From positions 1 through 37,290 of the forward strand of contig SKQL01000003.1 in assembly GCA_007119035.1 (NCBI GenBank): a stretch of DNA of 37,290 bases, given 5' to 3'. Numbering within the stretch: position 1 is the first letter of the stretch; each line of letters begins with the position of its first letter. The notes below the pieces were generated by a model. The model was given only the letters and a program-made list of their open reading frames with translations. It did no database searches and was not told the origin of the DNA. The stretch comes from Nitriliruptorales bacterium (lineage in GTDB: Bacteria; Actinomycetota; Nitriliruptoria; Euzebyales; Egibacteraceae). Position numbers and translations under genes: made by a program. Shown piece by piece: positions 1-37,290 of the stretch.

Positions 1-20
1 GGACGAACGGAGACACCGAC

Positions 21-548
21 TTGGCTAGGGCAGCAGGCGACGGTTCGCAGGAGGAGCGAGGCGGGGCGGTCGACGCGCGAGCGGCTTCGACCGACGCCGC
101 CGAGACCGAGCAGAGCGGGCTCAGTGCCGCGGCGAAGGCCGTCGCGGAGGACATCAGCACGCTCGTGCGCGCAGAGATCGACATGGCGAAGGCGGAGGTC
201 TCGCAGGGCGTAAAGGCGAAGACGACAGGCATCGGCCTTGTCCTCGCCGCCGCGGTGCTCGCCTGGCTCGCGGTGCAGGGGCTGCTGATCGCCGCGGGCC
301 TCGCCCTCGCGCTGGTGCTGCCGGGATGGGCGGCCGCACTGGTCGTCGCGGGCGCTCTACTGCTCCTCGGCATCATCCTGGCACTGGTCGCGCGTCCGAA
401 GCTACGGGCGCAGGTCGGCGTGTCCGAGGCCAAGCGCCAGGCACAAGCCGACGTGGACTACACGAAATCGCGGCTACAGGCGCCGCGCACCAAGCAGCAG
501 GTTCAGGAGGACATCACGTGGACCAAGTCACATCTGAGCCGCAGGTAG
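21..548 (+). CDS. Phage holin family protein (holin superfamily III, DUF1469-like)
   Basis: The 175-aa protein has an acidic, low-complexity N-terminus (about residues 1-45), an amphipathic helix with VRAEIDMAKAEV (about 50-60), two strongly hydrophobic segments (about 68-90 and 95-123), and a basic C-terminal tail with a repeated YTKSRL / WTKSHL element. This is the layout of the actinobacterial 'phage holin family' proteins, small membrane proteins that are mostly not phage-derived and whose function is unknown. The start is TTG with GGAG eight bases upstream (9-12); the window begins just before it, so the promoter is not visible. Its 3' end overlaps the next gene by 31 nt, so the two are very probably co-translated. 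The family call rests on topology and the motif near the first helix, not on a search. Confidence 0.75.
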   Translation: MARAAGDGSQEERGGAVDARAASTDAAETEQSGLSAAAKAVAEDISTLVRAEIDMAKAEVSQGVKAKTTGIGLVLAAAVLAWLAVQGLLIAAGLALALVLPGWAAALVVAGALLLLGIILALVARPKLRAQVGVSEAKRQAQADVDYTKSRLQAPRTKQQVQEDITWTKSHLSRR

Positions 549-940
549 GCAACGGCGAACTCGACGAGGAACGCGCGGCGGTCCTGGCCGCGCGCGATCG
601 GCTTGGGCACGATCTGGACCGACTCGACTCGGAGGTGCGGGCACAAGTGGCTGGTGGCGTACAGACAGCGGTATACAAGCTAGGAGCGGCGGTGGCGGCT
701 TTCGCAGCTGCAGCCATCGTCCGGAAGGCATTGGGAGCCGCCTGGAAGGGCGCCCGCAAGGGCGATCCCCCCGAGGACCCCGTGGACCCGTCGACCTCCT
801 GGGGCGACGCGCTCGCGTGGACGGCCGCCACCGCGGTCGGTGTAGGGGTCGCGAAGCTCATCGCCGCCCGCGGCACCGCCGCGGGGTGGGAGCGTGCGAC
901 GGGCTCACGGCCTCCGGGGAAGGGCCCCTCACCCACGTAG
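518..940 (+). CDS. DUF3618-like / DUF4235 membrane-associated protein
   Basis: The 140-aa protein starts at a GTG preceded by a perfect AGGAGG (505-510) seven bases upstream, inside the end of the holin-like gene. The longer open frame reaching back to 326 has no such site and lies in a shadow frame. Residues about 15-45 (ELDEERAAVLAARDRLGHDL) look like the helical DUF3618 segment. The rest matches the DUF4235 pattern: YKLGAAVAAFAAAAIVRKAL helix, an aromatic 'W' followed by a PP-containing acidic turn (DPPEDPVDPS), a second hydrophobic helix ending in AKLIAARGTAAGWERATG, then a proline-rich end. DUF4235 proteins are uncharacterised and often sit beside DUF1469 and DUF3618 genes in actinobacteria, as here. 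A role in envelope stress or cell-surface maintenance is only a guess. Confidence 0.7.
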   Translation: MDQVTSEPQVGNGELDEERAAVLAARDRLGHDLDRLDSEVRAQVAGGVQTAVYKLGAAVAAFAAAAIVRKALGAAWKGARKGDPPEDPVDPSTSWGDALAWTAATAVGVGVAKLIAARGTAAGWERATGSRPPGKGPSPT

Positions 941-964
941 GGCGACGAGCGGTCACTCACAGAC

Positions 965-1714
965 TCAGGTCTCGTCGACTGAGCGAACCCACTCCGCGGC
1001 GTCCTCGATCAGCGGGTAGAGGAGACTCCACGCGTCGACCCCACCAGCCCACCCGGGGGGGTCCCCGAGCAGGCGCAAGGTACCCGCGGGTGTCCTGGGG
1101 GGCGCGGTCGGGGGCACGAAGATGTCATCGATCGAGCCCCGCGGCGCAGTCCACCCCTGAGCGCCCAGATCTTGCAGGCCCAATCCAGGCGCCACGTCAC
1201 CCTGTGTACGGCGCCGCCGAGCGGCACTGAGCTCGGACAGCAGGCGCTCGCGGCCCCGACCCCGCATCTGCAGGAGGGCGAACGGATCCTCCTCGAGACG
1301 CTCCGCCACCGCCTCCCACAGGCCTGCAGCGTGACTGCACGGCCACGTCTCGTCGTCACAGTCACAGGCGACCTCGAGCTCCCCGAGCCGTGGGAACACA
1401 CGCACGTCGGCCGACAGCTCCGCGTCGAGCGAGTCGGGAGCGTGCCCCGCGAGCAGGCGCGCGGTGTGACGCACCTGTCTGGCCAGCGTCTCGACGATCT
1501 GGCTCCATGCCTCATCGCCCAGCACGGGCATCGTCACGGTGACGGAGTACGGCGTGGCCCGGTCGCCTTGGACCCGAACGCCCGCACCGCCGGGGAACAC
1601 CCGCAGGTTCGAGACCCGCCCGGCCCGGTGGTAGGCCCGGCCCTGGTGGACCCGACGGGCCGCGCGGGGGTCGGAGCCCTCGACGAGCTCGCGCCATGCG
1701 TCAGTCCATTCCAC
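965..1714 (-). CDS. SWIM zinc-finger family protein
   Basis: The protein has 249 aa from GTG at 1714. The zinc-binding SWIM signature CxCx(n)CxH is visible at about residues 114-127 as CDCDDETWPCSHAAGLW. The N-terminal part contains a small domain rich in beta-strands (RVHQGRAYHRAGRVSNLRV) typical of the SWIM proteins paired with SNF2 helicases. I chose the GTG start because it follows the helicase stop codon (TGA at 1719-1717) by only two bases, with AGGAGG ten bases upstream inside the helicase gene. An ATG at 1750 would give an unneeded overlap. SWIM modules bind DNA or protein partners; the likely role is as an accessory subunit to the upstream helicase. The exact function is unknown. Confidence 0.85.
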   Translation of the reverse strand: MEWTDAWRELVEGSDPRAARRVHQGRAYHRAGRVSNLRVFPGGAGVRVQGDRATPYSVTVTMPVLGDEAWSQIVETLARQVRHTARLLAGHAPDSLDAELSADVRVFPRLGELEVACDCDDETWPCSHAAGLWEAVAERLEEDPFALLQMRGRGRERLLSELSAARRRRTQGDVAPGLGLQDLGAQGWTAPRGSIDDIFVPPTAPPRTPAGTLRLLGDPPGWAGGVDAWSLLYPLIEDAAEWVRSVDET

Positions 1715-1716
1715 GA

Positions 1717-4698
1717 TCAGCTCGCCTCCTCGAAGGGCTCCGCGCTCCATCCGTCGTCGTCGAGTTCCGCGATGGAGGCGTCAGCCCCGAGGGCGAACAG
1801 CTCGGAGAGCTCCTCGTCGCCGAGCTCGGTGATCCATGCCTCGCCCGCGCCGACGACGGAGTCCGCTAGCGCGCGCTTGGACTCGAGGACGTCGGCGATC
1901 CGCTCCTCGACGGTCCCGGAGGTAACGAGCTTGTGCACCTCCACGGTGCGGTGCTGGCCGATCCGATGGGCGCGATCGGTCGCCTGGTCCTCCACCGCGG
2001 GATTCCACCAACGGTCGTAGTGAACGACGTGCGTGGCAGCGGTGAGGTTGAGGCCGGTCCCGCCCGCACGGAGGCTCACCACGAGCGCGGGGGTCGCCGT
2101 CGTGCCCGCCTCTCCCTGGAAGGAGGCGACCATCCGGTCGCGCGCACCGGCGGCGACACCACCGTGGAGCATCGGCACCTCCACCCCGAGGTCGGCGGAG
2201 AGCTGTCGCGCGAGGAGGCGACCCATAGCGACGTACTGGGTGAAGATGAGCACCTGGTCACCGGCCCCCACCGCCTCGACGACGATGTCCTCGCAGACGG
2301 CGAGCTTGCCGGAACGACCGTGCAGGACCGGGTCGACCTCCCCCGCCGCCTGGGCAGGATGGTTGCAGACCTGCTTGAGCTTGGTGAGCAGCGCGAGGAT
2401 CCGTCCGCGGCGCTCCATCTCCGTCACCTCGGCGAGCGCCCCCTCCGAGAGCACGTCGTCGACCGCGGCCTGGTAGCTGTCGGCTTGCTCAGGCGTGAGC
2501 GGGCACGCGACCGTCCGCTCGATCTTCTCCGGTAGGTCCGAGATCACGTTCGGGTCGGTCTTCTCCCGCCGCAAGATGAACGGGGCCACCAGGCGGCGCA
2601 GTCGCGTCGCCGCGACGGGGTCGCGGCGTTTCTCGATGGGGCTCACGAATCGACGGCCGAACCGGGCCTTGCTGCCTAGCAGACCCGGGTTCGTGATGTC
2701 CATGAGCGACCACAGCTCCGAGAGACGATTCTCGAGTGGGGTCCCCGTCAGGGCCACGCGGTGATCCGCGGGCAGGCTGCGCACCGCCCTCGCACCGGCG
2801 GTGGTCGGGTTCTTCACCTGCTGCGCCTCGTCGAGGGCGACAACGTCCCAGTCGACGCTCGCAAGGAGATCGGCGTCCCGACGCAGGGTCCCGTAGGTGG
2901 TCAGGTACACGCCGGTCGCGCCGGCGACCGTGCTCGCACGCTCGGGCCCGTGATGGCGGGTGACGGCCAGCCCGGGAGCGAAGCGCGCCATCTCGCGCTC
3001 CCAGTTTCCGACCACCGAGGTGGGGCAGACGACGAGGTGCGCGGCGTGGGCGTCGCGCTCGAGCAGGTAGCCGATCAGCTCGATCGTCTTGCCGAGGCCC
3101 ATGTCGTCCGCGAGGACCGCCCCGAACCCCGCCTTGCCCATTCCGTGCAACCACGCCACTCCCCGCTGCTGATAGGGCCTCAGCTCACCGACGAACCCAT
3201 CCGGCGTGGCGGAGACCGAAGGCAGTTCTGCGGCGTCGCGCAAGCGGTCGAGTTGTACCGCCACACGCCCGTCGGCGACGACCTCGGCCTCCGCGTCGTT
3301 GCCGGTCGGCCCGTCCCAGCCGGCGGGCTGGGTGCCCGCGAGCGCGAGCGAGAGCGCCTCGGCGAGCCCGAGCGTCCCCGGTGGGACGAGATTGCGCAGC
3401 CGCTCGACCTCGTCGGGATCCAGGCGAACCCAGCGGTCCCGCCAGCGCACGAGCGGCTGGCCCGACGCGTAGAGGTCCGCGAGCTCCTCGGAGGACAGCG
3501 GGTCGTCGCCCAACGCGATCTCCCACCGGTAGCCGACCTCGTTCTCATCTCCGGGCTCGGCCGCGGTCTCGTCCCCTTGGTCCTCGGCGCCCACCCGGAG
3601 ACGCAGGCGCAGGGCACCCTCGTCGATGTCCGCGGGCAGCCGGACGACGATCCCCGCGCCGCTCAGCAGGGGTGCCGCATCGCTGATGAACTCCCACGCC
3701 TGCTTGATGTCGAGCTCCACTGACTCCGGAACCGCTTCCGAGAGCGCGGCCTCCAGCGGGCCGAAGACCCGCGAGCAGCGTCCGAGGCCCGCGAGCAGCG
3801 TCTCCTGGCGGCGCGCGCTGTCCTCGTCACCGTCCCCACGGCCCCACACCTCCGACGCAGGCAGAAGCTCGCCGGTCTCCGTCCGCACTCCGAGGTCGAG
3901 TCGCCACGGTCGCTGCTCGTCGTACGGGGCGTGCAGACGCAGCTCGGTGAGACCGTCCGCGTCCGAGGTGGCGATCGACCGCTGCCACTCCGTGACCCCC
4001 GCGACGAGGTCGGCTGCCCCCTCGCGCAACGGCACGGAGCTGTCAGCGGGGTCGCGTAGCGCCTCCTCCCAGCGGGCTGTCCACGGTAGGACACGTCCGC
4101 GGGGACGCCCCGCGCTCGGATCCTTCGTCCCACGACGTCCCGCTGTGTCCGCCACCGCGTCGCAGAAGGCCTCGAGCAGCTCCGTGGGCGCCCACACGCG
4201 GCCCGGGCCCAGGGGGACCGCATGAGCGGCAGGAGGCATAGCCGCTGCCAGGCGCGCGAGCGCCGCAGCCGAGTCCTCGTCCGCCGACGGCAGCGTCCGC
4301 CATACCCCGTGGGCGACGCCGTCCTCGTCGAGCGTCAGTGAGGGCACCACATGGTGGCCCCGGATCAGGCGAGCCGCGACGCGCGCGGCCACCGCCCAGA
4401 CCTGCGCGCCGGGGGGCGTGCGCCGTAGCCCCCCCACCTGCCCCGCGGGCATGGCGAGGAGGCGTGGGAGGGCCTCGTCCGGGGCGAAGGACAACGTGGG
4501 GACATCAGCGATCCCCACCGCGTCGTCGAGCCCGTGGAGGGCAAGGGCTCGTGTGCCGGTCACTCCCCCCTCAAAGCCCAGTAGTCGCGCCGCGTCCCCC
4601 AACCCTGCATCGCCCCCGTCCGAGAGGTACAGGATGAGCCGACCCGCTGCGGGCACCACGGCGTTGGGCGCGAACGTTAGTTGCAGTTCCGGGAGCAT
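1717..4698 (-). CDS. SNF2-family DEAD/DEAH-box helicase (ATP-dependent DNA translocase)
   Basis: The 993-aa protein carries all SNF2 ATPase motifs: Walker A DDMGLGKT (about residue 530), Walker B DEAQ in VVALDEAQQVKNP (about 620), motif III LTGTPLENRLSELWSLMD (about 650), and in the second RecA lobe QVLIFTQY, RAGGTGLNLTAA and DRAHRIGQ (about 913). The first 500 residues correspond in size and place to the SNF2-associated N-terminal region found in bacterial HepA/RapA-like relatives. Such proteins translocate on duplex DNA and remodel nucleoprotein or stalled transcription complexes; the substrate of this one is unknown. The ATG start is preceded by AAGGGGG. It is followed at a two-base interval by the SWIM-domain gene, a pairing common in actinobacteria, which supports a joint function in DNA repair or remodelling. 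Confidence 0.93.
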   Translation of the reverse strand: MLPELQLTFAPNAVVPAAGRLILYLSDGGDAGLGDAARLLGFEGGVTGTRALALHGLDDAVGIADVPTLSFAPDEALPRLLAMPAGQVGGLRRTPPGAQVWAVAARVAARLIRGHHVVPSLTLDEDGVAHGVWRTLPSADEDSAAALARLAAAMPPAAHAVPLGPGRVWAPTELLEAFCDAVADTAGRRGTKDPSAGRPRGRVLPWTARWEEALRDPADSSVPLREGAADLVAGVTEWQRSIATSDADGLTELRLHAPYDEQRPWRLDLGVRTETGELLPASEVWGRGDGDEDSARRQETLLAGLGRCSRVFGPLEAALSEAVPESVELDIKQAWEFISDAAPLLSGAGIVVRLPADIDEGALRLRLRVGAEDQGDETAAEPGDENEVGYRWEIALGDDPLSSEELADLYASGQPLVRWRDRWVRLDPDEVERLRNLVPPGTLGLAEALSLALAGTQPAGWDGPTGNDAEAEVVADGRVAVQLDRLRDAAELPSVSATPDGFVGELRPYQQRGVAWLHGMGKAGFGAVLADDMGLGKTIELIGYLLERDAHAAHLVVCPTSVVGNWEREMARFAPGLAVTRHHGPERASTVAGATGVYLTTYGTLRRDADLLASVDWDVVALDEAQQVKNPTTAGARAVRSLPADHRVALTGTPLENRLSELWSLMDITNPGLLGSKARFGRRFVSPIEKRRDPVAATRLRRLVAPFILRREKTDPNVISDLPEKIERTVACPLTPEQADSYQAAVDDVLSEGALAEVTEMERRGRILALLTKLKQVCNHPAQAAGEVDPVLHGRSGKLAVCEDIVVEAVGAGDQVLIFTQYVAMGRLLARQLSADLGVEVPMLHGGVAAGARDRMVASFQGEAGTTATPALVVSLRAGGTGLNLTAATHVVHYDRWWNPAVEDQATDRAHRIGQHRTVEVHKLVTSGTVEERIADVLESKRALADSVVGAGEAWITELGDEELSELFALGADASIAELDDDGWSAEPFEEAS

Positions 4699-4777
4699 CG
4701 TCCCCCTTGTGAGCTCCAGACGACGGACCCTCCCACGCTATACGCGCTCGAGGCTCACCGCCCTACCTCGAAGCCGC

Positions 4778-5299
4778 CTACTCGAATTCGGCGATCAGGT
4801 CCCGGACCGCATCGGCGGGCACCTGATCGCCTTCGGCCTGGGCGAGCAGGTCACGCAGGCGGGCCACGAGGGCAGCTCGGTCGGGTGAGCGCACGCTCAG
4901 GCGCTGGACCGCCCGATCCCGTGCCCGGCGGTCCAGCGCGGCGGTGCGGCGCGCCTCCCGCGAGGGCTCGAACAGCGTGGCCTGATCCGTCCCGGCGTCC
5001 GGTGTGCCCTCGAACTCCGCCGTGGAGGTGCCCGCGAGCGTCGCGGCCCACCAGATAAGCCCCCGGTCCCAGGAGACGCCTGCCGGCCGTCGTTGGGGCA
5101 CCCGACCCGAGAACGCTACGTCGGCTATGGCCCCGATCACCACGTCACGCGTGAACGCGTCGTCTTCGAAGCGCTCCTTGAGGTCGTCGACGAAACGACT
5201 GTCGGGCGGCTGGCCGGTGAGGCGATCCGCCGCCTCCGCCAGGACGGGGCGGGAGCGCTGGAGCCAGGCCCACGCGTACTGGGGGGGACGTTGTGACAT
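4778..5299 (-). CDS. Unrecognised 173-aa protein upstream of the SNF2 helicase
   Basis: I do not recognise this family. The 173-aa protein is soluble by composition, with no signal peptide or membrane segment. Residues about 1-50 are mixed helical (AWAWLQRSRPVLAEAADRL, then DDLKERFEDDAFTRDVVIGA). Residues about 68-80 contain a Trp-rich turn (VSWDRGLIWWAATLAG). The second half is an Arg/Ala/Asp-rich helical stretch ending in AEGDQVPADAVRDLIAEFE. Codon use is like its neighbours and the opposite-strand frames are less plausible, so it is probably a real gene. ATG at 5299 is used; the ribosome site is weak. It lies 79 nt upstream of the helicase and 55 nt downstream of the ABC permease, all on the same strand, so it is probably co-transcribed with the helicase-SWIM pair. 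Confidence 0.6.
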   Translation of the reverse strand: MSQRPPQYAWAWLQRSRPVLAEAADRLTGQPPDSRFVDDLKERFEDDAFTRDVVIGAIADVAFSGRVPQRRPAGVSWDRGLIWWAATLAGTSTAEFEGTPDAGTDQATLFEPSREARRTAALDRRARDRAVQRLSVRSPDRAALVARLRDLLAQAEGDQVPADAVRDLIAEFE

Positions 5300-5354
5300 T
5301 ACCGCAGGGTCACGATTCGCGGCGACGAATGCAAGGACCCCGCACGGCGCCTCG

Positions 5355-6203
5355 TCAGCTCAGCACCCGACGCTTGAAGCCCCGGATGCCGAGCAGGCAC
5401 GAGCCGATGGTGAAGAGCGTCAGCGCGCCGAGGATCGCCCACGGGGGCATGTGGGGGAACTGGGGCGTCAGGGCGAAGCGGAAGCCCTCCGCGATGTAGA
5501 CGAGCGGGTTCGCGAGCACCGCGACCTGCAGCCAGCGGATGGTCTCGAGCTCAGCCCATGGGAAGTACGTGGCGCCGAGGAAGGTCGCGGGCAGGATCAC
5601 CACGCTGAACATCAGCGGCACGTCGTCGGGCTCCACGTACGTGCCCATCACCAGTCCCAGCGCGGAGCCGAGCACGGACGCCATGAGGAGCACCACCACG
5701 AGGACGAGCCAGGAGATCTCGAGCTGGACGGCCTCGGCAGGGACGATCGCGACGATGGGCGCGACGATCGCCGCGGCGACGAGTCCCTGCGCGGCGCCGG
5801 CGGTGATCTTCTCCATCGCGACCGCCCACACGGGCAGGGGGGCCATGATGCGGTCCTCGATCTCCTTCGTGTAGCCGAACTCATGGACCAGCGGGAGCGC
5901 GACGGCCTGCACGCCCTTGATCAGGATCGCGATCGCGAGCACCCCCGGCACGAGGATGTCGGTGAACGACCCGCCGTCGGTGGACCCGCCGAAATCCCGG
6001 CCGATGGACGGGAGCACATAGGTGAACACGAAGACGAGCAGCAGCGGCTGGCTCACCGTCCGGACCATGAAGCGGCCGCGCTCCTTGGTCAGCACGCGCA
6101 GATCCCGCATCAGAAGGCCCGCGAACGCGACGGTCGCCGCGTGACGGTCGCTGCGGTCACGAGCAGTGGACGGGATCGCCGGGTATCCGGCTCCCTCACT
6201 CAC
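5355..6203 (-). CDS. ABC-2 type transporter permease
   Basis: The 282-aa integral membrane protein has about six hydrophobic segments, among them PLLLVFVFTYVLPSI, LVPGVLAIAILIKGVQAVAL, SWLVLVVVLLMASVLGSALG, MFSVVILPATFLGATYFPWA and ILGALTLFTIGSCLLGI, after a hydrophilic N-terminus of about 45 residues. This is the ABC-2 (daunorubicin-type DrrB) fold. It would form the channel of an exporter with the adjacent ATPase; the substrate cannot be deduced. The GTG start overlaps the ATPase stop by 8 nt, with GGAGG seven bases upstream, so the two are translationally coupled. The PFAM-typical signature YFPWAELETIRWLQVAVLANP, where permeases of this class carry their conserved 'P..NPlvy' stretch, is present near residue 215. 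Confidence 0.9.
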   Translation of the reverse strand: MSEGAGYPAIPSTARDRSDRHAATVAFAGLLMRDLRVLTKERGRFMVRTVSQPLLLVFVFTYVLPSIGRDFGGSTDGGSFTDILVPGVLAIAILIKGVQAVALPLVHEFGYTKEIEDRIMAPLPVWAVAMEKITAGAAQGLVAAAIVAPIVAIVPAEAVQLEISWLVLVVVLLMASVLGSALGLVMGTYVEPDDVPLMFSVVILPATFLGATYFPWAELETIRWLQVAVLANPLVYIAEGFRFALTPQFPHMPPWAILGALTLFTIGSCLLGIRGFKRRVLS

Positions 6204-7185
6204 GGAGGTCCCTCCCTGTCAGTGCGATGAAGACCGACTCGAGCGTGGGCTCGGAGACGCTCACATCCCTGATCGTCGCGCCAGTGGCCTGCGCGCTCGC
6301 GAGCAGCGGGGGCAGCATCCCCGTCACCACGGGGGCGAAGACCCGGACGCCATTGTCGCGCACATCGGTGCGCGACACGCCGGGCACCCGGGTCAGCGCC
6401 CGGGCGAGCTCGTCGAGATCGCCATCGGCTGCGATATCGACGACCGAGTCCGCGTCGAGCCCGGCTTTGAGCTCCGACGGCGTGCCGAGCGCGAGCATCG
6501 CCCCCGAGTCTATGATCCCGAGGCGGTCGCACAGCCGGTCGGCCTCCTCCATGTAGTGGGTGGTGAGGACGATGGTCTGCCCCGCGCCGTGCAGGTCTCG
6601 CAGGAGATCCCACAGCGCGATGCGGCTTTGGGGATCGAGCCCGGTCGTGGGCTCGTCGAGGAAGAGCACACGAGGCTCGTGCAGCAGGGCGCGGGCGACC
6701 ATGAGCCGCTGGGCCATGCCGCCTGACAGGGTCCCGACCTTGCGCGTCGCCTTGTCGGTGAGCTGGAAGCGAGCGAGCAACTCGTCGGTCCGTGCGCGGG
6801 CACCGGCACGGTCGATCCCGAAGTACCGCCCGTGGAAGTACAGGTTCTCCCAGACGTTGAGGCTGCGGTCTAGCGTGTTGGTCTGCGGCACGACGCCGAT
6901 CTCCCGCTTCGCCTTGGAGGGCCTGCGGACGACATCGACCCCGCCGACCAGAGCCCGGCCCCCGGTCGGCACCACCCGGGTCGTGAGCATGCCGATCGTC
7001 GTGGTCTTGCCCGCACCGTTGGGGCCGAGCAACCCGAAGATCTCGCCCGAGGCGACTTCGAGGTCGAGCCCGACCACCGCGGTGAGCCCATCGGGGAAGG
7101 TCTTCGTGAGGCCCTCGGTCGACACTGCGGCATCCGCTTCCTGTGATCCTCGACGGGGGTCGGGGTCCGAGTCGACGCGCGTCAC
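6196..7185 (-). CDS. ABC transporter ATP-binding protein (DrrA-like)
   Basis: The protein has 329 aa from GTG at 7185. Walker A is GLLGPNGAGKTTTIGML (about residues 50-65), the signature is TLSGGMAQRLMVARALLHEP, Walker B is VLFLDEPTTGLDPQSR, and the switch histidine is in IVLTTHYMEEADRLC. The C-terminal about 80 residues (AADGDLDELARALTRVPG onwards) match the DUF4162-type tail of DrrA-like exporters. The open frame continues far upstream through the preceding gene, but the GTG chosen gives the usual family length of about 330 aa and lies 5 nt after the glycosylase stop at 7191. With the downstream permease it forms a two-gene exporter for an unknown, probably hydrophobic, compound. Confidence 0.92.
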   Translation of the reverse strand: MTRVDSDPDPRRGSQEADAAVSTEGLTKTFPDGLTAVVGLDLEVASGEIFGLLGPNGAGKTTTIGMLTTRVVPTGGRALVGGVDVVRRPSKAKREIGVVPQTNTLDRSLNVWENLYFHGRYFGIDRAGARARTDELLARFQLTDKATRKVGTLSGGMAQRLMVARALLHEPRVLFLDEPTTGLDPQSRIALWDLLRDLHGAGQTIVLTTHYMEEADRLCDRLGIIDSGAMLALGTPSELKAGLDADSVVDIAADGDLDELARALTRVPGVSRTDVRDNGVRVFAPVVTGMLPPLLASAQATGATIRDVSVSEPTLESVFIALTGRDLRE

Positions 7186-7190
7186 GTGGG

Positions 7191-8444
7191 CTATCCGAGC
7201 TCGAGCGAGGGCTGGCCGCTCCCGGCGCCCTGGGCGGTCACCGCAGCCAGGGGCTCGAGCAGATCCTGCTGGCCGGGAGCCGGCGCTGGCGGCACCGTGG
7301 GTCGGTGGGAGACCTCGATGGTACCGAGACCGAGCCAGGCGGCCATGCGCCCGAGCTCGTGCGCGAGCGCGGGCACGGCGACGTCGAGGTCCGCGGCGGG
7401 CTCGCCCCACGCGTGACGTACGAGCAGGCGACCCTGCTCGCGGGCGGCCTTCAAGTCCACCCTTGCCACGAGGCGATCCCCGAGGAGGAACGGCAGCACG
7501 TAGTACCCGTGGGTGCGTTCGGCGGCGGGCACGTAGATCTCCAAGCGGAACACGAAGCCGAACAAGCGCTCGGTGCGGGGCCGGTGCCACACGAGGGAGT
7601 CGAACGGGCTGAGCAGTGCCTGTGCGCCCGGGGCGGGGGGCAGGTGGGCGTGGGGGTGCAGGTACGCACGCTCGTCGATCCCCTCGATCTCGGCCTCTTC
7701 GAGGCTGCCCTCCGCGACGAGGTCTGCGAGGAGGCGCCGGGCGGGCGCGGCGGGAAGCCGGAAGTAGTCGGCGAGGTCGGCCGCGGTACCGACGCCGCAC
7801 GCGCGCGCGGCTCGCAGCAGCAACTCCCGGTGCGCCTCCTCAGGGCCCGGGGTGGGCGTCGACAGGACACGAGCTGGTAGGACCCGCTCGGCGAGGTCGT
7901 ACACGCGCGTGAAGTGACGCCGATCCGCGATGGCCAACCGCCCGGTGGCGAACAGAGCCTCGCACGCCGCCTTCCCCGGGGACCAACCCCACCACGGCCC
8001 GTTCCGTGATCCCGCGCCGGAGAGCTCCGATGCAGCCAGCGGGCCGCGCTCGGCGATCTCGGCCTCCACGGACGCGAGGAACCCGGGAGGCGCGTCCGCG
8101 AGCCGCCGGTCGATGGTCCGTCGGGCGTACTCGGCACCGCGATGGCGGAGGAGCGGCTGCAGCTCCACAGGCGCGTAGGAGGCCTGGTGGGCCCAGCACT
8201 CGAAGACCTCCCCGCGCTCGTAGACGTGGCGATGGAGCAGGTCGGCCGGGTACGCGCCCAGACGGCTGTACAGGGCGATCTCGTGCGCCCGCGCCAGGAC
8301 ATTGACGCAGTCGATCTGAACGGAGGAGACCTGCCCGAACAGCCGGCGCAGGTGCCGCGCATCGACGCGTCCGGGCCGCGCGTCGGCCAGGCCAGCAGCC
8401 GCGACCGCGGCGCCCCGCGCCTCGGCGAGGGAGAGCGCGCGCAT
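7191..8444 (-). CDS. Winged-helix DNA glycosylase of the AlkX/YcaQ (HTH_42) family
   Basis: The 417-aa protein matches the size and sequence pattern of the HTH_42 family, which includes E. coli YcaQ (AlkX) and Streptomyces AlkZ, glycosylases that unhook DNA interstrand crosslinks and remove bulky alkyl adducts. Near residue 38 it has the catalytic Q-hydrophobic-D motif as VQID, followed by the family stretch VNVLARAHEIALYSRLGAY and VFECWAHQASYAP. QxD places it with YcaQ rather than AlkZ (QxQ). The ATG start at 8444 lies 11 nt after the leuD stop; the longer open frame into leuD is rejected because it would translate leuD out of frame. It is an unexpected passenger in a leucine operon, followed directly by an exporter, which could together suit genotoxin defence, but this is inference. 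Confidence 0.88.
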   Translation of the reverse strand: MRALSLAEARGAAVAAAGLADARPGRVDARHLRRLFGQVSSVQIDCVNVLARAHEIALYSRLGAYPADLLHRHVYERGEVFECWAHQASYAPVELQPLLRHRGAEYARRTIDRRLADAPPGFLASVEAEIAERGPLAASELSGAGSRNGPWWGWSPGKAACEALFATGRLAIADRRHFTRVYDLAERVLPARVLSTPTPGPEEAHRELLLRAARACGVGTAADLADYFRLPAAPARRLLADLVAEGSLEEAEIEGIDERAYLHPHAHLPPAPGAQALLSPFDSLVWHRPRTERLFGFVFRLEIYVPAAERTHGYYVLPFLLGDRLVARVDLKAAREQGRLLVRHAWGEPAADLDVAVPALAHELGRMAAWLGLGTIEVSHRPTVPPAPAPGQQDLLEPLAAVTAQGAGSGQPSLELG

Positions 8445-8455
8445 CGCCCTGCGCG

Positions 8456-9046
8456 TCAGCGGGTGGTCGAGGGAAGAAAGCTCGGGCGCGACGCCTCGAA
8501 CGCGGCGATCTCGTCGACGGACGTGAGCGTGAGCCCGATCGGGTCGAGCCCGCCCACGAGCATGTGCTTGACGTGCCCGTCTATGTCGAACCCGGTCTCG
8601 AGCGAGGGGGCAGACACCTTCTGCTCGGGCAGGTCGATCCGCACAGGCGTGGCGGGGTCCTCGATCGCTGAGTCGACGAGCGCCCGGCACTTCTCCGTGG
8701 GGAGCTCCACGGTGAGCAGTCCGACCTTCGCGCAGTTGGTCCGGAAGATGTCGGCGAAGCTGGGGGCGATGATCGCCTCGAAGCCGTACTGCTGGAGTCC
8801 CCACGGCGCGTGCTCACGACTGGAGCCGCACCCGAAGTTGGGACCGGCCACGAGCACGTTGGCACCCTCGTAGCGGGGATCGTTGAGCACGAAGTCGGGA
8901 TCCTGACGCCAGTCACCGAAGACGAACTCCCCGAAGCCGGTGCGCTCGACCCGCTTCAGGTGTTGCTTGGGCATGATCTGGTCGGTGTCCACGTCGGCGC
9001 GCCACAGCGGCACCATCGTCCCGGTGATGACCGATACGGGCTCCAT
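8456..9046 (-). CDS. leuD: 3-isopropylmalate dehydratase small subunit
   Basis: The 196-aa protein is the swivelling small subunit of isopropylmalate isomerase, which with LeuC converts 2-isopropylmalate to 3-isopropylmalate in leucine synthesis in the cytoplasm. Diagnostic sequences are [19 protein letters not shown] at the N-terminus, [20 protein letters not shown] (more exactly [20 protein letters not shown]) around residue 65, and [20 protein letters not shown]. The length is usual for the family. ATG at 9046 starts five bases after the leuC stop; GGAGG lies about ten bases upstream inside the end of leuC. Expression is therefore coupled to leuC and to the leuA leader control far upstream. 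Confidence 0.96.
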   Translation of the reverse strand: [196 protein letters not shown]

Positions 9047-9051
9047 GCGAG

Positions 9052-10485
9052 CTATCCCTCCCCGAGCCGGACAGGCTCGTTGCGCACGTCTGTGAAATGA
9101 CCGTGGACCGCCGCCGCGGCGGCCATGACGGGCGACACGAGGTGGGTGCGTCCCCCCTTGCCCTGACGGCCCTCGAAGTTCCGGTTCGAGGTGGACGCGC
9201 ACCGTTCCCCCGGCTCGAGGATGTCGGGGTTCATGCCGAGGCACATCGAGCACCCGGGCTCCCGCCACTCGAACCCCGCGTCCTTGAAGACGACATCGAG
9301 GCCCTCGGCCTCAGCCTCCAGCTTCACCGGGTAGCTCCCGGGCACCACCATCGCCCGGACGCCATCGGCGACCTTGCGGTCGCGGAGCACGGCGGCGGCC
9401 GCCCGCAGGTCCTCGATCCGGGCGTTCGTGCACGAGCCGAGGAAGACGCGGTCGATCGGGATGTCGCCGATCCGCTCCCCCCCTCGGAGCCCCATGTAAT
9501 CGAGCGCACGCTCCGCCTGCTCGGGGTCCCGGGTGGCCTCCGCCTCGGGTACGGTGCCCGTGACGGGCACGCTCATCGCGGGGTTCGTGCCCCATGTGAC
9601 GGTGGGCTCGAGCGTGCTCGCGTCGAGCTCGTAGACCGCGTCGAACGTCGCGCCCTCGTCAGTGGGCAATTCCGACCACGACGCGACGGCCGCGTCCCAA
9701 TCCGCGCCCCGGGGCGCATGACGGCGCCCTTCGAGGTACGCGAAGGTCGTCTCGTCGGGGGCGATCATGCCCGCACGCGCCCCCGCCTCGATGGACATGT
9801 TGCAGATGGTCATCCGGCCTTCCATCGACAGCGAGCGGATCGTCTCGCCCCTGTACTCGAAGACGTAGCCCACACCTCCCTCGACACCGATGTCGCTGAT
9901 GACGCGCAAAATGATGTCCTTGGCGCTGCAGCCGAAGGGCAGCTCCCCCGAGACCTCGATCGCCATGGTCCGAGGCTTCGACTGCGCGAGTGTCTGGGTG
10001 GCGAGCACATGCTCGACCTCGGAGGTGCCGATCCCGAAGGCGAGGGCACCGAACGCACCGTGCGTGGCGGTGTGGCTATCGCCGCACACGATCGTCATGC
10101 CCGGCTGCGTGAGCCCCCGCTCGGGGCCGATCATGTGCACGATCCCCTGCTGGGTCGAGTTCATGTCGAACAGCTGGACGCCGAAGTGCTCGCAGTTGTC
10201 CTCGAGGGCGTCCATCTGCTTCTTCGAGAGCTCGTCGGTGATCGGCACGGACCGATCGGTGGTCGGGACGTTGTGGTCCATCGTGGCGACGGTCAGGTCG
10301 GGGCGCCGCACCGGTCGGCCCGCGAGCCTCAGGCCCTCGAACGCCTGGGGACTCGTGACCTCGTGCACGAGGTGAAAGTCGACGTACAGCAGATCGGGCT
10401 CCGCGTCCGGCCCTGACCCACCTGGTCGCACCACATGGCGATCCCAGACCTTCTCCATCATCGTCTTCGGGGTGCTCATGCTCAC
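9052..10485 (-). CDS. leuC: 3-isopropylmalate dehydratase large subunit
   Basis: The 477-aa aconitase-superfamily protein holds the [4Fe-4S] cluster of isopropylmalate isomerase. Visible family sequences are [65 protein letters not shown] and [13 protein letters not shown]; the last two hold the three cluster cysteines (C...CxxC). The start is GTG at 10485, with GGAGGGG five bases upstream; an ATG two codons later (10479) is the alternative. It begins 11 nt after the leuA stop, so leuA-leuC-leuD form one operon. Confidence 0.97.
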
Positions 10486-10496
10486 TTGATCCCCTC

Positions 10497-12104
10497 CTAC
10501 GGGGTCTCCGTCGTCGCTTGCACGCGCTGGAGGCGCACCGAGCGGTTCAGCGCGGACAGGAACGCGCGGGCGCTCGCCTCCACCACGTCAGTCGAGACTC
10601 CCCGGCCGGTGTAGCGCTGCCCAGCGACATCGACCTGGACGGTGACGTCGCCGAGCGCATCGATGCCGCCGGTCACCGCCGCGACCTTGAAGTCCGCGAG
10701 CCTTGCGTCCCGCAGCGCAGCGCCGTGCGTGGCGTCCTCGCCGACCGCGCGGCGAATCGCCCCGCAGGCCGCGTCGACCATGCCGTCGCCACCGGCCGAC
10801 TCCTCGAAGACGACTGCGTCCGCGCTCCTCCTGATCCGCACCACCGCATGGGGTCGGGCCGCGGTCCCACCCGTCACCTCGAGGTCCTCGAGCTCGAATG
10901 CCTCGTCGGCGGCAGCGGAGATCTCGTCGGCGACGATCGCCTCGAGGTCCGCGTCGGTCACCTCGACCTTCTTGTCGCTCAACTCCTTGAAGCGGTCGAA
11001 CGCGCGCTTGATCTCCTCTGCGCCCAACTCGTAGCCCATGTCCTCGAGTTGGCGCGAGAAGGCGTGACGGCCCGAGTGCTTGCCGAGCACGATCTGGCTT
11101 CCGACCATGCCGACGCTCGCCGCATCCATGATCTCGTACGTCAGCCGGTCCTGGAGCACCCCGTGCTGGTGGATGCCCGACTCGTGCGCGAACGCGTTCT
11201 TGCCGACGACAGCCTTGTTGTACTGCACGTTGTAGCCGGTCAGCGTCGACACCAGCCGTGAGGTGCGGCCGATCTCGACCGTGTCGATCTGGGTGCCGAG
11301 GCCTAGGAGATCATTGCGGGTGGCCAACGCCATCACGACCTCCTCGAGGGAGCAGTTGCCCGCGCGCTCGCCGATCCCGTTGACCGCTACCTCGATCTGA
11401 CGAGCGCCCTGACGCACCGCCTCGATCGAGTTGGCGACCGCCAGGCCGAGGTCGTTGTGGCAATGCACGCTGATCGCGACCTCGGGCCCCACCCGGCGCA
11501 CGAGGTCGCCGATCGTGGCACCGAAGTCGTACGGGATCGCGTACCCGACCGTGTCGGGGATGTTGACGGTCGTCGCACCCGCCTCGACGGCTGCCTCGAC
11601 GATCCGCTTGAGGAAGTCCTTGTCCGTACGGGTGGCGTCCTGGGGGCTGAACTCCACGTCGTCGGTGAACTCGAGCGCCTGCCGGATCCCCTCCTGCGCC
11701 TGCGCGACGATCTCGTCCTCGGACGCCCCGTGGTGCAGGACGTGGCGGTGGATGTCGCTCGTGGACAGGAAGACGTGGATGCGCGACCGTTGCGCGGACC
11801 TCATCGCGTCCGCGGCGCGCTTGACGTCGTCGGGATGACATCGGGCCAAGGACGTGATGACAGGGGGCGCGGTGGCGGAGCCCCATACCTGGGTGCCGAC
11901 CGTCTCCGCGATCCCGCGCACCGCTTCGAACTCGCCCTGCGAGGTGATCGGGAAGCCCGCCTCGATGTAGTCCGCGTTCAGCCTTGCGAGTTGCTCCGCG
12001 ATCTCGAGCTTCTCCTTCGCGTCGAGGGAGATCCCCGGCGCCTGCTCGCCGTCGCGCAGCGTCGTGTCGAAAATCCGGACGTGTGGTTGCTCGCTTGCGG
12101 TCAT
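10497..12104 (-). CDS. leuA: 2-isopropylmalate synthase
   Basis: The 535-aa enzyme makes 2-isopropylmalate from 2-oxoisovalerate and acetyl-CoA, the committed step of leucine synthesis. The N-terminal TIM barrel has [13 protein letters not shown] (residues 12-24), metal ligands in [11 protein letters not shown], and [28 protein letters not shown] lies in the linker. The C-terminal 120 residues form the LeuA regulatory dimer domain ([31 protein letters not shown]), the site of leucine feedback in characterised enzymes. The full arrangement (LeuA type 1) rules out citramalate synthase as the better call, though the two cannot be separated with certainty by eye. ATG at 12104 has the strong site AGAAGGAG, which is complementary to leucine codons of the upstream leader peptide (12196-12306). 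Confidence 0.93.
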
Positions 12105-12112
12105 GGTCGAAG

Positions 12113-12121
12113 CTCCTTCTC
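12113..12121 (-). promoter_or_regulatory. leuA Shine-Dalgarno region complementary to leader Leu codons
   Basis: On the minus strand these bases read GAGAAGGAG, ending eight bases before the leuA ATG. They are a perfect 9-nt reverse complement of CTCCTTCTC at 12213-12205, three Leu codons (CTC CTT CTC) near the end of the leader peptide. Pairing would hide the leuA ribosome site; a ribosome stalled or translating on those codons would expose it. The pairing is seen in sequence; the mechanism is inference. Confidence 0.65.
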
Positions 12122-12153
12122 AGGCTGCGTGGCCGCACCCGTGATGACGACCT

Positions 12154-12193
12154 CCGCGGGGGGCTCGGTGCGTCGGCTGGTGCCGCCCCGCGG
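12154..12193 (-). promoter_or_regulatory. Hairpin in the leuA leader RNA
   Basis: CCGCGGGG (12193-12186 on the minus strand) pairs perfectly with CCCCGCGG (12161-12154), 8 bp with a 24-nt loop. It lies wholly between the leader-peptide stop and the leuA Shine-Dalgarno, so it is nested inside the proposed Leu-codon/SD pairing and would shorten the distance between the two strands of that helix. No U-tract follows, so it is not a typical intrinsic terminator. Confidence 0.5.
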
Positions 12194-12195
12194 CG

Positions 12196-12306
12196 TCAAA
12201 GGTGGAGAAGGAGGAGGAGCCCGAGAAGGGGCGCGAGGAAGCGGGCACGCGAACTCCGGGCAGCGATGTGGCTCGCCCGGACGATGTTCGATGCACCCGT
12301 GTTCAC
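12196..12306 (-). CDS. Leucine-rich leader peptide of the leuA operon
   Basis: The 36-codon frame runs from GTG (12306) to TGA (12196-12198). The last 14 residues are FLAPLLGLLLLLHL, with nine leucines read from CTC and CTT codons, a composition that strongly implies a leucine-sensing leader rather than a functional protein. No Shine-Dalgarno is present, but the predicted transcription start (promoter 12314-12342) falls on or one base before the GTG, so the mRNA would be leaderless, which actinobacterial ribosomes accept. The frame is open upstream to 12381, but that part lies before the promoter. Three Leu codons (residues 32-34) are complementary to the leuA ribosome site. Leucine-rich leaders before leuA are known from other actinobacteria; the exact architecture here is my reading. 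Confidence 0.8.
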   Translation of the reverse strand: MNTGASNIVRASHIAARSSRARFLAPLLGLLLLLHL

Positions 12307-12313
12307 GCCCCAA

Positions 12314-12342
12314 CTTGTAGCGCCACACGACCGCGCTGTCAA
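12314..12342 (-). promoter_or_regulatory. Promoter of leuA leader and leuA-leuC-leuD
   Basis: On the minus strand a perfect -35 TTGACA (12342-12337) is followed after exactly 17 bases by TACAAG (12319-12314; four of six match TATAAT). The expected start, 6-8 bases downstream, is 12308-12306, coincident with the GTG of the leader peptide. The match is good for a high-GC genome. Confidence 0.7.
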
Positions 12343-12402
12343 CCGTGCGGCGGCGCGTGGGGACAGAGCTCCACGCGGCACGTGGGAGAATGGAGCCTCT
12401 GA

Positions 12403-12422
12403 CGTGACATAGGCTGGTCACG
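12403..12422. promoter_or_regulatory. Inverted repeat (candidate operator) before the ACT gene
   Basis: CGTGAC-N8-GTCACG is a perfect 6-bp inverted repeat. The spacer contains TAGGCT (12410-12415), a plausible -10 for the plus-strand ACT gene that starts at 12470. No convincing -35 accompanies it. It lies about 60 bases upstream of the leuA promoter, so a protein bound here could act on either side. The binding factor is unknown. Confidence 0.4.
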
Positions 12423-12469
12423 CGGGGAACAGGGGCGCTGGAGCCCGTACATACGAACTCGGAGCACGC

Positions 12470-13012
12470 GTGGAGATAATGGTCCGGTGCGAGCTGCCCG
12501 ATGAGCCGGGGATGCTCGCGGAGGTGGCGGGCACCATCGGCAAGGCGGGGGGCGACATCCAATCGGTCGATGTCGTGGAGCACCATGACGGTCGGGTTCT
12601 CGACGACCTGCTCATCGTCGTCGACGCGGAGCGCGGCGCGTCCATGCTCGAGCAGCTCGCGGCGATACCGAACGTCGACCTCGTGCATGCGGGCCCCTCC
12701 CGTGGGCATCCCGGGGACGCGATGACCCGGCTCGCCGTCTCCCTGGAGGCGCTGCTCACCGGCCAGGCGGAGGCCGACCTCGGCCTGACGACGCTGATCG
12801 GCGGTCAGTTACGCGCTTCGAGCGCCGAGCTGTCAGACCGCGAGGCCGCCCCTGCCGCCTCCAGCAAGACGATGGTGCTCGACGTGGACGAGCGGGTGCT
12901 CGCGCTCACCCGTGACTACCGGTTCACCGACACCGAGCGTGACCGGGCGGAAGCTCTCCTGCGGCTCAGCCTTCTCGCGACGGGGCAGCCCGCGCGGACC
13001 AGCGCGGGATAG
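12470..13012 (+). CDS. ACT domain-containing protein, function unknown
   Basis: Residues about 4-75 form an ACT domain: VRCELPDEPGMLAEVAGTI, then GGDIQSVDVVEHHDGRVLDD and LLIVVDAERGASMLEQLAAI, the usual beta-alpha-beta-beta-alpha-beta pattern that binds amino acids. The remaining about 105 residues are mostly helical and match nothing I recognise; no catalytic or DNA-binding domain is evident. The start is GTG at 12470 with GGAG five bases upstream. It is divergent from leuA and convergent with the BCKDH E2 gene (one base between the stop codons), so it sits between leucine synthesis and branched-chain breakdown. A role as a branched-chain amino acid sensor is attractive but is inference only. 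It is the only plus-strand gene between 941 and the end of the window. Confidence 0.75.
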   Translation: MEIMVRCELPDEPGMLAEVAGTIGKAGGDIQSVDVVEHHDGRVLDDLLIVVDAERGASMLEQLAAIPNVDLVHAGPSRGHPGDAMTRLAVSLEALLTGQAEADLGLTTLIGGQLRASSAELSDREAAPAASSKTMVLDVDERVLALTRDYRFTDTERDRAEALLRLSLLATGQPARTSAG

Positions 13013-13013
13013 C

Positions 13014-14285
13014 TCACAGCGAGCCGAGCAGGAGGGCGGGCCGCTCCAGGCAGTCCCCCACGAAGCGCAGGAAGCCCCCGGCCTCCGCCCCGTCGCAGAT
13101 CCTGTGGTCGAAGACGAGTGACAGCTGACAGACGCTGCGCACCGAGAGCTCGCCGTCGACCACCCACGGGCGCTCCGCGATCCGGCCCACGCCGAGTATC
13201 GCCCCGTTGGGATGGTTGATCACCGGGCTGCCCCCGTCGACGCCGAACGACCCGAAGTTCGAGACGGAGAACGTGCTACCTGTAAGCTCCCCCGGCTCGA
13301 GGTTGCCCTCGCGGGCGCGCTCGGCCGTGCGCTGCAGGTCCTCGGCGAGCTGGAGGATCGTCCGCTGCTCCGCGTCCCGGAGGACAGGCACGAGCAGCCC
13401 TCTCTCGGTCTGCGCGGCAACGCCCAGGTGGATGCGTCGGTGACGGTGGATCTCCCCCGCCTCCGCGTCGAAGGAGCTGTTCAGCTCCGGATGGCGCCGC
13501 AGGCCTTCGACGACCACGCGCAGGATGATCGCGAGGGGGGAGACCCGGACCTCCTCCTGTGTCGCGTTGAGCTCCTCGCGGAGCCGCATCGTCTCCGTGA
13601 CGTCGCAGTCCACCCACGAAGCCGCCTCGGGGATCTCCAGGCGGGACCGTGTGACCTGCTCGGCGATGCGCTTGCGAACGCCGCTGACGGCGATCCGCTC
13701 CACCCCTTCGCGGTCCGCCTCCCCGCCTTGGGTGTCCACCGATGAGGTGGACGCGGCGTGAACGTCCTCTCGGGTGATGACCCCGTCGGGGCCGCTGGGC
13801 TCCACCTTCCCCAGGTCCACCCCCAGGTCCTTCGCGAGCTTGCGCACAGGCGGCTTGGCGAGGGGTCGGCCCGAGGGGTCCGAGGGCGGGTGGCCGTTGG
13901 CGGAGGAGGATGCGGATGCGCCCCCATCGCCACCTGGGCTGGGCGACGGCTCGGCCGATGCGCCCCTGCGGCGCCTGCTCTTGCGCTCCCCGCCTGTGCC
14001 GAAGCCGACGAGCACGCTACCCGAGCCAGACTCGCCCGCGTCCTCGGTCGTTGCGATGGCGAGTATCGGCTCGCCCACCTCGACCTCCGAGCCCGGCTCG
14101 ACGTGCAGCGCCTCGACCTCCCCCGCGAAGGGGCAGGGGACATCGACGAGGGCCTTGGCGGTCTCCACACGGGCGACCACGTCGTCCACGGCGACGGTGT
14201 CCCCCACGTCGACGACCCACTCGACGATCGTCCCCTCCGTCAGGCCCTCGCCCAGGTCCGGGAGCTCGAAGTGGCGTGTGCGCAT
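13014..14285 (-). CDS. bkdC: Branched-chain 2-oxoacid dehydrogenase complex E2 (dihydrolipoyl acyltransferase)
   Basis: The 423-aa protein has one lipoyl domain (residues 1-80; lipoylated Lys in VETAKALVDVP), a Ser/Gly/Pro-rich linker, a peripheral-subunit-binding domain (PPVRKLAKDLGVDLGKVEPS, then DGVITREDV, about 145-185), and a C-terminal catalytic domain with SVSNFGSFGVDGGSPVIN and the HxxxDG active site in FDHRICDGAEAGG near the end. It transfers the acyl group from E1 to CoA. The VETAK form (rather than VETDK) is also seen in mycobacterial BkdC, to my knowledge. ATG at 14285 has GGAGG seven bases upstream; an upstream TTG at 14309 is rejected. It is the last gene of the E1alpha-E1beta-E2 operon. 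No E3 (dihydrolipoamide dehydrogenase) gene lies in the window. Confidence 0.92.
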   Translation of the reverse strand: MRTRHFELPDLGEGLTEGTIVEWVVDVGDTVAVDDVVARVETAKALVDVPCPFAGEVEALHVEPGSEVEVGEPILAIATTEDAGESGSGSVLVGFGTGGERKSRRRRGASAEPSPSPGGDGGASASSSANGHPPSDPSGRPLAKPPVRKLAKDLGVDLGKVEPSGPDGVITREDVHAASTSSVDTQGGEADREGVERIAVSGVRKRIAEQVTRSRLEIPEAASWVDCDVTETMRLREELNATQEEVRVSPLAIILRVVVEGLRRHPELNSSFDAEAGEIHRHRRIHLGVAAQTERGLLVPVLRDAEQRTILQLAEDLQRTAERAREGNLEPGELTGSTFSVSNFGSFGVDGGSPVINHPNGAILGVGRIAERPWVVDGELSVRSVCQLSLVFDHRICDGAEAGGFLRFVGDCLERPALLLGSL

Positions 14286-14298
14286 CGACCGACCTCCG

Positions 14299-15270
14299 CT
14301 AGTAGGCAAGCGACCGCTCGACCGCGTCGAGGATCCGGTCCGTCCCCGGCAGGTGGTAGTGCTCGAGTTGGGCGGGCGGATAGGGGATGTCGAACCCGCC
14401 CACCCGCAGCACAGGGGCCTCGAGGTGGTAGAACGCCTCCTCGGTGATCTGCGCCGCGAGCTCCGCGCCGAAGCCCGAGAACACCTGCGCCTCGTGCACC
14501 ACGATCGCTCTTCCCGTGCGCCTCACCGATTCGACCACCCGCTCGGTGTCGAGCGGCACCAGCGAGCGCAGGTCTACGACCTCGAGGTCCCAGCCATCCT
14601 CCGCCGCCGCGTGCGCGGCGTCGAGGCAGGTCGCGACGGTCGGCCCGTAGGAGATCAGCGTCGCCAAGCTTCCCTGGCGCCGCACCTCCGCCTGACCGAA
14701 CGGCGCGCTCTCATGGGGCAGATCGAGTTCCTCGCTCGCCCAGTACCGCCGCTTGGGCTCGAAGAAGATGACGGGATCAGCGCCCGTGAGTGCGCGCCGG
14801 AGCATGCCGTAGGCATCGCCGGGGGTCGCGGGCGTGACGACGTGCAGCCCTGCGGTGTGCGCGAAGTAGCTCTCCGGGCTTTCCGAATGATGCTCCACGG
14901 CGCCGATCCCGCCACCGTACGGTATCCGCACCACTACCGGCAGTGTGACCGTGCCGCGGGATCTATTGCGCATCTTCGCGAGGTGGCTGACGATCTGGTC
15001 GAAGGCGGGGTAGGTGAAGCCGTCGAACTGCATCTCCACGACGGGTCGGAAGCCGTACATCGCCATCCCGATCGCCGTGCCGACGATCCCCGACTCGGCC
15101 AGCGGGCTGTCGAAGCAGCGCTGTGGGCCGAAGCGCTCCTGGAGGCGGTCGGTGATGCGGAAGACGCCGCCGAGCATGCCGACGTCCTCCCCGTAGCAGA
15201 TCACGCGGTCGTCGGCGGTCATGGCATCGTGGAGCGCGGTGTTCAGTGCCTGCGCCATCGTCACGGACAT
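14299..15270 (-). CDS. bkdB: Branched-chain 2-oxoacid dehydrogenase E1 component, beta subunit
   Basis: The 323-aa protein is a transketolase-fold E1beta subunit: MAQALNTALHDAMTADDRV at the N-terminus, GEDVGMLGGVFRIT, FDSPLAESGIVGTAIGMA, VVRIPYGGGIGAVEHHSESP, ESYFAHTAGLHVVTPATPGD and a C-terminal transketolase domain (RRTGRAIVVHEAQVFSGFGA). With E1alpha it decarboxylates branched-chain 2-oxoacids using thiamine diphosphate. Pyruvate as main substrate cannot be excluded by eye, but the VxxPRxPF-like order and two-gene E1 fit BCKDH. It starts 9 nt after the E1alpha stop and ends 13 nt before E2. Confidence 0.92.
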   Translation of the reverse strand: MSVTMAQALNTALHDAMTADDRVICYGEDVGMLGGVFRITDRLQERFGPQRCFDSPLAESGIVGTAIGMAMYGFRPVVEMQFDGFTYPAFDQIVSHLAKMRNRSRGTVTLPVVVRIPYGGGIGAVEHHSESPESYFAHTAGLHVVTPATPGDAYGMLRRALTGADPVIFFEPKRRYWASEELDLPHESAPFGQAEVRRQGSLATLISYGPTVATCLDAAHAAAEDGWDLEVVDLRSLVPLDTERVVESVRRTGRAIVVHEAQVFSGFGAELAAQITEEAFYHLEAPVLRVGGFDIPYPPAQLEHYHLPGTDRILDAVERSLAY

Positions 15271-15279
15271 CGCCGCCCC

Positions 15280-16407
15280 CTACCGTGCGTCGTCTGTGTA
15301 CGTGCCCGCGTCGATCTCCCCGCGTAGCAGCTCCCGTTGACGCTCGTAGGAAGCGGGTGGGCTCACGTAGACGTGCTCGAACAGCTCGAGTGGGTCGCCG
15401 TGCGGCGCATCGTAGATCTCCTCGCGCAGCCGCAGCGCGAGCGCGTCGACCTCTGCCTCCAACTCGGCCTTGCGGTCCTGATCGAGCAGCCCCCGGCCCT
15501 CGAGGAGCGTCTCGAACCTCGTGAGCGGGTCACGAGGGACCCATTCCGCGAGTTCCTCCTCGCTCCGGTAGCGAGTGGCATCATCCGCCGTCGTGTGGGA
15601 CTCCCGCCGGTACGTGACGGCCTCGATCATGCTCGGGCCCTCGCCCCGGCGGGCACGGTCGACCGCGTGGCGCATCACGGCGTAGGTTGCGAGGACGTCG
15701 TTCCCGTCGCATCGATAGCCCGGCATGCCGTAGCCGACTGCCTTGTGGGCGAGCGTGGGGGCCCGGGTCTGCTCGGAAACGGGGACGCTGATCGCGTACT
15801 GGTTGTTCTGCACGAAGAAGACACATGGCACGTCGAAGACCGCAGCGAAGTTCAACGCCTCGTGCACGTCGCCTTCGCTCGTCGCCCCGTCCCCGAAGTA
15901 GCTCGCGGTGACGAAGTCGGCACCATCGAGCTTCGCCGCCATGGCGAAGCCCACGGCGTGCAGTGCCTGTGTGGCGATCGGGATGGACAGCAGGCCGAAA
16001 CGGTGCTCGTGCGGATCATGGTCACCCAGCCATGTCCCCCGGAAGGAGTGGAGGAGGTGCTCGGGGTCCAGCCCCCGAACGAGGGCGCTGCCCAGCTCCC
16101 GGTAGGTGGGGAACACCCAGTCGGAGGGACCGAGGGCGTAGGCGCTGCCGACCTGTGCGGCCTCCTGACCCAGGAGGGAGGCGTAGACCCCGAGTTGCCC
16201 CTGGCGCTGCAGCGCGATCGACTGCCGGTCAACCCGCCGCGCCAACACCATGAAGCGGTGCATCGCCGCGAGATCGTCGTCTTTGAGGTCGAGGGGGAAG
16301 TCATCGGATTCGTGGAGCTCCCCGCCCTCGTCGAGCAGTTGGACGGGCCGCATCGGGGGGAGGAGCGACGTGGCATCGGGCACGGCGGGCTCAGTACGGT
16401 CGCTCAT
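15280..16407 (-). CDS. bkdA: Branched-chain 2-oxoacid dehydrogenase E1 component, alpha subunit
   Basis: The 375-aa thiamine-diphosphate-dependent subunit has the TPP/Mg motif GDGATSEGDVHEALNFAAVF followed by FVQNNQYAISVP, the entry loop YRELGSALVRG, and the helix LLGQEAAQVGSAYAL. The phosphorylation-loop region common in this family reads YRRESHTTADDATRYR; regulation by phosphorylation is not implied in bacteria. ATG at 16407 gives the expected length and has GGAG nine bases upstream; an open frame back to 16473 lacks conserved sequence. It is first in its operon; a 146-nt upstream region holds AT-rich repeats (16491-16518). Confidence 0.92.
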   Translation of the reverse strand: MSDRTEPAVPDATSLLPPMRPVQLLDEGGELHESDDFPLDLKDDDLAAMHRFMVLARRVDRQSIALQRQGQLGVYASLLGQEAAQVGSAYALGPSDWVFPTYRELGSALVRGLDPEHLLHSFRGTWLGDHDPHEHRFGLLSIPIATQALHAVGFAMAAKLDGADFVTASYFGDGATSEGDVHEALNFAAVFDVPCVFFVQNNQYAISVPVSEQTRAPTLAHKAVGYGMPGYRCDGNDVLATYAVMRHAVDRARRGEGPSMIEAVTYRRESHTTADDATRYRSEEELAEWVPRDPLTRFETLLEGRGLLDQDRKAELEAEVDALALRLREEIYDAPHGDPLELFEHVYVSPPASYERQRELLRGEIDAGTYTDDAR

Positions 16408-16490
16408 CCCTCGTCGCTCCTCGTACGCGCAGGGTGCGGGATTGCCGCCCCGCTGCTGTCGGAGTGCCACCACCGTGCCCGGTTAGGCCG

Positions 16491-16518
16491 ATGATAGATC
16501 ATAGGGTGCCCATAGATC
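16491..16518 (-). promoter_or_regulatory. AT-rich direct repeats / candidate promoter region of the BCKDH operon
   Basis: This is a markedly AT-rich patch in a GC-rich genome. ATAGATC occurs at 16494-16500 and again at 16512-16518 (18-bp period), and ATGAT-AG-ATCAT at 16491-16502 is an inverted repeat. On the minus strand TATGAT (one mismatch to TATAAT) lies inside, about 85 bases before the E1alpha ATG. No clear -35 is visible, so an activator binding the repeats is possible. Confidence 0.45.
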
Positions 16519-16553
16519 TTAGGCGCGACCCCTCCGGGCTACAAGAAGGGCGA

Positions 16554-17474
16554 CTAGTAGCCGAGCTCCACGTGAACGGGGCCCAGGAGGTCCTTGCCCT
16601 CCGCGAAGCGCCGGACATTCTCGGCGATGCGGCCGGCGAGGAGGGGCTGGGCCATGTCCTCGGTGTTGGCCACGTGCGGGGTGATGAGGCAGTTGGGCAA
16701 CTCCCACAGCGGATGGCCCTCGGGCAGGGGCTCGGGCTCGGTGACGTCGAGAGCGGCGCCCCCGATGACGTCCTCGCGCAGCGCCACGACGAGGTCCTCG
16801 GTGACCACGTGCTCGCCGCGGGCCACGTTGACCAGCCAGGAGTGCGGCTCCATGAGCTCGAGCTCCACGGAGCCGATCGTCCCCGCGGTCTCGTCGGTGA
16901 GCGCGTGGGTGAGGAACACGACGTCTGCGCCCTTGAGCGCCTCGTAGCGACGATCGAACCCGATCACGTTGTCCGCCCCGGGGATGTCGTCGGGCCGGCG
17001 GCGGATCACCGTCACGTGGCACTCGAACGGCTCGAGCAGGCGAACGAGGTGTCTCGCGATGCCCCCGCCGCCGAAGATGGTCACCCGACCACGGACGAGG
17101 CTGATGCCCGCCTCCTCCTCCCAGGAGCTCGCCCGCGCGTAGCGCTTCATCTCCCGCATCCCCGCGAGCCCGAGCGCGAGGGCGTGCTCGGCCACGGGCT
17201 CCGCATACATCCCTTTGCCGGAGGTCCAGAGACGACCGCCGTCCATCACCCCTGCAGCGGCGAAGGCCTCGACCCCGGCCCACGGCAACTGGACCCAGCG
17301 GATGGTCGGGTGCTCGTCGAGCAGATCGCGCAGGCCGTGCGGGCCATGGGGGTCCGTCCACACGAGGCCGTCCGCGTCGGCGGCGTCGACCAGGCGCCCA
17401 CCCCCGTCGTGTATCGCCTGGCAGACGTGCTCGGGCGCGTCGAGCGGCGCCACCGCGATACGCGGCTGGGTCAT
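16554..17474 (-). CDS. D-isomer-specific 2-hydroxyacid dehydrogenase, substrate unknown
   Basis: The 306-aa NAD(P)-dependent enzyme has the Rossmann loop RVTIFGGGGIARHLVRLLEP and the three catalytic residues of the family: Arg in LVNVARGEHVV, Glu in LDVTEPEPLPEGHPLW and His in ITPHVANTEDM. It interconverts a 2-oxoacid and a D-2-hydroxyacid; sequence alone does not give the substrate. It lacks the ACT and spacer domains of the upstream serA product. The serA TGA (17479-17477) lies two bases before the chosen ATG at 17474, which has GGAG eight bases upstream; a TTG at 17480 is the alternative. Tight coupling to serA suggests a related metabolic role, for example reducing a branched-chain or serine-pathway oxoacid, but that is inference. 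Confidence 0.87.
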   Translation of the reverse strand: MTQPRIAVAPLDAPEHVCQAIHDGGGRLVDAADADGLVWTDPHGPHGLRDLLDEHPTIRWVQLPWAGVEAFAAAGVMDGGRLWTSGKGMYAEPVAEHALALGLAGMREMKRYARASSWEEEAGISLVRGRVTIFGGGGIARHLVRLLEPFECHVTVIRRRPDDIPGADNVIGFDRRYEALKGADVVFLTHALTDETAGTIGSVELELMEPHSWLVNVARGEHVVTEDLVVALREDVIGGAALDVTEPEPLPEGHPLWELPNCLITPHVANTEDMAQPLLAGRIAENVRRFAEGKDLLGPVHVELGY

Positions 17475-17476
17475 GC

Positions 17477-19048
17477 TCAAGACTCCAGGTCGATCTGACG
17501 GGCTTCGGGGGAGCCGATCGTCTCGGCGATCTCCTCGACGACATCCTCGGGAATCGCGGAGTCGACGCTCATCGCGATCAGCGCCTCGCCTCCCGCGGCA
17601 TGGCGTCCCACCTGCATGGTGCCGATGTTGATGCCCGCCTCACCGAGCCTGCCCCCGATCAGCCCCACGATCCCCGGCCGATCGGAGTATCGGAAGAAGA
17701 CCATGTGGTCGGAGGGCTCCATGTCGATGTCGAATCCCCAGATCTCCACGAGCCGCTCCCGGTTCGAGGGTCCCACGAGGGTACCGGCGACGGCGACGTC
17801 ACCCGCTGACAGGCGCACGAGCGAGACATAGTCATGGGTGGCGCGTGCGGAGAGCGTCGAGACCCTGAGACCGCGATCCTCCGCGAGGAGCGGGGCGTTG
17901 ACGAACGTCACCGGCTCTCCGCAGATGCCGGAGAGCAGGCCCCGCATGGCGGAGAGCGTGAGGATCTGGGTGTCCTCGTCGGCGAGCTTCCCCCGGTACT
18001 CGACGGTCAGCTCGGGCGCGGGCCCGTCCTGGAGGGCGGTGAACACGCGCCCGAGCTTCTCCGTGAGGCCCATGAACGGCTTCACCGTCTCGGGGATCCC
18101 CGAGGAGACCTGCACATTGACCGCGCTCGGCACGAAGTCGCCGGACAGCGCGAGTCGCACGTACTCCGCGACCATCCTCCCCGCCTTGTCCTGCGCCTCG
18201 CTGGTGGAGGCACCCAGGTGGGGCGTCACCACCACGTTGTCGAGGTCGAACAGCGGCGATTCCGTAGTGGGCTCGCTCTCGTACACGTCGAGCGCCGCGC
18301 CTGCGATCCAGCCCTCGGACAGCGCGGTGTGAAGCGCCTCTTCGTCCACGATCCCGCCGCGGGCGGTGTTCACCACCAACGCACCCGGCTTCATGGCCTT
18401 CAGCTCGTCCTCGCCGACGATCCCGGCGGTGTCCGCGGTCTTGGGCAGGTGCACGGTCACGATGTCCGCGATCCCGCAGAGAACGGGAACGGACGGGACC
18501 AGCTCGACGCCCATCTGGGCGGCCCGCTCGGGAGAGATGTAGGGGTCGTAGGCGACGAGGTGCATCCCGAAGCCCGAGCACCTCTGCGCCACGAGGGCAC
18601 CGACCCGGCCGAGACCCACGATGCCGAGTGTCTTGCCGTGCAACTCCACACCCTGGAAGGCGCTGCGGTCCCAGTTGCCGCTCGTGAGGCTCGCGTGGGC
18701 CTGCGGGATGTCGCGTGCGAGGGAGAGCATCAGTGCCACGGTGTGCTCGGCGGCGCTGATCACATTGGATTGGGGGGCATTGCAGACGATGACACCCCTG
18801 GCCGTCGCAGCGGCCACGTCGATGTTGTCAAGCCCGATGCCAGCCCGGGCGATGACCTGCAGCCGATCGGCCGCGGCGATCACATCCGCGTCGATGTTCG
18901 TCGCCGAACGGATGACGACCGCGTCGTACTGCCCGATCTCCGCGATCAGATCGGGCTTGGAGAGCCCCGTCCGGACGTTGACGTCGAAGTGCTCCTCGAG
19001 CTCGTGAACCCCCGCGTCGGAGAGCTTGTCGGCTACGAGCACGCGCAT
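17477..19048 (-). CDS. serA: D-3-phosphoglycerate dehydrogenase, long form with ACT domain
   Basis: The protein has 523 aa and catalyses the first step of serine synthesis. The N-terminus is MRVLVADKLSDAGVHELEE; the nucleotide loop is GIVGLGRVGALVAQRCSGFG; catalytic residues lie in VVNTARGGIVDEEAL, LDVYESEPTTESPLF and TPHLGASTSEAQ. Residues about 325-450 form the allosteric substrate-binding (intervening) domain and the last 75 residues an ACT domain (DRPGIVGLIGGRLGEAGINI). This is the actinobacterial type, inhibited by serine in characterised cases. An ATG at 19069 is possible, but the ATG at 19048 has GAGGAG eight bases upstream and gives the canonical N-terminus. Its position after ilvC is conserved in many actinobacteria. 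Confidence 0.95.
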   Translation of the reverse strand: MRVLVADKLSDAGVHELEEHFDVNVRTGLSKPDLIAEIGQYDAVVIRSATNIDADVIAAADRLQVIARAGIGLDNIDVAAATARGVIVCNAPQSNVISAAEHTVALMLSLARDIPQAHASLTSGNWDRSAFQGVELHGKTLGIVGLGRVGALVAQRCSGFGMHLVAYDPYISPERAAQMGVELVPSVPVLCGIADIVTVHLPKTADTAGIVGEDELKAMKPGALVVNTARGGIVDEEALHTALSEGWIAGAALDVYESEPTTESPLFDLDNVVVTPHLGASTSEAQDKAGRMVAEYVRLALSGDFVPSAVNVQVSSGIPETVKPFMGLTEKLGRVFTALQDGPAPELTVEYRGKLADEDTQILTLSAMRGLLSGICGEPVTFVNAPLLAEDRGLRVSTLSARATHDYVSLVRLSAGDVAVAGTLVGPSNRERLVEIWGFDIDMEPSDHMVFFRYSDRPGIVGLIGGRLGEAGINIGTMQVGRHAAGGEALIAMSVDSAIPEDVVEEIAETIGSPEARQIDLES

Positions 19049-19081
19049 GTTGGAAATCTCCTCGCTCATCTGGCCGTCGCC

Positions 19082-19099
19082 TTGTGCAATGTTTCACAA
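19082..19099. promoter_or_regulatory. Inverted repeat upstream of serA
   Basis: TTGTG-N8-CACAA is a perfect 5-bp inverted repeat, 34 bases upstream of the chosen serA start. It lies in a locally AT-rich patch (19080-19130) between the palindromes after ilvC and serA, suggesting a promoter/operator for serA separate from ilvBNC. The binding protein is unknown. Confidence 0.4.
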
Positions 19100-19131
19100 A
19101 GCTCGTCGCGGCGCAATTATTCCCCTATGGC

Positions 19132-19148
19132 CCCGCCGGCCCGGCGGG
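19132..19148 (-). terminator. Perfect palindrome, second hairpin after ilvC
   Basis: CCCGCCGG-C-CCGGCGGG, an 8-bp stem with one central base, lies immediately next to the 22-bp palindrome at 19149-19170. As RNA it would fold with a slightly opened loop. No U-tract follows on the minus strand (CATAGGGG...). Together the two are a probable, non-canonical terminator or mRNA stabiliser behind ilvC. Confidence 0.45.
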
Positions 19149-19170
19149 CTGGCGGGCCCGGGCCCGCCAG
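19149..19170 (-). terminator. 22-bp perfect palindrome after ilvC
   Basis: CTGGCGGGCCC is followed directly by its reverse complement GGGCCCGCCAG, with no spacer. It starts 18 bases after the ilvC stop. In RNA this would be a very stable GC hairpin, and in DNA a possible cruciform or binding site. Actinobacterial terminators often lack a U-tract, so termination or processing after ilvC is the simplest reading. Confidence 0.5.
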
Positions 19171-19187
19171 CTGCGCACCGCAGGCCC

Positions 19188-20192
19188 TCAGTGGTCGGTC
19201 GGCTTCGGCAGGAAGTCCATCATCGACCGGAGCTGCTCGCCGACCTCCTCGATGGGGTGCTCCGCATGACGGCGGCGCATCGCCCGGAACGCGGGCTGAC
19301 CCGCCTGGTTCTCGAGGATCCAGTCGCGCGCGAACTCACCGTTCTGGATCGCGGCGAGGGTCTCTCGCATCCGGTCCTTGACGGAGTCGTCGACCACGAA
19401 GGAACCGGAGTGGTAGTCACCGTACTCCGCGGTGTCCGACACGGAGTAGCGCATGCGCGCGAGGCCGCCCTCGTAGAAGAGGTCGACGATGAGCTTGAGC
19501 TCGTGGAGAACCTCGAAGTACGCGACCTCAGGCTGGTAGCCCGCCTCGGTCAAGGTCTCGAACGCCTTCTGCACGAGGCTCGAGACGCCCCCGCACAGCA
19601 CTGCCTGCTCGCCGAAGAGGTCCGTCTCCGTCTCCTCGCGGAAGGTGGTCTCGATGACCCCCGCACGAGTCGCGCCGAGAGCCTTCGCGTAGGCCATGCC
19701 GAGCGCGTGCGCGTTACCGGTGGCGTCCTGCTCGACGGCGAGCAGAGCCGGGACGCCCGTGCCCTCGACGTACGTCCGTCGCACGATGTGGCCGGGCCCC
19801 TTGGGGGCGATCATGAACACGTCGAGGTCCGAAGCGGGAGCGATCTGCCCGAAGGCGATGTTGAACCCGTGGCCGAACACGAGCGCATTGCCTGCGGACA
19901 GGTTCGGCGCGATCTCCTCCGCGTAGACCTTGGGCTGGGTGGTGTCGGGAAGGAGCACGACCACGACGTCGGCGCGCTTCGCGGCCTCCGCGGTGCTCAC
20001 GACCTCGAGGCCCGCCTCCTCCGCATCCGCCTTGCTGCGGGAGCCCTCGTATAGGCCGACGACCACATTGACCCCGGACTCGAGGAGGTTGCGTGCGTGG
20101 GCGTGGCCCTGCGAGCCATAGCCGATCACCGCCACGGTCTTGCCAGCGAGCAGGTCGAGCGACGCATCGTCGTCGTAATACATGGTGGCCAT
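19188..20192 (-). CDS. ilvC: Ketol-acid reductoisomerase (class I)
   Basis: The 334-aa enzyme converts acetolactate or acetohydroxybutyrate to the dihydroxy acids of valine/leucine/isoleucine synthesis. The Rossmann motif [19 protein letters not shown] and a loop with [12 protein letters not shown], whose serines and arginine suit NADPH, are at the N-terminus. The knotted C-terminal domain has [38 protein letters not shown] and [11 protein letters not shown] with the metal-binding acidic residues. The length is that of class I KARI. ATG at 20192 is used; ATG at 20183 is an alternative. It lies 57 nt after ilvN, and two palindromes follow it. Confidence 0.97.
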
Positions 20193-20249
20193 CTGGATCT
20201 GTCCTGTCTTCGGTTCGGGAAGCAGCCGAGGGAGAGCCTAGAGCAGTCC

Positions 20250-20771
20250 TCAGGCGCTGCGCTCCAGGCGCAGGGCCCGTCCCTCGGTGATGGACTTCGA
20301 GCCACGGCCAACGGCGACCGTCCCCGAGCGCACGAGCTCCCGGATCCCGTAGGGGGTGAGGAGGCGCACGAGCGCGTCGAGCTTGTCCTGGGATCCTGTC
20401 GCCTCGAACGTGACGGAGTCGGCGTCCACGTCGACCACCCGTGTGCGAAAGACCTCCGCAAGCTCGATCACCTCGCCCCGCGTGCGCCCCTCGGCGGCGA
20501 CCTTGATCAGCCACAGCTGGCGTGTGACCGCGTCGTCGCGCTCGAGCTCCACGATCTTCAGCACGTGCACGAGCTTGTTCAGCTGCTTGGTGACCTGCTC
20601 GATCTCCTGGGTCGCGTCGACGACGATGGTCATGCGGCTGACCTCGTGGACCTCGGTCGGGCCGACGGCGAGCGACTCGATGTTGAAGCCCCGACGGCTG
20701 AACAGCCCCGAGACGCGCGCGAGCACGCCGGGCTTGTTCTCCACGAGGACGGACAGCGTGTGCGTAGGCAC
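20250..20771 (-). CDS. ilvN: Acetolactate synthase small (regulatory) subunit
   Basis: The protein has 173 aa. The N-terminal ACT domain starts THTLSVLVENKPGVLARVSG and contains FSRRGFNIESLAVGPTE; the C-terminal ALS_ss_C domain follows (LWLIKVAAEGRTRGEVIELA, then FRTRVVDVDADSVTFEATG). It binds valine and controls the catalytic subunit IlvB. The GTG start at 20771 has AGAAGGAG seven bases upstream; the open frame upstream of it overlaps ilvB and is rejected. It begins 40 nt after the ilvB stop. Confidence 0.96.
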   Translation of the reverse strand: MPTHTLSVLVENKPGVLARVSGLFSRRGFNIESLAVGPTEVHEVSRMTIVVDATQEIEQVTKQLNKLVHVLKIVELERDDAVTRQLWLIKVAAEGRTRGEVIELAEVFRTRVVDVDADSVTFEATGSQDKLDALVRLLTPYGIRELVRSGTVAVGRGSKSITEGRALRLERSA

Positions 20772-20811
20772 TGCGGTTCTCCTTCTGAAGGGAGCTCGGG
20801 CGAGCCCCGGT

Positions 20812-22614
20812 CTAGACGACGTTGCCCTCGCGCAGGCGCTCGGGGAGCCCCGCGCCTCCCGGCTCCCCCGCCTCACCGGTCGAACCCGTCTGGGCGTACC
20901 ACTCCTCCGAGGACTCGAGGATGTCGTCGTTGCTCGCGCCCGCGGGGACCATGGGGAAGACCTTCTCGTCGGTGTCGACCCGGAAGTCGATGAGCACCGG
21001 CGAGTCCTTCACCGCGAGCGCCTTGTCGAGGGTCGCGTCGATGTCCTCGACGGTCTCGCAGTAAAAGCCCGGCATCTGGTAGGCCTCCGCGAGCTTGACG
21101 AAGTCGGGGACCCCGAAGCCAAGCCCCACCGAGGAGTAGCGCTTGTCGTAGAACAGCTCCTGCCACTGGCGGACCATGCCGAGACTGCCGTTGTTGATCA
21201 CGCAGAACACCACGGGGATGCCCTCGGTCTTGGCGGTGGCCAGCTCCTGCAGGGTCATCTGGAAGCTGCCGTCACCGTCGATGGCCACCACGAGTCGGTC
21301 CGGGCAACCCGTCTTCGCCCCGATGGCGGCGGGGACGCAGAAGCCCATGGTCCCGAGCCCTCCCGAGTTGATCCAACTCCGGGGACGCTCATAAGAGATG
21401 TGCTGGGCCGCCCACATCTGGTGCTGGCCCACCCCGGTGACGACGATGCTTTCCCCACCGAGCCGCTCGCCTATCGCGCGGATGACCGTCTGCGGCTTGA
21501 GCGGCCCCTCCGCCTGCTGGGTGTCGCGCAGCGGGTGCTCCGCTCGCCACGTGTCGAGGGTCTCCCACCACGCGGAGAGGTCGGGCAGCAGCGAGGGATC
21601 GCTCTCCATCGCGCTGCCGAGCGCGTCGCAGAGCTGTTCTGTCACGAGCCGGCAGTCACCGACGATCGGCACCTCCGGCTCCCGGTTCTTGCCGATCTCC
21701 GCGGGGTCGACGTCGACGTGGATCACACGGGCGTCCGGTGCGAAGGCCTCGAGGTTGCCCGTCACCCGGTCGTCGAAGCGCGCGCCCAACGTGATCAGCA
21801 GGTCAGCCTTCTGCATCGCGGTCACCGCGGTCCAATGCCCGTGCATGCCAGGCATGCCGAGGTGCTGCGGATGGCTGTCGGGGAAGGCGCCCCTCGCCAT
21901 CAGGGTGGTGACCACCGGCAGGTTCGCCTGCTCGGCGAGGCGGCGCAGGGCCTCGTGGCCATTGGCCTTGATGACGCCCCCACCCGCGTAGATCACCGGC
22001 CGCTCTGCGGCACAGATCTCACGGACCGCCTCGCGAACCATGCGACCGTGTCCCCGCATCGTCGGCTTGTAGCCGGGCAGGGCGAGACGATCGGCGGGCT
22101 CGTAGGAGAAGGTCGTGTTGAGCACGTCCTTCGGCAGGTCGAGCAGGACGGGGCCCGGCCGGCCGGTCGAGGCGATGTGGAACGCCTCCTTGATGGCGCC
22201 GGAGATCCGCTCGGGGTCCACGATCATCTCGTTGTGCTTCGTGACGGGCATGGTGATGCCGGTGATGTCGGCTTCCTGGAAAGCGTCACCGCCCACCGCG
22301 GCGGTTGGGACCTGACCCGTCAGGGCGACGATCGGCACGGAGTCCATGTACGCGTCCGCCAGGGCGGTGACGAGGTTGGTGCCCCCGGGGCCGCTGGTGG
22401 TGAGGGCGACCCCCACCCGGCCGGTGGCCTGCGCATATCCCTCTGCCATGTGGCCCGCACCCTGCTCGTGACGCGCGAGCACGTGGCGGATCGAGGAGGC
22501 GAGCAGCGGGTCGTAGGCGGGAAGGATCGCGCCGCCGGGGTGACCGAAGATCACCTCGACGCCCTGCTCCTCCAGGGCTCGGATGACCGCTTGCGCACCG
22601 GTGATCTCGTTCAT
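20812..22614 (-). CDS. ilvB: Acetolactate synthase large (catalytic) subunit
   Basis: The 600-aa thiamine-diphosphate enzyme makes acetolactate and acetohydroxybutyrate. The N-terminal domain has [20 protein letters not shown] and the catalytic Glu in [22 protein letters not shown]-domain sequences include [12 protein letters not shown]; the TPP/Mg motif is [19 protein letters not shown] to [15 protein letters not shown]. The C-terminus ends in a Gly/Glu-rich tail. ATG at 22614 has GAGG five bases upstream. The operon ilvB-ilvN-ilvC is headed by a leader peptide and attenuator (22675-22821), so transcription probably rises when charged Val/Leu/Ile tRNA falls. Confidence 0.97.
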
Positions 22615-22674
22615 GCTTGCCTCGCTCCAGCCGTCGGGCTCTCTCGTTACCTGCCTGCTCGGTTCATGACCAAC

Positions 22675-22709
22675 AAAAAACCTCCCGCCGGGGATCCGGT
22701 CGAGAGGTT
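22675..22709 (-). terminator. Attenuator terminator of ilvB-ilvN-ilvC
   Basis: On the minus strand AACCTCTCGACCGG pairs with CCGGCGGGAGGTT (a helix of 4 + about 6 bp with a small internal mismatch, 4-nt loop), followed directly by TTTTTT. This is a classical intrinsic terminator. It ends 60 bases before the ilvB ATG and 23 bases after the leader stop, the usual place for an attenuator. The downstream arm of the pause hairpin abuts its 5' arm. Confidence 0.85.
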
Positions 22710-22755
22710 CGCGCCTGGTGTGCGTGCGACTTCAGCGCATGCAGACCAGGCGCGA
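22709..22755 (-). promoter_or_regulatory. Pause (1:2) hairpin of the ilvB attenuator
   Basis: TCGCGCCTGGT (22755-22745), inside leader codons just after the Val-Leu-Val-Ile run, is the perfect 11-nt complement of ACCAGGCGCGA (22719-22709), with a 25-nt loop that holds the leader stop codon. A ribosome stalled on the preceding Val/Leu/Ile codons would block this helix and free the second arm, the standard attenuation geometry. I could not identify a clean 2:3 antiterminator by eye. Confidence 0.7.
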
Positions 22756-22821
22756 GCTAATTACGAGTACGAGCACGCCGGAGTCGGCGCCGTTGGTGAT
22801 CATCCGGCTCCCGATGTCCAT
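22732..22821 (-). CDS. ilvB operon leader peptide
   Basis: The 29-aa frame runs from ATG (22821) to TGA (22734-22732). Residues 16-21 are VLVLVI and residues 25-26 are LV, so all three branched-chain amino acids are tested. The start has GGGAGG six bases upstream, a strong site. An attenuator terminator follows and ilvB starts 117 bases beyond the stop. Val/Leu/Ile-rich leaders before ilvB are well known in actinobacteria. The peptide itself is not expected to have a function beyond control. Confidence 0.88.
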   Translation of the reverse strand: MDIGSRMITNGADSGVLVLVISSRLVCMR

Positions 22822-22849
22822 GTGGCACCTCCCTCGCGCTCGTTCCTTC

Positions 22850-22879
22850 AGTCTGTGACGCTCACCATACCACTGTCAA
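22850..22879 (-). promoter_or_regulatory. Candidate promoter of the ilv leader
   Basis: A perfect -35 TTGACA (22879-22874, minus strand) is followed after 18 bases by CAGACT (22855-22850), a weak -10 (three of six). The start would be near 22843, leaving a 5' leader of about 20 bases with the leader-peptide Shine-Dalgarno. The -35 is convincing; the -10 is not. Confidence 0.5.
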
Positions 22880-23004
22880 CCAGGCCGACGCACCTTCCGG
22901 CGCCGTCTCCCAGCCGGCTGCGGGGTCTCGCGTCAGACCGATCCTTGATTTCTGGTTGGGAGGTCGCGTGATGGGCATTATGGGCTCAGACCGCAAGGCA
23001 CCAT

Positions 23005-23036
23005 GCGGCGGGCGGGTTCCCGCCCCCTCCCGCCGC
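23005..23036 (-). terminator. GC-rich hairpin after the response regulator
   Basis: GCGGCGGG and CCCGCCGC form an 8-bp stem (23005-23012 with 23029-23036); an alternative inner hairpin GGCGGG-TT-CCCGCC (23011-23024) overlaps it. It lies 43 bases beyond the response-regulator stop. No U-tract follows, so termination is plausible but not certain. Beyond the hairpin, 22880-23004 contains nothing else I can recognise. Confidence 0.4.
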
Positions 23037-23078
23037 AGACGGTGCGCCCTCCCCCCCTCGGGGCTCGTGCCCGCCATC

Positions 23079-23765
23079 TCAGCGGACCAGGCCGTGGCGC
23101 ATCGCGATGACGACGGCCTGCACCCGGTCCCCGGCACGGAGCTTGTCGTAGATGCTCGACAGCTCGGAGGTGACCAGGCCCTCCTCCATGCCGAGCCCCT
23201 CGCCGATCTCCGTGGTGGAGCTTCCCTTCGCGAGCTCTTCGAGGATCCTCTGCTCCTGGGGGGTGAGCGGCTGGATCTTCGCGTGCATCGCGAGTGGGCC
23301 GACCCGCTCGAGGAACGGCCGGGTGACGTCGGGGTGCAGGAAGCCCTTGCCCTCCGCCACCGCCCTGACCGCCTGGACGAGCTCCTCGCGGCGGACGTTC
23401 TTCGGCAGGTAGCCGGAGACTCCGGCGGCGACCGCCCGGGTCACGGTGTCGTGGTCCGTGAACATCGTCAGCGCCATCATGCGGGTCGGCAGGTTCTCAC
23501 GATCGAGTTGACGCACCGCCGTGAGGCCGTCCATGCCGACGAGGTTCACATCGACGAGCGCGACGTCCGGCCGGCTCGCGCGGACCGAGGTGATGAGGTC
23601 CTCGCCGGACTCGACGACCTCGACGACCTCCATGTCCTCCTCGAAGGAGATCATGGTCGCCACGCCATCGGCCACGACTCCGTGATCCTCCGCGATGAGG
23701 ACCCTGATGACCGTCCCCGGCACGCGGGTCTCGGCTGTCGTGCTCGGTACGCCGAACGCGTTCAC
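23079..23765 (-). CDS. NarL/FixJ-family two-component response regulator
   Basis: The 228-aa protein has a receiver domain (residues about 20-140) with the acidic pair E26-D27 in VLIAEDHGVVADG, phospho-acceptor D72 in ALVDVNLVGMDG, T100 in MMALTMFTD and K122 in GYLPKNVRREEL. The LuxR-type helix-turn-helix (about 167-225) reads LTPQEQRILEELAKGSSTTE to VTSELSSIYDKLRAGDRVQA. It is expected to dimerise on phosphorylation and bind DNA. The GTG start overlaps the kinase stop (GTGA) with GGAGG seven bases upstream, so it is translationally coupled to its kinase. The target genes are unknown. Confidence 0.93.
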   Translation of the reverse strand: MNAFGVPSTTAETRVPGTVIRVLIAEDHGVVADGVATMISFEEDMEVVEVVESGEDLITSVRASRPDVALVDVNLVGMDGLTAVRQLDRENLPTRMMALTMFTDHDTVTRAVAAGVSGYLPKNVRREELVQAVRAVAEGKGFLHPDVTRPFLERVGPLAMHAKIQPLTPQEQRILEELAKGSSTTEIGEGLGMEEGLVTSELSSIYDKLRAGDRVQAVVIAMRHGLVR

Positions 23766-25438
23766 AGCGGCACCTCCAGGTGCACTCGTGTTCCGTCGCC
23801 GGGCTGACTCTCGATGGCCATGCGACCCCTTGCCAATTCTACTCTCTGTCGCATGAGATCCAACCCATGGTGATCCGTCCCGACATTGGCCATGTCGAAG
23901 CCGTCCCCGTCGTCGACGACGCTCACGGTGAGGCCCTCATGGTGCAGGTCGACACGCACCTCCGCGTGCTCGGCCTGCGCATGGCGAGCGACATTGGTCA
24001 AACATCCCCTCACCACCTCGAGGACCAGGATCTCGATCGCCAGGGGAAGTGTCGGCAGGGAATCGGGCGCGATAAGCGATCCCTTGACCCCCGACCGGAG
24101 CCCCAGGTCGTCGAGAGCGCCCTGCAGCCCGTCGCGCAACTCACCGGGGACGAGAACCTGATCGCGCAATTCGTCGAGCACCTGCCGGAGGCGGGCGATC
24201 CCGTCGTGGACGGCGGCGTGCACGCTGCCCGCGAGATCGTCGGCCTGTTCGGGCTTGCCGACCGCGAGCGCGGTACGCACGTTGTCCGCCTGGATCTCCC
24301 CGGCCGCGAAACAGGGCAGCACGTCGTCGTGCAGGTACAGGGCTATGCGGCTGCGCTCCTGTGTCGCCTCTTCCAGGATCCTCTCGGAGAGGCGGGCACG
24401 CGCCTTCTCGTTCTCCGCGAGCTCACGCTCGAGGTCGAGGCGCTGCAACGCCATGCCCGCGAGCCCCGCGACGGCGTGCACCACCGCCGACGAGCGCGCC
24501 CCGAGGTCGAAGGGCACTCCCACGGCCGCGGGCTCGGAGCCGAGCACCTTGACGACGTCACGCTCCTCGGGGATGTCGCCGTCCAACGAGAACTCGACGT
24601 GCTCCGTCCCGAGCGCTTCCTGAAGGGCCTGCCTCGTGGTCGCCTCGACCTGCTCCCGCGCTCTCGCCTGCACGAGCTCGGTGCCGAGGGAGTTGAGTGT
24701 CTCGAGCTCACGGACCCTCAGGGCCAGCTCTTCCGCCCGGTCCTCGCTCTCCCGCGCCGAGCTGAGGGCGCTGTAGCCGAGCCAGAGCGGCAATGCGAGG
24801 AGGAACAGCGACCACGGCCCGACCGCGTCGTAGGCCACCACCACGAGAACGCCCAGGAAGAGCACGAGCCCGAAGTCCACCGCGAACCTCGGGAACGGGG
24901 CGCTCGTGTGCTTGACGGCCTCCGAGCCCTCGAACTGGCCCCGCGACCACAGGCCCACCGTTACCAGGACGATGTTGGCGGCGTTGAACACCATCACCGC
25001 GATCAACGTCTGGCCCACGAGCGCGGGGACGGATTGACCCATCTGCGCACCGAGCCAAGCCGCGGCCACGGAGGCCCCTCCGGCGGACAGCGCCTCCTGG
25101 GCTCTGTTGAACAGCGCGGGCCACAACGGCGCGCGGAGCTTCAACTCACGCTCCCCGGTGAGGGCCAGGCCGGTGAGCAGCAGCGCGAACGCGGGCGAGA
25201 GCAGGACTGCCGCCGCAACCACCACCGGGGCACCCAAGGTCACTTCCATGTTGAAGCGAGGCAGCACGGGGATGCGCAGCATGTTCGCGGCGGATATGAA
25301 TAGGAGCCAGAGCGCGCCCTCGCCCGGAGAAGCGAGCAGTGCACTCAATCCGCCCGGCACGAATGGGGAAGCAAGAAGCATCAGTGCCAGCACGTAGAGA
25401 CGGAAACGCAGGGGCCAGCGGCTCCTGTCCCTAGGCAC
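23762..25438 (-). CDS. Membrane sensor histidine kinase (HisKA_3 / NarL-partner type)
   Basis: The 558-aa protein has an N-terminal membrane region (residues about 12-235) with six to eight hydrophobic segments (LYVLALMLLASPFVPG, LLFISAANMLRIPV, VVVAAAVLLSPAFALLLTGL, FGLVLFLGVLVVVAYDAVG among them). This is followed by a coiled-coil helix, a GAF-like stretch (about 250-345), the H-box ERSRIALYLHDDVLPC (His near 369), and an ATPase domain with the N-box RGCLTNVARHAQ (about 480) and VVDDGDGFDM (about 510). The short extracytoplasmic loops suggest sensing within the membrane or at the GAF domain. The GTG start is preceded by AGGA only. A strong terminator (25470-25518) stands 32 bases upstream, so the gene either has its own promoter or depends on read-through from the small peptide gene. 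Confidence 0.92.
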   Translation of the reverse strand: MPRDRSRWPLRFRLYVLALMLLASPFVPGGLSALLASPGEGALWLLFISAANMLRIPVLPRFNMEVTLGAPVVVAAAVLLSPAFALLLTGLALTGERELKLRAPLWPALFNRAQEALSAGGASVAAAWLGAQMGQSVPALVGQTLIAVMVFNAANIVLVTVGLWSRGQFEGSEAVKHTSAPFPRFAVDFGLVLFLGVLVVVAYDAVGPWSLFLLALPLWLGYSALSSARESEDRAEELALRVRELETLNSLGTELVQARAREQVEATTRQALQEALGTEHVEFSLDGDIPEERDVVKVLGSEPAAVGVPFDLGARSSAVVHAVAGLAGMALQRLDLERELAENEKARARLSERILEEATQERSRIALYLHDDVLPCFAAGEIQADNVRTALAVGKPEQADDLAGSVHAAVHDGIARLRQVLDELRDQVLVPGELRDGLQGALDDLGLRSGVKGSLIAPDSLPTLPLAIEILVLEVVRGCLTNVARHAQAEHAEVRVDLHHEGLTVSVVDDGDGFDMANVGTDHHGLDLMRQRVELARGRMAIESQPGDGTRVHLEVPL

Positions 25439-25469
25439 GACCGTGTCCTATCCGTGTCGAATTGAACAC

Positions 25470-25518
25470 AAAAATCGCCACCGCCCCAACCTAACAGAGC
25501 AGGTTGGAGACGGTGGCG
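25470..25518 (-). terminator. Strong intrinsic terminator between the small peptide gene and the histidine kinase
   Basis: CGCCACCG pairs with CGGTGGCG (8 bp, 25511-25518 with 25476-25483) and the inner CCAACCT with AGGTTGG (7 bp, 25501-25507 with 25486-25492), followed on the minus strand by A then TTTTT. This is the most canonical terminator in the window. It lies 68 bases after the small peptide gene and 32 bases before the kinase start. Confidence 0.85.
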
Positions 25519-25586
25519 AATTGGCGCCGCCGGCAACGTCAACGTCTACAGAGGACGCCTCCGATGGCGCATCAGGGGTAGCGGAG

Positions 25587-25676
25587 CTACCAGAGCTGAC
25601 GAGCCGCCCCGCCGGTGGCGAGGAGCGCGGTCAGCGCGGTGATCAGGAGCATTGCGCGAGGTGAGAGTTTCTTCAC
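25587..25676 (-). CDS. Small hydrophobic peptide (29 aa) upstream of the histidine kinase
   Basis: This is a 29-aa frame from GTG (25676) to TAG (25587-25589), preceded by GGAGG with a nine-base interval. The sequence has a basic start (MKKLSPR), a hydrophobic core (AMLLITALTALLATGGAA) and ends RQLW, resembling a signal peptide or a single-pass membrane peptide. It is missed by length cut-offs. Upstream is a small hairpin touching its ribosome site (25689-25703); downstream is a terminator just before the kinase gene. It could be a membrane micropeptide, a secreted peptide precursor, or a leader peptide; no amino-acid run points to classical attenuation. I recognise no family. Confidence 0.5.
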   Translation of the reverse strand: MKKLSPRAMLLITALTALLATGGAARQLW

Positions 25677-25688
25677 GGTGAGTTACCT

Positions 25689-25703
25689 CCATGTCAGGCA
25701 TGG
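25689..25703 (-). promoter_or_regulatory. Hairpin adjoining the ribosome site of the small peptide
   Basis: CCATG-CCTGA-CATGG (minus strand) is a 5-bp hairpin whose last two bases are the first two G of the GGAGG of the small peptide gene. It could modulate initiation. The same region repeats TGTCAGG on the plus strand (25693-25699... and 25706-25712). Confidence 0.35.
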
Positions 25704-25797
25704 TGTGTCAGGACAGAACCAGCCAATCGCGCCTCGCGGTCGGAACCGCTGCCTGCTCGGCACGACACGACTGCCTAAGGGAGGCCTCCCACCAAGA

Positions 25798-25840
25798 GAT
25801 ATAGCACAAGTGGTATGCCAAAATGACTAGACCATTAGTC
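25798..25840 (-). promoter_or_regulatory. Candidate promoter with inverted repeat upstream of the small peptide
   Basis: On the minus strand TATATC (25803-25798) is a candidate -10 in an AT-rich patch. GACTA-N6-TAGTC (25825-25840), a 5-bp inverted repeat, lies just upstream, where an activator would bind. No good -35 is visible. The implied 5' leader of about 115 nt contains a palindrome GGGAGGCCTCCC (25779-25790) and a short hairpin GCGGT-CGGA-ACCGC (25736-25749); it matches no riboswitch I know. Confidence 0.35.
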
Positions 25841-25865
25841 CTACCTGACGGGAGGATCACAAGGA

Positions 25866-25877
25866 GTGACTAGTCAC
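25866..25877. repeat. 12-bp perfect palindrome GTGACTAGTCAC
   Basis: It lies 21 bases beyond the fni stop and 26 bases from the GACTA/TAGTC inverted repeat, with which it shares the core GACTAGTC-like sequence. Two related sites in the control region of the small peptide/kinase genes suggest a regulator, perhaps the cognate response regulator. The half-site GTGAC/GTCAC also occurs in the repeat at 12403-12422. Confidence 0.4.
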
Positions 25878-25897
25878 CCGTCCAGGACTACAGATGG

Positions 25898-26959
25898 TTA
25901 TGCGGAGGTCGGCAGGGCATGGCTCGCGAGCAGGCTCGGGCTCAGGTCTGTCACGCCCCTTGCGCCGCATGCCCATGCTCCGATCCGAAGCTGGTCCACC
26001 ATGACGCCGAGCGCGGAAACCGCGGCAGCAGGGCCTTGTGAGGCTGCATCGAGCACGCCCCGAGCCACCGCGGCCAGTGACGCGCCGAGGCACAGGACCT
26101 TGAGCGCGTCCACCCCGTGGCGTAGGCCGCCCGATCCGATCAGCTCCACCTCGGGCAATTCGAGCTGGTCGAGCGTCGTGCGCGCTTGACGCACAGCGGT
26201 GGCTGTGGGCCAACCCCAATCCAGGAACGCGGACGCCACATCGGCGGCGCTGCCGTCGCGATGGCCCTCCACCCGCGCCCAGTTCGTGCCCCCCGCCCCC
26301 GCGACATCGATACCTGCCACACCTGCGCGCGCGAGCATCGCGACGTCCTCGGGGGCCATCCCGAAGCCGACTTCCTTCACCACGACGGGGACGGGCAGCT
26401 CCGCGACCACGGAGGCGATACGGTCGACGAGCCCGGAGAAATCCGTGTCCCCGTCACCCTGCACCGCCTCCTGCACCGCGTTCAGGTGCAGGACCAGGAC
26501 GTCGGCCTCACAGCGCTCGACGAGTCGGCGGCAGTCGGCCGCCCCGTGCTCACGAAGCTGCACGGCACCCAGGTTCGCGGCCAGCAGCACATCGGGTGCC
26601 GCCGCGCGGACGAGGAACCCCTCAGTACGGCGGTCATCCGACAGCAACACGCGCCCCGAGCCCAGCCCGACCGCCAGGCCATGCTCCTGGGCCGCGATCG
26701 CGAGCGCCTCGTTGACGGGGCCCGCCTCGCCCGTCCCCCCGGTCATGCAGGAGACCATGAGGGGCGCGGACAAGGACCGGCCCCAAAGCGTCCGGGACAG
26801 ATCGACCTCCGCAAGGCTCGACTCGGGCAGGGCCCTGGATCGCAGGCCCACCGCGTCGAGACCCGTGGTCATCGAGTCGAAGCCGACCTCGCCTTCGAGC
26901 ACGACGGCGAGATGCTCACGCTTGCGAGCCTCGAGCGGGGTCTCCCGACGCTGCCCCAC
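25898..26959 (-). CDS. fni: Type 2 isopentenyl-diphosphate delta-isomerase
   Basis: The 353-aa FMN/NADPH-dependent enzyme interconverts isopentenyl and dimethylallyl diphosphate. Family motifs are ARKREHLAVV at the N-terminus, VSCMTGGTGEA, VGLGSGRVLL, AANLGAVQL, VLHLNAVQEAVQGDGD (the Gln-Glu near the active site), VVVKEVGFGMAPED, IDVAGAGGTNWARVE and LIGSGGLRHGVDALKVLCLG. The GTG start lies six bases after the yjbQ stop; the ribosome site is weak, so translation may depend on coupling. It supplies both C5 units for the neighbouring polyprenyl synthase. Genes of this isomerase often accompany carotenoid genes. Confidence 0.95.
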   Translation of the reverse strand: MGQRRETPLEARKREHLAVVLEGEVGFDSMTTGLDAVGLRSRALPESSLAEVDLSRTLWGRSLSAPLMVSCMTGGTGEAGPVNEALAIAAQEHGLAVGLGSGRVLLSDDRRTEGFLVRAAAPDVLLAANLGAVQLREHGAADCRRLVERCEADVLVLHLNAVQEAVQGDGDTDFSGLVDRIASVVAELPVPVVVKEVGFGMAPEDVAMLARAGVAGIDVAGAGGTNWARVEGHRDGSAADVASAFLDWGWPTATAVRQARTTLDQLELPEVELIGSGGLRHGVDALKVLCLGASLAAVARGVLDAASQGPAAAVSALGVMVDQLRIGAWACGARGVTDLSPSLLASHALPTSA

Positions 26960-26965
26960 GGGTCG

Positions 26966-27484
26966 CTACGACCAACCGCTGACCTGCAGGTGCAGGGAAC
27001 GCGGTCGCGCTTGGTCGAGCTCGATGAACAAGACGCGTTGCCACCTGCCGAGGCCGAGCTCGCCCGCGAGCACGGGGATCGTCTCCGACGACGCGCCGAG
27101 CAGCATCTGCTTGATGTGCGCGTGACCGTTGACCGGCTCCTCCTCGGGTGTCGTGTCCAGGGTCGAGGGGTCGCGGATCTCGAAGTCGTCGTGGCGGTAG
27201 TACGAGGCCGCGGGCACGAGGCTCTCCATGAACAGCCGCAGATCCTCGAGGAAGCAGGTCTCGCGCTCGTTGATCTTCACCGCCGTCGTGGTGTGCGGCG
27301 TGAAGACCGACAGGGAGCCGTCCTGGACGCCGCTCGAGGCCACGAGGTCGCCGCAGTCGTCGGTGATGTCCACTACATGGAACATCCGCTCGGTGGCGAG
27401 GTCGATGCGGTGCCGGACGAGCACCGGCTGGCGCGAGACGAGGTCGATCGCCTCTGGTGTCCCGACCGTACGAGGAACCTGCAT
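26966..27484 (-). CDS. yjbQ: YjbQ / UPF0047 family protein (secondary thiamine-phosphate synthase type)
   Basis: The 172-aa protein fits the UPF0047 family: VFTPHTTTAVKINERETCFL around residue 65, with a conserved His and Glu, YYRHDDFEIRDPST, VNGHAHIKQMLLG and ELGLGRWQRVLFIELDQARPR near the end. Members have weak thiamine-phosphate synthase activity in vivo; the true role is not settled. ATG at 27484 has GGAGG eight bases upstream; a TTG two codons earlier is less likely. It is directly upstream of fni and 99 nt after crtB, in an operon of isoprenoid genes, which may reflect shared use of the thiamine-dependent DXP route or simple linkage. Confidence 0.9.
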   Translation of the reverse strand: MQVPRTVGTPEAIDLVSRQPVLVRHRIDLATERMFHVVDITDDCGDLVASSGVQDGSLSVFTPHTTTAVKINERETCFLEDLRLFMESLVPAASYYRHDDFEIRDPSTLDTTPEEEPVNGHAHIKQMLLGASSETIPVLAGELGLGRWQRVLFIELDQARPRSLHLQVSGWS

Positions 27485-27559
27485 GCTCAATGCCTCCAGC
27501 CAGATGAGCGGAAGTCGGCGGCACCCGAGGCTTCCGTGCGGTCATCCGTCGATGTGAAC

Positions 27560-27575
27560 GAGTGTGAGGACACTC
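27560..27575. promoter_or_regulatory. Inverted repeat between crtB and yjbQ
   Basis: GAGTGT-GAGG-ACACTC is a perfect 6-bp inverted repeat nine bases beyond the crtB stop and about 76 bases upstream of yjbQ. It may be a short hairpin at the end of the crt transcript or an operator for yjbQ-fni. There is no U-tract. Confidence 0.4.
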
Positions 27576-27583
27576 TATCGAAC

Positions 27584-28630
27584 TCACAGATGTGCATCTA
27601 TATCGGCCCGGCCCGGGGACGTCCGTGGGTGGGAGGGCACCGCGTGCTCCCGCAGCGCGACGGCCGCCTTGCGTCGCCAGGGGACGTGGGCACGGTGCTC
27701 GAACACCTGCCAGTCCTGAGCCTCGAGGCGGTCGAGGATCTCCGCGTACAGCCGGTGGGCGATCCGGATCGCCACCCTGCTGCGAGGAGTGAGCATCATC
27801 CAACCCGCCTCCGCACGGGCGTAGAGCTCACGCGCCCTGGCAGCCTCGAACGCGAGCAGCCGCCGCATGCCCGCCCCCACGCGTCGGCTCTCGAAATCCG
27901 CCTCCGTGACGCCGAAGCGCTCGAGATCCTCGAGCGGGAGGTATATACGACCTCGGTCCCAGTCCTCCGCGACGTCGCGCAGGAAGTTCGTCAGTTGGAA
28001 CGCGATGCCGAGGTCCATCGCGCGCTCGCGGGCCTGCGGGTGACTTGCCCCGAGCACAGGCAGCATCATCGAGCCGATCACCGCTGCGGATCCGTAGACG
28101 TACTCGTGGAGATCCTCGTAGGTCTCGTAGCGGTCCACCTCGAGGTCCATGGCCATCGAGCGCAGGAACGCGCGTAGATCGTCGTGGGAGATGCCCAGGT
28201 CGTGGACGGTCCGAACGACCGCGGACAGCACCGGATCCGCGCTGGACCGCGTCATGAGGCCGTCGAGCAACGAGCGGCTCCACGCCTCGAGGGCCTGTCG
28301 ACGGCGCGCGGGATCCCACCCGAGGCTGAGGTGGTCCACGAGGTCGTCGGCGTAGCGCGCGAACGCGTACAACGCGTACACGTGGCGGCGCTCGGAGGCG
28401 GGAAGGAAGCGGGTCGCGAAGTAGTACGTCCGGCCGTGTGCGGCGAGGAGGCCGCGACAGACCTCGTAGCTCGTGGCCACCTCCACGGGGGCCCCGGTCG
28501 GTGAGCCCGAGAGCAGCCGCGCACGCAGATCACGCGCGACGAGCGTCGTCGAGGGCGCGGGGCGCGCGTAGCCTCCTTGATGCGTCGGCCGTGCCCCGAC
28601 CCTGCGTGCCGTCGCCCCCGGTGCGGTCAT
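27584..28630 (-). CDS. crtB: Phytoene/squalene synthase family protein, probably phytoene synthase
   Basis: The 348-aa trans-isoprenyl-diphosphate head-to-head synthase has both Asp-rich motifs: YADDLVDHLS (about residue 100) and NFLRDVAEDWDRGRIYLP (about 220), plus TYYFATRFLPASERRHVYAL and the helix YVYGSAAVIGSMMLPVLG. Next to crtI and a polyprenyl synthase, phytoene from two geranylgeranyl diphosphates is the likely product; squalene or C30 products cannot be excluded. The ATG overlaps the crtI stop (ATGA), with GAGGG seven bases upstream. The longer open frame into crtI is rejected. No lycopene cyclase or other modifying gene lies in the window. Confidence 0.9.
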   Translation of the reverse strand: MTAPGATARRVGARPTHQGGYARPAPSTTLVARDLRARLLSGSPTGAPVEVATSYEVCRGLLAAHGRTYYFATRFLPASERRHVYALYAFARYADDLVDHLSLGWDPARRRQALEAWSRSLLDGLMTRSSADPVLSAVVRTVHDLGISHDDLRAFLRSMAMDLEVDRYETYEDLHEYVYGSAAVIGSMMLPVLGASHPQARERAMDLGIAFQLTNFLRDVAEDWDRGRIYLPLEDLERFGVTEADFESRRVGAGMRRLLAFEAARARELYARAEAGWMMLTPRSRVAIRIAHRLYAEILDRLEAQDWQVFEHRAHVPWRRKAAVALREHAVPSHPRTSPGRADIDAHL

Positions 28631-30129
28631 GCCGCGACCCTCGGGCGACGGTCGAGCTGATGGATGACCCGCCTCGCGGCGAGCTTCCCCGAGACCAGCA
28701 CCATGGGCACCCCGACCCCGGGAGTCGTGCCGGAGCCGGCGAAGACGACGCCACCCACCTTCGGAGCGACGTTGGCCGGCCGGAACGGGCCTGTCTGACG
28801 AAAGTGGTGGCTCGCCGCGAACGGGGTGCCCGCGGCCATGCCCTGCCGCGCCCAATCCACGGGCGTGACCACCTCGCTCGTGACCGTGTGCGAGGCCACC
28901 CTGCCGTAGCCGGCCGCCTCCATGGTGCGTTGGGCGCGGACGAGCTCGCGGGGGGCCTGGGCCTGCCAACCGAAGTCTCCGCCGTCGACGAGGTTGGGTG
29001 CCGGCAGTAGCCAGAAGGCCACCTCGCCCCCCGGAGGCGCGAGCGCGCGGTCGCTCACCGTGGGCACGCTCAAGAACCAGGAGGGGTCGCGCTGCAGGCG
29101 TCCGGAGAGGACGTCGTCGAACGAGGCCTCGTAGTCCTCGGCGAAGTGGATGTTGTGATGCGCTGCGGTGTCGAGGCGGGTGTCGAGGCCGAGGTGCACG
29201 ACCACGCACGACGGCGAGTAGCGCAGGGACTTGACGCGCCTCGGCGTCACCTCCGCGGGCAGGAGGTCACGGTAGGCCGTGGGCAGGTCCGCGTTGAGCA
29301 CGACGACATCGGAGGCGAAGCGCTCCCCCCCGACCGCGCGGACGCCCACCGCCCGGCCACCGCCGGTCTCCACACGCTCGACCTCCGTGCCGTAGCGGAC
29401 CTCGACGCCCATCCGGCCGGCGAGGTCCGCGAGGGCACCGCTCACCGTGGCCACACCGCCCCTCGCCGCGTACACACCGGCGATCGTGTCCATGTAGGCG
29501 ATGACCGCGTAGACCCCGAGCGCCTCGAACGGGCTCATCCCCGCGTACATGGACTGGAAGGTGAACAGCCGTCGCAGGCGCCAGTCACGCACGAGGCCCG
29601 ACACGAGCGGGTACACGCGCCGGAATCCGCCGAGGCCCGCGAGACGGGCCATGATGAGCGGCCGCGCGAGATCGGCGACCGACGTGAAGTTCCGGTCGAT
29701 GAACGTGCGGTACTCCGCGTCGTACAGGTCTCGGAGCCGGGCGCTCAAGCGTCGGAACCGGGCGGCCTCGTCAGGGCCGCATACGTCACGCACCTCCTCG
29801 GCCATCGCGTCGACCGAGGCACGGACCCGCAGCACCGAGCCGTCATGGAAGGTCGCCCGGTAGGCGGGGTCGAGTCGCACGAGCTCGACGTGGTCCGCGA
29901 GACGCTCCCCGCCGAGCGCGAAGAGCTCCTCGAACAGGTGGGGCATGGTGAGCACGCTCGGGCCGGTGTCGAAGGCGAAGCCCTCCCGCTCCACGCGCCC
30001 CGCGCGACCCCCCGGTCGGTCACCACGCTCGAGCAACGTGACTGCGACCCCCTCAGCTGCGAGGCGGATGGCGGTGGCAAGGCCGCCGAAGCCCGCCCCC
30101 ACGACCACTACACGACTGTGACCGCTCAC
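28627..30129 (-). CDS. crtI: Phytoene desaturase family FAD-dependent oxidoreductase
   Basis: The 500-aa protein begins with the FAD-binding loop VVVVGAGFGGLATAIRLAAE and LLERGDRPGGRAGRV, followed by FDTGPSVLTMP and, near the C-terminus, FAGSGTTPGVGVPMVLVSGK, the CrtI signature. In the family it desaturates phytoene to neurosporene or lycopene at the membrane. The GTG at 30129 gives the usual length and start, with GGAG nine bases upstream; the frame is open further but without conserved sequence. It lies 26 nt after the polyprenyl synthase stop and overlaps crtB by 4 nt. The number of desaturation steps cannot be told. Confidence 0.93.
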   Translation of the reverse strand: MSGHSRVVVVGAGFGGLATAIRLAAEGVAVTLLERGDRPGGRAGRVEREGFAFDTGPSVLTMPHLFEELFALGGERLADHVELVRLDPAYRATFHDGSVLRVRASVDAMAEEVRDVCGPDEAARFRRLSARLRDLYDAEYRTFIDRNFTSVADLARPLIMARLAGLGGFRRVYPLVSGLVRDWRLRRLFTFQSMYAGMSPFEALGVYAVIAYMDTIAGVYAARGGVATVSGALADLAGRMGVEVRYGTEVERVETGGGRAVGVRAVGGERFASDVVVLNADLPTAYRDLLPAEVTPRRVKSLRYSPSCVVVHLGLDTRLDTAAHHNIHFAEDYEASFDDVLSGRLQRDPSWFLSVPTVSDRALAPPGGEVAFWLLPAPNLVDGGDFGWQAQAPRELVRAQRTMEAAGYGRVASHTVTSEVVTPVDWARQGMAAGTPFAASHHFRQTGPFRPANVAPKVGGVVFAGSGTTPGVGVPMVLVSGKLAARRVIHQLDRRPRVAA

Positions 30130-30155
30130 CGCGAGGCGCTCCGGGCCGTCACCGG

Positions 30156-31256
30156 TCAGTCGTTCCGGGAGACGGCGAGCTCCGCGAGCTCCGCGAGCGC
30201 GTCCCGGGCGGGTTGGGCGATGGGTGCGAGCGCCCGCTCCGCGAGGGTCTGCTGTGTGCGCAGCGACCGCTCCACCGCTTGGAGCGCACCGCTGTCCACG
30301 ACGATCTGTCGCGCACGGTCCGCGTCGACGTCGTCGAGGTCCGGATCCCCCAGCGTGCGGGTGAGGACCGCCTGCTCCGCATCTCCCGCGAGCTCGAGCG
30401 CGCGCAGCATCAGGACCGTGCGCTTGCCCTCCCGCAGGTCCTCGACCGCGCCCTTGCCTGTCGCCGCGGAATCGCCGAAGAGGCCGAGGACGTCGTCGCG
30501 CCACTGGAACGCGAGGCCGACCGCGTCGCCGTATGCCGCGAGCGCGGCATCGAGCAGACGATCGGAGGAGCCGAGGGCCGCACCGAGTTGCAGCGGACGC
30601 GTGACGGTGTATCGGCCGGATTTCAACAGTGCCACCCGTCGGGAATCGTCCTCGACCGCATGAGGGAAGCCCGCGAGGCGCAGGTCAAGGTACTGGCCGG
30701 CCATGACCTCCACCCGCAGGTCGGTGAACACCCGCCGTGCCCGGTCGAGCGCCTCGGGTGCCAGCGAAGCCTGGTCGAGCATCTGGTCGGCCCACACGAA
30801 CGCGAGGTCGCCCGCCAGGATCCCGCCGCCCACGCCGAACCAACTCCGGTCGCCCGCCAGCCCCTCGCTCGAGTGGGCGGCCGCGAGCGCCTCGTGCACC
30901 GCGGGATGGCCACGTCGCTCCGGTGAGCGATCCATGATGTCGTCGTGGATCAGCGCGAACGTGTGCAGCAGCTCCACGGCCCCCGCGGGCCCGAGGACGC
31001 TGTCGTCGTGCTCCGCGCCCGTGGCCCTGTGGCCCCAGTACACGAAGGCCGGCCGCAGTCGCTTGCCACCAGCAGCCACGAGATCGACGACCGCCCGGCC
31101 CACCGGCTCGAGGGCGGGGTCGAGCTCGACGAGATCGGCGAGGCGGCGTCCGAGGAAGTCGTCGAGGACCCCATCTATCGGCTCGCTAACCGCGTCGAGG
31201 GCGCTGATAGGCCGACCCTGCGCGGTCCTGCGCTCCCCTGCGGTTGGGCCCCGCAT
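30156..31256 (-). CDS. crtE: Polyprenyl synthetase family protein, probably geranylgeranyl diphosphate synthase
   Basis: The 366-aa head-to-tail prenyltransferase has GGKRLRPAFVYWG, the first Asp-rich motif LLHTFALIHDDIMDRSPERRG (shown in part: ALIHDDIMD), the Lys-Thr-like region LLKSGRYTVTRPLQLGAALG and the second Asp-rich motif AFQWRDDVLGLFGD. Position before crtI and crtB suggests C20 product; the chain-length residues (Thr/Phe at positions 4-5 before DDxxD) were not tested. ATG at 31256 has GAGG five bases upstream; a GTG at 31286 is possible. A 111-nt interval separates it from gatB, with a candidate -10 TACAGT and no good -35, so it may start its own operon. Confidence 0.9.
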   Translation of the reverse strand: MRGPTAGERRTAQGRPISALDAVSEPIDGVLDDFLGRRLADLVELDPALEPVGRAVVDLVAAGGKRLRPAFVYWGHRATGAEHDDSVLGPAGAVELLHTFALIHDDIMDRSPERRGHPAVHEALAAAHSSEGLAGDRSWFGVGGGILAGDLAFVWADQMLDQASLAPEALDRARRVFTDLRVEVMAGQYLDLRLAGFPHAVEDDSRRVALLKSGRYTVTRPLQLGAALGSSDRLLDAALAAYGDAVGLAFQWRDDVLGLFGDSAATGKGAVEDLREGKRTVLMLRALELAGDAEQAVLTRTLGDPDLDDVDADRARQIVVDSGALQAVERSLRTQQTLAERALAPIAQPARDALAELAELAVSRND

Positions 31257-31367
31257 GAAAACCTCGCTCTGCTCGGGCGACCCCACGCCGCCGCCACTGT
31301 AGCCTTATCCATCCCCTGGCGACGATGACCGTACACGGCGCTCCGCCGGGAACCAGCGCAGCGCCCG

Positions 31368-32828
31368 TCAGATACCGAGCCGCTCCCGGAGCAACTCGTT
31401 GACGCGCTGCGGATTGGCCTGGCCACGGCTCGCCTTCATGACCGCGCCGACCAGCGCCCCGATGGCCTTGTCGTTGCCGGCTCGGATCTTCGCCGCAGCC
31501 TCCGGTTGCGCGGCGATCGCGTCGTCGACCATCTGCCCCAGCTCCCCCTCGTCCGAGACCTGCTCGAGGCCGCGTGCCTTCGCGACCTCCGCGGGGGAGC
31601 CCTCGCCACCGAGCACACCGGGGAGCACCTCGCGGGCGAGCTTCGTCGACAGGGCGCCGTGGTCCACGAGGTCGATGAGCTCTGAGAGCTGCTCGCCCGT
31701 CAACGGCACGTCAGCGGGCTCGACGCCTTCGTCACGGCACCAGGCCAGCACCTCGTTGGCGAGCCACTTGCCCGCCTCCGATGGTGGGGCGCCCGCTCCG
31801 ACCGCCTCGTCCAGGAGCGGGCCGAGCCCCGCGTCGACGAGCGTGACCGCCTGCTCGGCACCCAGCCCGTACGTGCTCGTCAGGCGAGCGCGGATCTCCG
31901 CGGGCAACTCGGGCAGGCCGGCCCTCAACTCCTCGATCCAGGCGGCGTCGGGGGCGATGGGGACGAGATCGGGGTCGGGGAAGTATCGATAGTCGAACGC
32001 CTCCTCCTTCGCACGGAGCGTCGACGTCGCACCCGCCGCCTCGTCCCAGTGACGGGTTTCCTGGACGACCTCCTCGCCCGCGTCGAGCAGAACGGTCTGC
32101 CGGTCGATCTCGTAGCCCACCGCCCGGTACAGGGAGCGCAGGGAGTTCATGTTCTTGACCTCCACGCGCGTCCCGTAGGCCTCGGTGCCCATGGGGCGAA
32201 GCGAGACGTTCGCGTCGCAGCGCATCGAGCCCTCCTCGAGCTTCGCGTCGGAGATGCCGAGGGCGAGCACGATGCCGCGCAGCTCGGCCAGGTACGCCCG
32301 TGCCTGCTCGGCGCTCCTGACGTCGGGCTCGCTCACCACCTCGAGGAGCGGGATACCCGCGCGGTTGAAGTCGACGAGCGAATGACTCGCCCCACGGATC
32401 CGCCCACTCTCACCGACGTGCATGGACTTGCCCGTGTCCTCCTCCATGTGCACGCGGGTGACGCCGATCTCAGCGGCGCCCTCCGCCGTGGGCACCTCGA
32501 GCCTGCCGTTCTCGCAGATCGGCACGTCGTACTGGCTGATCTGGTAGTTCTTCGGCATGTCGGGGTAGAAGTAGTTCTTCCGGTGGAACTGGCTGCGCGG
32601 GGTGATCGCGCATCCGAGGGCGAGCCCGAGCCTGATCGCGGAGGTCACCGCCTCGCCGTTGGGCACCGGCAGGGAGCCCGGCATCCCGAGGCACACGGGG
32701 CACGTGCGGATGTTGGGCTCACCCCCGAACTCCGTACGGCAACCGCAGAACATCTTCGTCTCGGTGGCGAGCTCCACGTGGACCTCGAGCCCGATCACCA
32801 CCTCGTACCTCGTCGCGGTCGTCGTCAC
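31368..32828 (-). CDS. gatB: Asp-tRNA(Asn)/Glu-tRNA(Gln) amidotransferase subunit B
   Basis: The 486-aa kinase/tRNA-binding subunit activates misacylated Glu-tRNA(Gln) or Asp-tRNA(Asn). Diagnostic sequences are [19 protein letters not shown] with zinc cysteines continuing in [62 protein letters not shown] and [13 protein letters not shown]; the YqeY/tail domain ends [18 protein letters not shown]. The GTG start overlaps the gatA stop (GTGA). Presence of gatCAB implies indirect Gln-tRNA and/or Asn-tRNA synthesis, normal in actinobacteria. Confidence 0.97.
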
Positions 32829-34330
32829 GAGGTCACCTCCATCGCGTCGTCCAGCCCAGGCGGGGCCACATCGAAGGCGAGGTCACGCTCGAGCGCGGCC
32901 GCGACCCGGAACAGCGTCGACTCGTGCAGAGCGGGCGCCATCAGCTGCAGCCCCACGGGCAGCCCCGCGGAGTCGAGCCCGGCGGGCAACGACAGCGCAG
33001 GCGTGCCGGCCAGGTTCGAGGGAACCGTGTAGATGTCGTTCAGGTACATCGCGAGCGGGTCGTCGACCTTCTCGCCGAGGGCGAAGGCCGTGGTCGGCGC
33101 GGTGGGGCTCACGAGCACGTCGCACCGCTCGTACGCGGCAGCGAGGTCGGCGAGGATGAGCGTGCGCACCTTCTGGGCCTGAAGGTAGTACGCGTCGTAG
33201 TAGCCCGCCGACAGCGCGTAGGTCCCGATCATGATGCGGCGCTTCACCTCGGGGCCGAAGCCCTCCCCCCGGGTGGCCGCCATCATCTCCTCGGTCGTGG
33301 GCCCGTCCACGCGCAGCCCGTACCGCACCCCGTCGTAGCGGGAGAGGTTCGACGACGCCTCGCTCGGGGCGATGAGGTAGTACGCGCTGACGCCGTAGGA
33401 CGCGTGCGGCAGGCTGACCTCGACGATCTCCGCGCCGAGCGCGGCCAGGCGCTCCACGCCCTCCGACACACGGGCCCTGACGTCAGGTTCGAGCCCCTCG
33501 CCCGTCATGAACTCCGTGATGACCCCGACCCGGAGCCCGTCGACACCTCCGTCGAGACCCGGGAGGACGTCAGGAGCATCCTCGGGGATCGAGGTCGCGT
33601 CGTTGCCGTCGTGACCCGCGACCGCGGAGAAGAGCAGGGCGGCGTCGGGTACGGTTCGCGCGATGGGGCCCACCTGGTCCAACGAGGAGGCGAAGGCGAT
33701 CAGGCCGTACCGGCTGACGAGCCCGTAGGTGGGCTTCATGCCGACCACGCCGCACAACGCCGCGGGCTGGCGGACCGACCCGCCCGTGTCGGTGCCGATG
33801 GCGAGCGGCGCCTGATGGCTCGCGACCGCAGCCGTCGAGCCTCCCGAGGACCCTCCGGGAACACGGGCGAGGTCCCACGGGTTGCGGGTGGGGTGAAACG
33901 CCGAGTTCTCCGTGGAGGACCCCATCGCGAACTCGTCCATGTTGGTCTTGCCGAGCACGACCGCATCCGCGTCACGCAGACGCTCGACGACGGTCGCGTC
34001 GTAGGGCGGGCGGAAGCCCTCGAGCATCCGCGACGCGCAGGTGGTCTCCACACCCTTCGTGCAGAGGATGTCCTTCAGGCCGAGCGGGACCCCCGCCAGC
34101 ACGCCCACGTGCTCCCCCGCCGTGCGGCGCCGGTCGACATCGGCGGCGTGGGCGAGCGCGGGCGCATCGAGTGTGCGAACGAATGCGCCGATCCGCTCGT
34201 CGGTCGCGTGGATGCGGTCGAGGTGGGCCCGGACGACGTCGGTCGTGGACACCTCACCCGTGTCGTAGAGGCGAAGGAGAGCGGCTGCGTCGAGCCGCAC
34301 GAGGTCCTGGTCCCGTTCCTCGGCGCTCAC
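32825..34330 (-). CDS. gatA: Asp-tRNA(Asn)/Glu-tRNA(Gln) amidotransferase subunit A
   Basis: The 501-aa amidase-signature subunit releases ammonia from glutamine. The catalytic Lys is in [16 protein letters not shown] (about residue 86), the Gly/Ser-rich signature is [15 protein letters not shown], and the catalytic Ser/cis-Ser region continues [19 protein letters not shown]. The C-terminal part has [20 protein letters not shown]. The length is as expected. GTG at 34330 overlaps the gatC stop. In some actinobacteria pfkA sits between gatA and gatB; here they overlap directly. Confidence 0.97.
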
Positions 34331-34623
34331 TGCTCCTCACCCACGATCCGTGGCACGTGGAAGCGGTTCCCCTCGACCCGGGGAGCGTTCGCGAGCGCGT
34401 CCTCGCGGGGCAGCGAAGGCCGCGCCTCGTCGACGTGGGCCACGTTGGCGAGCGGATAGGGATGGCTCGTCGGCGCCACATCGACCGTCGCGACCTGCCC
34501 CACCTTCTCCGCATACGAGAGAATGTCGTCGAGCTGCGCCCCCAGGCCGTCGATCTCCTCGTCGGTCAGGGCCAGCCGCGCGAGCCGTGCGACGTGGCGG
34601 ACCTGGGCTTCTGACAGGGACAC
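34327..34623 (-). CDS. gatC: Asp-tRNA(Asn)/Glu-tRNA(Gln) amidotransferase subunit C
   Basis: This 98-aa subunit stabilises the GatA-GatB complex. The N-terminus [20 protein letters not shown] and the later [22 protein letters not shown] and [20 protein letters not shown]-like end ([20 protein letters not shown]) are typical. The GTG start has GGGAGG four bases upstream. It is the first gene of gatC-gatA-gatB. Confidence 0.95.
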
Positions 34624-34664
34624 GGTGCCTCCCGGATCGAGGTGGACGGGCGCGGGAGCGCGAC

Positions 34665-34693
34665 GCTATCGCGTGAGCTCCACAGACCGCCAA
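34665..34693 (-). promoter_or_regulatory. Weak candidate promoter upstream of gatC
   Basis: TTGGCG (34693-34688, minus strand) and GATAGC (34670-34665) are 17 bases apart, in the 92-nt gap between ligA and gatC. Both hexamers are poor matches (four and three of six), so gatCAB may also be read from the mnmA-ligA transcript. Confidence 0.25.
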
Positions 34694-34715
34694 CGTACCG
34701 CAGCGCCGCACCGCG

Positions 34716-36749
<2,034 letters not shown>

Positions 36750-37290
36750 CTAGGTCGCGGTGATCGTAGCGCCTCCCAGGCACTCGTCCCCGTCGTAGAA
36801 GACGACCGCTTGCCCGGGCGCGGCCCCCACGGGCACGTCGGCGTTGAACGAGACGCGCAGCCGGTCGCCGCCCAGCTCCTCGAGGCGAGCGGGCAGCGGC
36901 TCGCCCCGATAGCGCACCTGTGCCTCGACCTCGGGCGCAGCGGGAGGTGCGCCCGAGACCCACGAGGCCGACGCGGCCTCGAGTGCAGGCGCCTCGAGGT
37001 GCTCGCGCGGCCCCACGTGCACCGTCGAGCCCTCGATGGCGGTCACGAACATCGGCTCCCCGAAGCCGCTGAGGCCGAGCCCGCGTCGTTGACCGACCGT
37101 GAACCGGTAGGCCCCGTCGTGCTCGCCGACCACCTCGCCCGACGGGCCGACGAATGCCCCCGCGCGCTCGCCGAGGCGGGGACGCAGGAAGCCTCCGATG
37201 TCGCCGGAGGGGATGAAGCAGATGTCGTGGCTATCCGGCTTACCCGCGGTCACGAGGCCCCGCTCCTCGGCCATCTCCCGCAGCGCCGAC
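36750..37290 (-). CDS. mnmA: tRNA-specific 2-thiouridylase MnmA, 3' part only
   Basis: The gene runs off the right edge; 179 C-terminal residues are visible and the start is outside. MnmA makes the 2-thio group of wobble uridine in Lys/Glu/Gln tRNAs. The second catalytic cysteine is in KPDSHDICFIPSGDIGGFL, followed by FTVGQRRGLGLSGFGEPMFV and the C-terminal beta-barrel (VQVRYRGEPLPARLEE-like; VGAAPGQAVVFYDGDECLGG near the end). The ATP-binding PP-loop and first cysteine lie beyond the window. mnmA-ligA-gatCAB is a widespread actinobacterial order. Confidence 0.93.
   Translation of the reverse strand, partial: SALREMAEERGLVTAGKPDSHDICFIPSGDIGGFLRPRLGERAGAFVGPSGEVVGEHDGAYRFTVGQRRGLGLSGFGEPMFVTAIEGSTVHVGPREHLEAPALEAASASWVSGAPPAAPEVEAQVRYRGEPLPARLEELGGDRLRVSFNADVPVGAAPGQAVVFYDGDECLGGATITAT

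Follow-up and report, generated by a model that had tools for sequence, protein, structure and literature searches.

The leuA gene in the window, the whole analysed stretch of 37,290 nucleotides from a Nitriliruptorales bacterium, is preceded by an RNA element that is accepted here, by sequence comparison, as belonging to the LEU element known from actinobacterial leuA. According to the preferred reading, to which a probability of roughly 65% is assigned, the element acts on translation: a leaderless-type Leu-rich leader is followed by a hairpin and a pseudoknot, the Leu codon run doubles as the anti-Shine-Dalgarno (anti-SD) strand of leuA, and ribosomes on the leader would control the masking of the SD. 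Leucine synthesis in the window is very probably under RNA-level feedback. The pairing of Leu codons with the SD in front of leuA has been known since 2005, and the case in the window is well supported but largely known.

Anatomy of the leuA Upstream Region

The features of the region, all on the minus strand, are as follows:

12337-12342 (-): -35 hexamer TTGACA, read from the sequence; TTGAC(A/G/T) stands at the equivalent place in relatives
12314-12319 (-): -10 hexamer TACAAG, 17-nt spacer to the -35, 7 nt before the GTG; recurs in relatives
12196-12306 (-): leader peptide ORF VNTGASNIVRASHIAARSSRARFLAPLLGLLLLLHL, 36 codons and a TGA stop, GTG start at 12306-12304
12242-12299 (-): P0, an extended hairpin within the leader codons that precede the Leu run, from the computed fold
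12205-12213 (-): CTCCTTCTC, Leu codons forming the anti-SD arm of the base stem, from sequence, fold, and swap test
12186-12193 (-): 5' arm of hairpin P1, CCGCGGGG, from the fold, alignment A1, and pair counts
12167-12172 (-): pseudoknot arm in the P1 loop, CGCACC, read from the sequence and swap-tested
12154-12161 (-): 3' arm of P1, CCCCGCGG, followed by a nearly invariant AG, from alignment A1 and pair counts
12134-12139 (-): pseudoknot arm downstream of P1, GGTGCG, read from the sequence and swap-tested
12113-12121 (-): leuA SD region GAGAAGGAG, the 3' arm of the base stem, from sequence and fold
10497-12104 (-): leuA, 2-isopropylmalate synthase of the TIGR00973/PRK00915 type, ATG at 12104
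9052-10485 (-): leuC, isopropylmalate isomerase large subunit, the next gene of the operon, assigned by sequence resemblance

The initial annotation had described a TTGACA-N17-TACAAG promoter, a GTG, and a 36-codon frame with nine Leu among its last 13 codons, and all of these are present on the minus strand. TACAAG matches the -10 consensus at 4 of 6 positions; a rule-based promoter scan did not list the leuA-leader promoter, because it accepts a -10 only if its sixth base is T. Judging by the promoter spacing in the window and in relatives, the leader GTG is predicted to lie at or next to the 5' end of the transcript. The perfect complement described earlier was also found: CTCCTTCTC (12213-12205) is the exact 9-nt complement of the leuA SD GAGAAGGAG (12121-12113), and nested between the two is the 8-bp hairpin P1, in which 12193-12186 pairs with 12161-12154. 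The minimum-energy fold of the transcript holds the 9-bp Leu-codon/SD stem with P1 nested inside it (z -2.5 against dinucleotide shuffles). Neither the pseudoknot nor the structured 5' half of the leader was part of that earlier description. A scan of the window region detected no intrinsic terminator between the leader and leuA, as the initial annotation had stated of a U-tailed one, and an Rfam search of the window at gathering scores gave no match. Adjoining leuA and transcribed divergently from it is a gene for an ACT-domain protein (12470-13012, plus strand).

Identity and Conservation of the Element

The covariance model R1, built from alignment A1, which comprises the window's class only, matches upstream regions of leuA of the Streptomyces/Mycobacterium type (L149, L148, L147, L146, and L142, with E values of 6e-4 to 0.04). 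One of these, L149, encodes the peptide MRFGLLLLSCRGEGL, identical to LeuL1 of Streptomyces lividans. Matches were also obtained in two genomes of another actinobacterial family (L190 and L207), where the element precedes a TIGR00973-type leuA and the leader reads into P1. There was no match at 80 negative-control leuA loci, taken from a LeuA scan of genome contigs and almost all from other phyla; one of them, L044, is titled Acidimicrobiia and is thus actinobacterial. Eight further weak matches outside leuA (L262, L265, L267, L270, L271, L272, L275, and L276) have neither a leader nor a leucine gene behind them and were dismissed as chance. The core GCCGCG...CGCGGAG, found by the class-only model, is common to the window's class and the LEU elements.

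According to PMC1262725 (Seliverstov et al. 2005), the LEU element is defined by a base stem in which the run of Leu codons pairs with the leuA SD, and it has a pseudoknot as well. The leader LeuL1 of S. lividans is leaderless and lacks a Rho-independent terminator (PMC8079986). Membership in the LEU element is therefore accepted, and the suggestion that a leaderless leader with sensing codons serving as the anti-SD might be novel is not: the pairing is described in the former paper and a leaderless, terminator-less leader in the latter.

The upstream regions of leuA were drawn from relatives of the window's genome. The leader, its stop codon, the P1 hairpin, and the SD are present in 39 of the 40 readable upstream regions of TIGR00973-type leuA in the class, the sole exception being L223, which is without the element. 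These 39 consist of 30 loci read at first, the window's own included, and nine picked by leuA position, and they share one order: Leu-rich leader, stop, GCCGC...GCGG hairpin, G-rich element, SD, and leuA. Searched for as an exact pattern, the core is present in 29 of 66 genomes of the class, a single time in each, and its reversed control is absent from all of them. The homologous leaders in relatives have 27-41 codons, and across 41 leaders of the class the last 13 codons include 4-10 Leu. No T-run follows P1 in front of leuA in the class. Where the upstream sequence of a relative reaches far enough, the best-scoring promoter-type hexamer pair lies 6-10 nt ahead of a start codon, as expected if the transcript is leaderless or almost so; this spacing, whose conservation was raised as a check in the initial annotation, is kept across the class. 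The final leader codon (region 12196-12201 in the window) is CTT in 38 of the 41 leaders, CTT making up only 7.7% of the Leu codons in the window. The strings CTTTGAYGCCGC and GCGGAG are nearly invariant in alignment A1.

Base Pairing and Chance Complementarity

Taken alone, the 9-nt match is unremarkable and becomes convincing only via its conservation. When the leader peptide was synonymously recoded with the window's own codon use, derived from the window ORFs only, a complement to the SD of at least 9 nt arose in 9% of the recodings, and in 28% when all Leu codons were CTY. The claim of Leu-codon/SD pairing must therefore rest on comparison. Upstream of the other 22 genes in the window the match to the leader does not exceed 6 nt.

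The comparison was made with one genome per genus in five draws, the SDs being swapped between genera. The Leu runs pair with their own SDs at -18.6 to -19.2 kcal/mol versus -17.4 to -17.8 kcal/mol for the swapped pairs (p 0.003-0.02), which is the covariation proposed as a check, with an effect of only about 1.5 kcal/mol. The complementarity is not lost in close relatives. Swap tests within the two main clades are weaker (p 0.016-0.14). The Leu run also pairs better with the leuA SD than with the leuC SD of the same genomes (n = 8, p 0.012), and a control with the pheS SD gave a mixed result, the longest match being better with the leuA SD (p 0.003) and the energy difference not significant (p 0.23). 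Compensated stems are visible in L016 (CTCCTCATTC/GAATGAGGAG) and L029 (TGCTCCT/AGGAGCA), and the pairing is weak in L014 and L017.

The inner structures were assessed likewise. P1 is paired in 98.9% of the cells, with one position C-G in 22 rows and G-C in 18; its covariation was unmatched by shuffles, and one slid register comes near. The pairing of the P1 loop with the downstream pseudoknot arm, CGCACC/GGTGCG in the window, gave p 0.001-0.006 in the swap test. P0 is more stable than expected from synonymous recoding, with a z of -2.8 in the window and a mean z of -1.2 over 41 leaders. Base stem, hairpin, and pseudoknot are thus all supported by sequence comparison.

Proposed Mechanism and Alternatives

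We infer an action on translation, for which ribosome-controlled SD masking, proposed already in the initial annotation, is the best model. With leucyl-tRNA plentiful, the ribosome would clear the leader, the Leu run would close on the SD around the core of P1 and the pseudoknot, and translation of leuA would be low. With leucyl-tRNA short, ribosomes would sit on the Leu codons and cover the anti-SD strand; the SD would then be open and LeuA made. This model is consistent with the conserved pairing and spacing and with a simulation of 41 leaders, in which a ribosome footprint was constrained along the leader and the pairing was recomputed. With free RNA or ribosomes upstream the mean openness of the SD was 0.21; once the A site reached the last eight codons it was 0.39-0.47. 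For the window the value is 0.01 at the outset and about 0.4 with the ribosome at codons -8 to -4, dropping again near the stop. Agreement of the simulation with translational control is partly built in, because the ribosome covers the anti-SD strand. Averaged over the leaders, the SD is opened to much the same degree by a ribosome at the stop codon as by a Leu-stalled one, and therefore the switch would rely on fast release. In L018, L025, and L233 the simulated SD is largely free without a ribosome. No demonstration of a LEU-type regulatory mechanism in any organism was found in the literature; the Leu-codon mutants of the Streptomyces coelicolor leuA leader, as summarised in PMC1262725, did not fit classical attenuation. 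As far as that summary goes, they argue against classical attenuation and leave room for SD masking or a binding protein.

Such a protein, or another factor, could bind the pseudoknot of the LEU element and control the SD, the leader peptide being secondary. This explanation, which is considered rather unlikely here, is favoured in PMC1262725 on the strength of the S. coelicolor mutants and phylogenetic co-occurrence, the protein proposed in 2005 being a DEAD-box helicase, the orthologue of ML1624. The near invariance of CTTTGAYGCCGC and GCGGAG and the use of CTT as last codon in 38 of 41 leaders despite its rarity also speak for it. However, no readable relative bearing the element has lost the leader ORF, the Leu run, or the leaderless spacing, and a mere protein site needs no translated Leu-rich frame with 4-10 Leu in its last 13 codons. 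Slightly less probable still is transcription attenuation, in which translation of the leader would set termination, intrinsic or Rho-dependent, versus read-through before leuA. Elsewhere in actinobacteria Leu-rich leuA leaders are indeed followed by a hairpin and a T-run, the anatomy of a transcription attenuator (L150, L151, L152, L164, L189, L191, L199, and L215, from other actinobacterial groups), and a Rho-dependent version is compatible with the sequence. The window region, however, has no terminator-like site, the class has no T-run after P1, and leuL1 of S. lividans is likewise without a terminator (PMC8079986). The last alternative is that the Leu-codon/SD match is a coincidence of CTC-rich codons meeting a GA-rich SD, the leader acting otherwise or not at all. 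The frequency of matches of at least 9 nt among the recodings (9%) and the small swap effect would allow it, but native pairs beat both the swapped pairs and the leuC SD control, and stems are compensated in L016 and L029, making this the least probable of the explanations. Ribosome-controlled SD masking by the LEU element thus remains the preferred reading.

Wider Occurrence

LEU-type elements with a Leu leader were also observed upstream of leuC transcription units, the gene identities being read from the sequence: at L268 (G024:C21) and L261, from two genomes of the window's order, where a short ORF separates the element from leuC, and in another actinobacterium (L266). Genome G024 has one element at leuA and one at leuC. 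Two genomes within the window's class (G026, locus L264, and G037, locus L269) carry a TIGR00970-like leuA behind a LEU element of the Streptomyces style, its leader running into P1; gene and element were possibly acquired together. In one genus (L274/L277, L278, L279, and L280) a short frame with Phe codons at its end precedes a GCCGCGGG...CCCGCGG hairpin upstream of pheST, and the L277 leader, MDSSSAPPRRRMFSVRF followed by a stop, has an 8-nt complement to the pheS SD. A Phe version before pheS was rejected as a general feature, the hairpin occurring only in four genomes of that genus (L277-L280). Among open-licence papers no report of actinobacterial leuC or pheST versions was found. In another actinobacterial family (L179 and L183) the Leu codons CTTCTCCTC of the leuA leader and the SD GAGGAGAAG are perfectly complementary over 9 nt, and the local hairpin between them is a different one.

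Given the terminator-type leuA leaders of other groups, the same sensing codons seem to be wired to both outputs. It is a tentative and still doubtful idea that the LEU element is not peculiar to leuA but a translational switch that can be transferred, in which the same hairpin scaffold and leaderless leader would stand before two leuA subfamilies, leuC units, and, in one genus and with Phe codons, pheST, the sensor codons being exchanged. Since 2005 the anatomy of the element has pointed to ribosome-controlled SD masking, yet the behaviour of the early mutants was at odds with attenuation. From the class-wide set it can be seen which parts are under constraint; the set also brings a further leuA subfamily and leuC within the range of the element and supplies natural compensated stems.

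Comparison with Known Systems

In classical attenuators, such as trp and ilvB1 of Mycobacterium tuberculosis (PMC13236596), stalling on sensor codons is likewise the proposed signal, but these switch an intrinsic terminator, and none was found at leuA of the window. The mycobacterial Cys attenuators (Canestrari et al. 2020, via PMC9094748; candidates in PMC4633059) resemble the window, with its predicted leaderless leader, in having a leaderless ORF with a run of the sensed codons that controls a downstream operon; they sense cysteine, and sensing codons serving as an anti-SD are not reported in these two sources. In leuL1 of S. lividans (PMC8079986) a leaderless leader with a Leu run stands before leuA and, as in the window, there is no Rho-independent terminator. 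It has 15 codons with the Leu run in the middle of the peptide and a 5' end mapped by RNA-seq, whereas the 5' end in the window is a predicted one.

The LEU element itself (PMC1262725) shares with the window the leader ORF with a Leu run, the base stem of Leu codons and SD, the inner pseudoknot, and the lack of a terminator; the loop-to-downstream pairing in the window corresponds to the published pseudoknot. In the window's class, unlike in the element as presented there, the leader has 27-41 codons and a structured 5' half. Moreover, the stop codon lies just before P1 and the leader ends in the Leu run, whereas leaders of the Streptomyces/Mycobacterium type read through the 5' arm of P1. The leuA subfamilies differ as well, TIGR00973 being found in the window's class and TIGR00970 in genomes of the Streptomyces/Mycobacterium type.
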